Part shown: positions 1 through 64,000 of the stretch, one piece after another
Layout of the letters: each line of letters begins with the position of its first letter
How positions within the stretch are numbered: position 1 is the stretch's first letter
Assembly (NCBI RefSeq): GCF_000964425.1
Contig: NZ_BANF01000044.1
Span: forward strand, 1 to 64,000
Direction of reading: 5' to 3'
Length of the DNA stretch: 64,000 nucleotides
Origin: Komagataeibacter intermedius TF2
Lineage (GTDB): Bacteria; Pseudomonadota; Alphaproteobacteria; Acetobacterales; Acetobacteraceae
Made by a program: the position numbers and the translations under genes
Notes under the pieces: generated by a model
The model's database searches: none
Told to the model about the DNA's origin: nothing
Seen by the model: only the letters and a program-made list of their open reading frames with translations

Positions 1-95
1 GTCAGGATCTTGTCCTTCGTGACCAGCGTGCCGTCCACATCGGCCAGCACCAGCCTGATCTGGCTGGCCGGTGTTGCTGCTGCGTCCTGGGGCAT
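1..95 (-). CDS. HAD-family phosphatase, 5' fragment (runs off window)
   Basis: Only the first 31 or so codons are present; the rest lies beyond the left edge. After a short Ala/Pro-rich N-terminus the frame reads LVLADVDGTLVTKDKIL, the DxDGT motif I of Cof-type haloacid dehalogenase phosphatases, in which the first Asp is the nucleophile. The ATG at 95 is preceded by AAGGGAG seven bases upstream. It is the last visible gene of the tkt, tal-pgi, gnd, zwf, HAD series and sits 27 bp after a second HAD gene with a very similar motif I, so the two look like tandem paralogues. The substrate cannot be inferred; a sugar phosphate is the obvious guess from context. Confidence 0.75.
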   Translation of the reverse strand, partial: MPQDAAATPASQIRLVLADVDGTLVTKDKIL

Positions 96-122
96 GTTGC
101 CTCTCCCTTCTGTGCCACGCGC

Positions 123-959
123 CTATGCGCGGGGCAGTACAAAACTTTCCATGGCAAAAGCCCACCCGTCATCCGTATTGGGTCGCGTCACGAAACGGGC
201 ATGGGCCTTCACATTGTCGGGCGCGTTGCCCATGGCGATGCTGACCCCGGCTTCCTTCAGCATGGGAATGTCGTTGTTCATATCCCCGATACACGCCGTA
301 TTCCGGATATCAATATCCAGCAGTTTTGCCAGTTCTTTTGCCGCATAGCCCTTGTTCGCCTGCGGATGCGTAATATCAAGGTAAATGGGCGACGAACGAT
401 GTACGCTCGCCTTGCCAGCCAGCAGGTCCGCAAGCGCGCGTTCCACCTCCGGCAGGGTGGCGGGATCGGTCGATACCCCCATGATCTTGCCGACATGTTC
501 ATAATGCCCGTCAAAATCATCCACCCGTACCGGGATGGTCTGCACCACGTCACGTTCATGACGGACCTGGGGCGTATCATCGCGGCGCACCAGCCAGTCA
601 TGGTCGATGTACAGCCACGGCTCGACCCCATGGGCGATCAGGAATTCAACCGCCGCCCGAGCCGCTGCCGGGTCAAGGGACAACCGTTCGCGGATCGTAC
701 CATCGGGATCGCAGATCAGCCCGCCATTCAGCCCGGCAATGGGGGTATCGATACGCAGTTCGCGGACAAACTGCATCATGCCACGGGGCGCGCGGCTGCT
801 GACAAGGCTGAGCCTGATGCCAGCAGCCCGCACGTCATCCGCCGCGCGACGGGCAGCCGGGGTCAGCGCGCGGTCCGGTGTGATCAGGGTTCCGTCAATA
901 TCGGATACGACAAGGTGGACGCCGCCTGCGGGGGCAACGGGGGAGGTCATGGGCATCAT
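123..959 (-). CDS. Cof-type HAD-IIB phosphatase
   Basis: A 278-aa cytoplasmic HAD-superfamily hydrolase. Motif I is VVSDIDGTL near residues 17-25, and the C-terminal motif GDMNNDIPML supplies the acidic Mg2+ ligands typical of Cof/IIB enzymes. Length fits the family (260-290 aa). Its ATG overlaps the zwf stop by four bases (ATGA), so it is translationally coupled to glucose-6-phosphate dehydrogenase. A start three codons later (MTSPVAP) is also possible. Such phosphatases dephosphorylate sugar phosphates, pyridoxal phosphate or nucleotides, and coupling to zwf suggests a sugar phosphate, but the sequence does not settle this. No 6-phosphogluconolactonase gene is visible beside zwf. The motifs give no support for this protein being that enzyme. 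Confidence 0.85.
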   Translation of the reverse strand: MMPMTSPVAPAGGVHLVVSDIDGTLITPDRALTPAARRAADDVRAAGIRLSLVSSRAPRGMMQFVRELRIDTPIAGLNGGLICDPDGTIRERLSLDPAAARAAVEFLIAHGVEPWLYIDHDWLVRRDDTPQVRHERDVVQTIPVRVDDFDGHYEHVGKIMGVSTDPATLPEVERALADLLAGKASVHRSSPIYLDITHPQANKGYAAKELAKLLDIDIRNTACIGDMNNDIPMLKEAGVSIAMGNAPDNVKAHARFVTRPNTDDGWAFAMESFVLPRA

Positions 960-2485
960 CCAATCTTCAGCCAGTGGCGGTGGTCGCGGGCCAGCAGGGC
1001 GTCGGCCGCTTCCGGCCCCTCGCTGCCGGCTGCGTAGAAATCAAGGCTCCGCGCATCCTGTCCCCAGTCCAGAACCGGCTGCACGGCGCGCCATCCGGCC
1101 TCGATATTATCCGCACGCTGGAACAGGGTGGCATCACCGATCATGCAGTCATAGATCAGGGTCTCGTAACCCGTGCTGGGCCCTTCGCTGAACCATTCGG
1201 CATAATCGAATTTCATCCGCACCCCGCCCAGCCGCACGGACGGACCGGGGATCTTGGCGGAAAACTGCATGGTCACACCTTCCGTCGGCTGGATATGGAT
1301 GACCATGATGTTGGGGGCCAGCTTTTCCACCGGTGTGTCGCGGAACAGCGCATAGGGCGCAGATTTGAAATGTATGGCGATTTCGGTCTTGCGCGCGGCC
1401 AGCCGCTTGCCCGTGCGCACATAGAACGGCACCCCGGCCCAGCGCCAGTTATCAATCTGGAACTTCATCGCCATATAGGTTTCGGTCAGGGAATGGGGAT
1501 CAACGCCGGGTTCCTGCCGGTAGCCGGGCACGTCCTTCCCATTGACCACGCCGGGGGCGTACTGCCCGCGCACGACGTCCTGCGGCGAAAGGGGATGGAT
1601 CGCGTCCAGCACCTTGGTCTTTTCATTGCGCACCGCATCGGCATCAAAGGAAATGGGCGCTTCCATCGCCGTCATGGCCAGAAGCTGCATGACGTGGTTG
1701 GGCACCATGTCGCGCAGGGCGCCGGTGCCTTCGTAAAACTTCGCACGCTGTTCCACGCCTACCGTCTCGGCAGCGGTGATCTGCACATGGTCGATGTTCT
1801 GGCGGTTCCACAGGGGTTCAAAAAAACCGTTGGAAAAACGCAGCGCCAGAATGTTCTGGACCGTTTCCTTACCAAGGTAGTGGTCGATGCGGTAAATCTG
1901 CTGTTCCGTCAGGGTATGCAGCAGCCGTTCATTCAGCGCCACGGCGGAAGGCAGGTCGTTGCCAAAAGGCTTTTCGACAATGACGCGGCGGAAGGTGTGG
2001 CGTCCTTCGCGCACCAGTCCCGCCTCCCCCAGCCTGTCCACGATGGGGCCAAAGAAACGGGCGGCCACGGCAAGGTAGAAGATGCAGTTCCGATCGCCCA
2101 CCACCGTGGCGATGTCCTGATACGTCTGCATGGTTTCAAAATCGCCGCGCACGTAACGGATGCGCGGTTTCATCCATGTCCAGACGTCCTCGCGCAGTGT
2201 CACGGCTTCAGCACCCCGCCGGGCGGCGAAATCCTCCAGCGCCGCACGGACATTGAGCTGCAGCTGCGCATCGGTCAGTTCGGCGCGGTCAACCGCCACG
2301 ACGCTGAACCCGTCATCCAGCAGCCCCGCACAGGCAAGATTGTAAATGGCAGGCAGCAGAAGACGGCGCGTCAGGTCGCCTCCCCCACCGAAAATGACAA
2401 ATGATCCCGGCGGGCTGCGCCGTGGGGCGGTTTCATGCCCGGTGTCGCCAACCTGTGATACCGCCGAGGCAATGATGTTTTCCAT
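956..2485 (-). CDS. zwf: glucose-6-phosphate 1-dehydrogenase
   Basis: Oxidises glucose 6-phosphate to 6-phosphogluconolactone with NAD(P)+, the entry to the oxidative pentose phosphate route. The 509-aa protein has the nucleotide-binding FGGGGDL at residues 32-38, EKPFG at 171-175 and the active-site signature RIDHYLGKE at 199-207, whose Lys and His bind substrate and act as catalytic base. Length is normal for bacterial Zwf. It lies 150 bp downstream of gnd on the same strand, and a four-base overlap couples it to the HAD phosphatase. Because acetic acid bacteria generally lack a complete glycolysis, this route is expected to be the main cytoplasmic sugar pathway (family knowledge, not seen here). 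Confidence 0.97.
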   Translation of the reverse strand: MENIIASAVSQVGDTGHETAPRRSPPGSFVIFGGGGDLTRRLLLPAIYNLACAGLLDDGFSVVAVDRAELTDAQLQLNVRAALEDFAARRGAEAVTLREDVWTWMKPRIRYVRGDFETMQTYQDIATVVGDRNCIFYLAVAARFFGPIVDRLGEAGLVREGRHTFRRVIVEKPFGNDLPSAVALNERLLHTLTEQQIYRIDHYLGKETVQNILALRFSNGFFEPLWNRQNIDHVQITAAETVGVEQRAKFYEGTGALRDMVPNHVMQLLAMTAMEAPISFDADAVRNEKTKVLDAIHPLSPQDVVRGQYAPGVVNGKDVPGYRQEPGVDPHSLTETYMAMKFQIDNWRWAGVPFYVRTGKRLAARKTEIAIHFKSAPYALFRDTPVEKLAPNIMVIHIQPTEGVTMQFSAKIPGPSVRLGGVRMKFDYAEWFSEGPSTGYETLIYDCMIGDATLFQRADNIEAGWRAVQPVLDWGQDARSLDFYAAGSEGPEAADALLARDHRHWLKIG

Positions 2486-2635
2486 TATACTGCTGTCCCT
2501 GGACTGTTTCCGCCTGTCTTCCTTCCCCGGCTGTTCCGGTTGCAGTCATTAAGCGCTGTCGTTTTTTCCAGAAACAGCCGGGACCCGGAATGCGTAGCAT
2601 CCCGGCGTCCCGTCAGTTACCAACCGCGTGTCAGG

Positions 2636-3634
2636 TCAGTTATTCGTACCCTCAATGTGACCGCCAAAACCGAAGCGCATGGCAGACAGCATCTTTTCGG
2701 CAAAGTTGTTGCCCGTGCGCGAACGGAAGCGCGTGAACAGCGACGCGGTGATGACAGGCACCGGCACCGCTTCCTCGATCGCGGCCTCGATGGTCCAGCG
2801 GCCTTCGCCGGAATCGGCCACGTCGCCCTTGTAGTTCGACAGGTCGGGGTTGCCCGCAAGCGCGCTTGCCGACAGGTCCAGCAGCCACGATGACACCACG
2901 CTGCCACGACGCCAGACTTCGGCGATGTCGGGCATGTTCAGCTCGAAACGCTGGTCTTCGGGCAGGTCGGTCGAATTCTTGGACTTCATCACGTCAAAGC
3001 CTTCGGCGAAGGCCTGCATGATCCCGTATTCAATGCCGTTATGGACCATTTTCACGAAATGGCCCGAGCCTGCGGGACCGCAATGCAGGTAACCCTGCTC
3101 GGCACGCGGATCGAAACCGGGCTTGTCACGGCCCGGCGTGCGCGGGATGTCGCCAATCCCCGGCGCCAGGGCGGACAGGATGGGGTCGATGTAATCGGTC
3201 GCGTCCTTGGTGCCGCCGTACATCATGCAGTACCCACGTTCCAGCCCCCACACGCCGCCCGACGTGCCGACATCGACGTAGTGAATGCCCTTTTTCATCA
3301 GTTGCTCGGCGCGGCGGATATCGTCCTTGTAAAACGAATTGCCGCCGTCGATCACGATATCGCCCTTGTCCATGAGCGTCCCGAGTTCCTGCACGGCCTC
3401 TTCCGTCACCTCGCCCGCAGGCAGCATGAGCCAGATAACCTTGCGGCCTGCAAGCTTGCCCACCATGTCTTTCAGCCCGGTGGCAGGGGTGCAGCGATTG
3501 TCTTTACCCTGCGCGCAGACCTTGGCGGTCACGGCAGGATCACGGTCAAAGGCCACCACGTCATGACCGTGGCGGGTCAGGCGGATGGAAATGTTACCGC
3601 CCATCTTGCCAAGGCCAACAATACCGATTTGCAT
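2636..3634 (-). CDS. gnd: 6-phosphogluconate dehydrogenase, decarboxylating (short form)
   Basis: Converts 6-phosphogluconate to ribulose 5-phosphate and CO2. The 332-aa protein belongs to the short (about 300-335 aa) Gnd/GntZ class, not the 470-aa enterobacterial class. GLGKMGGN at residues 7-14 is the Rossmann loop. [23 protein letters not shown] and [13 protein letters not shown] carry the substrate and catalytic residues, including the Lys and Asn of VKMVHN. The start is the ATG at 3634, nine bases after AGGAG; a TTG two codons upstream is too close to that site. Short-form enzymes are often NAD+-preferring, but specificity is not provable here. It sits between tal-pgi and zwf, downstream of a strong terminator. 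Confidence 0.95.
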
Positions 3635-3709
3635 GATCAAACACTCCTAGAAGATGGGATAGGGCCATAGTCCTACCGCCATCGTGGCCATTTCCCAATG
3701 ACACCCATC

Positions 3710-3741
3710 AAAAAACCCGCCCCTTCGTCAGAGGGGGCGGG
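3710..3741 (-). terminator. intrinsic terminator after tal-pgi
   Basis: An 8-bp GC stem (CCCGCCCC at 3716-3723 with GGGGCGGG at 3734-3741) with a 10-nt loop is followed on the minus strand by six T. It lies 12 bp beyond the tal-pgi stop, so gnd is probably transcribed mainly from its own promoter, with any read-through attenuated here. Confidence 0.85.
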
Positions 3742-3752
3742 CCAGCATGCGG

Positions 3753-6611
3753 TCAGACCGCGCGGGCAATATCCTGCCCAAGTTTTTCAAGACCGGCCTT
3801 CAGTTCACCATGAATGTGAACACGCAGCACCCGGCGGCCACGTTCGGCCAGCACTTCCATATCGCCACGGGCCTGCGCTTCCTTGACGATGCTGAAGGTA
3901 TATTTTTCACCCGGCACCGGCAGGTTGACTTCATCATCACATGTGATCTGCAGGAACACGCCCGTGTCGGGCCCACCCTTGTAGGCCTGCCCGGTTGAAT
4001 GCTGGAAACGGGGTCCGAATTCGGCAGCCGTCGCCAGCTTCAGCGCGTCACGCAGGTCAAGGCGTACCTTCTGGATCCAGTCACGCGTCCATGTATCGCG
4101 GTCGATATAGGCCAGCAGGGCAATGTAATCGCCTGCCTTCCCACGGGCGAAATGCGCCTTCAGGATCGCTTCCGCCGTCCTGCCGCCACCCAGCGCCGAA
4201 GCGTTTTTCGGATCGGCGTAGAAAGCGAACGGGCCGTCCTTGGCAAACGGCTCGTAGGGCGGCAGCTGGCCGGTTTCGTTATAGGCCGTGGTGATCTTCT
4301 TGGTTTCGATCTTCGATTCCTCGACATCGGGCTGGTTGAACGGGTTGATCCCGATCACCGCACCCGCGACGGCGGTCGCGAATTCCCAGCGGAAGAATTC
4401 CTCCAGCACCTGACGGCGTTCATGCAGTTCGATGGTGACGACCGGCTCACCCGCTTCGGCCAGTGCAGCGAAGGCCGCGTCCTGCTTCGGGCAGGGATCT
4501 TCAGCCAGGCGCAGATAGGCAAACACCCGGTCCGTGCCATACACGCCCGGCTTGCCGATGGTTTCATCATCAATGGGGATCAGACCCTTGCCGTCCTTGC
4601 CGGTCGATTCCGCAATCAGCTGTTCCAGCCATGCACCCATGTCGTAAATACCGGGCGATGCGATGATGGTCACCTTGTCACGACCGAAATCGCGCGCGGC
4701 CACACCCAGCACGGCGCCCAGCACCACGCCGGGGTTCTGCGCGGGCGGGACCGAGGCAGCACAGGATTTCTCGCCACGCTGTGCCGATTCCAGCAGCAGT
4801 TTCAGCGGCAGGCCGGCAACGGCTGCCGGCACCATGCCGAAATCGGACAGGACGGAGTACCGGCCACCGATCTGCTTTTCACCGTAGAAGATTTTCCAGA
4901 ATCCGTCCTTCTTCGCCACATCTTCCATGTGCGAACCCGGATCGGTCACGGTGATGAAGTGCGAACCAGCCCTGTCGCCCAGTACCTTTTTCGCCTGATC
5001 GAAGAAATAGGCCTTGAGGATGTTCGGCTCCAGCGTGCCGCCGGACTTGGAAGATACGATGAACAGCGTCTTGCTGATATCGATCTTCTTTTCAAAATCA
5101 CGCACCTGCTGCGGGTCCGTGCTGTCGAGCACGTACAGGTGCGGGAAACCTTCATGCCTGCCGAATGTCTGTGCCAGCACTTCGGGCCCGAGGCTGGAGC
5201 CACCCATGCCGAGCAGCAGCGCATCGCGGAAACCGCGTGCCTTCACTTCCGCCTGGAAATCCTCGAACTTCGACAGGGCAGCAACCTGGTCATCGGTGAT
5301 GTCCAGCCATTTCAGCCAGCTTGCCTCATCCTTGCCGGTCCACAGGGTTGCATCCTTGTCCCATATGCGGCGGACATTGCCCTTCCTGCGCCATGTCTCC
5401 AGTTCCGCATCGACCGCTTTCTGCAGGTCGGCTGGCAGCCTGAGCGCGGTGGAGGTGACCTTCTTGCCAAGGAATGCCGCCTGCTTGGCCGCAACCGACC
5501 CCAGCAGGTCATCAAACGCATCGGCGAAGGAGGCAACGCCCTCATCCACCAGTACCTTCGTCACGCCATCAAGGTCGAGGCCAAGCCGCCGGGCTTCCGC
5601 CAGGACCTTCTTCGCGCCCTCGATATCCTGCGTCAGGGTCGGGGCGACCTTGCCGTGATCACGGAAGGCGTCGAACGTCGCGGGCGGGATGGTGTTGACG
5701 GTTTCGGGGCCGATCAGGCCGTCCACATACAGCACGTCGCTAAAGGACTTGTCCTTCGTGCCCGTGCTGGCCCACAGCAGGCGCTGCGGCTGGGCGCCGG
5801 CATCGGCCAGCTTTTTCCAGCGCGGGCTGGCCGTAACTTCCTTCCAGTGTTCGTACGCCATCTTGGCATTGGCGATCGCGACCTTGCCGCGCAGCGCCTT
5901 CAGCGCCGCGCTTTCCTTGTCACCCTTCGCCACGCGGGCGTCGATTTCCTTGTCGATCTTCACATCGATGCGGCTGACGAAGAAGGACGCGACACTGGCG
6001 ATGTTCTTTACGCTCTCACCACGGCCAAGACGGTCTTCCAGCCCGGTGATGTAGGCTTCCAGCACCTTCTTGTACGCATCGTTCGAGAACAGCAGGGTAA
6101 CGTTGATGCTCAGTCCTTCGGCAATGGCGGCGCGCACGGCGGGCACGCCTTCCTCGGTGCCGGGAATCTTGATCATGAGGTTGCAGGCATCGACCGCTTT
6201 CCACAGGCGCAACGCCTCGTGCAGCGTGCCCTTGGTGTCACGCGCCAGATAGGGCGAAACCTCAAGGCTGACATAGCCATCCACGGCCTTTGTCTGTTCA
6301 TAGACGGGATACAGCACCTTCGCCGCGGCGCGGATGTCGTCCACGGCCAGCAGTTCGTACAGCGCGCCCGCGTCAAGAACCTGATGGGCCAGCACCGAAC
6401 GGATCTGGGCATCGTAATCCGTGCCCTGACCCATGGCTTTCTGGAAAATGGCGGGATTGGAGGTCACGCCCTTCAGCCCGTCTTCATCCACCAGCTTCTT
6501 CAGGCTGCCATTTTCGGTATAGGAGCGCTGGATAAAGTCCAGCCACGGGGACTGACCATAGCGGGCCAGTTCCTTTAACGGATTTTCGCCACCAGATTCA
6601 CGCGCACTCAT
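3753..6611 (-). CDS. tal-pgi: bifunctional transaldolase / glucose-6-phosphate isomerase
   Basis: A 952-aa natural fusion. The first 370 or so residues are transaldolase: QSPWLDFIQR, VTSNPAIFQKAM, and LMIKIPGTEEG with the Schiff-base Lys. The remaining 570 are glucose-6-phosphate isomerase with LLLGMGGSSLGPEVL and the phosphosugar-binding SSKSGGTLEPN. One polypeptide therefore shuttles sedoheptulose 7-phosphate plus glyceraldehyde 3-phosphate to fructose 6-phosphate and on to glucose 6-phosphate, returning carbon to Zwf and closing an oxidative pentose cycle. The ATG at 6611 has AAGGAAG seven bases upstream, so I prefer it to an in-frame start 14 codons earlier. It sits between tkt and gnd, each boundary marked by an intrinsic terminator. 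Confidence 0.95.
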   Translation of the reverse strand: MSARESGGENPLKELARYGQSPWLDFIQRSYTENGSLKKLVDEDGLKGVTSNPAIFQKAMGQGTDYDAQIRSVLAHQVLDAGALYELLAVDDIRAAAKVLYPVYEQTKAVDGYVSLEVSPYLARDTKGTLHEALRLWKAVDACNLMIKIPGTEEGVPAVRAAIAEGLSINVTLLFSNDAYKKVLEAYITGLEDRLGRGESVKNIASVASFFVSRIDVKIDKEIDARVAKGDKESAALKALRGKVAIANAKMAYEHWKEVTASPRWKKLADAGAQPQRLLWASTGTKDKSFSDVLYVDGLIGPETVNTIPPATFDAFRDHGKVAPTLTQDIEGAKKVLAEARRLGLDLDGVTKVLVDEGVASFADAFDDLLGSVAAKQAAFLGKKVTSTALRLPADLQKAVDAELETWRRKGNVRRIWDKDATLWTGKDEASWLKWLDITDDQVAALSKFEDFQAEVKARGFRDALLLGMGGSSLGPEVLAQTFGRHEGFPHLYVLDSTDPQQVRDFEKKIDISKTLFIVSSKSGGTLEPNILKAYFFDQAKKVLGDRAGSHFITVTDPGSHMEDVAKKDGFWKIFYGEKQIGGRYSVLSDFGMVPAAVAGLPLKLLLESAQRGEKSCAASVPPAQNPGVVLGAVLGVAARDFGRDKVTIIASPGIYDMGAWLEQLIAESTGKDGKGLIPIDDETIGKPGVYGTDRVFAYLRLAEDPCPKQDAAFAALAEAGEPVVTIELHERRQVLEEFFRWEFATAVAGAVIGINPFNQPDVEESKIETKKITTAYNETGQLPPYEPFAKDGPFAFYADPKNASALGGGRTAEAILKAHFARGKAGDYIALLAYIDRDTWTRDWIQKVRLDLRDALKLATAAEFGPRFQHSTGQAYKGGPDTGVFLQITCDDEVNLPVPGEKYTFSIVKEAQARGDMEVLAERGRRVLRVHIHGELKAGLEKLGQDIARAV

Positions 6612-6673
6612 GCTGTGCTTCCTTTGCTTGCCAGCAGCGCGGGAAAGCCCCACGCCGCCAATACTGCTTCTTC

Positions 6674-6712
6674 AAAAAACAGGGCAGGCGGAACGCCATG
6701 TCCCGCCTGCCC
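6674..6712 (-). terminator. intrinsic terminator after tkt
   Basis: A 10-bp stem (GGGCAGGCGG at 6682-6691 with CCGCCTGCCC at 6703-6712) is followed on the minus strand by TG and six T (6674-6679). It lies 12 bp past the tkt stop and 62 bp before the tal-pgi start, so transketolase can be expressed independently or in excess of the downstream genes. Confidence 0.85.
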
Positions 6713-6723
6713 GTCCATTGCGC

Positions 6724-8784
6724 CTATTTGCCCGCCTGCCTGCGGGCCGCGGCCACCACGGCGTCAACCGTGAACCCGAATTTGACCTCCAGCTGCCCCG
6801 CCGGGGCGGAAGCGCCAAAGCCGTGCATGACGATCGTCTCCCCCGCAAGGCCGGTATACCGGTCCCAGCCAAGCCCTGCTGCCTGTTCCACCGCAACGCG
6901 CGCGGTGACGTCGGGCGGCAGCACGCTGTCGCGATAGGATTTGGGCTGCGCTTCGAACAGGTCCCACGACGGCATGGAGACAAGACGCACCTTGATGCCA
7001 TCCGCCTTCAGCTTTTCCGCCGCCCTGATGATCAGCCCGACTTCGCTACCCGTTGCCATAAGGATGACATCGGGACGCCCGTCAGCATCTGCAAGGACAT
7101 AGGCCCCTTTTGCCAGCCCTGTTGCGGGCGCATAGGTCTTGCGGCAGATGGTGGGCAGGTTCTGGCGGCTCAGCGCCAGCACGCTGGGGCGATCCGTGAT
7201 CCGGACCAGCGTCCGCCAGGCTTCTGCCACCTCGTTCGCGTCAGCCGGGCGCAGCACGGTCACGCCGGGAGTGGCGCGCAGCTGGGCCAGCTGTTCGATG
7301 GGCTGGTGGGTCGGGCCATCTTCCCCCACCCCGATCGAATCGTGGGTAAAGATATAGGTCACCGGCAGCTTCATCAGCGACGACAGCCGGATCGGCGGCT
7401 TCATGTAATCCGAAAAGATCAGGAAGCCCGAGCAGTAGGCCCGGATGCCATACAGCGCCAGGCCATTGCTGATCGACCCCATCGCATGTTCGCGCACGCC
7501 AAAATGCAGGTTGCGCCCGCCATAGGTCCCGCCCCACTGCGGCGGCTGGAAATCACCCGCGCCATCGAACGTCAGGTGCGTCTTGGTGGACGGCGACAGG
7601 TCGGCCGAACCGCCGATCATCCACGGATAGTTCTTCGCGATTTCGTTCAGGACCTTGCCCGAGCTTGCGCGTGAGGCGATGCCCTTCGCATCCGCGTCGA
7701 AGACCGGGATATCCCTGTCCCATCCTTCGGGCAGCGTCCCCGCGAAGATGTGATCCAGCTGTGCGGCCTCGGCCGGATATTTGGCGCGGTAGGCGGCGAA
7801 CAGTTCGTCCCACGCCCTGGACGCGGCAGCGCCACGGGTGGCGATTCCCGCCTGGAAATGTTCGGCCACGCCATCGGGCACGTAGAAGTCCCTGTCTTCC
7901 GGCCAGCCATAGAATTTCTTGGTCTCGCGGATTTCCTCCGCGCCCAGCGGCGAGCCATGCGCTTCCGCCGTCCCGGCAAGGTGCGGCGCGCCCCAGCCGA
8001 TGATGGAATGGACGATGATCAGCGTGGGCCGTGACGTTTCGGCCTTCGCTTCGGCCAGCAGGCGGCGGAAATCGCCCGTGTCGTTGGCGTCCTTCAGTTC
8101 CAGCACATGCCAGCCATAGGCCTCGAAGCGCCTGTGCACGTTTTCGGTAAAGGCGATTCTGGTCGAGCCCTCGATGGAGATATGATTGCTGTCATAGATC
8201 CATGTCAGGTTGCCCAGCTTCAGGTGCCCCGCAATGGACGCGGCCTCGCTGGCGACGCCTTCCATGTTGTCGCCATCACCACACATTGTATAGATATGGT
8301 GATCGAACAGCTTGAATCCGGGCCGGTTATAGCGCTCGGCCAGCCATTTTTCCGCGATCGCCATACCAACGGAATTGCCGCAGCCCTGACCCAGCGGGCC
8401 GGTCGTGGTCTCGACGCCTGCGGTATGGTGATATTCGGGATGGCCGGGGGTGAGCGAGTCCAGCTGGCGGAACTGCTCAAGATCCTCCAGCGTCAGCGCG
8501 GGACGGTCATTGCTGACCCCGCCGGGGCGTATATCGCGGATACCGGCCAGATAGATCAGCGAATACAGCAGCATGGACGCGTGGCCGATCGACAGCACGA
8601 AACGGTCGCGGTTGGGCCATAGCGGATTGGCCGGGTCGTAGTTCAGCACATCGCGCCACAGCGTATAGCCGACGGGGGCAAGCGCCATGGGTGTGCCGGG
8701 GTGGCCGGAATTGGCTTTCTGCACCGCGTCCATGGACAGTGTGCGGATTGTGTTGATGCACAGCGTATCGATATTGGTGGGCAT
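6724..8784 (-). CDS. tkt: transketolase
   Basis: Thiamine-diphosphate enzyme moving two-carbon ketol units between pentose, tetrose and hexose phosphates. The 686-aa protein shows GHPGTPMALAP near the N-terminus. The ThDP/Mg2+ motif starts GDGDNMEG and ends about 30 residues later at SNHISIEG. The pyrimidine-domain signature DSIGVGEDGPTHQP includes the catalytic Glu and His. The start at 8784 follows a near-perfect Shine-Dalgarno (AAGGAGGT, 8791-8798); an in-frame ATG 17 codons upstream would bury that site inside the gene. It is the first gene of the pentose-phosphate series and is divergent from the MBL-fold hydrolase. Confidence 0.96.
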   Translation of the reverse strand: MPTNIDTLCINTIRTLSMDAVQKANSGHPGTPMALAPVGYTLWRDVLNYDPANPLWPNRDRFVLSIGHASMLLYSLIYLAGIRDIRPGGVSNDRPALTLEDLEQFRQLDSLTPGHPEYHHTAGVETTTGPLGQGCGNSVGMAIAEKWLAERYNRPGFKLFDHHIYTMCGDGDNMEGVASEAASIAGHLKLGNLTWIYDSNHISIEGSTRIAFTENVHRRFEAYGWHVLELKDANDTGDFRRLLAEAKAETSRPTLIIVHSIIGWGAPHLAGTAEAHGSPLGAEEIRETKKFYGWPEDRDFYVPDGVAEHFQAGIATRGAAASRAWDELFAAYRAKYPAEAAQLDHIFAGTLPEGWDRDIPVFDADAKGIASRASSGKVLNEIAKNYPWMIGGSADLSPSTKTHLTFDGAGDFQPPQWGGTYGGRNLHFGVREHAMGSISNGLALYGIRAYCSGFLIFSDYMKPPIRLSSLMKLPVTYIFTHDSIGVGEDGPTHQPIEQLAQLRATPGVTVLRPADANEVAEAWRTLVRITDRPSVLALSRQNLPTICRKTYAPATGLAKGAYVLADADGRPDVILMATGSEVGLIIRAAEKLKADGIKVRLVSMPSWDLFEAQPKSYRDSVLPPDVTARVAVEQAAGLGWDRYTGLAGETIVMHGFGASAPAGQLEVKFGFTVDAVVAAARRQAGK

Positions 8785-9209
8785 TGCGCCACCTCCTTCA
8801 GGTGCCATCAGGGGGGATGTAGTCAGGGAACGCATGAGAGACCGGCCTCCTTACAGCCATGGTCGTTGTCCTGATCGGGCCGGGCCTGTTGCCTGAACAC
8901 GACAACCTTTCTTGTTTTTCTTTCCACACCACCAGCATCCGGCCCACCCGGCGGCGGACAGCGCGGGACGCAGGGAAAAAGGCTTTTTACGGCACGCACC
9001 TTCTCACGACCTTCGGGACGGAACAAGCCATCTCATCAAGCCGTTACCACGTCCCGGCCAGCAGGGACCGTGCCTTGCCATTGCCCTATAGCAGCGCGTG
9101 GCATCCCGCACGGTTGCCCCACGTCACGCATACGGGACGGAATTTGACATGCGGCCCGACCTTCCCCACCAGATCAGGGGTCGCGCCCGTTGGCCGATGG
9201 AGACCACGC
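8785..9209. other. 425-bp divergent intergenic region, tkt / MBL hydrolase
   Basis: No convincing gene. An open plus-strand frame runs through it, but that is only the upstream extension of the hydrolase gene and has no good ribosome site. It must hold the promoter of tkt (minus) and probably that of the hydrolase (plus). I see no confident -35/-10 pair or operator. Confidence 0.5.
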
Positions 9210-10235
9210 ATGCCCCAGCTACCCGCCAGCGATCACACGGATGGCACCCGCTTTTTCAATCCCCCCGCCATCCGCCCCGACGCCACGCCGCCGGGGCGGA
9301 TGCGGCGCCTGTCCATCCTGAAATGGCAGTGGAACCGACCGAAATCGGACTGGCCCGCATGGATCGGGAACCCGCCACCAAAAGGCGACCCACATACCCG
9401 GCCTGCGGCGGGAACGGTGCAGGTAACGTTTATCGGGCACAGTACGTTCCTCATTCGTCTGCCCCGCCCTGATGGCACGGCGCTGAGCATCCTGACCGAT
9501 CCCATCTTCTCCCTGCGCTGCTCGCCCTTTTCCTTCATGGGGCCCAGGCGGGTGCGCGCGCCGGGACGGGCACTGGCCGACCTGCCGCGCATTGACGTGG
9601 TACTGGTGTCCCATGCGCATTACGACCACATGGACCTGCCCACCCTGCGCGCGCTGGCACGGCGGGGGGATGACCCGCTGGTGATCACGCCGCTGTGCAA
9701 CGCCCGATTCATGCGCAGGACCGGGCTGCGGCGCATCATGGAACTGGACTGGTGGCAGTCCGTGGCCATACCGGGCCTGCAGGTGACCTGCACCCCTGCC
9801 CGCCATGGCGCGGCCCGCACCCCGTTCGACCGGAACAGAAGCCTGTGGGGCGGGTTCATGCTGCGTGACGGGGCGGGGCACCGGCTGTTCTTTGCCGGCG
9901 ACACCGCGCATGGGCGGCACTGGGGGCTGATCCGCGAACGGCTGGGAGCACCGGACATCGCACTTCTGCCCATCGGGGCGTATGACCCGCGTGCGCTCAT
10001 GGCAGGCGTGCATGCCACCCCCGAGGAAGCAGTGGCGGGCCTGCGCCAGCTTGGGGCGAAGCATGGCATCGGCATGCATTTCGGCACGTTCCGCCTGACG
10101 GATGAACCCATGGATGAACCCGTGCGCAGACTGGCCCGCGCCGTGCAGGAGAGCGGCCTGCCCCCCGATACGATGGGCGTCATGGACCACGGGGAATGCC
10201 GCGACATTGCATGGCGGCAACCCGATGATGCGTGA
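9210..10235 (+). CDS. MBL-fold metallo-hydrolase (NAPE-PLD/UlaG-like)
   Basis: A 341-aa metallo-beta-lactamase-fold hydrolase. The metal-binding HxHxDH motif is SHAHYDHMD, first His about residue 135. FAGDTAHG downstream supplies the bridging Asp, and GMHFGTFRLTDEP carries the last His. The N-terminal MRRLSILKWQW and IGHSTFLIRL strands resemble the NAPE-PLD/YtnP/UlaG branch, which cleaves phosphodiesters or lactones; the substrate here is unknown. The ATG at 9210 follows GGAG with seven-base spacing, and a long upstream in-frame extension was rejected. There is no signal peptide, so it is probably cytoplasmic. It is followed 102 bp later by the ankyrin gene on the same strand. Confidence 0.85.
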   Translation: MPQLPASDHTDGTRFFNPPAIRPDATPPGRMRRLSILKWQWNRPKSDWPAWIGNPPPKGDPHTRPAAGTVQVTFIGHSTFLIRLPRPDGTALSILTDPIFSLRCSPFSFMGPRRVRAPGRALADLPRIDVVLVSHAHYDHMDLPTLRALARRGDDPLVITPLCNARFMRRTGLRRIMELDWWQSVAIPGLQVTCTPARHGAARTPFDRNRSLWGGFMLRDGAGHRLFFAGDTAHGRHWGLIRERLGAPDIALLPIGAYDPRALMAGVHATPEEAVAGLRQLGAKHGIGMHFGTFRLTDEPMDEPVRRLARAVQESGLPPDTMGVMDHGECRDIAWRQPDDA

Positions 10236-10337
10236 TTGCCCGATGTTCTTTTCAGCCGAACCGTCCTATGATCCGCCGCATCTGACGGGACCGGCCCCCG
10301 CCCCCGTTTTCCGCAACCCGACCCGCGAGGCAGGCAC

Positions 10338-10886
10338 ATGAGCAAGACAATCGCCAGCGGCGACCCCGCCGCCGCCGCACCCGAATCCTTCAGCAACGCG
10401 GAAATCGAGACCCTGTTCCTGTCCGCCGCCCGTGATGGACAGACAGACCTGGTCAGCGAATTCCTGAACGCGGGCATCAACCCCGATACCCGCAATGACA
10501 AAGGCTACACCGCGCTGATCCTGGCGGCCTATAATGGCCATGCCGGGACCGTGCGCGCCCTGCTGGAAGGTGGGGCCAACCCCAACCTACAGGACGCCAA
10601 GGGGGCGACCGCGCTGGCCGGTGTGGCGTTCAAGGGCGACCTGCCCTGTGCGCGCGTGCTGGTGGAACATGGGGCTGCGATTGACGTGCCCAATTTTGTC
10701 GGCCGCACGCCGCTGATCTTTGCGGTCATGTTCAACCGGGACCCCATGGTGACCTTCCTGCTGGATCATGGCGCCAACCCCGACCTGCGTGATGGCGAGG
10801 GGATCAGCGCGCGCATCTTTGCCACCCGCCAGGGCAATACCGCCCTGCTGTCCGCCATGAACCGCCCGGCACCAGCCGGCGACTGA
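10338..10886 (+). CDS. ankyrin-repeat protein
   Basis: A 182-aa protein made largely of ankyrin repeats from about residue 33. Visible repeats include DKGYTALILAAYNGHAGTVRALL, AKGATALAGVAFKGDLPCARVL, FVGRTPLIFAVMFNRDPMVTFLL and a final DGEGISARIFATRQGNTALL. Each has the G-TPL-A core and the hairpin to the next repeat (GANPNLQD, GAAIDVPN, GANPDLRD). No signal peptide or membrane segment is seen, so a cytoplasmic protein-interaction scaffold is likely; partner unknown. The start ATG follows GAGGCAGGCAC. A GC hairpin lies 28 bp past the stop and separates it from hisC. Confidence 0.9.
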   Translation: MSKTIASGDPAAAAPESFSNAEIETLFLSAARDGQTDLVSEFLNAGINPDTRNDKGYTALILAAYNGHAGTVRALLEGGANPNLQDAKGATALAGVAFKGDLPCARVLVEHGAAIDVPNFVGRTPLIFAVMFNRDPMVTFLLDHGANPDLRDGEGISARIFATRQGNTALLSAMNRPAPAGD

Positions 10887-10913
10887 TCCTTTCCTTTCCT
10901 TTTCTTTACTCCC

Positions 10914-10954
10914 GCGCGCCCGTGCCCGCCCCGGGGACGGGCGCGCGTCTGTTT
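10914..10954 (+). terminator. probable terminator after ankyrin gene
   Basis: A long GC stem (10 bases at 10914-10923 pairing with 11 at 10937-10947, one bulge) is followed by TCTGTTTTC. The T-tract is interrupted, so termination strength is uncertain. Confidence 0.6.
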
Positions 10955-10985
10955 TCATGACCCTGACAATCTGGAATTCACCCTG

Positions 10986-12056
10986 ATGAGCCGTTTCTGG
11001 AGCCCTGTCGTCCATACCCTGACCCCCTATGTGCCAGGGGAACAGCCCAGACTGGCCAACCTGATCAAGCTGAATACCAACGAATGTCCGTATGGCCCGT
11101 CGCCAAAGGTGCTGGAGGCCATTCGCGCCGCCACCAACGACACGCTGCGCCTGTATCCCGACCCCACGGCGCAGGCGCTGTGCGCCGCGATCGCACGCGC
11201 GCATGATGTCCCGGTTGACCATGTTTTTGTAGGCAATGGATCGGACGAGGTGCTGGCCCATACCTTTCAGGGGCTGCTCAACCACGAAGACCCCCTGCTG
11301 TTTCCTGATATTACCTACAGCTTCTATCCCGTGTACTGCGGGCTGTATGGCATAAGGCATGAGACGGTGCCGCTGGATGACGCCATGCGCATCGACGCCG
11401 CCGCCTATCGCAGGCCATGCGGCGGCATCATCATCCCCAACCCCAACGCCCCCACCGGAATTGCCCTGGGGCTGGACGCCATCCGCACCGTGCTGGAGGA
11501 CCACCCCGACGCGGTAGTGGTCGTGGATGAAGCCTATGTCGACTTCGGTGCGGAGACGGCAATTGCGCTGGTGGCGCAGTACCCCAACCTGCTGGTCGTG
11601 CGTACCCTGTCCAAGTCCAGTGCGCTGGCGGGGCTACGGGTTGGATACGCCATCGGGCAGCCCGACCTGATCGCAGCCCTGACCCGCGTAAAGGACAGTT
11701 TCAATTCCTATCCGCTGGACCGTCTGGCGCAGGCAGGCGCCATCGCCGCGATCGAGGATCGGGAATGGCTTGCAAACACCCGTGAGAAAATCATAAACTC
11801 CCGGAACAGGCTGACCGACAGCTTGGGAAAGATGGGGTTCGAGATCCTGCCATCACAGGCAAATTTCATATTTGCCCGGCACCCGGACCGTGACGCCGCG
11901 TATCTTGCCGCCGCCCTGAGGGAACGGGCGATCATCGTGCGTCATTTCCGGACCCCGCGCATTGCACAGTGGCTACGCATCACCATTGGTACCGATGCCG
12001 AATGTCAGGCCCTGATATCGGGTCTGGCCGATGTGCTGGCGCTGAACGGGGGTTAA
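10986..12056 (+). CDS. hisC: histidinol-phosphate aminotransferase
   Basis: PLP-dependent class I/II aminotransferase interconverting imidazole-acetol phosphate and L-histidinol phosphate. The 356-aa length fits HisC. Motifs: [14 protein letters not shown] near the N-terminus, [22 protein letters not shown] (PLP pyridine-binding Asp), and [19 protein letters not shown] with the Schiff-base Lys; C-terminal [15 protein letters not shown] binds the substrate carboxylate or phosphate. No other his genes are adjacent, so the gene is dispersed from any his operon. Such solitary enzymes may also transaminate aromatic amino acids. Confidence 0.93.
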
Positions 12057-12191
12057 GTCCCCCGGTTCATCACGTACCTGCGCCTGCCCAACCTGCCATG
12101 ACCGCAGGCGGGGGACAGTGCGTGCTGTCCGTCTTTCCACATTCCGGTTAACAACCCATTTCCTGGACCCGAGGTCCACAGGACACCTATC

Positions 12192-12470
12192 ATGCGCGCA
12201 TTCCACGGACAGATGTCCGACAACCAGCCGATCCGCCGCACGCTTGCTGAAAAACAGAAACAGCTGCGCGACCTGCGTGAAACGCTGGCCACCATGAAAT
12301 CGCATACTTCCCCCGCCCTGCGCGAAAGCGTGCAGAAACGCATCCGCCAGCTGGAAAGCGAAGTCAGCGCCGCCCCTGCCCTGAAAACAAACGAACGACG
12401 CACCACAGGCAGCCCGAATGGCACGGATCGCCCGCGCAGCCCGCGCCGTCGTCCCGAACGCAGTATCTGA
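12192..12470 (+). CDS. small basic coiled-coil protein, unknown function
   Basis: A 92-aa protein not matched to any family I recognise. Residues 15-60 are charged and helical with heptad-like spacing (RRTLAEKQKQLRDLRETL, then VQKRIRQLESEV), suggesting a short coiled coil. The last 30 residues are Arg/Pro/Ser-rich and disordered (RPRSPRRRPERSI), strongly basic and possibly nucleic-acid binding. AGGA lies eight bases before the ATG. A strong intrinsic terminator begins seven bases past the stop, which supports a real transcription unit. No neighbour hints at its role. Confidence 0.65.
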   Translation: MRAFHGQMSDNQPIRRTLAEKQKQLRDLRETLATMKSHTSPALRESVQKRIRQLESEVSAAPALKTNERRTTGSPNGTDRPRSPRRRPERSI

Positions 12471-12477
12471 CAGAACG

Positions 12478-12511
12478 AAAAAGGCCGGCCCCATCGGGTG
12501 CCGGCCTTTTT
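12478..12511 (+). terminator. intrinsic terminator after the 92-aa gene
   Basis: Perfect 12-bp stem AAAAAGGCCGGC (12478-12489) with GCCGGCCTTTTT (12500-12511) and a 10-nt loop. With A and T tracts on both sides it can act in both directions. Confidence 0.92.
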
Positions 12512-12668
12512 CATATCATGCCACCTGTCTGGCTGACCCCAAGGTCCCGTGCCGTCAGGATAAGGCTCCATGACCTACAGTTTCTGATCATAAGATGGTT
12601 TCCGGACGCTTCCTGAAGCTTTTCCTCTTTTCCCCCAGCAATCCTGGGTCAGTTCCTATTCAGATCAT

Positions 12669-12698
12669 AAAAAACGGGCCTGCTTTACAGCAGGCCCG
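12669..12698 (-). terminator. intrinsic terminator after the MFS permease
   Basis: 10-bp stem CGGGCCTGCT (12675-12684) with AGCAGGCCCG (12689-12698), tetraloop, then six T on the minus strand (12669-12674). It lies 48 bp beyond the permease stop. Confidence 0.9.
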
Positions 12699-12745
12699 CT
12701 CTCTACCCGTCCCGAAACGACGGGACTGATACAGGTGGGGCGGGA

Positions 12746-14062
12746 TCAGTGACCGAGCGTCACTTCTTCCGCCACGTCACCGCGCGCCGCAGCCGCGTCG
12801 ATGTAACGACGGGCTTCAGGCGAGACGGTCAGCACCAGCGTCATCACGGCTGAAGCGACATACAGGCCGGAGAAGATCCAGATGATCCCCTCGATCCCAC
12901 GCCAGTTTTCAAACCACGTCACGATGGCCGGACCAACCCACGTGCTGGCGCCAGCACCCAGACCCAGGGCGGACAGGGCGGCAGCCTTTTCCTTCGGGCA
13001 GATCTGCGGCACCAGGCCGGACAGCGGCACGAAGGCGGCAATCGTCGCGCCATACAGCGCGCCCATGGCGGCAGCGATGGGGAAGTTGCCGGGGAACATC
13101 TGCGGCACGTAGTAGAACAGCGGCACGGTGATCGCAGCACCCACGCAGCCGAACAGGGCGACAACCGTACGGTGACCCAGACGGTCAGCCGTGATGCCGG
13201 ACACCAGGTTCACCAGAATGTTCGACAGGAAGATGATCGACAGAAGCTGCAGCCACTGCGACAGCGAGAAGCCGATCACCTTGGTGAAGAACGCCGGCAT
13301 GATGACCAGGAACGCATATTCGGACGACGTGTTGATGGTCCGCACGATCATGGCGATAAACGTCTTGGGTTCACGCCACAGGATGCTGATCGAACTGAAG
13401 AAGATCGTGGCCGGCGGCGTGCCGGGGGCCGCGAGGCGCTTGGACCCGATCGGTTCACGCGTCATCAGCAGGGCAAGCAGGCCACCGAACATGACCAGCG
13501 CCAGCGAGGACCAGAACGTTGCCATTTCGCCAATCAGCGGAATGGAGAAACTGGCGAACAGCGAACCCAGCGTAGGCAGCCCGCCGGAGAAGGCGAACCA
13601 GAACCAGCCCGCGGCCGAACCCAGCTGGCGCGGCGGGGTCGCGGCGGCAATCCATACAAGGAAGCCGTAGGTGAACAGCGGATAGCCAAAGCCACGCATG
13701 GTGTAGGCTGCCAGCATGATGGGATAGCTGTTGACGGCCACGCCAAAGGTCAGGAACAGGACCTCGAACACACCCCAGATGGCAAGTCCGATCCACATGA
13801 CCCGCTTGGGGCCCCACAGGTCGGACAGCGGCCCCGATGCCCATGAGGACAGCGAAACGGTCACACCGTAAATGGTAAACAGCAGCGCGGTATTGCGCGA
13901 CGAAATGCCCTGCCCCTCCAGATAGGGGGCCAGGTAGCCGGCCTCGACACCATCACCGATCATGAAGAACAGCAGGCCGACAAACCCCCAGAACAGGGGC
14001 GCCGGGATGCCAAGCTTATCAGCTATGGACGTTGATTCGGACAGATTGTCTGTCTGTTTCAA
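12746..14062 (-). CDS. MFS transporter, polyol permease (RbtT/DalT/CsbX-like)
   Basis: A 438-aa major facilitator with about 12 hydrophobic segments. The N-terminal LGIPAPLFWGFVGLLFFMIGDGVEAG resembles the ribitol/arabinitol permease family, so proton-coupled sugar-alcohol uptake is the best guess (family resemblance from memory). The loop 2-3 signature is ASGPLSDLWGPKRVMWIG. Homology begins just after a TTG at 14062 preceded by AGAGGAG with nine-base spacing, while the 108 upstream in-frame codons look non-coding; I therefore take TTG as the start. The leader is long, AT-rich and palindromic, suggesting regulation. A polyol-type dehydrogenase gene lies about 6 kb away but is not in the same operon. 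Confidence 0.82.
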   Translation of the reverse strand: MKQTDNLSESTSIADKLGIPAPLFWGFVGLLFFMIGDGVEAGYLAPYLEGQGISSRNTALLFTIYGVTVSLSSWASGPLSDLWGPKRVMWIGLAIWGVFEVLFLTFGVAVNSYPIMLAAYTMRGFGYPLFTYGFLVWIAAATPPRQLGSAAGWFWFAFSGGLPTLGSLFASFSIPLIGEMATFWSSLALVMFGGLLALLMTREPIGSKRLAAPGTPPATIFFSSISILWREPKTFIAMIVRTINTSSEYAFLVIMPAFFTKVIGFSLSQWLQLLSIIFLSNILVNLVSGITADRLGHRTVVALFGCVGAAITVPLFYYVPQMFPGNFPIAAAMGALYGATIAAFVPLSGLVPQICPKEKAAALSALGLGAGASTWVGPAIVTWFENWRGIEGIIWIFSGLYVASAVMTLVLTVSPEARRYIDAAAARGDVAEEVTLGH

Positions 14063-14819
14063 GGGGAGATACTCCTCTTTCACAGGCAGCCGACACGAAG
14101 ATGAGGGGCTCCACCTCATTGTGGAGCGTCGATGCAGGCTGCGTCCACACCGTCCGGTTTTCCGGAAGCACCAGTGCGGAACCTCAGTTTCACAAGTTCG
14201 GGTGTGCAACCACCCGGACCGGCTACAGCAATGCGGGAACAGAAGAATGGCACCAGCGCCAAAACGCCAGCGCATCATGCCTGGCAAACCTGCTTCCCCA
14301 TAGATATCACCGGCCAAAAGTCGTCGATCCAGCAGGAAAACGCGCCTGACGGCACGAGTTTCATAACAATACCAATGAAAAAACACCTGGCCTTACCCAA
14401 AAAAGGGCACAACCACGTGATCTCCCATCACCGGAAAGACCAAGAATTGGCTGGATATACAAAATCGTTGCAGTTTCGAACGATTTCACAGTGATCCGAT
14501 AGTCTTCAACCTCCGAACAGGTACAAAAAATATATTCAGTGATGGCAATCTATACTAAAAAACTCTCCAGAATGTAAGGGAAATCTCAAATTTTTGCCGA
14601 GATTCGGATTTTTCCCTTATTATATCAAGAGATTTCAGGTCATATTTTTATGCATACAGTATATGCATCACGCCCGGGCACCATCTTTCGCCATGGGTGG
14701 GTTCCTGCCATAGTCGGCCTTTCACCTGCCCATACGGGCGGGGCCGCACCCCGGTGCGGTACAGGCACTGCCTGCTGCATTCTTTCATGCCGGGGCATGG
14801 ACAGACGGAAACGGTTACG
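14063..14819. promoter_or_regulatory. AT-rich regulatory region between permease and 149-aa gene
   Basis: About 757 bp without a credible gene. The section from about 14300 to 14680 is far more AT-rich than the surroundings. It holds three inverted repeats: AAATCGTT (14462-14469) with AACGATTT (14479-14486); AATCTC with GAGATT nested inside AAGGGAAA and TTTCCCTT around 14577-14619; and ATGCATA (14650-14656) with TATGCAT (14662-14668). These are candidate operators or transcript structures for the divergent permease and exported-protein genes. I could not assign a regulator or a definite promoter. Confidence 0.5.
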
Positions 14820-15269
14820 GTGAACATCAATTCCATACGCCTTGCCGCATTGCCGGTTGCTTTGCTGCTTTCCCCCGCGCTGGTCTGCGCGTCCGCCCAT
14901 GGCCAGAGCCTGGCCACGCAGAAGGTGCAGCGCGCGATGGAAGTCCTGCGCCTGAAGCCGGACCTGGCCAGCAAGGCATGCCTCGACAAGCTCGAGGACC
15001 TGCACAAGATGGAAAAGGTCATCGAGGAAGCAAGCGAAAGCGCGCACAACCCCAACCTGTCGCTGGCCCACGATGTCATGGAATCCGATTACGAGGACGC
15101 AACCGAATCCTGCGTGCCCGATGCGGCCAAACTGTGCGCCAACCCGGGCAAACTGGCCAGCGCGAACCAGAAGAAGCTGTGTGAATCGCTGGATGCGATC
15201 ATGTCGGTTGATGGATCGGATGAAGGCGAGGAAATCGCCACCCCGCCCGAAGGCACGTCCTCCGACTGA
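14820..15269 (+). CDS. small exported protein of unknown function
   Basis: About 149 aa. The GTG at 14820 gives a clean signal peptide: NINSIR, hydrophobic LAALPVALLLSPALVCASA, with cleavage plausible after ASA. Earlier in-frame ATGs (e.g. about 14787) would add a hydrophilic extension, so the start is a choice. The mature part is helical and acidic, with four cysteines (KACLDK, ESCVPD, KLCANP, KLCESL) that could form two disulphides in the periplasm, and an acidic tail (DGSDEGEEIATPPEGTSSD). No family recognised. It is convergent with opgH, stops 22 bp apart. Confidence 0.6.
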   Translation: MNINSIRLAALPVALLLSPALVCASAHGQSLATQKVQRAMEVLRLKPDLASKACLDKLEDLHKMEKVIEEASESAHNPNLSLAHDVMESDYEDATESCVPDAAKLCANPGKLASANQKKLCESLDAIMSVDGSDEGEEIATPPEGTSSD

Positions 15270-15290
15270 AGGACGCGCCCGGAAGGAAGA

Positions 15291-17480
15291 TCAGGAAAGC
15301 TGCGCCAGCAGGTGCAGCCCTTCCGCATTGCCCAGAACGGCTGATTTCTCGGCCCGGTCCAGTTCCCGCATGGCGGTAGCCAGATCGGGGGCCTCACGCA
15401 GTTTCAGCAGCCCCACCAGCAATGCCGGATTGATCGGATCGCCCGGCCTGCGGGGTGGCGGCAACATGATTTCATGTACCCTGAGCAGCCCCGCACGCGC
15501 CCGCAGCACCGTCACCGCGTCCTGCACCGGGCGCCCGGCCATCTGCACCATATAGGTCAACGCCGCCTGCAGGACCGACGGCGGGGCGGTTTCCTCGGGG
15601 ATCAGCAGCAGGTGAGCGCGCCGGAAGGCCTGCCCCACTGCCGCACTGCCCGTCAGCACCGCCAGCGGTATGGCGCAGACCAGCCCCAGCGTGACCGGCA
15701 GCATCCACAGGAACAGCGGCAGGGAGACACTCCATGCCGCAACCGCCAGCGCAATGCCCAGTATGGTATGGATGGCATACAGCCGGGCGTTCTGCATGAT
15801 CTGCAGCCCGCCTGCATCACGCCGCTGCGCGTTCCAGCCCGAGTCGCGACCCAGCAGGATGGACATGACCCCCGCCGTCTGGATGATCATGGCGATAGGG
15901 GCCACCAGTCCCCCCACCACCGTTTCCACCACGATGGACGCCGCCGCGGCAAACGCGCCGCCGCAGCCACGCCGCAGCGGCCCGTCAATCAGCAGCAGCA
16001 GGTAGGCCAGTATCTTGGGCGCCAGCAGCACGCCCATGGTGCCAATGAACATGTATTCTGCCTGAACCGGGTCAACATGCGGCCAGTTGGGGTAAAGCAG
16101 CTTGGTATCGCCAAAATATTCCGGTTTGTAGAAACGGTTCTGCAGCGAAACCACAATCCCCACCAGCAGGAAAACCAGCCACAGCGGCGACGTGACATAC
16201 GATCCGATGCCCATGAGCATGTGCATCCGGCTGATCCAGTGCAGGCCCCGCGCGGACACAACCTTTGCATGCTGCAGGTTGCCCTGGCACCACCGCCGGT
16301 CGCGAATGGCGATGTCGGTCAGGGACGGGGGACTTTCCTCATACGATCCGGCCAGCGCCGGTACCATGTGGATGGCCCATCCGCCCCGGCGCATCAGCGC
16401 AGCCTCCACGAAATCATGGCTCATGATCGCGCCACCAAAGGGCTTGCGCCCCGGCAGGTGCGGCAGGCCCGCCTGCTCGGCAAAGGCACGGGTGCGGATT
16501 ACCGCGTTATGGCCCCAGTAATTGCCTTCCGACCCGTGCCACCAGGCAATGCCGTGGGCGATCAGCGGACCATATACCCGTCCCGCGAACTGCTGCATGC
16601 GGGCAAACAGCGTCTGCCCGTTGACAATAACCGGCAGGGACTGGATCAGCGCGACACCGGGATTCCGCTCCATGGCCGCCGTCAGCCGCACGATCACATC
16701 ACCCGACATGACGCTGTCGGCGTCCAGCGTGATCATCTGCTGGTAAGCCGCACCATAGGTCCGCACCCATTGCGCGATATTGCCCGCCTTGCGGTCCGTA
16801 TTGACCGCACGCCGACGGTAGAACAGCCGCCCGCCCCAGCCAGTGGCGCGGCACAGGGCCATGTAGGCCGCCTCCTCCGCCACCCAGACATCCGGGTCGG
16901 TCGTGTCCGACAGGATGAACACATCAAACGCCCGTTCCTGCAGGGTGGCCGAAAGGCTGTCTATGGTGGCGCGCAGGCCGGCCATGACACGGCCCGGGTC
17001 CTCGTTATAGGTCGGCATGAGCAGCGCGGTGCGGGTGGTCAGGCGCGGCAGCGGACCGCTGCGTTCAATCCCCAGCCCCAGGCCGCCATGCGTCAGCATT
17101 GACGCAAACCCGGCAAGGGCTGAGGTAAAGGCCAGCGCGATCCACAGGAACAGCATCACGAACAGCACCAGCATCACCATACCGGCCACGGAGCGCTGCA
17201 CGGCATTGAACACCAGGTCCATTTCGTAACCGGCCAGCCCCGTCATGGCGACCGCGCCACCAATCACCAGCAGGCGGCGCAGGTGGATCATCCGCCATTC
17301 GGTGGGCGGCGTCGGGCTGCGTCCGTGCAGATCGGGCGTTGCCGCCAGCGGATGGACCGGCATCTCCAGCGGGGCCGCGGGTGGCAGGGCGCACCAGCCC
17401 TGCGGCAACAGCGGCGCGGACTGGCCCGCCGCCGGACCGGGTGGCGCGTTTGCGGCTAGGGTGTCCATCGATAGACCCAT
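15291..17480 (-). CDS. opgH: glucans biosynthesis glucosyltransferase H
   Basis: Inner-membrane GT2 glucosyltransferase that polymerises UDP-glucose into the beta-1,2-glucan backbone of osmoregulated periplasmic glucans. The 729-aa protein has two N-terminal membrane segments after a Pro/Ala-rich tail, then the GT2 domain with LMPTYNEDP, the DxD of TLDADSVMSGD, the catalytic region HDFVEAALMRRGGW, and RDRRWCQGN corresponding to QxxRW. Several C-terminal membrane helices follow. It is shorter than the E. coli protein (about 847 aa), mainly at the ends. Its start overlaps the end of opgG by 25 bp, so translation is coupled. An alternative start is four codons later (MDTLAAN). Confidence 0.95.
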   Translation of the reverse strand: MGLSMDTLAANAPPGPAAGQSAPLLPQGWCALPPAAPLEMPVHPLAATPDLHGRSPTPPTEWRMIHLRRLLVIGGAVAMTGLAGYEMDLVFNAVQRSVAGMVMLVLFVMLFLWIALAFTSALAGFASMLTHGGLGLGIERSGPLPRLTTRTALLMPTYNEDPGRVMAGLRATIDSLSATLQERAFDVFILSDTTDPDVWVAEEAAYMALCRATGWGGRLFYRRRAVNTDRKAGNIAQWVRTYGAAYQQMITLDADSVMSGDVIVRLTAAMERNPGVALIQSLPVIVNGQTLFARMQQFAGRVYGPLIAHGIAWWHGSEGNYWGHNAVIRTRAFAEQAGLPHLPGRKPFGGAIMSHDFVEAALMRRGGWAIHMVPALAGSYEESPPSLTDIAIRDRRWCQGNLQHAKVVSARGLHWISRMHMLMGIGSYVTSPLWLVFLLVGIVVSLQNRFYKPEYFGDTKLLYPNWPHVDPVQAEYMFIGTMGVLLAPKILAYLLLLIDGPLRRGCGGAFAAAASIVVETVVGGLVAPIAMIIQTAGVMSILLGRDSGWNAQRRDAGGLQIMQNARLYAIHTILGIALAVAAWSVSLPLFLWMLPVTLGLVCAIPLAVLTGSAAVGQAFRRAHLLLIPEETAPPSVLQAALTYMVQMAGRPVQDAVTVLRARAGLLRVHEIMLPPPRRPGDPINPALLVGLLKLREAPDLATAMRELDRAEKSAVLGNAEGLHLLAQLS

Positions 17481-18979
17481 TCTTCCGACACAGGACCATT
17501 ATCATCGGCCAGCACGCAGTTCAGTTCCGCCACCTTTGCGTCACCAGGCGCGAATTCGAACGTGCTGCGCCAGCCATGGATGGGGGGAACAGGTTCGACC
17601 ACCACATTGCGGATCTCCCCTGCCGATGTACGGCACTGCAGGTGGAAATGCGGCTTTTCGGGCAGGTTCTCAAACGGCGCGCCCACGAAATCGAGGTCAA
17701 AGAACCGGGTATGCGAATCATCCGTCGCATCCCCCACGCGCGTTGCGGAAATACGGGCCAGCTTCGTGGGCCACGGCGTATCCCACCCCCAGTACATCCG
17801 GTAGGTGAACACATATTCACGCCCCGGCGCCAGCGCATCCTGCGGCCGCCAGAAGGCGACGATATTGTCGTTCACTTCATTGGGCGTGGGGATTTCCACC
17901 AGATCCACGGCACCCGCGCCCCAGTCCCCGATCGGCTCGATCCACAGCGAGGGACGCTTTTCATAATTCAGCGACACGTCCTCGAAATCGGTAAAGGCGC
18001 GCTTGCGCTGCATCAGGCCAAAGCCATGCGGGCGCACGTCACTGAAGGCCGAGAACTGCAGGTCACGCGGGTTGCGCAGCGGACGCCACAACTGCTGGCC
18101 ACTGCCCGTCCACATGGACAGGCCTTCGCTGTCATGGGCCGCGGGCCGCCAGTCATCAACGCGCGTCCGGTCATTCGCATCGAAATAGAACATGCCTGTC
18201 AGCGGCGCGATCCCGGATTCCGCAATGGCCTTGCGGGGGTAGAGATAGGACTGGACATCAAAGACCGTCGTCTCGCCGGGGCGGATGGTAAAGCGGAACG
18301 CCCCGACCAGCGACGGGCTGTCCAGCAACGCATGGATAACCACGCTATCCACGCCCGCCTTGGGCTTTTCCAGCCAGAAGGCACGGAACAGTGCGAATTC
18401 CTCCCCCTTAGGGTCGCCGGTCCCGTTGGCGAACCCACGCGCGGACAGGCCGTAATTCTGCCCCTTCGCCACGGCACGGAAATACGACGCGCCAAGGAAA
18501 ACGCAGAATTCCTCCATCACGCCCGGCGTATTGATCGGCGCGCGCAGCCGCAGCCCGGCAAAGCCGATATCGTCATTCACCCGCAGGGCAGGATCGTTAT
18601 AGGTGAACATGTCGGGGTTGAAGGCGATGGGACGGGACTGACCATCAATGACTTCGTTCATGTCGATGCGCGGTGCATACAGGTAGCCACGCGGAAAGAA
18701 TTCGACATCGAAACCCAGGTTCTCACCATGCCACAGGGCCTGTTCCGAACGGAACGTAATGGAATTGTACTGGTCGAAATTCAGGTTACGCATCGCAGGG
18801 GGCAATGACTGGGACGGGGCCTGGTATGCCTGCTGCGACAGCTGGTGCGCCAGCGTGCGCACGGTCGTGGAATCGAAATTTCCGCTCTGGGTGGCGCGGG
18901 CGGGCCGCGCCACGCCCACGCCCGCCACGGTCATGGCGGACAGGGCGGTTCCTGCTTTCATGAAATCACGTCGTAACAC
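17456..18979 (-). CDS. opgG: glucan biosynthesis periplasmic protein OpgG/OpgD (MdoG family)
   Basis: A 507-aa periplasmic protein of the MdoG family, needed for assembly or branching of periplasmic glucans made by OpgH. The N-terminus LRRDFMKAGTALSAMTVAG is a twin-arginine signal, cleaved near ARA; a Tat signal is more typical of OpgD than OpgG, so the paralogue name is tentative. The GTG at 18979 follows GGAG with nine-base spacing. The body contains the large carbohydrate-binding beta-sandwich (FDVEFFPRGYLYAPRIDMNEV, RPSLWIEPIGDWGAG) and C-terminal Ig-like domain. It is the first gene of the opgG-opgH unit. Confidence 0.93.
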   Translation of the reverse strand: MLRRDFMKAGTALSAMTVAGVGVARPARATQSGNFDSTTVRTLAHQLSQQAYQAPSQSLPPAMRNLNFDQYNSITFRSEQALWHGENLGFDVEFFPRGYLYAPRIDMNEVIDGQSRPIAFNPDMFTYNDPALRVNDDIGFAGLRLRAPINTPGVMEEFCVFLGASYFRAVAKGQNYGLSARGFANGTGDPKGEEFALFRAFWLEKPKAGVDSVVIHALLDSPSLVGAFRFTIRPGETTVFDVQSYLYPRKAIAESGIAPLTGMFYFDANDRTRVDDWRPAAHDSEGLSMWTGSGQQLWRPLRNPRDLQFSAFSDVRPHGFGLMQRKRAFTDFEDVSLNYEKRPSLWIEPIGDWGAGAVDLVEIPTPNEVNDNIVAFWRPQDALAPGREYVFTYRMYWGWDTPWPTKLARISATRVGDATDDSHTRFFDLDFVGAPFENLPEKPHFHLQCRTSAGEIRNVVVEPVPPIHGWRSTFEFAPGDAKVAELNCVLADDNGPVSEEWVYRWTP

Positions 18980-19089
18980 TGAGTTTAGCTCCAGTTCATT
19001 TTTCTTGATTTACTGCCGCGCCACATATCCACGCTCATCGGCGCAAAAGAATGCCTGAACGTCCGTGATCGGAGTCGCCTATGGCTTTT

Positions 19090-19434
19090 TCACGGCGGGG
19101 GCGAACACATGGCGGCCAATGTTTCCAGCTGTCCCTGCACGGCGTCCCGCCCCGCTTTCTCGATATCACGGTACAGCCGCACCACGGCTTCCCCTTCGGG
19201 CGAAAGGCCGGCCCCGCCGCCGCCGCCGGGGCGTGCGGCCACCAGCGGGCGCACGAAGGTCGTGTTCATCGCCTCAACCAGCAGCCATGCCCGGCGATAG
19301 GACATGCCCATGGCCCGGGCGGCTGCCGAAATGGACCCCGTCTGGCCAATCTGTTCCAGAAGCTTGATCTTGCCATGCCCCAGCAGGGGTGAGCCGTTCG
19401 CGTCCACGCGTAACGTCAGGCGCATTTCTGTCAT
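19090..19434 (-). CDS. ModE-type winged-helix DNA-binding protein (single domain)
   Basis: 114 aa, matching only the N-terminal DNA-binding half of ModE: LLGHGKIKLLEQIGQTGSISAAARAMGMSYRRAWLLVEAMN is the LysR-like helix-turn-helix, followed by LSPEGEAVVRLYRDIE of the wing and dimerisation helix. The C-terminal molybdate-binding (TOBE/MOP) domains are absent, so it probably does not sense molybdate directly. GGGAG precedes the ATG by nine bases. It is divergent from a GNAT gene and lies 110 bp downstream of opgG; no molybdate transporter is in view. The Gly-rich loop AARPGGGGGAG sits in the wing. Confidence 0.85.
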   Translation of the reverse strand: MTEMRLTLRVDANGSPLLGHGKIKLLEQIGQTGSISAAARAMGMSYRRAWLLVEAMNTTFVRPLVAARPGGGGGAGLSPEGEAVVRLYRDIEKAGRDAVQGQLETLAAMCSPPP

Positions 19435-19513
19435 GGTTCCAAACTCCCGGACACAGCTATATCATTGTCCCTTCTACCGGAAACGGCTGCACCTGAAACG
19501 GAATTTTCCCGCC

Positions 19514-20056
19514 ATGTCCCTGCCCTCTTCCCCACCCGGGCCGCCAGCAGGCCCATGGCGGCCCATGCAGCCACACGACCTGCCCGCCGTCATGGCGCTG
19601 GCCACCACCATGCACCCCGGCTGCCCAGAACGGGCGGACGTTCTGGATGAACGCCGCAGGCTATGCCCGGCGGGCTGCCTCATCCTGCCTGACGCGCAGG
19701 GACGCCCTGGCGGGTATGTCCTGAGCCACCCCTGGCGGGCAGACCGTCCGCCCGCGCTGGACACCTACCTGCACCACCTGCCCGGACAGGCGAACTGCTG
19801 GTACCTGCACGACATCGCCATCATCCCGCCCCTGCGCGGACAGGGCGCGATGCATGCGGCGCTGCGCATCCTGACCCGGCACGCCCGCGACCATGGCGTG
19901 AACCGGATGGCGCTGATGGCGGCGGAAGGCGCGCGTCCGGTCTGGGCGCATATGGGATTTACCCCCATGCACGGCATCCCGCCGGACATCACCGCAACCT
20001 ACGGGGTCGATGCCTGCCCCATGCACCGTGCCATTTCCGGAACGATACAGGTATAA
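19514..20056 (+). CDS. GNAT-family N-acetyltransferase
   Basis: 180 aa. The acetyl-CoA loop is visible as LHDIAIIPPLRGQGAMHAALRILTRHA, matching V-P-x-RGxGxG/A of the GNAT fold, and the final strand region has VWAHMGFTPMHG. Substrate unknown; both small-molecule and protein acetylation are possible. I chose the ATG at 19514 because homology begins at WRPMQPHDLPAVMALA shortly after it; upstream in-frame sequence overlaps the divergent ModE-like gene and looks non-coding. The ribosome site is weak. It converges on the polyol dehydrogenase gene, with an intergenic repeat copy between them. Confidence 0.8.
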   Translation: MSLPSSPPGPPAGPWRPMQPHDLPAVMALATTMHPGCPERADVLDERRRLCPAGCLILPDAQGRPGGYVLSHPWRADRPPALDTYLHHLPGQANCWYLHDIAIIPPLRGQGAMHAALRILTRHARDHGVNRMALMAAEGARPVWAHMGFTPMHGIPPDITATYGVDACPMHRAISGTIQV

Positions 20057-20117
20057 AAGCCATTCCGGGCCGTCTGAAAAGCCCACTGATGCACCAGTCC
20101 GCAGGTCTTAAAAACGA

Positions 20118-20203
20118 TTGTGGTAAAGAATTGTCTAAAAAACTTTAGAAAATGCCGCCTTTTTTTAAAAAAGGCGGCACCCGAAGAATTTTATTATTTT
20201 TTA
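20118..20203. repeat. intergenic hairpin repeat, copy A
   Basis: AT-rich element with core palindrome GCCGCC-T7-A6-GGCGGC (20154-20178), flanked by TGGTAAAG upstream and ACCCGAAGAATTTTATTATTT downstream. Related elements lie at 27178-27270 and 61243-61316. It sits between convergent genes and may serve as a bidirectional terminator. Confidence 0.8.
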
Positions 20204-20229
20204 TTACTCAACTGTTCCGGGACAGTTGC

Positions 20230-21693
20230 TTACACAGGCAGGCTGGCCCGCACGCCGCGATCCCGAATGGCCCTGCGTGCGGCGACCACCGCCGCATCCA
20301 GCGCGGTGGTGTCCATGTCCCGCCAGCCATCAAAGGCCGGCAGCCGCAGGCCTGCGGCAAGGTCGCTGTCATTGACCAGCGCGATCTGGTCCGCATCCAG
20401 CGTGGGTTCGATAGGCGTATAGGTCTGCCCCTTTTCATCCTGCCCGCGCAGCATTTCCAGATAGGCGGCGATGCCGAACGCTATCCGGTCAAGGTCACGC
20501 CCGCTGTTCAGTGAACGGCGCACGGTATCGGTCCAGAACACACGCACCTTGGATGCGCCATCGCTACAGATCCGCAGCAGCGTATCGGCCACGGCGCGAT
20601 TGGAAAACCGGCTGAGCAGGCGCGTGCGGTACGCATCCAGGTCCACGCCCGCCGGGGCGTCGATCTGCGGCATCGCATCCTTCGTCCAGTAGGCATTGGC
20701 CAGACGGGCCAGATCGGCGTCCTCCACCGTTTCATGCGCATAGCGGTGGCCCAGCAGCAGCCCCGTCGAGCCAAGCAGCAGGTGGGCTGCGTTGAGCATG
20801 CGCACCTTCACCTGTTCATACCCCGCCACATCGTCCGCGAACTCGACACCCACCTGTTCCAGCGCGGGACGACCGTTGCAGAACCTGTCCTCCAGCACCC
20901 ACTGGCTGAAATCCTCCGCCAGCACCGGCAGGTCGTCATCCAGCCCGCTGGCCGCGTTCAGGCTGTCGCGCGTGGCCCTGTCCACGCCCGGCGTGATGCG
21001 GTCGACCATGGAGCACGGGAAGGTCACATTGGCATCAATCCATTCGGCAAGATCCGCATCCAGCGCGCGGGCGTAGCCCACGAATGCCTCATGCGCGACA
21101 TGGCCGTTACTGCGCAGGTTGTCACATGACAGGACGGTAAATGGCCCGGCCCCCGCTGCACGCCGGCGACGCAGGCCTTCCACCACGTAACCGAACACGG
21201 TCGTGGGACGACGGGGGTTCTTCAGGTCCGCCTGCACGGCGGGGGTATCAAGGCGGAACTGCCCGGTTTCCTCGTTGATGTTATAGCCGCCTTCGGTAAT
21301 CGTCATGCTGACGATACGGGTCTGCGGGTCCGCAAGGCGGGCCAGCACGGCTTCAGGATCGGCAGGGGCAAGCAGGTACTCACGCAGCGCGCCGATGATG
21401 GACACCGTGCGCACGCCACTGGCCGTGACTTCCGTCAGGGAATACAGGCAGTCCTGCTGCGTGAAGGCATGGGCCTTGGCTTCGCCACGCGGGCCACCAC
21501 CCAGTCCCACACCCACGATCCCCCACTGTGCCTGTCCCGGCAGGGCGAGGCATTTATTGACGTACCATGCCTCATGCGCGCGAAAGAAGTTGCCGACACC
21601 AAAATGAACGATCCCTCGTCCCACGTCCTCCCGTTTGTAACGCAGCGGCTGGACGCTGGCGGGAAGGTGATTCAGGGTTTTTTCATTCAGCAT
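20230..21693 (-). CDS. mannitol dehydrogenase family polyol oxidoreductase
   Basis: 487-aa long-chain mannitol dehydrogenase-type enzyme, which oxidises D-mannitol, D-arabinitol or related polyols to the ketose with NAD(P)+ (or reduces fructuronate/tagaturonate in related branches). Visible: IVHFGVGNFFRAHEAWYVN near residues 28-46, GIVGVGLGGG, SCDNLRSNG, ITP-VDR, and the C-terminal helical domain with KVRMLNAAHLLLGSTGLLLGH carrying the catalytic Lys region. Length matches the family (about 480-500 aa). It is the last gene of a minus-strand series opgC, degP, FUSC gene, dehydrogenase. A polyol permease 6 kb away is a plausible functional partner. The exact substrate cannot be set. Confidence 0.92.
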   Translation of the reverse strand: MLNEKTLNHLPASVQPLRYKREDVGRGIVHFGVGNFFRAHEAWYVNKCLALPGQAQWGIVGVGLGGGPRGEAKAHAFTQQDCLYSLTEVTASGVRTVSIIGALREYLLAPADPEAVLARLADPQTRIVSMTITEGGYNINEETGQFRLDTPAVQADLKNPRRPTTVFGYVVEGLRRRRAAGAGPFTVLSCDNLRSNGHVAHEAFVGYARALDADLAEWIDANVTFPCSMVDRITPGVDRATRDSLNAASGLDDDLPVLAEDFSQWVLEDRFCNGRPALEQVGVEFADDVAGYEQVKVRMLNAAHLLLGSTGLLLGHRYAHETVEDADLARLANAYWTKDAMPQIDAPAGVDLDAYRTRLLSRFSNRAVADTLLRICSDGASKVRVFWTDTVRRSLNSGRDLDRIAFGIAAYLEMLRGQDEKGQTYTPIEPTLDADQIALVNDSDLAAGLRLPAFDGWRDMDTTALDAAVVAARRAIRDRGVRASLPV

Positions 21694-21735
21694 GGTGTCT
21701 GTTGCACTCCTTGATTGTGTCTTCGTGCGCCCGTC

Positions 21736-22860
21736 CTATTGCCTTGCAACCGCGTTGGTTGAAACAGGATCAAACGCCGTCTCGGCCACGAACGGATGCC
21801 CCGACAGGGGGAACGGACCATCATCGGTCCGCCCGTCCGACCAGATATTGCGCGCGGCCAGCCGCATGTCGGCATGCAGCAGCCCGATGGCGAAACGCAT
21901 GACAGGGGTCCAGTGTTCCCCCTGCTGATCCTGCAGGTCCAACTGGTCCAGAATATCGCGCATTCCCTCATCGGGCAGCGTGTGTCCCCGGCGGGACGCA
22001 GCCATGGCATCGCAGCGGTCGGCCATCTGGCCCAGCATCCGTCCCAGCATGTCACGCTCCTGCTGCAGGATGTCGCCGGTCCGGGCTGTTTCGCCTTCCA
22101 CGGCGGCGCGCGAAATAAAGATAGCATCCGAACGGACCCGACGCAAAAGTCCCGGCAGGCGCACCACCAGCGGGTCGTGCCGCGCCAGTGACCCGGGGTG
22201 TTCGACCTCGGCCTCCTGCACGCCGTCATTTATGTCCTGCAGCAGGGAGCGGCACATGACATCCACCGTGGCCAGCGCGTCATGGTCGGGATGCTGGTGC
22301 AGCGCGGTGACCAGCAGGTCCGACAGGCGGCGCAGCAGGCTTGCGGCATTACGCAGCACTTCGCGTCGCGCCTCGTTCCGCAACACGAAAAACGACACCG
22401 CGAACGACACCACGACACCCGTCATGATCGAGGCGATCCGCTGCAGCGGCCTTGAAAACGGCTCCCCCGTGGCGGGAAACAGCAGCACGACCATCAACGT
22501 GACAATGGCCACCCGCATCTTGGGCCGCAGCGCCACCAGCACCGCCAGCGGCATGAGCATGACCCAGAACACCATGCCCACCGACAGCGCGCACCACTGT
22601 TCCAGCGCAATGGCCGACATGCCCGCCGCCGCCCCGATCAGGGTGCCCACGATCTGTTCGCGCCCGGTGGACAGCGTCTGGGTCAGGCGCGTCTGGGTAA
22701 TGACGATGACCGAGGTGATCAGCGCCCAGACCGGTTCATCCAGATGGATGATGGTGGCGACAATGCCCGACAGGATGAGCGAGACGTTCATCCGCACGAC
22801 CTGCCGCCACGTCCCCCGCCGCGTAATGGACAGGAAAAGGTTCTTCAGGCGTTCATGCAT
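21736..22860 (-). CDS. FUSC-family / aromatic acid exporter-like membrane protein
   Basis: 374 aa. The N-terminal half contains about six hydrophobic segments (SLILSGIVATIIHL, VWALITSVIVITQT, GTLIGAAAGMSAIAL, VGMVFWVMLMPLAVLVAL, VAIVTLMVVLLFPA, IMTGVVVSFAVSFFVL), and the C-terminal half is a soluble helical domain, the layout of FUSC/aromatic-acid exporter proteins. Such proteins form efflux systems for aromatic carboxylates or other organic acids, but no membrane-fusion partner is adjacent. The stop of degP lies five bases before its start and the dehydrogenase begins 42 bp after its stop, so these three are probably co-transcribed. Confidence 0.82.
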   Translation of the reverse strand: MHERLKNLFLSITRRGTWRQVVRMNVSLILSGIVATIIHLDEPVWALITSVIVITQTRLTQTLSTGREQIVGTLIGAAAGMSAIALEQWCALSVGMVFWVMLMPLAVLVALRPKMRVAIVTLMVVLLFPATGEPFSRPLQRIASIMTGVVVSFAVSFFVLRNEARREVLRNAASLLRRLSDLLVTALHQHPDHDALATVDVMCRSLLQDINDGVQEAEVEHPGSLARHDPLVVRLPGLLRRVRSDAIFISRAAVEGETARTGDILQQERDMLGRMLGQMADRCDAMAASRRGHTLPDEGMRDILDQLDLQDQQGEHWTPVMRFAIGLLHADMRLAARNIWSDGRTDDGPFPLSGHPFVAETAFDPVSTNAVARQ

Positions 22861-22865
22861 ACGGC

Positions 22866-24443
22866 TTAGTGTCCGGCGCCATCCGGCAGGGGAAAGGGCA
22901 CCCAGCGCAGACCGTCTGAATTCTGCACCAGGAACAGCACGGTCTTGCGGTGCTGGGCGCGGGCCGCGTCAAGCTGGCGGCGCAGATCGGCGGGCGTGTT
23001 CACCGCCGACTGCTGCACTTCGGTCACCACGTCGCCGGGGCGCAGGCCACGCTCGGCCGCGGGGCTGTCATCTGTCACGCCGGTGACCAGCACGCCCTTC
23101 TGCCCTTCCGCCATGTTGTATTTCTGGCGCGCGATGTCATCAATCTCGCCCACCGTGAAGCCCATGCCTGTAATGGCCATGCTGCCCTGTGCCGGTTTTT
23201 TCGCAGGTGCCGTGGCGCCATCGGCCTTATCGGTCTTTTCCTCGGGCAGGGCGCCAATGGTGATCGCCACGTTCATCTGCTGGCCCTTACGCCAGATTCC
23301 CAGATGCGCGACGCTGCCACCCGCCAGTTCCGCCACAAGGCGCGGCAGGGCGCGACCGTCAATATCCTTGCCATTCAGGCTCTGGATCACGTCGCCGGTC
23401 TGCAGGTGGGCCACCGCCGCGGGTCCCTTTGGCTCGACCCCCGCGATCAGCGCGCCGTGGGGGCTTTTCAGGCCCAGCCCATCGGCAATTTCCTGCGTCA
23501 CGTCCTGAATGCGCACGCCAATCCATCCGCGCGTGACACGGCCGTGGTGGCGAAGCTGGTCGATGATGCCCTGCGCTTCGGCCGAGGGAATGGAAAAGCC
23601 GATCCCGATCGATCCACCCGAAGGCGAGAAGATGGCGGTGTTGATGCCGATCACCTCCCCGTTCAGGTTGAACAGGGGGCCACCGGAATTGCCCTTGTTG
23701 ATCGGGGCGTCGGTCTGGATGAAATCGTCATACGGACCCTGTTCGATATTGCGTCCGCGTGACGAGACGATGCCCGCCGTCACCGTACCCGACAGGCCGA
23801 ACGGATTGCCGATCGCCAGCACCCAGTCCCCCACGCGGGCATGGTCGCTGTCGCCAAAGGGCACGGCAGGCAGCGGTTTCGGGCTGTCCACCTTCAGCAC
23901 CGCAAGGTCGGTGCGGTCATCATGGCCCAGCAGCCGCGCCTTCAGCACGGTATTGTCCTGCAATGTAATGGTGATCTGGTCGGCATGGCGCACGACATGG
24001 TTGTTGGTCACGATCACGCCCGACGGGTCGATGATGAAGCCCGAACCCAGCGCCTGCATCTTGCGTGGTGGCGCATTGGGGGTGTCCTGGCGGTTCATGA
24101 AATCATGGAAGAATTTCTCGAACGGCGATCCTTCGGGAAAATTGGGCACCTGTGGCGTGCTGTCGCCATCATCGCCATCATCATCGTCCTCGCCGGGACG
24201 CACCATCTCGGTGGTGGACACGTTGACGACGGCGGGCAGCAGCTTCGCTGCAAGGTCGGCAAAACTGTCGGGCATGTTGCGCCCCTCGCCCGGCAGGCGC
24301 AGGGGGGCGGCGGATGCGGCGGCCGGAACAGGGGCCGGGGCGGGATCAGCCGCCTGCGCGGCATGCCCCCCAAGGGCCGTCACCAGCCCAATGGCAAGGC
24401 AGGATCGGGAAAAGGCAGCGGCGCGAAAGGACATGGGGCTCAT
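22866..24443 (-). CDS. degP: Do-family periplasmic serine protease (DegP/MucD-like)
   Basis: 525-aa envelope quality-control protease and chaperone. Signal peptide: MSFRAAAFSRSCLAIGLVTALGGHAAQA. The trypsin-like domain has the catalytic triad His in IVTNNHVV, Asp in DDRTDLAVLKVD, and Ser in NKGNSGGPLFN. Two PDZ domains follow (GWIGVRIQDVT onward and KGVLVTGVTDDSPAAERGLRPGDVV), as in DegP/MucD. An acidic insert GEDDDDGDDGD near residue 85 may be a surface loop. AGGA lies five bases before the ATG. It sits between opgC and the FUSC gene, spacing five bases to the latter, so envelope functions are clustered. Confidence 0.95.
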   Translation of the reverse strand: MSPMSFRAAAFSRSCLAIGLVTALGGHAAQAADPAPAPVPAAASAAPLRLPGEGRNMPDSFADLAAKLLPAVVNVSTTEMVRPGEDDDDGDDGDSTPQVPNFPEGSPFEKFFHDFMNRQDTPNAPPRKMQALGSGFIIDPSGVIVTNNHVVRHADQITITLQDNTVLKARLLGHDDRTDLAVLKVDSPKPLPAVPFGDSDHARVGDWVLAIGNPFGLSGTVTAGIVSSRGRNIEQGPYDDFIQTDAPINKGNSGGPLFNLNGEVIGINTAIFSPSGGSIGIGFSIPSAEAQGIIDQLRHHGRVTRGWIGVRIQDVTQEIADGLGLKSPHGALIAGVEPKGPAAVAHLQTGDVIQSLNGKDIDGRALPRLVAELAGGSVAHLGIWRKGQQMNVAITIGALPEEKTDKADGATAPAKKPAQGSMAITGMGFTVGEIDDIARQKYNMAEGQKGVLVTGVTDDSPAAERGLRPGDVVTEVQQSAVNTPADLRRQLDAARAQHRKTVLFLVQNSDGLRWVPFPLPDGAGH

Positions 24444-24511
24444 ATATCCTGCTGAACTGGATCGGACGCAGCACCTATATCACGCCCTTCACGCGCGCGG
24501 AAACCATGCCC

Positions 24512-25681
24512 TCAGTTCCGGCATAACGGCGCATGCACGGGCAGGCCGCCCGGTGCGGGGGACGCGGCCCTGCGGGCGCGGGCCACCGCACGGGCGCGTT
24601 CGCGGTTGCGCGCCACCCACAGCAGCACCATAAACCCCACGACATTCACCACCACCTGCATGATCCAGCCCGCGCCAAAACTGGTCAGCACCAGCCGGGC
24701 ATACAGGTCCACCAGCGTTCCCGCCGTAAAGATTTCAAGCGAATGCCGACCGAACAGCGCCATAAGCTGCCCACCGCGCGTTGCGGCCAGCGCGGTCGCA
24801 CCGGGCGAGGACTGCACCAGATAGAACAGCGCCAGCACATCCAGCAGCCGCCATGGGGCCAGGATCATCTTGTCCGGCACCGCCATGCTGACGGGCCGCA
24901 GGTCGGCAAAGCCCCAGTCCATCCACGGAAACGACTGAACGAAGGAAAAGACCAGATACAGACCGCAGGCCGCAGCCAGCACACGCGAACGTGGCAGGCT
25001 GCCATCATGCCGTCCCGCAAGCCGCGCCCCACAGACCCCCAGTATGAACAGGAACTGCCACGCCAGCGGGTCGAAATACCACCCGTCGGGGTCCAGCCAG
25101 TTGGGAAAGTTCAGGCGCGGATCAAGATTGACCAGAAGCCAGACGGCGGCACTCAGCCCCAGCACGACCGGCGTCCCCACCCCGCGCAGCAGCGCGTACA
25201 ACGGCGCGAACCCCAGCAGCAGCACGATATAAAGCGGCAGGATGTTCAGGTTGCCCGGCAGGGCCTGAAGTGACAGCACCCGCCATGCCGAATCCAGCCC
25301 ATGCGCCAGTTCGGGTTCAAGGAAATCAACCGGCACAGGCCAGAAATGCCGCCATATGCGGATGGTGGAAATACACACCACCACCATCGCCATCTGGAAA
25401 ACATAAAGCTGCCAGCACCGTCGTCCGATACGCGCCAGCACCGACAGGACCGGCTGTTTTTTGCCAAACGCACGGCCATAGGCCAGCCACGAGGCATAAC
25501 CCGCCAGCAGTACGAACACCTCCGCCGCATCGGCAAACCCGACATTGCGCATGGTGAACCGGTTCAGCACATCCTGCGGGATATGGTCGATACACATCAT
25601 GAGCAACGCAACCCCGCGCAGCGCGTCAATGCGGTGATCGCGCCGGTGGGGCGTTGCTGCGTGCGAAGGGGAAGCGCCCAT
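24512..25681 (-). CDS. opgC: OpgC-family membrane acyltransferase
   Basis: 389-aa multi-pass membrane protein of the OpgC family, related to acyltransferase-3 proteins; in other bacteria OpgC adds succinyl groups to periplasmic glucans. The diagnostic start is RIDALRGVALLMMCIDHIP, followed by FADAAEVFVLLAGYASWLAYGR and about ten hydrophobic helices. The ATG at 25681 has AGGAA five bases upstream, better than an in-frame ATG 14 codons earlier. It is first in the series with degP and the FUSC gene and only 5.5 kb from opgG-opgH, so backbone synthesis and decoration genes are close though not in one operon. Confidence 0.9.
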   Translation of the reverse strand: MGASPSHAATPHRRDHRIDALRGVALLMMCIDHIPQDVLNRFTMRNVGFADAAEVFVLLAGYASWLAYGRAFGKKQPVLSVLARIGRRCWQLYVFQMAMVVVCISTIRIWRHFWPVPVDFLEPELAHGLDSAWRVLSLQALPGNLNILPLYIVLLLGFAPLYALLRGVGTPVVLGLSAAVWLLVNLDPRLNFPNWLDPDGWYFDPLAWQFLFILGVCGARLAGRHDGSLPRSRVLAAACGLYLVFSFVQSFPWMDWGFADLRPVSMAVPDKMILAPWRLLDVLALFYLVQSSPGATALAATRGGQLMALFGRHSLEIFTAGTLVDLYARLVLTSFGAGWIMQVVVNVVGFMVLLWVARNRERARAVARARRAASPAPGGLPVHAPLCRN

Positions 25682-25920
25682 CGTATTTCCTGTCAGCCCG
25701 AACGGTGCACAAGATGGCTGCAACCATCATGGCGCAGCGAGCGTAAAGCAGCAAACCGCGCCGCAGGCCATTCCCGTCATGGCAGGGATGCCACGCATGC
25801 CGGACATGGCACGCGGATGCAGTCCGGACAGGCTGCCCACCGTTTCATGACTCGACCATCACGGCCCGCCCCTTCTATACCCGCACGGGTCACACAGCCG
25901 CCAGCAGGGAGCGCACAACC

Positions 25921-27063
25921 ATGACCAGTCCCGACCGGACAACCATCGAGACCGTGCTGCACCGCGTGCGCACCGCGGATCATGCCGCCAGTATTGCGGA
26001 TATGGGCAGTCTGGATGCCTTCATGATGCGTGATGGCGTCCTGCATGTCGCCATCGCGACCGACCGCACGCGGGCGGGATCATTGCAGCCACTGCTGCCT
26101 GAACTCGAACGTGCCCTTGTCTCGGCGGTTCCCGGCTGCACGGGGGCCAGCGTCATCCTGACCGCGCACCGCCCGGTATCGGCGCAGCCCGCGCCACAGC
26201 CCGCCCCCGCTGGCGGGGGGCACCGCCCCCTCAACCTTGGGGGGGACAGGGCCTCCCGTCCGGCCACCGGCCCCCTGCCGCCGGGCGTGGGCGTGGTTAT
26301 TGCCGTGGCGTCGGGCAAGGGCGGCGTGGGCAAGTCCACCACGGCCGTCAACCTTGCCGTCGGGCTGGGGCTGGAGGGGCTGAAGGTCGGCCTGCTGGAT
26401 GCAGACGTGCATGGCCCTTCCCTGCCGCGCATGATGGGTGTTGGCGACCAGCCCGAAGTCCGCGATGGCCGGCTGATCCCGCCGCACAAATGGGGCATCA
26501 GCGCCATGTCGATCGGCATGCTGGTGGATGAAAGCAAGGCCATGATCTGGCGCGGGCCGATGGTCATGGGCGCGATCGGGCAGTTGCTGGGCGATGTGGA
26601 ATGGGGCGCGCTGGACGTTCTGGTAGTGGACATGCCGCCTGGCACGGGAGATGCCCAGTTGACACTGGCGCAGAAAACCGCGCTGGCCGGCGCCGTGATC
26701 GTCTCCACCCCGCAGGACATCGCCCTGCTGGACGCCCGGCGCGGCGTGGCCATGTTCGAGAAGATGAACGTGCCGGTGCTGGGGGTTGTGGAAAACATGT
26801 CCTATTTCTGCTGCCCCAACTGCAACCACCGCACCGACCTGTTCGGTCATGGCGGCGCACGGGCGGAAGCGGAAAAAATGAACGTGCCGTTCCTGGGTGA
26901 AATCCCGCTGCTGGCCGATATCCGCGCCAGCGCGGACAATGGCGCGCCAATCGTCATTGCCGCCCCGGACAGCCCGGCGGGTCAGGCCTACCGCGCCCTG
27001 GCCCACACGGTTGGGGGCGCGCTGCGCCGCCTGCTGGAACAGAAGGAAAAGGCCGCGCGCTGA
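25921..27063 (+). CDS. apbC: Mrp/ApbC iron-sulfur cluster carrier ATPase
   Basis: 380-aa scaffold/carrier P-loop ATPase that binds and transfers [4Fe-4S] clusters. An N-terminal MIP18-like domain (residues 1-90) is followed by a Pro/Gly linker and the deviant Walker A SGKGGVGKSTTAVNLA at about 135-150. DADVHGPSLPRMMG is switch I, VDMPPGTGDAQLTL is Walker B, and ENMSYFCCPNCNHRTDLFG contains the CxxC that ligates the cluster at the dimer interface. GGGAG lies nine bases before the ATG. It stands alone and converges with the DjlA-like gene, with a repeat copy between. Confidence 0.95.
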   Translation: MTSPDRTTIETVLHRVRTADHAASIADMGSLDAFMMRDGVLHVAIATDRTRAGSLQPLLPELERALVSAVPGCTGASVILTAHRPVSAQPAPQPAPAGGGHRPLNLGGDRASRPATGPLPPGVGVVIAVASGKGGVGKSTTAVNLAVGLGLEGLKVGLLDADVHGPSLPRMMGVGDQPEVRDGRLIPPHKWGISAMSIGMLVDESKAMIWRGPMVMGAIGQLLGDVEWGALDVLVVDMPPGTGDAQLTLAQKTALAGAVIVSTPQDIALLDARRGVAMFEKMNVPVLGVVENMSYFCCPNCNHRTDLFGHGGARAEAEKMNVPFLGEIPLLADIRASADNGAPIVIAAPDSPAGQAYRALAHTVGGALRRLLEQKEKAAR

Positions 27064-27177
27064 TCGGGACGGTGCATGTCACGACACCAGGCGCGACAGT
27101 CTCTTTTTTTCAGTCGCCCCACTCCCGTTGGCCTGGTCCATGATCGGGTCAACGGCGCTGCATGAGCCAACGTGATG

Positions 27178-27270
27178 AATTAAATAACAAAAGGCCCGGG
27201 TGCCACCTGTTTTCAAAAAGGCGGCGTCCCCCGAAGCTTAAAAAAAGCTTTACCAGAAACTTTTAATTTT
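27178..27270. repeat. intergenic hairpin repeat, copy B
   Basis: Read on the minus strand it has TGGTAAAGCTT, a small AAGCTT hairpin (27233-27250), then GCCGCC-TTTTTG-AAAACAGGTGGC (27202-27225) and ACCCGGGCCTTTTGTTATTT, matching copy A in order and content. It is between convergent apbC and djlA-like genes. Confidence 0.8.
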
Positions 27271-27293
27271 CAGTCTGCCCCGCAGACAGGGCC

Positions 27294-28109
27294 TTACAGC
27301 CTGCGGTCGCGCTTGATCCGGTCCCATGCCGCATTGATCTGGGCGATGCGGGCAGCCCCCTGCGCCTGCTGCGCGGGGGTTGCGCCACGCGCAGTCATGA
27401 TATCGGGGTGATGTTCGCGCACCAGCCTGCGCCAGACCACGCGCACTTCCTCGTCGCTCGCATCGCGGGAAACGCCCAGCACGGCATAGGCATCGACCTC
27501 GCTCACGCCCGGACGCGCACCGCCATCACGCGCGCGGTCCCATGCCCCGGGGCTGAGGCCGAATGCCTTGTGCACCCCGCGCAGGAAGGCTTCCTCACGC
27601 GCATTGACCTCTCCATCCGCGCGCGCGATCACGAACAGGGATGCCAGCGCCTCTTCCAGCATGCCGGTCTTGCTGGCGAAGGCACGGCCCAGTTCAGTGG
27701 CGAAGGCGCGGTAGTCATCCGTGCGCTGGCGCGCGCTGTCAAACAGGCGGCCGACTTCCTTCATGTTTTCGGGCGGCAGGTGAAAACGGCGCTTGAAGGC
27801 ATCGATTTCGGCCCGGTTCACCGGCCCGTCACACTTCGCCATCTTGGCGGACAGGATGATGATGACCAGACCATACATCTGGTCACGCTTGCCCATCACC
27901 GCCGCCATCTTGGCCGCCATGAAGGTCGCGGCCCCGTTAGGGTCCGCATTCAGCCGGGGGCCCCAGCGGTCGGTCCATCCCCCCACCGGGGTTTCCAGCA
28001 GGGAACCGTTATCCGCCGCATGGCCCAGCGCCGTGCCGACGACAGCGCCCATGGGGCCGCCAACCGCGAACCCCGCAACGCCACCAAAAAGTTTTCCCCA
28101 GATTGCCAT
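27294..28109 (-). CDS. djlA: DjlA-like J-domain co-chaperone with TerB domain
   Basis: 271 aa. A Gly/Ala-rich hydrophobic N-terminus (GKLFGGVAGFAVGGPMGAVVGTALGHA) could insert in the membrane; a TerB-like helical domain follows (FMAAKMAAVMGKRDQMYG to FLRGVHKAFGLS). The C-terminal J domain DAYAVLGVSRDASDEEVRVVWRRLVREHHPDIMTA has the essential HPD, so it should stimulate a DnaK-type ATPase. Domain order matches DjlA, including a C-terminal J domain. Its client is unknown. It is followed downstream only by convergent apbC and a repeat element. Confidence 0.9.
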   Translation of the reverse strand: MAIWGKLFGGVAGFAVGGPMGAVVGTALGHAADNGSLLETPVGGWTDRWGPRLNADPNGAATFMAAKMAAVMGKRDQMYGLVIIILSAKMAKCDGPVNRAEIDAFKRRFHLPPENMKEVGRLFDSARQRTDDYRAFATELGRAFASKTGMLEEALASLFVIARADGEVNAREEAFLRGVHKAFGLSPGAWDRARDGGARPGVSEVDAYAVLGVSRDASDEEVRVVWRRLVREHHPDIMTARGATPAQQAQGAARIAQINAAWDRIKRDRRL

Positions 28110-28135
28110 GCCCCGAGGCTAGCACGGATGCCCGG

Positions 28136-28423
28136 TCAACCCAACTGATCTTCCCTGTCCGTACCAGCAATTTCCGGCAATGCAGGCATCCATTCCCGCA
28201 ATGCCTCCACCCGCAGCGCAGATGCCAGCGGGCGGTCCGGGGGACGGCCCGCGTCAATCCGGCCCACCAGGGCGGCAAGGGTCAGGCCGCGCTTCTGCGC
28301 GATCAGGTGCAGGGCATGCCAGAACTCCGGCTCCAGCGCCACGCTGGTGCGGTGCCCCGACAGGTTGATGCTCCGCTTGCGCAACAGGCGCGCACCGCGC
28401 TGCGCGGGTAGCGGCATGCCCAT
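28136..28423 (-). CDS. ribbon-helix-helix domain protein
   Basis: 95 aa. RSINLSGHRTSVALEPEFWHALHLIAQKRGLTLAALVGRID is a ribbon-helix-helix fold: a short beta strand that pairs in the dimer to contact DNA, then two helices. This version resembles the RHH_4 family, common as a short stand-alone protein in Alphaproteobacteria. The ATG at 28423 lies eight bases after the queG stop, so it is the fourth cistron of the queA-tgt-queG unit. Whether it regulates that operon is unknown. Its last 30 residues are not part of the RHH fold. Confidence 0.8.
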   Translation of the reverse strand: MGMPLPAQRGARLLRKRSINLSGHRTSVALEPEFWHALHLIAQKRGLTLAALVGRIDAGRPPDRPLASALRVEALREWMPALPEIAGTDREDQLG

Positions 28424-28431
28424 ATGGTCCG

Positions 28432-29508
28432 TCACCGGGGCAGCCTGAGCGTGGCCCAGCGCGCGGCGTCCGCCACCACCGGGTCGGCATCCGCGCATAA
28501 TGCCGCAACGCTGGGCCGCAGGACGGCCTGCCCGCTATTGCCGATGGCCACCGCCACGTTGCGCACGAAGCGCCCCCGGCCAATCCGCTTGACGGGAGAG
28601 CCGGAAAACCGTGCGCGGAACCCCGCGTCATCCAGTGTGGCAAGATCCTGCAGCGCGGGCGCGCGCAAATCGTCGCGCGCAGCCAGTTTCATGTGATGCG
28701 TGGCCGTGGCGAAGCGGTTCCACGGACACACGGCCAGACAGTCATCACATCCGTAAATACGGTTGCCCATGGCGGGACGCAGCCCCTCGGGAATCGGGTC
28801 ACGGTTTTCAATGGTAAGGTAGGAAATGCACCGTCGCGCATCCATCACGCCGGGGGCCGGAAACGCATCGGTCGGACACGCGACCAGGCAGCGCGTGCAA
28901 CTGCCGCACCCCCCACCCGATGGGACCGATTGCGGCAGGTCCAGCGTGGTATAGATCTCGCCCAGGAACAGCCAGCTGCCATGACGGCGCGAGACAAGGC
29001 TGGTGTGCTTGCCCTGCCAGCCAAGGCCCGCGTTCTGCGCCAGCGGTTTTTCCATGACCGGGGCGGTATCGACAAAGACCTTCACCTGCGTGCCGTCCAT
29101 GCCCTGCCGCCGCCCCTCGTTCACCACGAACTGGGCAAGGTGCTTGAGCATTCCCTTGACCACGTCATGATAGTCCCGGTTGCGGGCATAGACAGAAATA
29201 TTGCCCGCATCGGGCATGCGGGTCGTAGCCAGCGCGTCCCCTCCGGGCGCGTAATTCAGGCCGAGGGCGATGACGCTGCGCACTTCCGGCCACAGCATGC
29301 GCGGGTCGCCACGCTGTTCCATGCGCTGGGCCATCCAGCCCATGCTGCCCGCGAATCCGTTTTCCACGAACATGGCCAGACGCGCGCGCGCCGCATCATC
29401 CAGCCGGGCTGGCGCGAACCCCACCGCGTCAAAACCCAGATCGCGCGCATGGTCGGCAATCCGCGCCGCCATCCGCACGGGATCAGGACCGGATGGCGCG
29501 GCCGCCAT
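28432..29508 (-). CDS. queG: epoxyqueuosine reductase
   Basis: 358-aa cobalamin- and iron-sulfur-dependent enzyme that performs the last step of queuosine synthesis, reducing epoxyqueuosine in tRNA. Two ferredoxin-like clusters are visible: [16 protein letters not shown] and [13 protein letters not shown]. The N-terminal [13 protein letters not shown] and AWM region LNYAPGGD form the cobalamin-binding nitroreductase-like part, and a C-terminal HEAT-like piece ([23 protein letters not shown]) binds tRNA. The start codon overlaps the tgt stop by one base (TGATG). Cobalamin use links it to metH elsewhere in the window. Confidence 0.95.
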
Positions 29509-30668
29509 CAGGCCACCGGGGGAATGTCGGGAAAGGGCATTTCGTCACCACTCCAGTCATCCATCGCCCACTGCGCACGCAGGTGGTCGGCATGGGCGGC
29601 AAACGCGCCATCGACAATCGCCGCCCGCATACCGCGCATCAGGCGCTGGTAATAGGCAAGGTTATGCCATGTCAGCAGCATCGGCCCGAGGATTTCATTC
29701 GCACGGAACAGGTGATGCAGGTAGGCGCGGCTGTGACGTGAACAGGCCAGGCAGTCACAATGCGGCGAAATGGGCCGCGAATCGGTGGCATGCCGTGCGT
29801 TGCGCAGGTTCAGCGTGCCGCGTTCGGTATAGGCACGCGCCGTACGCCCCGCGCGCGTGGGCATGACACAGTCGAACATGTCCACGCCCCGTTCCACGGA
29901 ACCAAGCAGGTCATCGGGCGTGCCCACGCCCATAAGGTACCGCGGGCTGGCATCGGGGATCAGCGGGACAGTGGCGTCAAGGGTGGCGAACATCAGTTCC
30001 TGCCCTTCACCCACCGCAAGGCCGCCAATGGCGTATCCTTCAAACCCGATTCCCGTCAGCGCCCTGACGCTTTCGGCCCGCAGTTCCGGCTCGGTCCCGC
30101 CCTGGATGATGCCGTACTGCGCGTAGCCGGGGCGCTGGATGAACGCGGTGCGGCACCGCTCGGCCCAGCGCATGGACATGCGCATGGATTTTGCGATTAC
30201 GTCGGGGGCGGCAGGCAGCGCGGGACATTCATCGAAGCACATGGTGATGGTGGCATCGAGCGCGTGCTGGATGTCGGTCGAACGTTCCGGCGTCAGCCGG
30301 TGCCTTGACCCATCAATATGCGAACGGAATGTCACGCCATCCTGATCCAGCTTGCGCAGCGGCCCCAGCGACATGACCTGAAACCCGCCCGAATCGGTCA
30401 GGATCGGCCCCGGCCAGTCCATGAACCGGTGCAGCCCGCCCAGCGCGCGCACCCGTTCGGCCCCGGGCCGCAGCATGAGGTGATAGGTATTGCCCAGCAC
30501 GATGCCCGCGCCCGTTGCGCGCACGCTGTCCATCGTCATGGCCTTGACGGTGCCGGCGGTGCCAACAGGCATGAAGGTGGGTGTCGGCACACTGCCATGG
30601 GCGGTATCCAGCCAGCCGGCACGGGCATGGCCCGCGCGGGCTTCGGGCCGCCAGCGGAATGTGGTCAT
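29508..30668 (-). CDS. tgt: queuine/preQ1 tRNA-ribosyltransferase
   Basis: 386-aa TIM-barrel transglycosylase exchanging G34 for preQ1 in GUN-anticodon tRNAs. Key motifs: [29 protein letters not shown] with the Asp that orients substrate, [15 protein letters not shown], the nucleophilic Asp in [15 protein letters not shown], and the zinc site CDCLAC...H near the C-terminus ([18 protein letters not shown]). Length is normal. It overlaps queA by four bases and queG by one. Confidence 0.96.
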
Positions 30669-31723
30669 GGCAGGTCTCCTTCGGTGCGGTGCAGCAGGCA
30701 GGCGTCGCCATAGGAATAAAAGCGGTAGCCGCTGGCGATGGCATGGGCGTACGCCGCCTTCATGCGGTGATAGCCGCCAAAGGCGCAGACCAGCATGAAC
30801 AGCGTCGAACGCGGCAGGTGGAAATTGGTCAGCAGCATGTCCACCGCGCGGAAGCGGTAGCCGGGGCGGATGAAGATGGCGGTCTCCCCATGGAAGGGAT
30901 GGACAATGCCGTTTTCATCCGTCGCACTTTCCAAAAGCCGCAGCGAGGTGGTGCCAACCGCCACGATCCGCCCGCCCGCCGCGCGGGCTGCGTTGATGCG
31001 GGCTGCGGCATGGGGGGAAATCGTGCCGCGTTCGGCATGCATGCGGTGGGCGGAAATCTGTTCGCTGCGCATGGGCAGGAACGTGCCCGCGCCGACATGC
31101 AGCGTCAGCGTCTGGCGGATCACGCCCGCCGCATCCAGCCCCGCCAGCAGGCCGGGCGTGAAATGCAGCCCCGCCGTGGGGGCGGCCACCGCGCCACGGT
31201 GCTGTGCAAATATGGTGCTGTAGTCCTTGCGGTCCTCGTCGGTGGGGCCTTCGGGCCGGGCGATATAGGGTGGCAGCGCCAGATGACCCACATCATGCAG
31301 GAACTGGTCGAACGCCGCCCCTTCCGCGCTGAAGCGCAGCGTCACATCACCGCCTTCCCCACGCGACACCACCTGCGCCGTAACGGGGGATGCGCCGAAG
31401 GTCAGCGTATCGCCAGGCCGCAGGCGGCGGGCGTTGCGTGCCAGCACGTGCCATGTGCCATCGGGCAGGATGCGGTCCAGCGTAATGCCGATTTTCGCAT
31501 CCCCCCGCATGGCCGACAGCTGCGCCGGGATCACCGCCGTGTCATTGGCCACCAGGATGTCACCCGCGCGCAGGCAGCCCGGCAGGTCGCGCACATGGCG
31601 GTCCCTGAAGGGGCCATCCACCGGCACGTCCAGCAGTCGCGCGCTGTCACGCGGGCGGGCGGGATGGTCGGCGATGTTTTCGGGCGGAAGCGTGAAGTCG
31701 AAATCAGAAACCAGGTCCGTCAT
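30665..31723 (-). CDS. queA: S-adenosylmethionine:tRNA ribosyltransferase-isomerase
   Basis: 352 aa. QueA transfers the ribosyl part of S-adenosylmethionine to preQ1-tRNA, forming epoxyqueuosine, between the Tgt and QueG steps. Visible: [21 protein letters not shown] at the N-terminus, [33 protein letters not shown], and [18 protein letters not shown] near the C-terminus. The ATG at 31723 follows AAGGGAG; an upstream in-frame extension of 29 codons has no homology. It is the first gene of the queuosine operon, whose order queA, tgt, queG follows the pathway except that Tgt acts first. Confidence 0.96.
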
Positions 31724-31923
31724 GCGGCTCCCTTTACGGAATCCGCACCATACTTGCCAGCCCGAACTGTCACCTTCGCAACAAAGCGTCCGGTCATATG
31801 CCCCATGCATGCCGGTGTTGGACAGACGCAGCCGGGGAAGCCAGAATGAGACAGCGATTCCCGCATGGGAATTCCCGTGCCCGGTCCCGGCCGGGCCAGT
31901 AACCAGATGGAGAATGAAGCCCC

Positions 31924-32151
31924 ATGTCCTATGCCCAGCTTGATGCCGCCCGCATTACCCGCGCCTGCCACACCGCGCTGCAGGTGCTGGAATCGGTCGA
32001 GGAAAAGGACCGCAACGAAACCTACCAGCGCAAGACACTGATGATCCAGCGCATCGAGGCGCTGGCCCGCGCTGCCGCCGAAAGCAAGAACGGCGATCAG
32101 GTCATCACCCTGACATCGGAAGAATTCTGGCTGATCAGCCAGAACTGGTAA
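31924..32151 (+). CDS. small conserved-looking protein, unknown function
   Basis: 75 aa, largely helical: [49 protein letters not shown], then [16 protein letters not shown]. No signal peptide, membrane segment or recognised family. GGAG sits 11 bases before the ATG, a little far. Codon use matches the neighbours. It stands alone between queA (divergent) and the PEBP gene 71 bp downstream, so co-transcription with the latter is possible. Confidence 0.65.
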
Positions 32152-32222
32152 ACTCCACCCGATACCCGGCCTACGCTGACCCCGATCCGCGCGGCCCGCC
32201 GCGCGGAAAGCAGGAAACCGAC

Positions 32223-32717
32223 ATGACCTTTACACTGACAAGCCGCTCCTTCCACGATGGCGACCGCCTGCCTGCGGCACAGGTATTTGACGGGATGGGC
32301 TATTCAGGTGGCAACATCTCGCCGCCGCTGGCATGGCAGGACCCGCCAGCCGGCACCAAGAGCTTCGCCATCACCATGTACGACCCCGACGCGCCCACGG
32401 GTTCGGGCTGGTGGCACTGGGTTGTCATCAACATTCCCGCCAGCGTGTCCTCACTGCCCGCAGGGGCCGGGTCGGGTGACAACAGCCTGCCCGAACCGGC
32501 GGAAATGACGCGCACCGATTTCGGCGGCAATGTCTATGGCGGCGCCGCCCCCCCGCCGGGACCGGATCACCATTACATTTTCACCATCCATGCGCTGGAC
32601 ATCGAGCGTATCGAACTGCCCAATGATGCATCGGGCGCCATGGTGGGATTTGTCATCAACCAGCACAGCCTCGGTTCGGCCACGCTGACCGCCGTGTTCG
32701 GCAGGCAGCCGAAATAA
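32223..32717 (+). CDS. YbhB/YbcL-type PEBP (Raf kinase inhibitor-like) protein
   Basis: 164-aa phosphatidylethanolamine-binding-protein fold. Diagnostic segments: GGNISPPLAWQDPPAGTKSFAITMYDPDAP, then GSGWWHWVVINIP, forming the ligand pocket with the DPDAP and WxHW motifs, and PPPGPDHHYIFTIHALD. Length is typical for bacterial YbhB. The biochemical role of this family in bacteria is not established. AGGAA lies six bases before the ATG. No signal peptide, so cytoplasmic. Confidence 0.92.
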   Translation: MTFTLTSRSFHDGDRLPAAQVFDGMGYSGGNISPPLAWQDPPAGTKSFAITMYDPDAPTGSGWWHWVVINIPASVSSLPAGAGSGDNSLPEPAEMTRTDFGGNVYGGAAPPPGPDHHYIFTIHALDIERIELPNDASGAMVGFVINQHSLGSATLTAVFGRQPK

Positions 32718-32944
32718 TGATCCTGCGCCGCGCATGAATGCGCGGCAGCAGGAAAGGCGCGCGTCCATGATGCCCGATATGGGCGGCGCGTGCCGCCAGC
32801 ACCCTGCTCCGGCCAGACAGGCTGATGCGCGCGGTCAGCCCCCGAACACCCCATCAGGATATGGGGCGCCCTTCCACCAGCATGGGCACGACCGCGCCCG
32901 TGAATTCACATCCATGCATCCGGGAACGGACAGGGCAGGCAGCC

Positions 32945-33346
32945 CTACCCCTGATAGGACGCGATTTCGATCAGGTTGCCGTCGGGATCGTTACAATAGA
33001 CCGAGGTCACCGGTCCCAGCGCACCCAGACGGGCCACTGGCCCCTCGGTCACGTGCACGCCGCATTTTTCCAGATGTTCAATGACATCGACACTGTTCAG
33101 GGCGGTGGTGAAACACAGGTCATTGGTGCCGGGCAGCGCGTCTTCCGCCGTGGTCCAGCCTTCCGCGCCATGGGGGCGCAGGTTGATCTTCTGACCACCG
33201 AATTTCAGGGCCGTACGGTTATTGCGCCCGTATTCCTCCCGCTCCATGCCCAGCACGCGCTGGTACCATGAGGCCGAGACCTCCAGGTCACGGACACTCA
33301 CCACAAGGTGGTCAAGACGATCGACGGTAAAACGCATGGCGCTCAC
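32945..33346 (-). CDS. VOC-family (glyoxalase-like) protein
   Basis: 133-aa vicinal-oxygen-chelate protein with two beta-alpha-beta-beta-beta modules: LDHLVVSVRDLEVSASWYQRVLGM and DLCFTTAL-SVDVIEHLEKCGV to SVYCNDPDGNLIEIASY. The metal ligands expected are His in LDHLV, His or Glu mid-protein, and Glu in NLIEI. Function could be a lyase, dioxygenase or resistance protein. The start is either GTG 33346 (three bases from GGAGG) or ATG 33337 (twelve bases); both spacings are atypical. It lies downstream of fumA on the same strand. Confidence 0.85.
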   Translation of the reverse strand: MSAMRFTVDRLDHLVVSVRDLEVSASWYQRVLGMEREEYGRNNRTALKFGGQKINLRPHGAEGWTTAEDALPGTNDLCFTTALNSVDVIEHLEKCGVHVTEGPVARLGALGPVTSVYCNDPDGNLIEIASYQG

Positions 33347-33400
33347 TAACCTCCGGTTGTCCGGCCCGACTGGCGGGCCGGACGCACCGCAGGGATACGT

Positions 33401-35053
33401 TCAGCCGGTCAGGCCATCATAAAAATCATTACCCTTGTCGTCGATTACGATAAAGGCCGGAAAATTCTCGACCTCGATCTTCCACACCGCTTCCATGCCC
33501 AGTTCGGGATATTCCAGCACCTCGACCTTACGGATGCAGTCCTGCGCCAGACGGGCGGCCGGCCCACCAACGGACCCGAGGTAGAAGCCGCCATATTCCT
33601 TGCACGCATCACGCACGGCCTTCGAACGGTTGCCCTTGGCCAGCATGACATACGACCCGCCAGCCTTCTGCAGCATGGCCACATAGCTGTCCATGCGCCC
33701 TGCCGTGGTGGGGCCGAAGGAACCGGTGGGCATGCCTTCGGGCGTCTTGGCCGGGCCTGCGTAATAGACGGGGTGATCCTTGAGGTACCGGGGCAGGCCC
33801 TCGCCCTTTTCCAGCCGTTCGCGGAACTTGGCATGGGCAATGTCACGCGCCACCACCATCGTGCCGGTCAGCGACAGGCGGGTGCGCACGGGATACTGCG
33901 ACAGCTTGCGGCGGATCTCATCCATCGGCTGGTTCAGGTCGATCTGGACCGCCTCCCCATCCAGATCATCATCCGTGGTTTCGGGCAGGAAGCGGGCGGG
34001 ATCGGTCTCTAGCTGTTCCAGAAAGACGCCATCGGCCGTGACCCGCGCCTTGACCTGACGATCTGCCGAGCATGACACGCCGATGCCCACCGGCAGCGAC
34101 GCGCCATGCCGTGGCAGGCGCACCACGCGCACGTCATGGCAGAAATACTTGCCGCCAAACTGCGCGCCAATGCCCAGGCGCTGGGTCAGCTTGTGGATTT
34201 CCCCTTCCATCTCCAGATCGCGGAAGGCATGGCCATGCGCGCTGCCTTCGGTCGGCAGGCTGTCCAGCCAGCGGGTGGAGGCCAGCTTCACGGTCTCAAG
34301 GTTCTGTTCGGCCGACATGCCGCCAATCACCACGGCAAGGTGGTACGGCGGGCAGGCCGAGGTGCCCAGCGTGCGGATCTTGCCGTCCAGCCATTTCAGC
34401 AGGTGTTCCTTGCTGGACAGCAGGGCGCGGGTTTCCTGGAACAGGAAGGTCTTGTTGGCTGACCCGCCGCCCTTGGCGATGAACATGAGGTCCATCTGTT
34501 CGGCATGGTAATCACCGGGCGTTGCCGAAATATGGAACTGCACCGGCAGGTTGGTGCCGGTATTCACTTCCTCGAACATCGAGACCGGCGCCATCTGGGA
34601 ATAGCGCAGCGACGTGCCGGTATAGGTATCGTATACCCCGCGGGAGAAGGCTTCCTCCTCATTGCCATCCACCCATACGCGCTGGCCCTTCTTGCCATAT
34701 ACGATGGCGGTGCCTGTATCCTGGCACATGGGCAGCACGCCACCGGCTGCGATACAGGCGTTCTTGAGCAGGTCCAGCGCCACGAAGCGGTCGTTTTCCG
34801 ACGCTTCGGGGTCTTTCAGGATTTTGGCAAGCTGCGCCAGATGCCCGGGACGCAGCAGGTGCGCCACGTCGTTGAAGGCCCGTGCGGCAAGCGCGGTCAG
34901 GGCTTCGGGCCGGACATGAACCACCGTGCGGCCACCGAGGACCGAGGTGGTTATCCCCTCGATCTCCAGTTTCTTCCACGGTGTGTCATCATCATGCAGT
35001 GGGAAAAGCGGGCCATAGACAAATGGCTTGCGCGTGGGTGCGGATACATTCAA
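33401..35053 (-). CDS. fumA: fumarate hydratase, class I (iron-sulfur)
   Basis: 550-aa [4Fe-4S] enzyme interconverting fumarate and malate in the TCA cycle. Cluster Cys are likely in [33 protein letters not shown] and [14 protein letters not shown], and the C-terminal [19 protein letters not shown] is the beta-domain signature. Homology starts at [27 protein letters not shown], just after a TTG at 35053 that follows AGGAG by eight bases; no in-frame ATG or GTG is near, so TTG is the start. Class I fumarases are oxygen-sensitive, which is worth noting for a strict aerobe. It lies downstream of sspB. Confidence 0.93.
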
Positions 35054-35156
35054 CGGACGGTCTCCTGCCTTTTCTCCCCCGGATTGGTTCCGGGTGGCGG
35101 CGTTCAGGTTCAGGGCGCGCCCGGCGCATCCGGCGCGCCCGGATGGATGATGTGGC

Positions 35157-35744
35157 TCAGCCCGGTCCCCCCGGTCCCCGCCTGCGGAAGGCGGCGAGAC
35201 TGACAACCTGCGAGCCTTCGCCCTTCTCCGCGTCCTTTCCGGCCGGTTCGGCAGCCGTCTCGGCCTTTTCCACCGTGTCCGCTGCTGCGGCGGGCTGCAC
35301 CGGCACCACGTTGGGTGCATTGGTCGCCACCGGCGGCTGTTCGGGAACGGTAAAACGCAGGGCCAGGCGGATATGCGGATCGGCAAAGGCGGATACGGCC
35401 GCCACCGGAATCACCAGCGTGGAGGGAATCCCTCCGAACGACAGCCCGACCGATATGATCTGGTGCGCGCGGTCGACCTTCAGGTCCCAGAACTGGTGCT
35501 GAAGGACAATGGTGATTTCATGCGGGTACTGGGCGCGCAGGCGGTCGGGCATTTCCACACCCGGCCAGTCGGTCCGGAATGTCAGGTAGAAATGATGATC
35601 ACCCGGCAGGCCATTTCCCGCGGCGTACTCCAGCGCGCGCAGCATGACCTGGCGGTAGGCATCCTCGATCCAGGAATCATAGGGCATGAGGCTGTCGGGA
35701 ATGGCGGCATCAAAACCGTTTTCCTCGTCATGATCATCGGACAT
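35157..35744 (-). CDS. sspB: SspB-family ClpXP adaptor
   Basis: 195 aa. The alphaproteobacterial SspB fold is visible in [38 protein letters not shown], then [19 protein letters not shown] and FSVGL-type strand [21 protein letters not shown]. SspB binds ssrA-tagged proteins and tethers them to ClpX. The C-terminus is a long Ala/Glu/Pro linker ending in [18 protein letters not shown], the expected place for the ClpX-docking tail. The ATG at 35744 follows GGAG by nine bases. It lies 196 bp downstream of ssrA on the same strand, an arrangement that links tag synthesis to tag recognition. Confidence 0.9.
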
Positions 35745-35940
35745 TTCGGACTTCTCCGTACATCCGCCCGGACGGTTTCCCCGCCGGACCGGATTTTTGC
35801 AGACATGCGGGTTCGGGCCACGCCGTGCCACAGCTTCAAGCTGTGCGTCAAACTTCAGGGCGTGGCAAGCCGCTGGGGTCGGGCATCCCTTCACGAAGCG
35901 GATACCGCGCCATCAATGTAACATGAACGGAAGAAAAGGT

Positions 35941-36222
35941 GGGAGGGCTTCTGTTGCCCGGTGCCCTCCCGAACCGCGCTTATCGCTTATGCAGCGACAG
36001 CGAGCACCTCAGAGTTATCATTGGCACTTGTAATTTAGCCCGATAACGGTGGTACAATGCCGGGCAAAAGGCGGGTCTTTACCATGCGTGTCGAGCCTGT
36101 TTCGTCCCCATGTTCCCCCTGAGGGAGAAATTTGGTGGAGACGCCGGGTACCGCCCCCGGGTCCACAACACTTATTCCACGCGCCGTTTATCGCCATAGC
36201 CAAGGGGCAAGCCCCTCCGGCA
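35941..36222 (-). ncRNA. ssrA: transfer-messenger RNA, permuted two-piece alphaproteobacterial type
   Basis: The minus strand first encodes the acceptor piece, with a T-arm (CCGGG, then CCCGG) and the 3' end GTCTCCACCA at 36133. After a 23-nt spacer (36110-36132) the coding piece starts at 36109 with GGGGACGAAACAGG. GGGGACG pairs with CGTCTCC to make the 7-bp acceptor stem (one G-U). The tag frame is at 36025-35987: GCC AAT GAT AAC TCT GAG GTG CTC GCT GTC GCT GCA TAA, giving ANDNSEVLAVAA. The 3' end has a GGGAGGGC/GCCCTCCC hairpin followed by ACCTTTTCTT, likely terminator or terminal stem. The acceptor 5' end is approximate. The RNA rescues stalled ribosomes and tags nascent chains. Confidence 0.93.
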
Positions 36223-36228
36223 TTTTCG

Positions 36229-36257
36229 GATATAGGGACTGGCCGCGCATCTGGCAA
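36229..36257 (-). promoter_or_regulatory. predicted sigma-70 type promoter for ssrA
   Basis: On the minus strand TTGCCA (36257-36252) and TATATC (36234-36229) are separated by exactly 17 bases, placing the transcript start near 36222, just upstream of the acceptor piece. Prediction from pattern only. Confidence 0.6.
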
Positions 36258-36615
36258 GGGGCCACGCGATGGCAGGGCGCCCTCGACGGGATTTCCGCCG
36301 CCTGCTACCGGACTGATATTTTTTTTACCCATGGTACCCGGTCCATCCGAGCGGATGCAGAAAAAATATTCCATTCCCGTGGCCCGACCGCATGGACGGC
36401 GAACAGTCAGCAGGCCGTATTTTTTCCTTGGCGCCAGTGGTGTTTCTGCATCCGGCCTGCGCCATGATGCAGCCGTAAAGACGGCCCACAGCAACATGAA
36501 CAGATCAGGCCACGCGGGCTGATGGGATGGACCAGCGCCTTTATATGAAATGACCCATATGATATGCCCCGCGTCCTCATGCTATGATCGATACAGACGG
36601 GACGGGACGCGGCAC
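36258..36615. other. 358-bp region between ssrA promoter and thyX
   Basis: No credible gene on either strand. Open frames here run into the tmRNA and have no ribosome site. It contains a run of eight T (36323 region) and a short inverted repeat TGCATC/GATGCA near 36450-36475. The thyX promoter should lie at its right end; TATGAT at 36583-36588 is a possible -10 without a good -35. Confidence 0.4.
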
Positions 36616-37566
36616 ATGTTTTCCACTGAGCAGAAATCGGCAATCGACGCAGCCCGCGCCGGATGGGCGCAGACCCGCCGCCTTGTCGTACCGGCGGTGG
36701 AAGACGTGCTGTATTCCCCCATTCCGGTGCTGGAAACGGGTTTTGTCCGCGCGGTGGACTACATGGGCGGCGACAGCGGCATCGTGCAGGGCGCGCGCGT
36801 ATCCTACGGCAAGGGCACGCGCAGCACGTCCGATGACCGGGGGCTGATCCGCTACCTCATGCGGCACCGCCACACCAGCCCGTTCGAACTCGCGGTGCTG
36901 AAGCTGCATGTGCGCGCGCCCATTTTCGTCACCCGGCAGTGGTTCCGTCACCGCACCGCCAGCATCAACGAATACTCGGCCCGCTATTCGGTGCTGGAGA
37001 AGGAATTCTACTTCCCCCGCCCCGAGGACATCGCCGTCCAGTCCACGAACAACAGGCAGGGCCGCGCCGACGCCCTGCCGCCCGAGCAGGCGCAGCAGGT
37101 CCTTGATATCCTGCGCGATGACGCATCACGCTGCTATGACCATTACCTCGACCTGCTCAACGAGGATGAAAACGGCGAAAAGCGCGACCCCGGCCGTCCG
37201 GCCATCGCGCGCGAACTGGCGCGCATGAACCTGCCGGTCAACATCATGACCCAGTTCTACTGGCAGATTAACCTGTGGAACCTGCTGCACTTCCTGCGCC
37301 TGCGCGCGGACAGCCACGCGCAGTACGAAATCCGCGCCTATGCCGACGCCATCCTGCAGATCGTGCAGAAATGGGCGCCACTGACATTCGAGGCCTTTAC
37401 CGATTACATGCGCGACGCGGTCCTGCTGTCCGGTCCGGCGCTGAAGGTGCTGCGCGCGGCGATGGGGGGCCAGCAGGTCGATCCGGCGCAGGTCGGCCTG
37501 TCGAAGCGCGAGATCCGTGAACTGGCGGAGATGTTCCCCGAAATCGCGCCGAAGCTGGTGCGCTGA
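36616..37566 (+). CDS. thyX: flavin-dependent thymidylate synthase
   Basis: 316-aa FAD/NADPH-dependent enzyme converting dUMP to dTMP with methylene-tetrahydrofolate, replacing ThyA. The ThyX motif RHRx7S is [11 protein letters not shown] at residues 111-121, followed by [13 protein letters not shown]. The C-terminal [36 protein letters not shown] contains the substrate-binding Arg residues. The start at 36616 is the ATG just before MFSTEQKS; upstream in-frame codons lie in the intergenic region. The ribosome site is weak (GGGACG). It is somewhat longer than the 220-250 aa minimum because of N- and C-terminal extensions, as in other alphaproteobacterial ThyX. Confidence 0.95.
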   Translation: [316 protein letters not shown]

Positions 37567-37907
37567 CCCCGGCCCGACAGTCAACAAATCGTGATACGGT
37601 GCCACCGCGCCAGTGTCCTGACGTTGAAGACATTGTGGATTTTACGTCACACTCAGCGCGGCAATTCTGCCAGCATCCCCCTTCATATGGTCGGTTCAGG
37701 GCTGGCTTTGTCCCATGTGTCCCATGCAGGGCAGACACAATATGCCCTCATCCCGTGGCAAGCGGATTGCACAACAGCAATCCCATGCTAGAGAGTGACG
37801 CAAGAAAGGGGCGTCATTGCCCGGTTCGGGATTCTTGCAAACGCATTGGGCCATCCCGCCATGCCAGCATGGGGGGCAAGCGAATACAGAGGGAAGCGGA
37901 AACGAGT
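37567..37907. other. 341-bp intergenic region, thyX / mlaA
   Basis: No credible gene. The frame of mlaA is open through most of it but has no homology or ribosome site before 37908. It presumably holds the mlaA promoter; TTGCAC near 37767 with CATGCT about 15 bases later is a poor candidate. No terminator is obvious. Confidence 0.4.
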
Positions 37908-38726
37908 ATGCGCGCAGAGACAGGATCGAATTCTTGGTCGTCCCGCCCGTTCCCGTCCCCGCGTCGCTCGACGCTTCGCGTCGCGGGGATGGCACTTGGA
38001 CTGCTCGGGCTTGCGTCATGCGCGACGCCGCCGCCCAAGGACCCGGACGCGCTGGCTGAATACAAGGAAGCCAACGACAAGTACGAAAGGCTGAACCGCA
38101 AGAATTTCGACCTGACCATGTGGGCCAACAAATACACCCTGCGCCCGGTGGCAAAGGCGTATATCTGGGCCGTGCCGCGCCCGCTGCGCAATTCGATCGG
38201 CGGCCTGTACCAGACCATGAACGAACCCGTCGTGTTCTTTAACGACGTGGGCGCGGGCAAGCCCCGCCGCGCGGGCGATGCCTTCGTGCGGTGGTGCATC
38301 AACATGACGGTGGGCATTGGCGGCCTGATCGATGTCGCCAATTATGCCGGCTACAGGCACCACGACAACGATGCCGGCCTGACGCTGGCGACGTGGGGCG
38401 TGCCATCCGGCCCCTACCTGTTCCTGCCGGTGCTGGGTCCGTCCTCGTTCCGTGACGGTGTCGGCTATGGCATCGACGTCGGGCTGTCACCGTGGAACTA
38501 TGTGCCCCGTGGCTATGGGCTGCTGACCTTCAACTGGGCCTATAACATCATGGGCACCATCAACGGCATGGCTACCAATGTTGATGCGCTTGATCAGGTC
38601 ATGAAGGATTCGCTTGATCCCTACGCCACCATCCGCAGCGCCTACCAGCAGCAGCGCAAGGCCTTGGCGGAAAACATAAAGAACGACCACCGGGCCACCG
38701 TGCCCGACTGGTACCACAACAGATAA
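37908..38726 (+). CDS. mlaA: MlaA (VacJ) outer-membrane phospholipid-removal lipoprotein
   Basis: 272 aa. A long basic N-region precedes a hydrophobic stretch with lipobox LASC (GLLGLASCATPPP), so the mature protein is lipidated at that Cys. The MlaA core is clear: YERLNRKNFDLTMWANKYTLRPVAKAY, then NEPVVFFNDVGAGKPRRAGDAFVRW, GGLIDVANYAG and TLATWGVPSGPYLFLPVLGPSSFRDG. It removes misplaced phospholipids from the outer leaflet of the outer membrane and passes them to MlaC. It is followed 17 bp later by mlaC. The MlaFEDB transporter is not in the window. Confidence 0.94.
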   Translation: MRAETGSNSWSSRPFPSPRRSTLRVAGMALGLLGLASCATPPPKDPDALAEYKEANDKYERLNRKNFDLTMWANKYTLRPVAKAYIWAVPRPLRNSIGGLYQTMNEPVVFFNDVGAGKPRRAGDAFVRWCINMTVGIGGLIDVANYAGYRHHDNDAGLTLATWGVPSGPYLFLPVLGPSSFRDGVGYGIDVGLSPWNYVPRGYGLLTFNWAYNIMGTINGMATNVDALDQVMKDSLDPYATIRSAYQQQRKALAENIKNDHRATVPDWYHNR

Positions 38727-38743
38727 CCAAAAGGGACATAGCG

Positions 38744-39361
38744 ATGCAGACATCCTTCCCCCGTCGCCACGCACTGGCTCTGCTGGCAGCGACCGCCGCC
38801 GCCATGCCTGTTGCTTCAGCATGGGCGGTTGATGCCGGCGCGCAGGCCCGTTCTTTCGTCACCATGTTCGGCAGCAAGCTGGTTGCCATCGTCAACAGCG
38901 GCGCGCCACTGGACAGGAAAAAGCAGGATATCCTGCCGCTTCTGGAACAGTACGTGGATGTGGACGCCATCGCACGCTACTGCCTGGGCCGTTACTGGCG
39001 CACCGCCACGCCGGACCAGCAGGCACGCTACATCAAGCTGTTCCATCAGGTGCTGGTCAACGCCATTACCGACAAGATCGGGGATTATCGCGGCGTGACC
39101 TTCGTGGTCGGCTCCAGCGCGCCATCGGGTGATGACACGGCGGTTTCCACCATCATCAACCGCCCCGGCCAGCCGGGTGCCGATACCCAGTGGATCATCA
39201 GCACCGCCAGCGGCAGCCCGAAGGTCGTGGACGTGGTGGGCGAAGGCGCCAGCCTGCGCCTGACGCAGCGGCAGGACTATGGTTCCTTCATCGCGCGCAA
39301 TGGTGGCAACGTGGATGCCCTGCTGCATGCACTGGACAAACAGATCGCCAACCACCACTGA
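38744..39361 (+). CDS. mlaC: MlaC/Ttg2D periplasmic phospholipid shuttle
   Basis: 205 aa. Signal peptide RRHALALLAATAAAMPVASAWA, then a Tgt2/MlaC domain: ARSFVTMFGSKLVAIVNSG, DVDAIARYCLGRYWRTATPDQQARYIKLFHQVLVNA, and KVVDVVGEGASLRLTQRQDYGSFIARNGG-VDALLHAL. It carries phospholipid between MlaA and the inner-membrane Mla complex. It lies 17 bp after mlaA and ends 48 bp before a strong bidirectional terminator, so mlaA-mlaC form a two-gene unit. Confidence 0.93.
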   Translation: MQTSFPRRHALALLAATAAAMPVASAWAVDAGAQARSFVTMFGSKLVAIVNSGAPLDRKKQDILPLLEQYVDVDAIARYCLGRYWRTATPDQQARYIKLFHQVLVNAITDKIGDYRGVTFVVGSSAPSGDDTAVSTIINRPGQPGADTQWIISTASGSPKVVDVVGEGASLRLTQRQDYGSFIARNGGNVDALLHALDKQIANHH

Positions 39362-39409
39362 CCAACGGCACCTTCCACAGGCAGCCGTTATGGGATGCAA
39401 CGAGACATG

Positions 39410-39439
39410 AAAAAGCCGGTCCCCAAGGACCGGCTTTTT
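39410..39439. terminator. bidirectional intrinsic terminator, mlaC / GNAT
   Basis: 13-bp perfect stem AAAAAGCCGGTCC (39410-39422) with GGACCGGCTTTTT (39427-39439) and a tetraloop, between convergent mlaC and the GNAT gene, with A and T tracts on both sides. Confidence 0.93.
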
Positions 39440-39969
39440 CAGTGCATTCCGGCAGCGCCCCCACCGGGACGCATGCTGTGATATAGCAGGATGTCCGCGC
39501 TACAGGATACAGGCCGCGCGTCACAGACGCTCATGCCGGCCCCACCAAAAACCTGTCGGCCCACGATATCGTTTTCCCGGACATAGGAAATGACACGCCC
39601 GACCCCACCAGCATGGGCAAAGGCCAGCGCCATGCTGGTTGCTTCACGCGACAGGGCGGTATCACGGGCATGGGGCAGGATGGCAAACTGCAGTTCGTGG
39701 CATTCAGGTTCAGTGCTGGAAGGCTGTACACCTGCAAGGCCGATAAAGCGTCCCTGCTGGCGGACGGCAAACATGCCCACCCCTTCACGGCCCCATGTCA
39801 TGAGATCGGTCATCATGTCCTGCTCGCTCAGGACACGATTGCAGACCCCGCCCGCCAGCCGTCCGGTCACACCGGCGCTGGCCTTGAGCTGGACAACATC
39901 TTCCAGATCGGCCCATGAGACCGGATCAAGCTGCAGGCGTGCTGTCTGTATGCTGTTTCGACATCCCAT
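39439..39969 (-). CDS. GNAT-family N-acetyltransferase (RimJ/RimL-like)
   Basis: 176 aa. IQTARLQLDPVSWADLEDVVQLKAS is the start typical of RimJ/RimL-type acetyltransferases, LIGLAGVQ and LQFAILPHARDTALSREATSMALAFAHAGGVGRVISYVRENDIVGRQVFGGAGM follow the GNAT acetyl-CoA fold, although the Q/RxxGxG/A loop is poorly conserved (PHARDTALS). Substrate unknown. It lies 73 bp downstream of ettA on the same strand and its stop coincides with the terminator shared with mlaC. Confidence 0.82.
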   Translation of the reverse strand: MGCRNSIQTARLQLDPVSWADLEDVVQLKASAGVTGRLAGGVCNRVLSEQDMMTDLMTWGREGVGMFAVRQQGRFIGLAGVQPSSTEPECHELQFAILPHARDTALSREATSMALAFAHAGGVGRVISYVRENDIVGRQVFGGAGMSVCDARPVSCSADILLYHSMRPGGGAAGMH

Positions 39970-40042
39970 AACTGCCTCCGTCGCGGCAGGTGCAAAGACC
40001 TGCCGTTATTGACGCAGATAATATTGCGGATGGCAAATGGAA

Positions 40043-41722
40043 TCAGCGTTCGATGGGGCGGTACTTGATCCGGCTCGGCTCGGTCGCGTCGGGGCCAAGG
40101 CGGCGGCGCTTGTCTTCCTCGTAAGCCTGGAAGTTCCCCTCGAACCATTCAACATGGCTATCCCCTTCAAAGGCGAGGATATGGGTCGCCAGACGGTCAA
40201 GGAACCAGCGGTCATGGCTGATGATGACCGCGCAGCCCGCGAATTCGGCCAGGGCCTCCTCCAGCGCGCGCAGGGTATCAACGTCAAGGTCGTTGGTCGG
40301 CTCATCCAGCAGGATGACATTGCTTTCCTGCCGCAGCATCTTGGCGAGATGGACGCGGTTGCGCTCACCACCCGACAGGACGCCCACCTTCTTCTGCTGG
40401 TCCGGCCCCTTGAAGTTGAAGGCGCCAACATAGGCACGCGACGGCACGGCCCGCTTGCCCAGATAGATGACGTCGGTCCCGCCGGAGATTTCCTCCCACA
40501 CGGTCTTGTTGTCATCCAGGCTGAAGCGCGACTGGTCCACATAACCCAGCTTCACGGTTTCACCGATGGTCAGCGACCCACTATCGGGCGTTTCCTGCCC
40601 CATGATCATCTTGAACAGGGTGGACTTGCCCGCGCCGTTCGGCCCGATCACGCCCACGATGCCGCCGGGCGGCAGCTTGAAGCTGAGGTCATCGATCAGC
40701 AGGCGGTTGCCGAAGCCCTTGCGCAGGTCCTCGGCCTCGATCACCGTACCACCAAGGCGGGGTCCGGGCGGAATGATGATGTCGGCGACGCCACCACCCT
40801 TTTCGTTGTTCTGCGCCAGCATTTCCTCATATCGCGCGATACGGGACTTGCTCTTGGCCTGACGGGCCTTGGGGGAGGAACCGATCCATTCCTGTTCGGC
40901 CGCAAGGGCGCGCTGACGGGCGCTTTCCTCTTTTTCTTCCTGCGCCAGACGCTTGCGCTTCTGTTCCAGCCACGAGGAATAGTTGCCTTCAAACGGGTAG
41001 CCACGACCACGTTCAAGTTCAAGGATCCAGTTGGTGACGTTATCGAGGAAGTACCGGTCATGGGTAATGACCATCACGGTGCCTTCGTAATCACGCAGCG
41101 TCTTTTCCAGCCAGGACACGCTTTCCGCGTCAAGGTGGTTGGTCGGCTCATCCAGCAGCAGCAGGTCAGGCTTTTCCAGCAGCAGGCGACACAGCGCCAC
41201 GCGGCGGCGTTCCCCACCGGACAGCTTGTCCACCGGGCTGTCGGCGGGCGGGCAGCGCAGGGCTTCCAGTGCGATTTCCAGCTTGCGGTCCAGCTCCCAG
41301 CCATCGCCCGCGTCGATCACTTCCTGCAGTTCGGCCTGTTCGGCCAGCAGGGTGTTCATTTCATCATCGGACATGGGTTCGGCGAACTTCATCGAAATCT
41401 CGTTGAAGCGGTCCACGGCCTTTTTCAGCTCGCCAAAGCCCAGGGCGACGTTTTCGCCAACCGTCAGGCTTTCATCCAGCTTGGGCTCCTGCTCCAGATA
41501 GCCCACGCGCGCGCCTTCGGCGGCCCATGCCTCGCCACCGAATTCCTTTTCCACGCCCGCCATGATCTTGAGCAGCGTGGACTTGCCCGCGCCGTTGACG
41601 CCCAGCACGCCAATCTTGACGCCCGGCAGGAAGGACAGCGTAATCCCCTTGAAGACTTCACGCCCACCCGGATACGCCTTGGTCAGGTCCTTCATCACAT
41701 AGACATATTGCGTGGCGGCCAT
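40043..41722 (-). CDS. ettA: energy-dependent translational throttle protein EttA (ABC-F)
   Basis: 559-aa ABC-F ATPase that binds the ribosomal E site and couples translation to ATP/ADP. Two nucleotide-binding domains: [12 protein letters not shown] with [32 protein letters not shown], and [12 protein letters not shown] with [32 protein letters not shown]. Between them is the PtIM/arm region [23 protein letters not shown], and no membrane segments are present. Length matches EttA. AGGAG lies nine bases before the ATG. A CAU-anticodon tRNA gene is encoded just upstream on the same strand. Confidence 0.96.
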
Positions 41723-41825
41723 GACGGTCGGCTCCTGATAACTGAAAGAAAAAACGGCAGGTCACCTGCCCGGCGCGGACAGGCGCGCGGCCGGTTGCGC
41801 AGTGCTGCAGGCAATGGAAAAGCCT

Positions 41826-41899
41826 GCGCCCGGCAGGACTTGAACCCGCAACCAAGCCGTTATGAGCGGCCCGCTCTAACCAATTGAGCTACGGGCGCG
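41826..41899 (-). tRNA. tRNA with CAU anticodon, probably tRNA-Ile2
   Basis: 74-nt cloverleaf: acceptor GCGCCCG with CGGGCGC, D-arm AGCTCAATTGGTTAGAGC, anticodon loop CTCATAA (anticodon CAT), T-arm GCGGGTTCAAGTCCTGC, discriminator A; CCA is not encoded. CAT could mean Met or Ile2. The pairs C4-G69 and C5-G68, reported as TilS recognition elements for tRNA-Ile2, and the GCTTGGTTGC variable region like E. coli Ile2 favour Ile2, in which C34 becomes lysidine and the tRNA reads AUA. It lies upstream of ettA. Confidence 0.93.
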
Positions 41900-42157
41900 C
41901 AGGCAGTCCCTGATCTCGCGCATGTGGAGGGATTTGGCAAGATCAACGTGCCTTTTTCCACGTAATTTTTTCGACTTCCGCGGCGACCACGCCATAAAAA
42001 AAACAACTTCATGATCTGGCTCATGGCCGGGACGTCTGCCACAGAACATGACTTGCACAGGAAACGGTGGGAGATATACCGTCATCCCCCGTTAATTCAT
42101 GCCGCCACGCAATGGGGCGGCTAACGCACCAACAGGCAGCAGGAGGCCTGAACAGCA

Positions 42158-42685
42158 ATGGACGTATCAAAGATTTCACCCGGCAAGGACGTACCGAACG
42201 ACATCAATGTCGTGATCGAGATCCCGCAGGGGTCCGGCGTGAAATACGAAATCGACAAGGACAGCGGTGCGCTGGTCGTGGACCGCATCCTGTTCACGCC
42301 CATGGTCTATCCCGCAGCCTACGGCTTCATTCCCAACACGCTGGCCGCCGATGGCGACCCGACCGATGCGCTGGTGCTGATGCCGGCCGCCGTGGTGCCG
42401 GGCGTCGTGGTCCGTGCGCGTCCCATCGGCATGCTGAAGATGGAAGACGAAAGCGGGCAGGATGAAAAGATCATCTGTGTCCCGCATGACAAGGTGCATC
42501 CCTACTATTCCAAGGTGGAGAAGCTGGAAGACCTGCCCGAAATCGTGCTGAAGGAAATCGAGCACTTCTTCACCCGCTACAAGGACCTGGAAAAGGGCAA
42601 GTGGGTCAAGGTGTCCGGCTGGGCCGACAAGAAGGCCGCTGGCGAAGCCATCCTTGAATCCGTCAAGGCAGTGGCTGGCAAGTAA
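42158..42685 (+). CDS. ppa: inorganic pyrophosphatase (family I)
   Basis: 175-aa hexameric, Mg2+-dependent enzyme hydrolysing pyrophosphate. Motifs: NVVIEIPQGSGVKYEIDKDSGALVVDR, YPAAYGFIPNTLAADGDPTDALVL, with the DGDPTD metal-binding Asps, and DEKIICVP. Length is typical of bacterial family I. GGAGG lies 11 bases before the ATG. It converges with the GT4 gene; the stops are 40 bp apart, with a CCGGGCC/GGCCCGG hairpin between them. Confidence 0.96.
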   Translation: MDVSKISPGKDVPNDINVVIEIPQGSGVKYEIDKDSGALVVDRILFTPMVYPAAYGFIPNTLAADGDPTDALVLMPAAVVPGVVVRARPIGMLKMEDESGQDEKIICVPHDKVHPYYSKVEKLEDLPEIVLKEIEHFFTRYKDLEKGKWVKVSGWADKKAAGEAILESVKAVAGK

Positions 42686-42725
42686 GCCATCCCCTGCCGG
42701 CTACCGGGCCACATCGGCCCGGCGG

Positions 42726-43979
42726 TCACGCGGCACTGGTCAGCCTGTCCGGGCGTGCGCCCGCGACAAGCTGGCCGATCAGCCGGTGATAGCGCGCCAT
42801 GTAGGCGTGCATGTCCAGCGTGCGTTCCGCCTGCGCACGGACACTGGCCCGCAGCCTGCGCGCCAGCCGCCCGTCTTCCAGCAGTTCCAGCACGCCGTCG
42901 GCAATGCGCCGGGGGTCAAGGAAGGGCACAAGCCGCGCCGTCCTGCCATCATGCAGGAATTCCGCGACCGGGGGCGTCCGGCTGCCCACGATGGCGCAGC
43001 CACTGGCCATCGCCTCCCGCAGCGACCATGACACCACAAACGGGTATGTCAGATAGACATGCGCGTCAGAACGTTGCAGCAGGCGGCAGAAATCACCGTA
43101 CCCGACCCTGCCTGTAAAATGGACGCGCGCCGTATCCAGCGTGCCACCCAGTTCCGCCAGCATGTGCTGCCGCCATGTCCGGCCATCCGGCGCACGGCCG
43201 CCATAGCTGACGCCATCGCCCCCCACCACGATCACCCGCACATCGCCGCGCGCGCGCAGGATATGCGGCAGCGCACGCATGAAGACGTGGAACCCGCGAT
43301 ATGGCTCCAGATCGCGGGCAATATAGGTCACCAGTTTTTCGCCCGCCGCCACATGGATGTCCCCCAGCACGAAGGGGCGCATGCCAGCCTGCGGATCGGG
43401 CACGCACCGGTCCAGATCCACCCCTTCGGGCAGAAGGGTAATGCGCGCGCGCGCCCAGTCGGGATAGGTATCGCGCTGGAAACGGGTGGGCGAGTGTCCC
43501 CAGCCTGCCCCGGCAAGGGCCAGCAGGTTCAGCGTATTGCGCGCCCGCACCAGCGGGGCGACGCCGGACGCCGGGGCGAATTCCGGGTCAAAGCCGACAT
43601 CCAGCCCGGTGGGGTGATAGAAGAATTCGTAATATCCCAGCATCGGCACGTCAGGATAGACATCGGCCAGTTCCAGCATCTCACCCCAGCCATGGTGGCC
43701 AATGATGATGTCGGGCACATAGCCCAGCCCCCGCAGGGTACGGGCCGCACGCGCCACCTCCGCCGCACGCTGCATGGCACGTGCCAGTTCCGCCACCGGG
43801 GCGGAGGCATCAACCCGCGCTGGCGGCGGCAGGCGATAGGATACCCGCCGCACGCCGGGTATCTGCACCCGGCCCGTTTCACTTATGAAAACGATCTCGT
43901 TTCCGCCGCGCGCCTGCAGGTCGCGCAGCAGGTGCACGAACTGGCCGGGAAAATTCTGGTGCACGAACAGGTATTTCAT
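42726..43979 (-). CDS. GT4-family glycosyltransferase
   Basis: 417 aa, GT-B fold. The N-terminal Rossmann half begins MKYLFVHQNFPGQFVHLLRDL; the C-terminal half has KLVTYIARDLEPYRGFHVFMRAL, RVIVVGG, then SDAHVYLTYPFVVSWSLREAMASGCAIVGSRTPPVAEFL with the E-x7-E-like nucleotide-sugar site. The insertion GYYEFFYHPTGLDVGFDPEFAP is characteristic of a branch often found next to exopolysaccharide or secretion genes. The start at 43979 is the ATG of MKYLF; upstream in-frame codons are Arg-rich and non-homologous. It is the last gene of the six-gene operon, 31 bp after the unknown-family gene. Acceptor and donor unknown. Confidence 0.88.
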   Translation of the reverse strand: MKYLFVHQNFPGQFVHLLRDLQARGGNEIVFISETGRVQIPGVRRVSYRLPPPARVDASAPVAELARAMQRAAEVARAARTLRGLGYVPDIIIGHHGWGEMLELADVYPDVPMLGYYEFFYHPTGLDVGFDPEFAPASGVAPLVRARNTLNLLALAGAGWGHSPTRFQRDTYPDWARARITLLPEGVDLDRCVPDPQAGMRPFVLGDIHVAAGEKLVTYIARDLEPYRGFHVFMRALPHILRARGDVRVIVVGGDGVSYGGRAPDGRTWRQHMLAELGGTLDTARVHFTGRVGYGDFCRLLQRSDAHVYLTYPFVVSWSLREAMASGCAIVGSRTPPVAEFLHDGRTARLVPFLDPRRIADGVLELLEDGRLARRLRASVRAQAERTLDMHAYMARYHRLIGQLVAGARPDRLTSAA

Positions 43980-44010
43980 GTCCGGCCGTCCCGGCCTTTC
44001 CCCCCGATGG

Positions 44011-45126
44011 TCACGACTGCGCCACGGTGCGCGACCTGCGGCCCGTCCTGCGGCTTCGCCCCCGCGTGGATGCGGTGACGGGAGCCGCAACCGGCTTTTC
44101 GGGCCTGCGGTGCCACCACGGCACGGGTTTATCCGCTGCGGCATCCGGCAGGGCGGGCGGTTCGACAGCTACGCGCGGGGGCACGACACGCCTGCCCCGC
44201 CGCACGCGGGGAACAGAAGGCGCGGACTGGTCAGCGGGGGGCATGGTGGCTGGCGCAGCCTTCCCTGCCGCATCTTCAGGTGATGGATCAGATAACGCCG
44301 CCGCCTGACGGGGCAGGATTTCGATACGGAAGGCCTCAAGCGGCGCCTGCGAGGACGCCATGACCGGCGCATCCTCCAGCGGGCCAAGATGGGTGCCGTC
44401 GGTAAAACAGGCTTCGATCCGGCAGACGAACTGCCGCGCGGCCTCCCCTTTCAGGCGCACCCGCAGCCCCAGCAGCGGCAGCGCCATGCCCCGACTGCCG
44501 CAATAGGCGCCACCATTCACCCATGGCGAAAACCAGTCTGCGCCCAGAATGGCCTGATATTCCATATCCCCTGCCGCAAGACCGGGGGCAGGCTGGATGG
44601 CGAACCCTTCCATCCACTGCCTGCCGCCCCTTTTGCCCATCCACGTCCCGAGTGCCGCGCTGACGTCACCGCGTCCCTGGATATGGGCGATCATGCCACC
44701 TGCCCTGACATCCCCTGCCGCCTGCGCGGATGACGGTACGGCCGCCGCAGCAGCAGTCACCTGCGGCCCGGACAGCCTGACCACCTGCAATCCCGGCAGG
44801 GCCGCCCCGTCACGCGCCGGATCGCGATAGGTAGTGACCAGCACTGCCCCCCCGTCATCGGGCATGCGCACGAGGGCCGCGCCCCCTTTCGCACCCATCC
44901 AGCCATCCGCGTCAAACGTGCTGACCCGCACCGCATCCATGCCGGGCGGCACGGTCACGCGCATGCCCGACAGCGGCGCAAACCCCGCGCCCGCCGGAAC
45001 GGCTGCGTGGAAAATGCAGTACGTTCCGGCCTCCAGCCGCATAAGCTGTGCGCTGGCCTGTACATCTCCCGCCTGCGGGGCGGCGCGTGCGGCCTCCATC
45101 ACCAACGTCCCGCCACAGGACAGCAC
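44011..45126 (-). CDS. protein of unknown family in the secretion/glycosylation operon
   Basis: About 371 aa, not recognised. Residues 1-270 look beta-rich (GTYCIFHAAVPAGAG, MRVTVPPGMDAVRVSTFDADGWMG, AVLVTTYRDPARDG, ADWFSPWVNGGAYCGSRGMALPLLGLRVRLKGEAARQFVCRIEACFTDGTHLGPL), which could be a carbohydrate-binding or jelly-roll-like domain (inference). The last 100 residues are Pro/Ala/Arg-rich and basic (VPRVRRGRRVVPPRVAV, RRTGRRSRTVAQS), probably disordered. No signal peptide is clear. The GTG at 45126 or the ATG at 45099 could be the start. It lies between the two glycosyltransferase genes with 34- and 31-bp gaps. Confidence 0.65.
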   Translation of the reverse strand: MLSCGGTLVMEAARAAPQAGDVQASAQLMRLEAGTYCIFHAAVPAGAGFAPLSGMRVTVPPGMDAVRVSTFDADGWMGAKGGAALVRMPDDGGAVLVTTYRDPARDGAALPGLQVVRLSGPQVTAAAAAVPSSAQAAGDVRAGGMIAHIQGRGDVSAALGTWMGKRGGRQWMEGFAIQPAPGLAAGDMEYQAILGADWFSPWVNGGAYCGSRGMALPLLGLRVRLKGEAARQFVCRIEACFTDGTHLGPLEDAPVMASSQAPLEAFRIEILPRQAAALSDPSPEDAAGKAAPATMPPADQSAPSVPRVRRGRRVVPPRVAVEPPALPDAAADKPVPWWHRRPEKPVAAPVTASTRGRSRRTGRRSRTVAQS

Positions 45127-45160
45127 AGCACCGCGCGCATATGGGCTGGGGCAATAACGA

Positions 45161-48148
45161 TCAAGACAGACCTCTTTTGCTTACATCATGAATGGGCTGG
45201 GCCGTGACGGAGTGCCCGGCCCGGGCATAAGACAGCAAAAACGTATTCAATTGGTGAACGGGCAGCCCCAGCGGCACGCATGCCCCGCGCCCTGTCGCCC
45301 GGATACGGTCGGCCACCGCGCCAAGGTCAAACGCCACGCAGCGCAGGTCCGCGCGCCATAGCTGGGTCAGGGTAAAGCACCATGTCTCGGGACAGATGGA
45401 AGGCACGAACCCCACGTCGCCCCGCGCGCCACGCAGCAGGGACACGGCGTCTTCCCCACCATAAGGGCCGGTAATGAAAACGCGTCCGGTGTCCAGCAGG
45501 GGCGCGTCATCGGATGTATGCCCCACCACAATGAATTCCAGCGCAAGGTCGCGCGCGCGCGCATCCTGCGCCGCCGCCAGTAATATCCCATGCCCCTTGT
45601 CCGGCCCGATCCCGCCCGCCACCACAACCCGGCACCGCCCGGTCCGTGGCGGCAGGCCGGAGGCAGGGCGGGCCGCACAGCCTGCCGCGAACCGGCGCAG
45701 GGACAGGTCCGGACAGTCATTTTCCAACGCTGATATTTCACATGAAACATCCGGAACATGCCGCGCCAGCCTGCGGGCCACATCCGCCGACGGCACGACC
45801 ACACGCCGCGCACCCGCCAGTTCACGGGCCGTATCGCGCCGCAGGCGGGCCACATCCACTTCCCCCACCAGCGAGCCCAGCGCCTGGACACAGGCCCGGC
45901 ATCCCGCCGCATCCGGCTCCCCGCAGTACCGCCCGGCCGCTCCCACCAGCGTAATGCGTGGACATATCCCGGCATAATCATGCACATGCCGGTCATAGGG
46001 CACATCCAGCCGCGCACACAGGTCATGCACCCGCCTGCCGTGACCCAGATGGTGATGCACCTCGACCAGCCGCAGCCCGAACGCGCGCAGCAGGCCAATC
46101 AGGCTGTCCGCCTGCCCAGGCCAGGCAAACCGCATGGCCGGACATGCATCCCCTGTCCTGCCGTCACGCAGCATGAACCCGTTTTCAGCCGGTTCCAGCA
46201 CAAGCGGAAACCGGCCTGTTTCCGCCCATTGCAGCGCACGCCCGGCCACCACGCGGGCAACGCCGCCTGCCCCGTCATGGGTCACCAGCAGCACCGCACC
46301 GTCACCCGCCATCTGGCGCGCGACACGGCGCCACACAAGAAGCGACAGCCGCTGGCGTGCCGCCGCCAGAGGGTCGGCCGCGACATGCGCCTGCACCAAT
46401 GCGTCATAACCGGGAAACAGCCGGTTCAGTATCCACAGGTTGCGCTGCTGCAACGCCCGGCGCTGCGCGCCGAAGGATACGCCCCCCACATGCCCGACAA
46501 ACACGCCAACCGCCGCCCGGTGCCGCCAGCCCGCCAGCCGGGCACGCATGGAAAAATCATTTTCCTCCCCATATCCCCGGCCATACAGTTCGGGACGGAA
46601 CAGGCCCGTCTGGCGCAGGCAGTCATGGCGGATCAGCATGCAGAAGCCGTGCGCGGTGGGAATGTCCACATCCCGCCCCCCATTGGCCCGCAGGCTGGCC
46701 GCCATAAGCTGGCGGACTTCATCCATATCGCATGTTCGGGGCCGCGCCGGGTCCGGATCAGGCCATGTCAGGATGGAGGCATCATTGGACAGGGGGGAAA
46801 CCGTGCCGGTATCAACCCGCGCATAGGCTACGCGCAGCATTTCATCCAGCCAGCCGGGGGCGACCAGCGTGTCGCTGTTCAGCAGCACGACATCCATGCC
46901 ATCCGCATCGGACAGGCCGGTATTGACCGCCGCCGGATAACCCTGATTGGCGTCATGCCGCCGCAGGCTGATCCTTCCTGCCGCCGCCCGCGTGTCCAGC
47001 GCGGTAGCCAGCATGGGGTCAGGCGTTGCATCATCCACCACCATGATATCCACTGCCGGACCATCCGACCGCCGCGCCAGTGTCTCGGTCACGCTGTCAA
47101 GGCAGGCCAGCGTGCGCGCCCGGTCCGCATAAACCGGAACAACCACCCGGCAGCGCGCCGCCCGCCGGGGAATATGGTCGGGGGTCCGCACCCGCCGTCG
47201 CATGGTGGGAAACACCTGTCGCGCCCGTGGCAGGCGCACCGGCAGGGGGGAACCGATCAACTGCCGTCCATCGGGCATGGCAACATGCACCGTGCCGTGC
47301 GGCGCCAGGTCGGACCATGCCATGCCAAACCCCCATACCGGCATGGTGGGACCGGCACCGTTTTTCCACCCCGCCCCCCACTGACGCGACAGGACCGGGG
47401 CACGCCTGCCATGGGCATCATCGGATACGGACAGGTCAGGTGGATGATCCGGCTGCGCCGGCATGACGGCCCAGCCCGTCATGCCCTGCGCATCCAGCAT
47501 GACGGCACCGGTTACATGGCACAGGGCCTGCCGGTCCGGCCGCGCACCCAGCAGGGGCGTGCCGTCATACTGCACCACAATATCATGGGCCTGCCGCCAG
47601 TACCGGGGCAGACGCACGCACTGCCCGTCATGCCGCCGGGGGGTCCATGCCTGCCCGTCCAGTATCACGTCTGGCGCGCAACCAGCAGGCAGGCCGCCCC
47701 AGTGCAGCACGCCACCGGGATCCAGCGCGCACCAGCCACGCAACGCCATGTGCTGGCAGACCAGTCCCGCCGGAACACGCAATGCCGGGTCAAAGCCATA
47801 ACAGGTGAAAAACCGGCCCAGCGCCCGCGCGGCCTGGGGCCATGCGTTCTCCACGCAGCGGGCGAGGACCAGCAGGCGCAATCCGGCCCGGAATTCCCCC
47901 TGTTCCATGACCGTCTCGATCGCACGGGCCGCACTGTTCCCGTGCCCCGCGCCCAGACGGGCGGCGGCCAGCGCGTACAGCACGCCCATATCTTCCGCCG
48001 CCAGCCGGGCCGCGCGTTCCATCCATGCCAGCGCCAGCCCATGCTGCCCCCGCCCGGCCAGATGGCGCGCGTGGCGCACGGCGCCCCCGACATCCGCATC
48101 CGGCCCCGCCGTCCCGCCCGCGTCATGACCCGGCATGTTCATCCGCAC
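45161..48148 (-). CDS. 995-aa multidomain glycosyltransferase (GT2 plus GT4-like)
   Basis: Residues 1-130 look like TPR-type helices (HARHLAGRGQHGLALAWMERAARLA, LYALAAARLGAGHGNSAARAIETVM). After a beta-rich linker, a GT2/GT-A domain spans about 325-600: CRVVVPVYADRARTLACLDSV, IMVVDDATPDP, VVLLNSDTLVAPGWLDEM (DxD-like), LYGRGYGEENDFSMRARLAGW. The C-terminal part is GT4-like: VLLVTHDGAGGVARVV, YDRHVHDYAGICPRI, VVPSADVARRLARH, RVVVAGGIGPDKGHGIL, VPSICPETWCFTLTQLW, the last being the acceptor/donor E motif. The two catalytic folds in one chain suggest sequential sugar additions. It overlaps the Sel1 gene by 26 bp; alternative starts are 48142 and 48136. Confidence 0.85.
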   Translation of the reverse strand: MRMNMPGHDAGGTAGPDADVGGAVRHARHLAGRGQHGLALAWMERAARLAAEDMGVLYALAAARLGAGHGNSAARAIETVMEQGEFRAGLRLLVLARCVENAWPQAARALGRFFTCYGFDPALRVPAGLVCQHMALRGWCALDPGGVLHWGGLPAGCAPDVILDGQAWTPRRHDGQCVRLPRYWRQAHDIVVQYDGTPLLGARPDRQALCHVTGAVMLDAQGMTGWAVMPAQPDHPPDLSVSDDAHGRRAPVLSRQWGAGWKNGAGPTMPVWGFGMAWSDLAPHGTVHVAMPDGRQLIGSPLPVRLPRARQVFPTMRRRVRTPDHIPRRAARCRVVVPVYADRARTLACLDSVTETLARRSDGPAVDIMVVDDATPDPMLATALDTRAAAGRISLRRHDANQGYPAAVNTGLSDADGMDVVLLNSDTLVAPGWLDEMLRVAYARVDTGTVSPLSNDASILTWPDPDPARPRTCDMDEVRQLMAASLRANGGRDVDIPTAHGFCMLIRHDCLRQTGLFRPELYGRGYGEENDFSMRARLAGWRHRAAVGVFVGHVGGVSFGAQRRALQQRNLWILNRLFPGYDALVQAHVAADPLAAARQRLSLLVWRRVARQMAGDGAVLLVTHDGAGGVARVVAGRALQWAETGRFPLVLEPAENGFMLRDGRTGDACPAMRFAWPGQADSLIGLLRAFGLRLVEVHHHLGHGRRVHDLCARLDVPYDRHVHDYAGICPRITLVGAAGRYCGEPDAAGCRACVQALGSLVGEVDVARLRRDTARELAGARRVVVPSADVARRLARHVPDVSCEISALENDCPDLSLRRFAAGCAARPASGLPPRTGRCRVVVAGGIGPDKGHGILLAAAQDARARDLALEFIVVGHTSDDAPLLDTGRVFITGPYGGEDAVSLLRGARGDVGFVPSICPETWCFTLTQLWRADLRCVAFDLGAVADRIRATGRGACVPLGLPVHQLNTFLLSYARAGHSVTAQPIHDVSKRGLS

Positions 48149-49895
48149 GGGTCATGCGATCCAGTTCGTCACGCGCGCCGCGTACGCCGTGCGCCGCAGC
48201 CTGTTCCAGCCAGTACCGCGCCCGCACACGGTCCACCGGCCCCGCCAGTCCCTTCACCAGATACCGGCCCAGCATGAACTGCGACAGGGCATTGCCCGCT
48301 TCCGCGCCGCGCATGAACCAGTGCAGCGCCCGCGTCCGGTCAGGCGGCAGGTCGTGACCACCACCATACAGGGCGCCAAGGGAAAACATGGCCTCGGCCC
48401 GGCCCATATGGGCGGCGCGCTGGTACAGCGCCAGTGCGCCCGCATGGTCACGGGGGCCGCCCTTCCCTTCCAGACAAAGCTGCGCCGCAACCACGCAGGC
48501 ATCGGCCAGCCCATGCCGGGCGGCGCGTTCCAGCCAGTGACGGGCGCGTGCCACATCCATCGGCACCCCGTCCCCTTCCAGCAGCATGCGCCCATACCAG
48601 TATTCGGCATTGACCACGCCCGCGCGGGCGGCACGCCCCATCCATGATGCCGCCTGCACCGGATCGGCCACCATCCCCACCCCGTCATGCAGACTGACCG
48701 CAAGGTTGAAGGCCGCGACCGGGTCCCCTGCCCGTGCCGCGGGCATGAAATCCGGCAGCGGCGTATCGGGGGTGGAGCGTGCATCCTGCCCCTGCGCCAC
48801 CAGCGCTGCCGCAAGGTCGGTCATGGCCGCGACATCACCCAGTTCCGCCGCCCGTTTCAGCCAGTGCCGGGCCTGTGCGGGATCAGCGGCAACCCCGCGT
48901 CCGTGCCGGTACAGCAGCGCCAGCATGCGACACGCCACCGCATGATCCCGGTCCGCCGCGCGGCGGTACCACATCACGGCTTCATGATCACCGGGCAGGG
49001 CCGCCTCGCCGCGCGCATGCAGGTCACCCAGCAGGGCGGCTGCCTCCCGATCCCCTGCCAGACCCGCGCGACGCAGCCATGTCTCGGCCGTCATGACATT
49101 GCGTGGCCTGTCCGCTCCCTCCTCCAGCAGCAACGCGCCATACCGCGCCTGCGCGGGGCGCACGCCCTGGGCTGCGGCGCGGGCATACCACTGTTCGGCC
49201 TGCGCCCTGTCCGCCGGCAGGCCCCAGCCCCGTTCATGCAGCAGGCCCAGCATGTACTGCGCGGTGGGCAAGCCACTATCCGCCGCGCGTATAAGGGCCG
49301 CCACCGCGTCGGGATCCGTGCCGGGCAACTGGTCCGGGGCCGAAAGATGGGCGACCGCCAGCCCCAGATCCCCCTGCGGGCATCCGGCCCGTGCCGCGCG
49401 TTCGCACCACATCCGCGCGGCCTGCGGGTCGCGTACGGGGTGCGGCCCGGTGGCCAGCAGGTAGCCATACAGGGCCTGCGCATCAGGCAGGCCGCCTTCC
49501 GCCGCCCGCCGTGCCCATTGCGTTGCCGCCACCGGATCAGGCCATTGGTCGATGCCATCGGGCAACGCCACGGGCAGCAGGCCGTCTGCCCCCCTGTGAT
49601 CGGGTGGGTCAACCAGCAGCATCAGTGCAAGGGAAAAGCAGCCTTCGACATGACCCGCGCAGGCCGCCATGTGCATCCAGTGCACGCCCTCGACAGGGCT
49701 GCGCGGGACGCCGTTGCCCTCAAGATAGGCCCGCGCGACCTGATACTGCGCCGCCACCATGCCGTCGCGCGCAAGGCGACCCAGCAGGGCGAACCCCTGT
49801 GCCGAGCGCCCTTCGTGTTCCAGCAGGCGGCATGCATGGCGGAAACGGGCCGTGGGGGATACCGCCCCCAGCAGGCCGGACAGGAACGTACGCAC
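48123..49895 (-). CDS. Sel1-like repeat protein
   Basis: 590 aa of about 13-15 Sel1-type (SLR) helical repeats, e.g. GDVAAMTDLAAALVAQG, GVVNAEYWYGRMLLEGDGVPMDVARARHWLERAARHG, GRAEAMFSLGALYGGGHDLPPDRTRALHWFMRGAEAGN. SLR proteins are alpha-solenoids that scaffold protein complexes. The GTG at 49895 starts seven bases after the HlyD stop; no typical signal peptide (MRTFLSGLLGAVSPTARF is a weak hydrophobic start), so location is unclear. It sits between the membrane-fusion protein and the large glycosyltransferase, suggesting it connects secretion with glycosylation (inference). Confidence 0.9.
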   Translation of the reverse strand: MRTFLSGLLGAVSPTARFRHACRLLEHEGRSAQGFALLGRLARDGMVAAQYQVARAYLEGNGVPRSPVEGVHWMHMAACAGHVEGCFSLALMLLVDPPDHRGADGLLPVALPDGIDQWPDPVAATQWARRAAEGGLPDAQALYGYLLATGPHPVRDPQAARMWCERAARAGCPQGDLGLAVAHLSAPDQLPGTDPDAVAALIRAADSGLPTAQYMLGLLHERGWGLPADRAQAEQWYARAAAQGVRPAQARYGALLLEEGADRPRNVMTAETWLRRAGLAGDREAAALLGDLHARGEAALPGDHEAVMWYRRAADRDHAVACRMLALLYRHGRGVAADPAQARHWLKRAAELGDVAAMTDLAAALVAQGQDARSTPDTPLPDFMPAARAGDPVAAFNLAVSLHDGVGMVADPVQAASWMGRAARAGVVNAEYWYGRMLLEGDGVPMDVARARHWLERAARHGLADACVVAAQLCLEGKGGPRDHAGALALYQRAAHMGRAEAMFSLGALYGGGHDLPPDRTRALHWFMRGAEAGNALSQFMLGRYLVKGLAGPVDRVRARYWLEQAAAHGVRGARDELDRMTRADEHAGS

Positions 49896-49902
49896 CGCCG
49901 GA

Positions 49903-51348
49903 TCAGGGTTCGCGCATGCCGTCGGTCACGGCGGGCAGCAGGCGGTTGAGCAGGTACTGCATCATGGTCCGCCGTCCAACATGGATGTCCGCCTCGACCG
50001 GCATGCCCGGCTGGGGGCGGAAAAAGGACGGCACGCCATGCAGGGTGTACCGGTCGATCGACAGGCGCACGCGGTAATAGGCATTCATCATGTCGCCCAC
50101 ATCGGTGCCCTGTTCGGCGCTGGCGCCGGGCTTCGCGGCAGAGGTGGAAAACGCATCGGGGCTGATGACGCGCACCGTCGCCTCGCCCCCGCCGTACTGG
50201 GTATAGGGAAAGGCCGCGAATTTCAGCAGCGCATGATCGCCTGCGCGCACATAACCCGCATCCACGCCGCGCAGCGTGGCTTCCACGTCCAGATGGCTGC
50301 CCGTCGGCACCAGCGTCAGCAGCGGGGTCGCGGCCTGGATGACCGAACCCGCGGACAGATGCGCGATACTCAGCACCACCGCGTCACGGTCGGCGCGCAT
50401 GACGATCAGGTCATGGTGCAGCACAGCCTTGCTGTAGCTGCCATCGGCATCCGCCAGATGGTGCTGCGCAAGGGCCAGGTCCTGATACACCGTGGCGTGC
50501 CAGTTGCTGGCGTACCCGTCGCGCTGGGCCTTCATCGCGTCAAGGCGCGCGCGGGTGCTGTCAGCCGCATGCCGGGCAGATACCTGCGAGCGCGTCACCT
50601 CCATAAGCGTATCCTGCGCCGCCAGCGTGGACAGGCGGCTGCCCACCTGTTCATGCTGCAGGCGCACGCGCATGTCCTGCACGTCGCGTGCGACACGGGC
50701 GCGTGCGGCATACATGGCGGCACTGGCCTCATACCCCTGCAGTTCGCTTTCCAGCCCCGCCACCTGTCGGTCGTAATTCGACATCTGGGCCGTGTATTCC
50801 GCCTGTCGGCGCAGATAGGCGGCGGCTTCCTGCACGGACGCGGGATCGTTCATGTCCGCCGTGTAGGGGCGGCCCTCGGCCTCCGCCGTGCGGCGGGCGA
50901 CCTCCGCCCGGTAGGCCGCGACCTGACGGCGCAGGTTGGTGACGTCCGCATCCGTCACCGTGGGGTCCAGCCGGGCCAGCACCTGTCCCTTGTGGACGGT
51001 GTCGCCCTCATGCACCTCCACCGTGCGGATGATGGAGGTCTCCAGCGGCTGCAGCACCATCGTGTCGTCAAACGGCGTCAGGCGGCCATTCACGCTGACC
51101 ACCCGGTCCAGCGGGAAAAACGTCATGACCATCAGCCCCGCCCCGGCCAGCGCCGCGACCAGCCAGATGACATAACGCGCCGCATCCGACGGCGGCAGGT
51201 CCACCAGCGCCGCGCTGGGGGAATAGAACGTCAGCAGCGCGGGCGGCAGGCCGGTGGGAATATCCGCCGTGGGCGGCGGCAGGACCGACAGGAGCCCGGC
51301 GCCATTCCCCTCATCGGGCGTGGAGGGCACAAGGTCATGGCCGCTCAT
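49903..51348 (-). CDS. type I secretion membrane-fusion protein (HlyD family)
   Basis: 481 aa. One N-terminal membrane helix (YVIWLVAALAGAGLMVMTFFPLD), then a beta-barrel/lipoyl half beginning VVSVNGRLTPFDDTMVLQPLETSIIRTVEVHEGDTVHKGQVLARLDPT, a long alpha-helical hairpin (ADVTNLRRQVAAYRAEVARRTAEAEG to AADSTRARLDAMKAQRDG), a second lipoyl half, and the family C-terminus PGMPVEADIHVGRRTMMQYLLNRL. It spans the periplasm between an ABC exporter and an outer-membrane TolC-type channel. The ATG overlaps the ABC gene's stop by four bases. No TolC-like gene is in the window. Confidence 0.95.
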   Translation of the reverse strand: MSGHDLVPSTPDEGNGAGLLSVLPPPTADIPTGLPPALLTFYSPSAALVDLPPSDAARYVIWLVAALAGAGLMVMTFFPLDRVVSVNGRLTPFDDTMVLQPLETSIIRTVEVHEGDTVHKGQVLARLDPTVTDADVTNLRRQVAAYRAEVARRTAEAEGRPYTADMNDPASVQEAAAYLRRQAEYTAQMSNYDRQVAGLESELQGYEASAAMYAARARVARDVQDMRVRLQHEQVGSRLSTLAAQDTLMEVTRSQVSARHAADSTRARLDAMKAQRDGYASNWHATVYQDLALAQHHLADADGSYSKAVLHHDLIVMRADRDAVVLSIAHLSAGSVIQAATPLLTLVPTGSHLDVEATLRGVDAGYVRAGDHALLKFAAFPYTQYGGGEATVRVISPDAFSTSAAKPGASAEQGTDVGDMMNAYYRVRLSIDRYTLHGVPSFFRPQPGMPVEADIHVGRRTMMQYLLNRLLPAVTDGMREP

Positions 51349-53597
51349 GCCGCATCTCCATGCATGTGGGAGACGGAGGGCGGTGGTCCCCCGTCATTGC
51401 CGCCGGCGGGCTGGTTCTGCTGTGTCCACAATGTGCGGTAGATGTCGCACCGCGCCAGCAGGTCCTCATGCGGGCCAATATCGACCACATGTCCATGGTC
51501 CATGACGCAGATCTGATGACATGCCACCAGCGAGGCAAGACGGTGCGAGACGATCACCATGGTCCGCCCGCGCGCAAGATGGCGCAGGTTGGCGTTGACC
51601 ACCGCCTCGCTCTCCGGATCGAGGGCGGACGTCGCCTCATCAAGGATCATGAGCCTGGGGTCCGAAATCACGGCGCGCGCGATGGCAAGGCGCTGGCGCT
51701 GGCCGCCGGATATATTGGTGGACCCTTCCTCGATCCATGTATCGAACCCGGCGGGCATGCGTTCGATGAATTCTTCCGCCCCCGCCAGGCGCGCGGCCCG
51801 CACCACGTCCTCCAGCGTCAGGCCGGGACGGCCTGCGATGATGTTGTCGCGGATGGTGCCGCGAAACAGGAAGTTGTCCTGCAGCACCACCCCGCATGAC
51901 CGGCGCAGGTAGGTCAGGTTGATTTCACGCAGTTCGATGCCATCCAGCCGCAGCTGTCCGGTATAGCTGCGGCTGACGCCCTGCAGCAGGCGCGTGATGG
52001 TTGACTTGCCCGACCCGCTGCGTCCGACCAGTCCCAGCATGGTACCCGCGGGCACGCTGAACGTCACATCCGACAGGGCCGGGGTGGACGCGCCGGGATA
52101 GGTGAAGGACACGCCCGAAAACGCCAGCGCGCCATGAATGGGCGGCCGCAGCCCGGTGGTCAGCGCACGCGTCTCGGTCGGACGGTTGAGGACGGACCCC
52201 GCTTCCGCCAGCGCGCTGCGCACCTCGTTCAGGTCATCGATCAGCCGCGCCATGCCCACCAGCGGGGACGCAACCCGGCCACCCAGCATCATGAACGCCA
52301 TAAGGGCGCCTGCCTCCATGCCCGAGGTGGTGGAGGTAATGGCCAGATAGGCCCCGATCAGGATGATGCCCCGATTGATGAACAGGTCGAGCGGCATGAC
52401 CGCCGTCGCGACCCAGTTGCTCATGCGCCCGGCATCGAGGGACGCGCTGATCACGTTGGCGGTCTTTTCATCCCACACCTCGCGCCGCACCGGTTCCAGC
52501 GCCAGCGTCTTGATGGTGCGGATACCGGCCACCGTTTCATACAGCGCGCCGCTGCGCTCCATTTCCGCGCGGATCTGCCGCCCGACCAGCCGCCCCACCG
52601 TCGGCATGGCCAGCAGGATGATCCCGCCGATCAGGGCCGCGGCAACCACCGTCAGGCAGGCAAGCGCCGTGCTGAGCCAGAACAGGAACGGCAGCACGAC
52701 CAGCAGGGTGAACAGGTCCAGGAACGTGCCCAGCAGTCGCCCGGTCATGAACTGCCGCACCTTGTAGATCGCGCTGACGCGGCCGATCACGTTGCCCGCC
52801 TGCTCACGCTCGAAGAATTCCAGCGGCAGGGCCAGCAGGCGGTCGAACACCGCCAGCGAGATACGCGTATCCAGCCGCGTGGTCATGACCAGCGTGATCT
52901 CGCGCCGGGCATAGGACAGCAGGACTTCGTAGAACGCCATCACGCCCACCAGCCCGGTCAGGGACACCAGCGTGGACATGGAATGGAAGTTCACCACCCG
53001 GTCAATGACCTGCATGACGATCAGCGGCGGGAAGATCGCCAGCACGCTTATGACCATGGAGGCGATGATCACGTCACGCAGCAGCACCCGTTCGCCCAGC
53101 ACCATGCGCCGCAGCCATGCGAAATTGACCGCATCTTCCTTCCGCCCGCCATCGTGCCGGCCGCGCACCAGCAGCACGTCGCCGGTCCACACGCCCTCCA
53201 GCCGCAGTTCATCCACCGCCACGGGCGGGGTGTCGGGACTGGCGAAGGGGTCAACCAGCCAGATCACGCCATTGGTGTCATCCGCGCCCACCATCAGCCC
53301 GGCCGATCCGTCGGCAAACATCAGCGCGACCGGCGGCACGTCACGCAGGCGCACAAGGTCGCGCCATTGCAGGCGCATGCCCTGCGCGGTGCCGCCATTT
53401 TCCTCCACCCACCGCACCAGGGCGGGAATGGAGGGCACGGCTTCGCCCGCCTCGCCCGCGAAATCACGCACGTCAAGGTCAATGCCGTGGAAGCGGGCCG
53501 CACGCAGCACGGCCTGCAGGCGGATCAGTTCCGGTGCGTGGCGTGTCTCCGCCTGTCCGCTGCCGGTCGGGTCCGCTGATTGGTCTGGATGGCCCAC
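51345..53597 (-). CDS. type I secretion ABC exporter with degenerate C39-like domain
   Basis: 750-aa inner-membrane exporter. Residues 1-135 form a C39-peptidase-like domain (LIRLQAVLRAARFHGIDLDVRDF, DTNGVIWLVDPFAS), but the catalytic Cys near the start is missing (AVLRAARFHG), so it should bind rather than cleave a substrate signal, as in HlyB-type exporters of RTX proteins. Six membrane helices follow (150-440), then the ATPase: GLVGRSGSGKSTITRLLQ, NISGGQRQRLAIARAVI, RLMILDEATSALD, SHRLASL. GTG start with AAGGGG upstream. It is the first gene of the operon to 42726. Substrate not in window. Confidence 0.95.
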   Translation of the reverse strand: MGHPDQSADPTGSGQAETRHAPELIRLQAVLRAARFHGIDLDVRDFAGEAGEAVPSIPALVRWVEENGGTAQGMRLQWRDLVRLRDVPPVALMFADGSAGLMVGADDTNGVIWLVDPFASPDTPPVAVDELRLEGVWTGDVLLVRGRHDGGRKEDAVNFAWLRRMVLGERVLLRDVIIASMVISVLAIFPPLIVMQVIDRVVNFHSMSTLVSLTGLVGVMAFYEVLLSYARREITLVMTTRLDTRISLAVFDRLLALPLEFFEREQAGNVIGRVSAIYKVRQFMTGRLLGTFLDLFTLLVVLPFLFWLSTALACLTVVAAALIGGIILLAMPTVGRLVGRQIRAEMERSGALYETVAGIRTIKTLALEPVRREVWDEKTANVISASLDAGRMSNWVATAVMPLDLFINRGIILIGAYLAITSTTSGMEAGALMAFMMLGGRVASPLVGMARLIDDLNEVRSALAEAGSVLNRPTETRALTTGLRPPIHGALAFSGVSFTYPGASTPALSDVTFSVPAGTMLGLVGRSGSGKSTITRLLQGVSRSYTGQLRLDGIELREINLTYLRRSCGVVLQDNFLFRGTIRDNIIAGRPGLTLEDVVRAARLAGAEEFIERMPAGFDTWIEEGSTNISGGQRQRLAIARAVISDPRLMILDEATSALDPESEAVVNANLRHLARGRTMVIVSHRLASLVACHQICVMDHGHVVDIGPHEDLLARCDIYRTLWTQQNQPAGGNDGGPPPSVSHMHGDAA

Positions 53598-53684
53598 GGC
53601 ACCCCTTCTGCTTTACGCGCTCTGTCCGTTCACGCGTCCGAACCTAGGGGCAGAAAGCAAAGGGTTCCTTAACGGAACAGTTTT

Positions 53685-54071
53685 TCAGGCCGGTCCCGTG
53701 CGCGGGGGCCGCACGGCAAAGCGCGCGCTGACCAGGACATCCGCGGACAGCGCGGCCCGCCAGGCAGCTTCCTGCCCCCGTGGCGGCAGCACGGCCACGC
53801 GGTCGAACCATTTCAGGGCGCCCGTGGCGCGCCTGCGGAACGCATCCCCCAGCACGGCGGCCAGCCCGCCCCCGCGCCCCGTGCAGCACGCGCACCCCGC
53901 CACGTGCGCAAACGGGGTGATGGCGGCCTGGTCTACCGTGACAATCCCCGCCCATGCGGCGGGCTGCGGCGGCGTGTCACCACCGCCCACAACCAGCAGC
54001 GTATCGGAACGCGGCGGAATGGCTGCGGGACCATTCATGAATTCCAGCGCGATGCGCCCGTCACCGCTCAT
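53685..54071 (-). CDS. truncated G3E-GTPase-like protein (CxCC motif, no P-loop)
   Basis: 128 aa. The segment VAGCACCTGRGGGLAAVLGDAFRRRATGALKWFDRVAVLP resembles the metal-binding GCxCCTxRGDL and following helix of COG0523/CobW-type metallochaperone GTPases, and the upstream IVTVDQAAITPFAH resembles their strand before it. The Walker A (GxxxxGKT) and the C-terminal domain are absent; an N-terminal VVGGGD replaces the P-loop region. It could be a degraded paralogue or a small metal-binding protein. The ATG at 54071 follows GGAG by six bases. It is divergent from metH and 87 bp upstream of the secretion operon. Confidence 0.55.
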   Translation of the reverse strand: MSGDGRIALEFMNGPAAIPPRSDTLLVVGGGDTPPQPAAWAGIVTVDQAAITPFAHVAGCACCTGRGGGLAAVLGDAFRRRATGALKWFDRVAVLPPRGQEAAWRAALSADVLVSARFAVRPPRTGPA

Positions 54072-54141
54072 GGTGTTCTCCATTCATCCATACAGGCCCG
54101 TGAACAGTCCCCATTTGGGCAATGGTTCTGGACACCAGCCG

Positions 54142-54177
54142 AAAGTTAAGGAAATAAAGGGCACCGGACATAACTTT
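54142..54177. promoter_or_regulatory. inverted repeat in the metH leader
   Basis: AAAGTTA (54142-54148) and TAACTTT (54171-54177) form an AT-rich inverted repeat with a 22-base spacer, 77 bp before metH and between two divergent genes. It could be an operator or a leader hairpin. It does not match SAM-I, SAM-II, SAH or cobalamin riboswitch cores that I can recall. Confidence 0.35.
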
Positions 54178-54253
54178 ATGCAAGGCAGCGCCAGATACCC
54201 GGCCGGAAAACCTTCCCGCGCCATGTCCCCTGCCATGAGACCTCAGGATAACA

Positions 54254-57200
54254 ATGACCACTCGTCCCCATCTTCTCGATGCCCTTCGCGACCAGGTCCT
54301 GCTGTGTGATGGCGGCATGGGTTCGCGCGTACAGCTTCTGGACCTTGAGGTCGAGCGCGATTACTGGGGGCAGGAAAACTGCACCGAAATCCTGAACCTG
54401 TCCCGTCCCGAACTGGTGCGCGAAATCCATCGCGGGTATTTCGAGGCCGGGGCCGACATGGTGGAAACCAACAGTTTTGGCGGCTCGCCCATAACGCTTG
54501 CCGAATTCGGGCTGGCGGACCGCGCGCGCGAAATCAACCGCACCGCAGCCCACCTGGCGCGTGAAGCCGCCGAGACCTTTGCCGATGGCCGCCACCGCTA
54601 CGTTGTCGGCTCCATCGGGCCGGGGACCAAGCTGCCCTCTCTGGGCAATATCGATTACGACACGCTTGAAGCGGGCCTTGCCGAACAGTGCCGGGGCCTG
54701 ATCGAAGGGGGCGTGGACTGCTTCCTGATCGAAACCTGCCAGGACACGCTGCAGATCAAGGCCGCCGTCAATGGCGCCAGGATCGCGCGCGCCGAAATGG
54801 GCGTGGACACCCCCATTTTCGTGCAGGTCACGGTGGAAACCACCGGCACGCTGCTGGTCGGTCCCGACATCGCGGCAGCCGCCACGGTCATCAACGCGCT
54901 GGATGTGCCGCTGATGGGCCTGAACTGCGCCACCGGACCGCAGGAAATGGCGGAACACGTGCGCTGGCTGTCCGAAAACTGGCCCGGCCTGATTTCGGTC
55001 CAGCCCAATGCGGGCCTGCCCGAACTGGTCAATGGCACGACACATTACCCGCTGACGCCCGCCGAAATGGCAAGCTGGGTTGACCGCTTCATTACCGAGG
55101 ACGGGCTGAACCTGATCGGCGGGTGCTGCGGCACTTCCACGCCGCATACGCAGGCGCTCGACCAGATGCTCCGCCGTCGCGCCGAGGGCACGGGCCGCAT
55201 CCGCCCCGCCCCCGTGCCACGCAAACCGGTGTGGATCCCCTCGGTCGCCAGCCTGTATTCGCAGGTGCCGCTGCGGCAGGAAAACAGCTATTTCTCGATT
55301 GGCGAACGCTGCAACGCCAACGGATCGAAAAAATGGCGGCAGTTGCAGGAAGTGGGCGACTGGGATGGCTGCGTGGCCCTTGGCCGCGAACAGGTGGCCG
55401 AAGGCTCGAACGCGCTGGACATCTGCACCGCCTTCGTCGGCCGTGACGAAATGCGCGAAATGAACGCGGTCGTCACCCGCTTCACCTCCTCGGTCAACGC
55501 GCCGCTGGTCATTGATTCCACCGAAACCCCGGTGATCGAGGCGGCCCTGAAGCTGCATGGCGGCAAGCCGATCATCAACTCCATCAATTTCGAGGATGGG
55601 GAGGCGATCGCCAACGAACGCATGCTGCTGGCACGCAAGTTCGGCGCATCCGTCATTGCCCTGACCATTGATGAAGTGGGCATGGCCAAGACGGCGGAAG
55701 ACAAGCTGCGCATCGCGACGAGGCTGGTCGAATTCGCGTGTGAAAAACATGGCCTGCCGCAATCCGACCTGATGATCGACCCGCTGACATTCACCATCGG
55801 CACCGGCACGGAAGATGACCGCAAGCTGGGTGAATGGACGCTGGAGGGCATCCGCCTGATCCGCGAACGCTTCCCCGACATCCAGATCGTGCTGGGGCTG
55901 TCCAACATCTCGTTCGGCCTGAATCCCGCGGCGCGCGCAGTGCTGAATTCCGTATTCCTTGACCACGCGGTACGCGCGGGCATGACGGCGGCGATCGTGC
56001 ATGTATCGAAAATCCGTCCGCTGCACCTGATCGCGCAGGAAGAGGTCAAGGTTGCCGAGGACCTGATCTTCGACCGCCGCAGCGAAGGCTACGACCCGCT
56101 GCAGCGCATGCTGGAAATCTTTGCCGACCGCAAGGCCGCCGATGCGGTGAAGAAGGCCCGGGCCGAAACCGCACCCGAACGCCTGAAGGACCGGATTGTC
56201 GATGGCGACCGCAAGGGGCTGGAAGATGACCTGGCCGAAGCCATGCAGGACATGGCGCCACTCGACATCATCAACACCGTGCTGCTCGATGGCATGAAGG
56301 TGGTGGGCGAACTGTTTGGCGCGGGCAAGATGCAGCTGCCCTTCGTGCTGCAGTCCGCGGAGACGATGAAGGCCGCCGTGGCCTGGCTTGAACCCCATAT
56401 GGAACGCACCGAGGGCCAGGCCCGTGGCACCATGGTGCTGGCCACGGTCAAGGGCGACGTGCATGACATCGGCAAGAACCTTGTCGACATCATCCTGACC
56501 AATAACGGCTACCGGGTCATCAACCTTGGCATCAAGGTGCCGGTGGCCGACATGATTGCGGCCGCGCGTGAGCACAGGGCCGATGCGATCGGCATGTCCG
56601 GCCTGCTGGTCAAGTCCACCGTCATCATGCGTGAGAACCTTGAGGAAATGAACCGGCAGGGCGTTGACGTGCCGGTCATGCTGGGTGGTGCGGCGCTGAC
56701 CCGCAATTATGTGGAGGAGGACTGCACCGCGGCCTATGGCGAAGGGGGCCGGGTCGCCTATGCACGTGACGCGTTCGATGGCCTGTCGCTGATGGACAAG
56801 GTGGCGCAGGGCGAATTCGACACCTACCTTGCCGCCATCCAGTCCCGCCGCGCGGGCAAGGCCACGCGCACCAGCCGCACGCAGGATATCGAAGCCGCCG
56901 AAACCCGTGGCTTCGGCCCGGTGGACATGACGGCGGCCCGCGCGCGGCGCACACGGCTGACGGCGGATGAACCCGTGCTGACGCCGCCCTTCTGGGGGCC
57001 ACGCGTGCTGGAGGCGACGCCGGAGGCGGTGCTGCCGTTCCTCAATGAACGTTCGCTGTACCAGTTCCAGTGGGGTTTCCGTAAACAGGGCCGCTCGCTG
57101 GAAGATTTCATGGTCTGGGCGCGCAAGGAACTGCGCCCCGTGCTGCGCCACATGCTGGCCCTGTGCGCGGAGCAGGACATCCTGCACCCCAAGGCCAGCT

Positions 57201-57763
57201 ACGGCTACTGGAAGGCGGCAGGCGAAGGCAACGACCTTGTGCTGTTTGGCGAGGACGGCACAACCGAGGTCGCCCGCTTCACCCTGCCCCGCCAGCCCCG
57301 CGCGGACGGGGCCTGCATTGCCGATTTCGTACGCGACATTGATGACAGGCAGCGCGACGTGATCGGCCTGCAGGTCGTAACCGTGGGGCAGGACGCATCG
57401 GACAGGGCGCGTGAATGGTTCGAGGCGGACCGTTACAAGGATTACCTGTACCTGCATGGCCTGTCGGTGGAGATGGCGGAAGCCATGGCGGAATACACCC
57501 ACAAGCGCATCCGCGCCGAAATGGGCTTCGCGGCCGAGGACGACCGCGACATGGCGAAGCTGCTGCAGCAGGGCTACCGGGGGTCGCGCTACTCATTCGG
57601 CTATCCCGCCTGCCCCCGGCTGGAGGAGCAGGAGCCGATCCTGAAGCTGCTGGATGCGGAAAAGATCGGCGTCTCGCTGACCGATGGTTTCCAGCTACAT
57701 CCCGAGCAGTCGACCTCGGCGCTGGTTATTTTCAACCCGCAGGCGAAGTATTTCTCGATCTGA
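54254..57763 (+). CDS. metH: cobalamin-dependent methionine synthase
   Basis: 1169 aa, all four modules. Residues 1-310: homocysteine domain with zinc ligands Cys225 (GLNCATGP) and Cys291/292 (GGCCGT). About 340-620: methyltetrahydrofolate domain (IGERCNANGSKKW, DSTETPVIEAALK, ALTIDEVGM). About 640-870: cap and B12-binding domain with the axial DVHDIGKN, His737 ligating cobalt, and SGLLVKSTVIMRENLEEM. The rest is the SAM-dependent reactivation domain (YGYWKA, GLSVEMAEAMAEYTHKRIRAEMG, FGYPACPRL). Length matches E. coli MetH (1227) closely. AGGATAACA precedes the ATG. It regenerates methionine and, with QueG, makes the window cobalamin-dependent. Confidence 0.97.
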   Translation: MTTRPHLLDALRDQVLLCDGGMGSRVQLLDLEVERDYWGQENCTEILNLSRPELVREIHRGYFEAGADMVETNSFGGSPITLAEFGLADRAREINRTAAHLAREAAETFADGRHRYVVGSIGPGTKLPSLGNIDYDTLEAGLAEQCRGLIEGGVDCFLIETCQDTLQIKAAVNGARIARAEMGVDTPIFVQVTVETTGTLLVGPDIAAAATVINALDVPLMGLNCATGPQEMAEHVRWLSENWPGLISVQPNAGLPELVNGTTHYPLTPAEMASWVDRFITEDGLNLIGGCCGTSTPHTQALDQMLRRRAEGTGRIRPAPVPRKPVWIPSVASLYSQVPLRQENSYFSIGERCNANGSKKWRQLQEVGDWDGCVALGREQVAEGSNALDICTAFVGRDEMREMNAVVTRFTSSVNAPLVIDSTETPVIEAALKLHGGKPIINSINFEDGEAIANERMLLARKFGASVIALTIDEVGMAKTAEDKLRIATRLVEFACEKHGLPQSDLMIDPLTFTIGTGTEDDRKLGEWTLEGIRLIRERFPDIQIVLGLSNISFGLNPAARAVLNSVFLDHAVRAGMTAAIVHVSKIRPLHLIAQEEVKVAEDLIFDRRSEGYDPLQRMLEIFADRKAADAVKKARAETAPERLKDRIVDGDRKGLEDDLAEAMQDMAPLDIINTVLLDGMKVVGELFGAGKMQLPFVLQSAETMKAAVAWLEPHMERTEGQARGTMVLATVKGDVHDIGKNLVDIILTNNGYRVINLGIKVPVADMIAAAREHRADAIGMSGLLVKSTVIMRENLEEMNRQGVDVPVMLGGAALTRNYVEEDCTAAYGEGGRVAYARDAFDGLSLMDKVAQGEFDTYLAAIQSRRAGKATRTSRTQDIEAAETRGFGPVDMTAARARRTRLTADEPVLTPPFWGPRVLEATPEAVLPFLNERSLYQFQWGFRKQGRSLEDFMVWARKELRPVLRHMLALCAEQDILHPKASYGYWKAAGEGNDLVLFGEDGTTEVARFTLPRQPRADGACIADFVRDIDDRQRDVIGLQVVTVGQDASDRAREWFEADRYKDYLYLHGLSVEMAEAMAEYTHKRIRAEMGFAAEDDRDMAKLLQQGYRGSRYSFGYPACPRLEEQEPILKLLDAEKIGVSLTDGFQLHPEQSTSALVIFNPQAKYFSI

Positions 57764-57829
57764 AAACGCATTGGGGCCATCCGGCGGGACTTGTTGACCG
57801 GTGGGCGGAATAATGTCCATCATCGTCCA

Positions 57830-58243
57830 ATGTCCCGTTCCCGAACCCCGTCCGCCCCGCCACCAGACCGGCCCGTCGCCGACCATGCGCTTGGCCGGCT
57901 GCAGGCGCGTGCGGATGCGGCCCGCACCCCGGATGACCGGCCCCGCAATACCCGCGTCACGCGTGAGGCAGGTCGCGCCTTCACCTGTTCAGCCGAACAG
58001 TGCGTGATGGACCTCATGACCCTCGATCACGCCGGCCTTGTCGAACACAGCGCCGATGTGCTGGCCCACCTGCTGGAAATCTGGGCCGCGGAAGGGGTCG
58101 AGCCAGAGGATGTATGGATCGAACTTGACCGCCGCACCCGCATGGGCAACCTGCTGCTGGCGCTGAACATGGCCGAACGCACATCCGTTTCCACCGCCGC
58201 GCGCCGGCGGCCATGGAAGATCCGCACCACCAAGCTGCCCTGA
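57830..58243 (+). CDS. HisE-like (MazG-fold) protein, divergent
   Basis: About 137 aa. The central segment TREAGRAFTCSAEQCVMDLMTLDHAGLVEHSADVLAHLLEIWAAEGVEPEDVWIELDRR closely follows phosphoribosyl-ATP pyrophosphatase (HisE), including the ADxLxHLL and GVxxEDVxxEL stretches. The metal-binding EExxE of real HisE is only partly kept (AEQCVMD), so catalysis is doubtful. The N-terminal 35 residues are Pro/Arg-rich. Start uncertain: ATG 57830 lacks a clear ribosome site; TTG 57791 is in frame. It lies 66 bp after metH and 167 bp before cvpA, and could be a paralogue of histidine-pathway HisE. Confidence 0.65.
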   Translation: MSRSRTPSAPPPDRPVADHALGRLQARADAARTPDDRPRNTRVTREAGRAFTCSAEQCVMDLMTLDHAGLVEHSADVLAHLLEIWAAEGVEPEDVWIELDRRTRMGNLLLALNMAERTSVSTAARRRPWKIRTTKLP

Positions 58244-58410
58244 CCACCGCACGCGCGGGCCGGGAATCGCGCAGGGCCATTTTTGGCCTATGCGTTGCGG
58301 CATGCCGGTGGCATAAGCTGGCCACAGGCGGAACAGCAGGAAATGTCTTGATATATGGACCAGGTCCATGCCTGTTACCTGCCGGCGGGTCATCCCCCGG
58401 TCCGGCACGC

Positions 58411-58935
58411 ATGAACTGGATTGACGCAACAGGCATCGCCATTGTCGCCCTGTCGGCGCTGGTCGGTGCAGTCCGCGGCTTTTCACGCGAAGTCCTGGGG
58501 CTTGCCGCCTGGGTCATGGCCATCATCATGGCCGTGGCGTGGTACGGGGCGCTCATGCCCTATGCCACGCAGTGGATCAGCAATCACACGCTGGCGTCCC
58601 TTGCGTCCTTTGCCGTCCTGTTCCTTGTCCTTCTTGTCATCTTCACCACGACTGCCCATCTGTCGGGTCGGGCGGTGCAGGGATCGATCCTGTCGGGAAT
58701 CGACCGTGCGCTGGGCCTGATATTCGGACTGGCGCGCGGGTATGTCTGCCTGGTGCTGCTATATGCGGGCATTACCGCCCTGATCCCCGCAGGCGAATGG
58801 CCCGATGTCATGCGATCGAGCCGTATCGTCCCCCTTGTTGGCTACAGCGTGACGTACCTGAACGCCTATACGCCCGATAACTTTCATGCGCACCTTGCGC
58901 AACCCGCCGGGACGCGGCATGACGCGCCCATCTGA
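58411..58935 (+). CDS. cvpA: CvpA-family membrane protein
   Basis: 174 aa with four hydrophobic helices: MNWIDATGIAIVALSALVGAVRGFSREVLGLAAWVMAIIMAVAW, then SLASFAVLFLVLLVIFTTTA and ALGLIFGLARGYVCLVLLYAGITALI, with the family signature RGFSREVLGL. CvpA is a conserved inner-membrane protein of debated function, linked to colicin V production and envelope stress. The ATG at 58411 matches the family N-terminus; upstream in-frame codons are excluded. It is 51 bp upstream of purF, the classical cvpA-purF arrangement, so co-transcription is expected. Confidence 0.93.
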   Translation: MNWIDATGIAIVALSALVGAVRGFSREVLGLAAWVMAIIMAVAWYGALMPYATQWISNHTLASLASFAVLFLVLLVIFTTTAHLSGRAVQGSILSGIDRALGLIFGLARGYVCLVLLYAGITALIPAGEWPDVMRSSRIVPLVGYSVTYLNAYTPDNFHAHLAQPAGTRHDAPI

Positions 58936-58986
58936 ACCTTCCGTCGGTACCCTCCGCCCCCGTCCGTCAAGGAAAGATCGCTGACC

Positions 58987-60501
58987 ATGTCCCGTCCCTG
59001 CTTCCATGCTGTTTCCGGCAATCCGACGACGCAGCACGAACGCGATGATATCGCCGCCCAGTGGCGGCATGATGATGACAAGCCGCATGAGGAATGCGGG
59101 GTTTTTGGCGTATGGAACACCAAGGACGCCGCCGCCCTGACGGCGCTGGGGCTGCATGCCCTGCAGCATCGCGGGCAGGAAGCCTCCGGCATCGTGTCGT
59201 ATGATGGCGAACGCTTCCATACCCACAAGGGACTTGGGCTGGTTGGCGACGTGTTTGGCGATGCCCGCGTCATGGCGACACTGCCGGGCCACTGCGCCGT
59301 GGGCCACAACCGGTACGCCACCACCGGGGCCACGCTGATCCGTAACGTGCAGCCGCTGTTTGCCGATTTTGAATTCGGTGGCCTGGCGGTGGCCCATAAC
59401 GGCAACCTGACCAATGCCGAAACCCTGCGCAAGGCGCTGGTGCGGCGGGGGTGCATCTTCCAGTCCACCACGGACAGCGAGGTGTTCATCCACCTGATCG
59501 CCATATCACTGTATGCCAACGTGGTGGACCGGCTGATTGACGCGCTCAAGCAGGTGCTGGGCGCGTATTCCCTGATCGTGCTGTCGCGCAACGAACTGAT
59601 TGGCGTGCGCGACCCGCTGGGCGTGCGCCCGCTGATCCTTGGCCGCCTGCGGGAAGAAGATGGCTCGGAGGGCAAATGGGTTCTGGCCAGCGAGACCTGT
59701 GCGCTGGATATTGTCGGCGCGGAGTTCGTGCGCGACGTGGAACCGGGCGAGATCGTGATCATCAATGACGATGGCATCCGTTCCCTCAAGCCGTTCGACA
59801 GCAAGCAGTCGCGATTCTGCGTGTTCGAATACATCTATTTCGCCCGGCCCGATTCCGTCATGGATGGCAAGGCCGTCTATGACACCCGCAAGCAGATTGG
59901 CGTGGAACTGGCCCGCGAAAGCGCGGTGGACGCGGATGTAATCGTGCCGGTGCCCGATTCCGGCGTGCCCTCGGCCATGGGGTTCGCGGCCGAAAGCGGC
60001 ATCCCGTTCGAACTGGGCATCATCCGCAACCATTACGTGGGCCGCACCTTTATCGAGCCGACCGACCAGATCCGCAATCTGGGCGTGAAGATGAAGCATT
60101 CCACCAACCGTCCCGTGCTGGATGGCAAACGCGTTGTGCTGGTCGATGACTCCATCGTGCGCGGCACCACATCGCGCAAGATCGTAGACATGGTCCGCGC
60201 GGCAGGGGCCAAGGAAGTGCATATGCGCATCTCCTCCCCACCGACCACGCATTCATGTTTCTACGGCATCGACACGCCCGAACGCAGCCAGCTGCTTGCC
60301 GCCCAGCACAATATCGGGGAAATGGCCAAGCTGATCGGCGTGGACAGCCTTGCCTTCATTTCCTTTGACGGGCTGTACCGCGCGCTGGGCTACAAGGACC
60401 GCAAGAGCGCGGCCAACCGTTACTGCGATGCCTGCTTTACCGGCGACTACCCGATTGAACTGGTGGATTACGAGGCCGAACACCACCCCGAACCTGCATG
60501 A
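58987..60501 (+). CDS. purF: amidophosphoribosyltransferase
   Basis: 504 aa; first step of purine synthesis, PRPP plus glutamine to phosphoribosylamine. Residues 1-36 are a propeptide; the nucleophilic Cys37 follows in HEECGVFGVW after processing. The N-terminal glutaminase continues HRGQEASGIVSYDG and GHNRYATTGA. The phosphoribosyltransferase half has VIVPVPDSGVPSAMGFAAESG and the PRPP loop VLVDDSIVRGTTSRKIVDMVRAAGAKEVHMRISSPP. C-terminal Cys may bind a [4Fe-4S] cluster (CFYGIDTP, NRYCDACF). It overlaps the SDR gene by four bases (ATGA) and follows cvpA. Confidence 0.97.
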   Translation: MSRPCFHAVSGNPTTQHERDDIAAQWRHDDDKPHEECGVFGVWNTKDAAALTALGLHALQHRGQEASGIVSYDGERFHTHKGLGLVGDVFGDARVMATLPGHCAVGHNRYATTGATLIRNVQPLFADFEFGGLAVAHNGNLTNAETLRKALVRRGCIFQSTTDSEVFIHLIAISLYANVVDRLIDALKQVLGAYSLIVLSRNELIGVRDPLGVRPLILGRLREEDGSEGKWVLASETCALDIVGAEFVRDVEPGEIVIINDDGIRSLKPFDSKQSRFCVFEYIYFARPDSVMDGKAVYDTRKQIGVELARESAVDADVIVPVPDSGVPSAMGFAAESGIPFELGIIRNHYVGRTFIEPTDQIRNLGVKMKHSTNRPVLDGKRVVLVDDSIVRGTTSRKIVDMVRAAGAKEVHMRISSPPTTHSCFYGIDTPERSQLLAAQHNIGEMAKLIGVDSLAFISFDGLYRALGYKDRKSAANRYCDACFTGDYPIELVDYEAEHHPEPA

Positions 60502-61247
60502 CGGGTTCCGTGACAGATCTGACCGGACGGGTCGCCCTGATTACCGGCGCCAGCCGGGGGATCGGGCGCTCGGTTGCCGTGGCGCTGGCGCAGGCGGGCG
60601 CGCAGTGCATCCTGACCGCGCGCACGCAGGGTGGGCTGGAACAGACGGATGACCTGATCCGCCAGCAGACCGGGCAGAACGCCACCCTGCTGCCGCTTGA
60701 CCTGCTGGATGGGGAAAAGCTGGACACGCTTGGCCCGTCCATCGCGGCCCGGATCGGCAGGCTGGACTGCATGGTCCATTGCGCGGGGGAACTTGGCGTG
60801 CTGTCCCCCCTGTCCCACATGCAGCCCGGTGACTGGGAACGCGGACTGCAGGCAGGTCCCCTGACCACATGGCGGCTGATCCGCACACTGGGCCCCCTGC
60901 TGGAACACAGCCCGGCCGGACGCGCCGTCTTCCTGACCGACCACCATGCGCAGGTGCCGGAACCGTTCTGGGGACTGGTGGCCGCAACCCGCGCAGCACA
61001 GGACGCCATTGTTCGGACATGGGTGCGTGAACTGCCACAGGGCAGCCCGCTGCGCATCAACCTGTTTGAACCCGGCATGGTTGCAACCCGGCTGCGCCGG
61101 CTGGCCATGCCCGCACTGGACCAGAAAAGCCTGACGCCGCCCGAAGCCATCGCACCCCGGATTGTCAGCCTGTGTCTGCCCGGCCCCCAGCCACAGGGGA
61201 CCTGCATACATTTCAGCATGGAAACGGAAAAGATTATCCCCAGATAA
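60498..61247 (+). CDS. SDR-family oxidoreductase-like protein lacking the catalytic YxxxK
   Basis: 249 aa, short-chain dehydrogenase fold. The cofactor loop TGASRGIG (residues 16-23) and VHCAG (93-97) are intact. The active site is not: where YAASK is expected the sequence is VAATR (Val161-Arg165), and the catalytic Ser region reads VFLTDHHA. Neighbouring WG at 158-159 fits the YciK-like subgroup. It may bind NAD(P) without normal SDR chemistry, or have a modified mechanism. The ATG overlaps the purF stop by four bases, so it is translated with purF. A repeat copy follows the stop. Confidence 0.85.
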   Translation: MTGSVTDLTGRVALITGASRGIGRSVAVALAQAGAQCILTARTQGGLEQTDDLIRQQTGQNATLLPLDLLDGEKLDTLGPSIAARIGRLDCMVHCAGELGVLSPLSHMQPGDWERGLQAGPLTTWRLIRTLGPLLEHSPAGRAVFLTDHHAQVPEPFWGLVAATRAAQDAIVRTWVRELPQGSPLRINLFEPGMVATRLRRLAMPALDQKSLTPPEAIAPRIVSLCLPGPQPQGTCIHFSMETEKIIPR

Positions 61248-61316
61248 ATATAATAAACGTTCTTGGATGCCATCTTTTTTCAAAAGGGGCCAAATGACCA
61301 ATAACGTCTTCTGAAA
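61243..61316. repeat. intergenic hairpin repeat, copy C (degraded)
   Basis: Read on the minus strand it ends CCTTTTGAAAAAAGATGGC then ATCCAAGAACGTTTATTATATTT, aligning with the right half of copy A (AAAAAAGGCGGCACCCGAAG, then a short AT-rich tail). It lies just after the SDR stop and upstream of ybaK; its left half is diverged. Confidence 0.7.
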
Positions 61317-61342
61317 CAGTCTTCAGGATAAAGAAGGGAAGC

Positions 61343-61816
61343 ATGAGCAGGGCAACACCCGCCACGGCGGCACTGGCAAAGGCTGGCGTGGCCTTCACCG
61401 TCATTGAATATGACTATGATCCCGGGGCGGGACAGACGGGCAACCATGCTGCCGCATCAATCGGGGAAGACCCCGCACGCGTGTTCAAGACACTGATGGT
61501 CCTGGTGGACGCACGCCCGGCCTGTGTCGTGGTGCCGGTCGCGGCGACGCTGAGCATGAAGAAAGTCGCGGCAGCCTTTGGCGGCAAGTCAGCCGAGATG
61601 ATGCCTCCGCCCGCCGCCGAACGCAGCACGGGCTTCCGCGTGGGGGGGATCAGTCCGTTCGGGCAGCGTCGGCGCGTGCCGACAGCACTGGCACAGGATG
61701 CGCTGGCACAGCCCTATGTGGTCATAAACGGGGGGAAACGTGGCTATCTGGTCCGGCTGTCACCTGCTGACGCCGTGGCGGCGACAGACGCGATTACAGC
61801 CGACCTGCTGGCCTGA
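61343..61816 (+). CDS. ybaK: Cys-tRNA(Pro)/Cys-tRNA(Cys) deacylase, YbaK family
   Basis: 157-aa trans-editing hydrolase that removes mischarged Cys from tRNA-Pro. The YbaK fold is visible in FTVIEYDYDPG, GEDPARVFKTLMVLVD, VVVPVAATLSMKKVAAAFGGKSAEMMP and RSTGFRVGGISPFGQRRRVPT, the last being the family signature GGISPxGxxxxxPxxxD-like loop; the conserved Lys in ARVFKTL is present. AGGGAAGC precedes the ATG. It stands alone after the SDR gene and converges with the OmpH-like gene across a perfect 20-bp palindrome. Confidence 0.93.
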   Translation: MSRATPATAALAKAGVAFTVIEYDYDPGAGQTGNHAAASIGEDPARVFKTLMVLVDARPACVVVPVAATLSMKKVAAAFGGKSAEMMPPPAAERSTGFRVGGISPFGQRRRVPTALAQDALAQPYVVINGGKRGYLVRLSPADAVAATDAITADLLA

Positions 61817-61828
61817 CCCGCGCCGCTT

Positions 61829-61848
61829 GCCCCTGCATATGCAGGGGC
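61829..61848. terminator. 20-bp perfect palindrome between ybaK and ompH-like gene
   Basis: GCCCCTGCATATGCAGGGGC is a perfect palindrome flanked by CCCGC and GCGGG, which extend the stem after an internal loop. No T-tract follows, so it is at best a weak or Rho-assisted terminator for the two convergent genes, or a protein-binding site. Confidence 0.45.
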
Positions 61849-61878
61849 CTGTTGCGGGACGGGTTCATGCGCGGGTGA

Positions 61879-62619
61879 TTATTCCCCGCCACCATCGGTG
61901 GGCTGGAACGGCATGACCGGATATTTTCCGCTCTTGGCGATTTCCTCGGGGTCTTCCGTGGGACCGGGCAGGTACACCGACGGCAGCGCCTGGTTGAGGT
62001 AGGTCACGACCTGATCGCTGATATCCAGGCTGTTGTCATGCAGGGCGGCGGTACCAGCCTGCAGCACCATGGTCATGCCGCGCGCGGAAGCGATGGCGCT
62101 GACGATCTGCTGCATTTCACGCTGCACCTGGTTCAGGGCAACCTGTGCGTCTTCTTCCAGAATCCGGTTACGGTTGCCAAACTTGGTGCGGTCGGCGTTC
62201 ACGCGTTTCTGCAGCTCCTGCTGCTGTTCCGGCGTGGGTGCCTTGCCTGCCTTGATGATGGACTGGCGCACGGCCTGAAGCTGCGCATCCTCGGCGCGCA
62301 CGTCGCGCACCAGCGCCTCGCGGCGGGTACCCAGTTCGGTCTGCAGCTTCTGCACGGCGGTGGACTGCGCCATGATCTGCTGGGTGTTGAAAATGCCGAT
62401 GACAGGCGCGGCAGGCTTCGTGCCCGCAGGCAGCGGCTTGAATTCCGGCACGGGCGGCATGGGCAGTATGGGTGCCTGCTGCTGACCGCCACCAGCGTCC
62501 TGCGCCATGGCAAGGACAGGGGTCAGGGCAAGCGCCGCCCCACAAAGTGCGCCACACAGCCGCGCGTATCCGGTCCGGGCCATGGTGCTGCTGCGCATAC
62601 CTGTCATTATCCGATCCAT
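61879..62619 (-). CDS. OmpH/Skp-like periplasmic protein
   Basis: 246 aa. A signal peptide (GYARLCGALCGAALALTPVLAMA) precedes a Pro/Gly linker (QQQAPILPMPPVPEFKPLPAG). The OmpH/Skp core is IGIFNTQQIMAQSTAVQKLQTELGTRREALVRDVRAEDAQLQ, long helices (KAGKAPTPEQQQELQKRVNADRTKFGNRNRILEEDAQVALNQVQREMQQIVSAIA) and GMTMVLQAGTAALHDNSLDISDQVVTYLNQALPSV, matching Skp's tentacled chaperone that guards unfolded outer-membrane proteins. It is longer than E. coli Skp because of the Pro-rich N-terminal linker and a short C-terminal tail. No bamA gene adjacent. Confidence 0.88.
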   Translation of the reverse strand: MDRIMTGMRSSTMARTGYARLCGALCGAALALTPVLAMAQDAGGGQQQAPILPMPPVPEFKPLPAGTKPAAPVIGIFNTQQIMAQSTAVQKLQTELGTRREALVRDVRAEDAQLQAVRQSIIKAGKAPTPEQQQELQKRVNADRTKFGNRNRILEEDAQVALNQVQREMQQIVSAIASARGMTMVLQAGTAALHDNSLDISDQVVTYLNQALPSVYLPGPTEDPEEIAKSGKYPVMPFQPTDGGGE

Positions 62620-62723
62620 TATTGTTCCGCTATCGTGGTTTCTGCGTAGCGGATCGTATGTCGAAAGAACATACCCGCACAGGCAAAAAAACGTATTTTC
62701 ACCGAAATGCCCGTCGCATCACG

Positions 62724-63185
62724 CTACAGCCGCCAGATCAGCGGCGTATGGGACAGGAAAATCAGGCACAGCCCGCCAAGGAACAGGACACGGAACCCAC
62801 GGTTGGCCCCCTTTTCCAGCAGTTCGTCACGGGTGATGATCTGCATGAAGGAATCGGATATGCCGCCGCGCGCCTCTTCCGGCAGGGCGGCCAGCCTGCC
62901 GCGCCATTCATTGCGGTGGCGCGCCTGTTCGGTATGGGAAATGTTGGCCCGGCGGTACAGGCTGTCCACATAGTCATCCAGATCCTCGATCCGGAACATC
63001 ACCCCGTTCTTGCTGCGCATGGCGGCGTGGGGGCCTGCGTTCACAAGACGCAGGCTACGCAGCCGCAGCAGCGTGATACCGACATATTCCGCAGCCTCGC
63101 GCACTGACAGCATGCGCTTGAGGGGGAACATGTGTACCGTTGCCTGCGGGTCACCTATGCTGCCGGATGAAGGGGGAAGGCTCAT
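62724..63185 (-). CDS. HTH protein with C-terminal membrane segment
   Basis: 153 aa. LSVREAAEYVGITLLRLRSLRLVNAGPHAAMRSKNGVMFRIEDLDDYVDSLYRRANI is a MerR/excisionase-type winged helix. The C-terminus, GFRVLFLGGLCLIFLSHTPLIWRL (about residues 130-153), is hydrophobic and could anchor the protein in the membrane. The start is unclear: ATG 63185, or ATG 63131 (MFPLKRML). It is followed by the OmpH-like gene on the same strand. Target and signal unknown. Confidence 0.75.
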   Translation of the reverse strand: MSLPPSSGSIGDPQATVHMFPLKRMLSVREAAEYVGITLLRLRSLRLVNAGPHAAMRSKNGVMFRIEDLDDYVDSLYRRANISHTEQARHRNEWRGRLAALPEEARGGISDSFMQIITRDELLEKGANRGFRVLFLGGLCLIFLSHTPLIWRL

Positions 63186-63288
63186 GGAAGCTGAGGGTCA
63201 ACCATCCATCCGGACCAAGTCAATCGGAATATGGTTCCCGCCTGCCCACGCGCGACATATGACCCATGCAGCATATGCGGCCGGGCTG

Positions 63289-63693
63289 CTAGCGGCAGAC
63301 CCGGCGGCTTCCGTCGGCGGCGATATAGGTGCCTGTCTGCGCATCGAAACACGCATTGGCGGCGCAGCTGCTGACCGTGGGGGTGATATCGGGATGGATG
63401 GCGGCCCCCATGGCGTTCGCCTCCCGCGCGGCATGGCCGCACAGGGGAGTATCCGCTGGCGCGGAGGGATCATTTGTCAGGACGACACCCTGTGGCGGCG
63501 TGCCTTCCTCCCCCGTCAGGCCGGGGGCGAAATCCTGCGGGGGAATGCGCCCTGACGGCGCCGGGGCCACGGCAGGACGCGATGCGGTCCGGTGCGTGCC
63601 GTGTCCCGCGCCCGCGCATCCTGCCAGCAGCACGACCGCGCCCATAGCGCAGAACCACGGCGAAAGTGTCCTGTTGCGTGCGTGTATATGCAT
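63289..63693 (-). CDS. small lipoprotein of unknown function
   Basis: 134 aa. RNRTLSPWFCAMGAVVLLAGCAGAG is a lipoprotein signal with lipobox LAGC. The mature part has a Pro/Ala-rich linker and a Cys-containing region (DTPLCGHAAREANAM, VSSCAANACFDAQTGTYIAADGSRRVCR). No family recognised. The ATG overlaps the xseA stop by one base (TAATG), so it is translationally coupled to it, and it probably sits in the inner or outer membrane. Confidence 0.75.
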   Translation of the reverse strand: MHIHARNRTLSPWFCAMGAVVLLAGCAGAGHGTHRTASRPAVAPAPSGRIPPQDFAPGLTGEEGTPPQGVVLTNDPSAPADTPLCGHAAREANAMGAAIHPDITPTVSSCAANACFDAQTGTYIAADGSRRVCR

Positions 63694-64000
63694 TACAGAT
63701 CCAAATGCCCCTGTTCCGTTTCCCCCGATCTTAGGGGACGGGCCGCAACCTTGCCATCGGCGAAGGTCATGGTCACCTGTGTCGCCCGCCGGGCCTGCGC
63801 CGCATGCGCCAGTGGCCGGCCCGCCCTGTCGGTCACCAGCACATAGCCGCGTTCCAGCACGGCCTGCGGGGACAGCGAATCCAGCTGCCCCCCCGCCCCG
63901 GCAAGGCGGCTGCTACTGGCGCGCAGCTGCGACACCAGAATGGCGGGCGGCACACGCAGGCCGCGCAGCGTGGACACCCGGCGGTGCAGGAAACCGGCCA
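63693..64000 (-). CDS. xseA: exodeoxyribonuclease VII large subunit, C-terminal part (runs off window)
   Basis: Only the last 100 or so residues are visible. The C-terminal signature LDSLSPQAVLERGYVLVTDRAGRPL, with the coiled-coil tail RVPPAILVSQLRASSSRLAG just before, is diagnostic of XseA, which with XseB degrades single-stranded DNA in repair. Stop at 63693; the gene continues beyond the right edge, so start and catalytic domain are not visible. Its stop overlaps the lipoprotein start by one base. Confidence 0.85.
   Translation of the reverse strand, partial: AGFLHRRVSTLRGLRVPPAILVSQLRASSSRLAGAGGQLDSLSPQAVLERGYVLVTDRAGRPLAHAAQARRATQVTMTFADGKVAARPLRSGETEQGHLDL

What the first reader, a model, noticed from the sequence alone, without database searches (positions are those of the whole stretch)
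42726..53597. Six-gene operon coupling type I secretion, a Sel1 scaffold and two glycosyltransferases
ABC exporter (C39-like domain), HlyD-type protein, 590-aa Sel1-repeat protein, 995-aa two-domain glycosyltransferase, an unknown-family protein and a GT4 glycosyltransferase are consecutive on the minus strand with gaps or overlaps of -26 to +34 bp. Sequence shows the order and domains; families are established. I infer a system that exports and glycosylates a large surface protein. No RTX-type substrate, TolC channel or activation acyltransferase is in the window, so the substrate must be elsewhere. I do not recognise this combination as a described system.
Basis: partly seen in the sequence, partly recalled or inferred. 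Interest (0 to 1): 0.75.

Follow-up and report, generated by a model that had tools for sequence, protein, structure and literature searches.

The report
Export-and-glycosylation operon with its substrate
Six neighbouring genes, kept together in many acetic-acid bacteria and relatives, look like a machine that sugar-coats and exports one small repeat protein; that protein, encoded elsewhere in the genome, was identified here as the likely cargo.

Summary
Six minus-strand genes (ABC, HlyD, Sel1, GT2+GT4 fusion, unknown "P5", GT4) lie -26 to +34 bp apart; 69 of 71 chosen loci keep all six in order (2 are cut), and Sel1 occurs in 106 of 150 Acetobacteraceae genomes. The likely substrate was found: an acidic, nearly Cys-free RTX-like protein of about 470 aa, encoded remotely (G000:C906:58488-59900). 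Links: it occurs in 82 of 108 genomes with the system versus 4 of 42 without; the operon's HlyD is the only T1SS adaptor found in the window's genome; in one congener 11 of 11 linked genes are broken or deleted while 22 of 28 nearby ORFs are intact; GT genes adjoin the substrate gene in 9 of 15 loci; outside the family an RTX or RTX-like gene sits beside ABC-HlyD-Sel1 (2 genomes) or a GT-P5 fusion, methyltransferase and GT4 (1 genome). P5's C-terminal domain is also fused to other GTs. Against: 26 of 108 system genomes show no clear substrate; at least two lack the GT fusion. Best reading: type I secretion coupled to cytoplasmic glycosylation of a surface protein. Export and glycosylation are inferred, not shown.

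The parts
51345..53597 (-). ABC exporter, HlyB-like, C39-like (non-peptidase) N-terminal domain
   Evidence: Pfam PF00664+PF00005; TIGR01846 511.3 bits, below its cut-off 725.55; no position of the first 150 has Cys in more than 4 of 68 homologues
49903..51348 (-). HlyD-type periplasmic adaptor
   Evidence: TIGR01843 303.6 bits, above cut-off 208.65; the only such adaptor found at E<=1e-20 in the window's genome (10 of 36 candidates scored)
48123..49895 (-). Sel1-repeat protein, 11 repeat stretches; inferred scaffold or substrate-binding partner
   Evidence: PF08238 E=1.6e-78; found in 106 of 150 family genomes; next to ABC-HlyD in three genomes outside the family
45161..48148 (-). 995-aa glycosyltransferase (GT995), GT2 domain followed by a GT4-type domain
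   Evidence: PF00535 335-512, PF13692 840-959, the latter just under its cut-off; fused to P5 in two genomes outside the family; missing in at least two family genomes
44011..45126 (-). P5: two beta domains plus a low-confidence tail; ChW-like C-terminal domain; proposed glycosylation accessory protein
   Evidence: PF07538 18.0 bits, below cut-off 22; same domain fused to GT61, GT90, GT2 and methyltransferase domains; AlphaFold model, mean pLDDT 65.7
42726..43979 (-). GT4-family glycosyltransferase (PF12000 + PF13692), start corrected to 43979
   Evidence: Pfam; start codon
53685..54083 (-). 132-aa ORF 87 bp upstream of the ABC gene; possible first gene of the operon, function unknown
   Evidence: no Pfam or NCBIfam match at E<=0.1; homologue on the ABC strand in 24 of 71 loci

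Best explanation
The operon is a dedicated type I secretion system coupled to cytoplasmic protein glycosylation. The cargo is a small acidic RTX-like beta-repeat protein encoded at a remote locus (within a few kb of nadE in most of the loci looked at; G000:C906:58488-59900 in this strain). Proposed order of events: (1) the cargo is made in the cytosol without a signal peptide; (2) the GT2-GT4 enzyme, P5 and the GT4 enzyme, in several genera with further GTs encoded next to the cargo gene, attach glycans to it, with Sel1 and the P5 domain positioning enzymes and cargo; (3) the ABC/HlyD pair, with an outer-membrane TolC-type channel encoded elsewhere, recognises the C-terminal signal and exports it to the surface or medium. 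Shown: gene order, domains, co-occurrence, joint decay, and linkage of RTX or RTX-like genes to exporter or GT genes outside the family. Inferred: that the cargo is exported by this pair, that it is glycosylated, the roles of Sel1 and P5, and the final location.
For: (1) All six genes in order in 69 of 71 chosen loci; Sel1 in 106 of 150 and P5 in 104 of 150 family genomes. (2) Cargo family: median pI 4.05, no Cys in 24 of 25 members, RTX matches, C-terminal similarity to the RTX ends of serralysins and lipases, and of CyaA, in the PDB. (3) Co-occurrence: cargo at E<=1e-14 in 82 of 108 genomes with the system versus 4 of 42 without (Fisher 4e-14; by genus 60 of 75 versus 2 of 27, p=2e-11). (4) By elimination: the window's genome has one T1SS HlyD and one PF00353 match found; 66 of 108 system genomes have exactly one such adaptor match. 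(5) Joint decay in G126 versus its congener G046: 0 of 11 linked genes intact (6 operon genes, 3 cargo paralogues, and the GT and DUF2142 genes beside one of them) versus 22 of 28 other ORFs, p=7e-6. (6) A GT4/GT4 or GT4/GT2 fusion gene lies next to the cargo gene in 9 of 15 fetched loci. (7) The 3 genomes with no room for GT995 all lack a clear cargo, versus 13 of 73 others with same-contig data, p=0.008. (8) Outside the family: RTX protein, GT995/P5 fusion, methyltransferase and GT4 in one co-directional run (L205); ABC-HlyD-Sel1 followed by an RTX-like protein (L222, L223); P5, a further gene and GT4 beside ABC-HlyD (L212). (9) P5 domain fused to GTs and a methyltransferase.
Against: 26 of 108 genomes with the system show no cargo homologue at E<=1e-14. 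Of ten of these tried by way of nadE, four have a nadE match: G029 and G116 have a weak or unrecognised candidate beside it, G031 is cut by the contig end, G133 has none. The operon stretches of six of them (G014, G018, G041, G068, G084, G105) hold no cargo match. 11 of 40 RTX-rich genomes do have the system, so other RTX proteins could be cargo there. At E<=1e-5 there is no association (p=0.23). In Komagataeibacter no GT gene adjoins the cargo gene. No recurrent RTX-like gene was seen beside the operon within the family. Two of the 4 exceptions (G004, G082) have a cargo match but no exporter match at E<=1e-70; both are drafts, 90% and 73% complete. No exporter match at that level was found in G423 either (90 of 192 candidates scored). 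The L223 and L222 proteins match the cargo profile weakly (1.9e-7) or below the inclusion threshold, and similarity among Gly/Ser/Thr/Asn-rich repeats is easily overstated. MetH is also damaged in G126, and 6 of 28 other ORFs are not intact. There is no direct evidence of export or glycosylation.
Confidence: 0.7

Rival explanations
1. The exporter does carry the RTX-like protein, but the three GT domains act on a different target (LPS, exopolysaccharide or another protein); the genes share an operon only for regulation.
For: GT families here are general; in Komagataeibacter no GT lies beside the cargo gene.
Against: In the outgroup L205 the RTX gene, the GT-P5 fusion, a methyltransferase and GT4 form one run; GT fusions sit next to the cargo gene in 9 of 15 loci; cargo and GT genes are broken together in G126; the three genomes short of GT995 lack a clear cargo.
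Confidence: 0.15
2. The operon makes and exports an exopolysaccharide.
For: Several GTs plus an ABC transporter in one operon; ExoR and AlgK, named for exopolysaccharide and alginate systems, are sub-cut-off matches of the Sel1 protein.
Against: No initiating sugar-phosphate transferase, flippase, polymerase or synthase family among the Pfam matches of the seven ORFs; the exporter pair is of the protein type; heteropolysaccharide of acetic acid bacteria is assigned to gum-like clusters (abstract of PMC5050591).
Confidence: 0.05
3. The ABC/HlyD pair exports several different cargos, the RTX-like family being only one; glycosylation serves another, unidentified cargo.
For: 26 of 108 system genomes lack a recognisable family member; some system genomes hold many profile matches (for example 15 in G147); 11 of 40 RTX-rich genomes have the system.
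Against: In the window's genome there is one adaptor match and one PF00353 match.
Confidence: 0.1

Closest known systems
Classical RTX type I secretion (HlyB/HlyD/TolC with an RTX cargo)
   Same: ABC with C39-like non-peptidase domain, HlyD adaptor above the TIGR01843 cut-off, acidic RTX-like cargo
   Different: Operon carries Sel1, P5 and three GT domains; cargo gene is unlinked in the Acetobacteraceae loci seen; HlyB subfamily cut-off not reached
FlmG-type cytoplasmic O-glycosylation of flagellin before export, Caulobacter (PMC7591256, abstract and section list seen)
   Same: Cytoplasmic modification of an exported surface protein; specificity through an N-terminal protein-binding domain of the enzyme
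   Different: Flagellar export rather than type I secretion; here the repeat protein is separate; the GT families were not compared
SwmA, glycosylated cell-surface protein of marine Synechococcus (one table row and references of PMC2943079 seen; its exporter and GT cluster are recalled, from no call)
   Same: A glycosylated surface protein; recalled type I export and linked GT genes
   Different: Cyanobacterial and much larger (recalled); no Sel1-P5 module known to me
Accessory-Sec and HMW1C/BAHT systems for glycosylated adhesins (recalled)
   Same: Dedicated cytoplasmic GTs next to a dedicated export route
   Different: Sec2 or two-partner/autotransporter export, different cargo (recalled, not compared)

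Membership tests
RTX-type I secretion system | HlyD-type adaptor (TIGR01843 cut-off) | tested here: met
   303.6 vs 208.65 bits
RTX-type I secretion system | ABC protein in the HlyB subfamily (TIGR01846 cut-off) | tested here: not met
   511.3 vs 725.55 bits; best-scoring family but below cut-off. Filed as HlyB-like, not HlyB
RTX-type I secretion system | C39-like domain without catalytic Cys | tested here: met
   no position of the first 150 has Cys in more than 4 of 68 homologues
RTX-type I secretion system | cargo with RTX repeats, acidic, few Cys | tested here: met
   PF00353 above cut-off in 3 of the 5 family cargo proteins scanned and in L205, 7 stretches, but not L222; pI and Cys. That these are cargo is inferred
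RTX-type I secretion system | cargo gene next to exporter genes | tested here: inconclusive
   none recurrent in Acetobacteraceae; an RTX-like gene follows Sel1 in two outgroup genomes
RTX-type I secretion system | TolC-type outer-membrane channel | not tested
   not searched for
RTX-type I secretion system | export of the cargo by this ABC/HlyD pair | not testable with these tools
   needs a deletion and secretome assay
Cytoplasmic protein glycosylation coupled to export (FlmG-like in working) | GT genes linked to the exported protein's gene | tested here: inconclusive
   GT next to the cargo gene in 9 of 15 loci, in 0 of the 3 Komagataeibacter loci; linked in L205
Cytoplasmic protein glycosylation coupled to export (FlmG-like in working) | glycan on the exported protein | not testable with these tools
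   needs mass spectrometry
Exopolysaccharide export cluster | initiating transferase, flippase, polymerase or synthase in the operon | tested here: not met
   none among Pfam matches of the seven ORFs; the rest of the genome was not searched
ChW domain (PF07538), for P5 | Pfam gathering score | tested here: not met
   window P5 18.0 vs 22 bits; relatives of its domain in L119 and L121 score 31.0 and 29.0, so the domain is ChW-like and near the family

The most novel reading that the evidence does not exclude
A family-wide, two-locus secretion-glycosylation machine: Sel1 and P5 assemble a cytoplasmic multi-enzyme complex that glycosylates a small RTX protein just before an HlyB-like exporter releases it as a glycoprotein coat; the ChW-like P5 domain would be a general targeting module that brings different glycosyltransferases and methyltransferases to such cargo.
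Probability: 0.35. Interest if true: 0.85.

Novelty: new variant of a known kind. Interest (0 to 1): 0.68.

Why it matters
If right, most Acetobacteraceae sampled (108 of 150 genomes), among them cellulose producers and bee symbionts, carry a surface glycoprotein system that I did not find described in nine full-text searches. It gives an orphan operon a concrete cargo, makes type I secretion coupled to protein glycosylation directly testable in culturable strains, and gives the ChW-like domain a testable role. It could bear on pellicles, biofilms and insect-gut colonisation (speculation).

Tried and rejected

Papers: of nine searches, five returned no paper; one search listed 2, one search listed 18, one search listed 1, one search listed 10 of 55; judged by titles and abstract beginnings, none describes this system. 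Seen: abstract and section list of PMC7591256 and PMC5050591; passages of PMC2943079. SwmA's cluster, accessory-Sec, HMW1C, ChW function, T1SS export of serralysins and the CobW resemblance are recalled.
Full report
What is there. The window lies in a 3.88 Mb draft genome. Among the named loci found, its exporter is nearest to Komagataeibacter oboediens (98%). Six minus-strand genes at 42726-53597 encode an HlyB-like ABC exporter, an HlyD adaptor, an 11-repeat Sel1 protein, a GT2+GT4 fusion of 995 aa (GT995), a 371-aa protein here called P5, and a GT4 enzyme. Corrected gaps run from -26 to +34 bp. No position of the exporter's first 150 residues has Cys in more than 4 of 68 homologues, so it should not cleave a leader peptide.

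It is a conserved unit, with exceptions. Sel1 is found in 106 of 150 family genomes (E<=1e-30) and P5 in 104 of 150 (E<=1e-3). Genera include Komagataeibacter, Novacetimonas, Gluconacetobacter, Asaia, Swaminathania, Bombella, Saccharibacter and one Acetobacter. Of 76 genomes with Sel1 and P5 on one contig, G031 and G041 have only 186 and 78 bp between them, so GT995 is missing there, and G133 has 1.2 kb; the others have 2.8 kb or more.

Finding the cargo. No recurrent large secreted protein lies beside the operon, an autotransporter-like family in 7 loci apart. RTX repeats (PF00353) occur in 122 of 150 genomes, but of 40 RTX-rich genomes (20 or more matches) 29 lack the system. Among 12 system genomes chosen by hand, 8 have exactly one PF00353 match. 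The protein of the window's genome is similar (E<=6e-16) to all 13 other frames extracted from these loci, two of which are one protein listed twice; one locus, L145, gave no frame and was dropped. It is one family: 363-514 aa in the 25 members aligned (some relatives are longer, for example 790 aa in G046), N-terminus like MAIVTVVGASG, beta-strand repeats, and a C-terminus like GGNTTIxLxDxxxITFVGVTDLxxxxF. Members are acidic (median pI 4.05) and 24 of 25 have no Cys. Profile positions 343-445 of 456 align with the RTX ends of serralysins; lipases and CyaA also match. These are type I substrates (recalled). Pfam sees only PF00353 (above cut-off in 3 of 5 scanned) and NCBIfam nothing above cut-off.

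Co-occurrence. With profile A2 (25 members) the family is found at E<=1e-14 in 82 of 108 genomes with the system and 4 of 42 without (Fisher 4e-14; by genus 60 of 75 versus 2 of 27). 'With the system' means Sel1 found, plus G027 and G128, in which P5 and the exporter were found. By threshold: 1e-5 p=0.23, 1e-10 p=8e-8, 1e-14 p=4e-14, 1e-20 p=7e-11, 1e-30 p=9e-9. The four exceptions are G126 (decayed, below), G102 (match only to the last third of the profile, in a 770-aa RTX frame), and G004 and G082, drafts 90% and 73% complete without an exporter match. Of the 26 system genomes without a hit, ten were tried through nadE and four had it: G029 and G116 carry a related pair of proteins (42% identical) beside it, of which one matches the profile weakly (9e-7); G031 is cut by the contig end; G133 has none. 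The operon stretches of six of the 26 (G014, G018, G041, G068, G084, G105; some also among those ten) show no cargo match. G031, G041 and G133, short of GT995, are all among the 26 (3 of 3 versus 13 of 73, p=0.008). The tests do not correct for phylogeny beyond the genus, and A2 was built from system genomes.

Elimination. TIGR01843 finds one type I adaptor in the window's genome, the operon's own (10 of 36 candidates scored). 66 of 108 system genomes have exactly one match.

A natural knock-out. G126 and G046 are of one genus, 91-95% identical in DNA here. In G126 the ABC, HlyD, Sel1, GT995 and GT4 genes are split or truncated and no P5 DNA was found. Three cargo paralogues and the GT and DUF2142 genes next to one of them are also not intact: 0 of 11 (one paralogue keeps 87% in one frame; the limit was 93%). 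Of 28 other mechanical ORFs of 150 aa or more with data, 22 are intact, p=7e-6. Dropped: two ORFs cut by the fetched ends and 7 outside the stretches. L181:16625-17419 was counted as not intact although its DNA is present. MetH beside the operon is damaged too, so decay is not confined to this system, and sequencing errors cannot be excluded.

Where the cargo gene lies. nadE lies within the fetched stretch in 13 of 15 loci, and a two-domain GT gene is next to the cargo gene in 9 of 15 (two of the 15 are from one genome), with an RgpF-like gene in 7 of these 9. In the three Komagataeibacter loci no GT adjoins it.

Outside the family. P5 is found in 5 of 289 class-wide genomes, three of them Acetobacteraceae, and in 13 of 39 genomes of the family of G423. 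In G423 and G393 GT995 and P5 are one polypeptide, followed by a further gene (a methyltransferase by Pfam in G423) and GT4. In G423 an RTX protein with 7 PF00353 stretches (1.9e-32) and a cargo-profile match lies directly upstream on the same strand; no exporter was found in G423 at E<=1e-70 (90 of 192 candidates scored). In G393, G455 and G460 the ABC-HlyD-Sel1 triad is present. In G455 and G460 an acidic, Cys-free repeat protein of 728 and 690 aa follows Sel1; its match to the cargo profile is weak in G460 and below threshold in G455. Of 11 P5 loci fetched from 10 of the 13 genomes, GT4 is near in 7 and ABC or HlyD lies in the same stretch in 4 (in L210 and L215 P5 is placed by its coordinates, because the ORF filter dropped it; several stretches are cut by contig ends).

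Conclusion. The parts, their distribution and their loss fit a type I secretion system coupled to cytoplasmic glycosylation of one small RTX-like surface protein. The exporter-cargo pairing is the stronger claim (about 0.8); glycosylation of that cargo is inferred from gene linkage (about 0.7). Nine full-text searches gave no description that I could see in their listings; most subscription journals and preprints were not covered. Each component family is known, so this is a new variant of a known kind.

Noticed in passing
window 53685-54083: 132-aa ORF upstream of the ABC gene with a CxCC-type motif, on the ABC strand in 24 of 71 loci; resembles a piece of a CobW-type GTPase (recalled, no database match).
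   Followed up: partly
L115, L116, L117, L118, L119, L120, L121, L124, L125, L127, L128: P5's ChW-like domain in longer Acetobacteraceae proteins; six scanned with Pfam (L115, L117, L119, L121, L124, L127: GT61, GT90, GT2, methyltransferase or nothing), the rest judged by eye: possibly a general module of glycosylation enzymes.
   Followed up: partly
family-wide: RTX-rich Acetobacteraceae genomes tend to lack this system: 29 of 40 genomes with 20 or more PF00353 matches, versus 42 of 150 overall.
   Followed up: partly
G031:C272, G041:C255 (L226), G133:C274: Sel1 and P5 lie 186, 78 and 1212 bp apart, so GT995 is missing or shortened.
   Followed up: partly
upstream of the ABC gene in seven loci, for example L044: An autotransporter-like protein (median 1153 aa, by eye) on the same strand, median distance about 2.5 kb.
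   Followed up: no
L122 (G018:C53): A second GT995-P5 pair away from the main operon in the same genome.
   Followed up: no
L230 (G143:C1:2952001-2972000): A second ABC-HlyD pair (51% and 41% identity) without Sel1 or P5 matches in the same stretch.
   Followed up: no
L212:3812-4570: A response-regulator-like transcription factor between the ABC and P5 genes in the outgroup, a possible regulator of the system there.
   Followed up: no
window 35896-36229: ARAGORN reports a tmRNA, marked with an asterisk, with tag ANDNSEVLAVAA.
   Followed up: no
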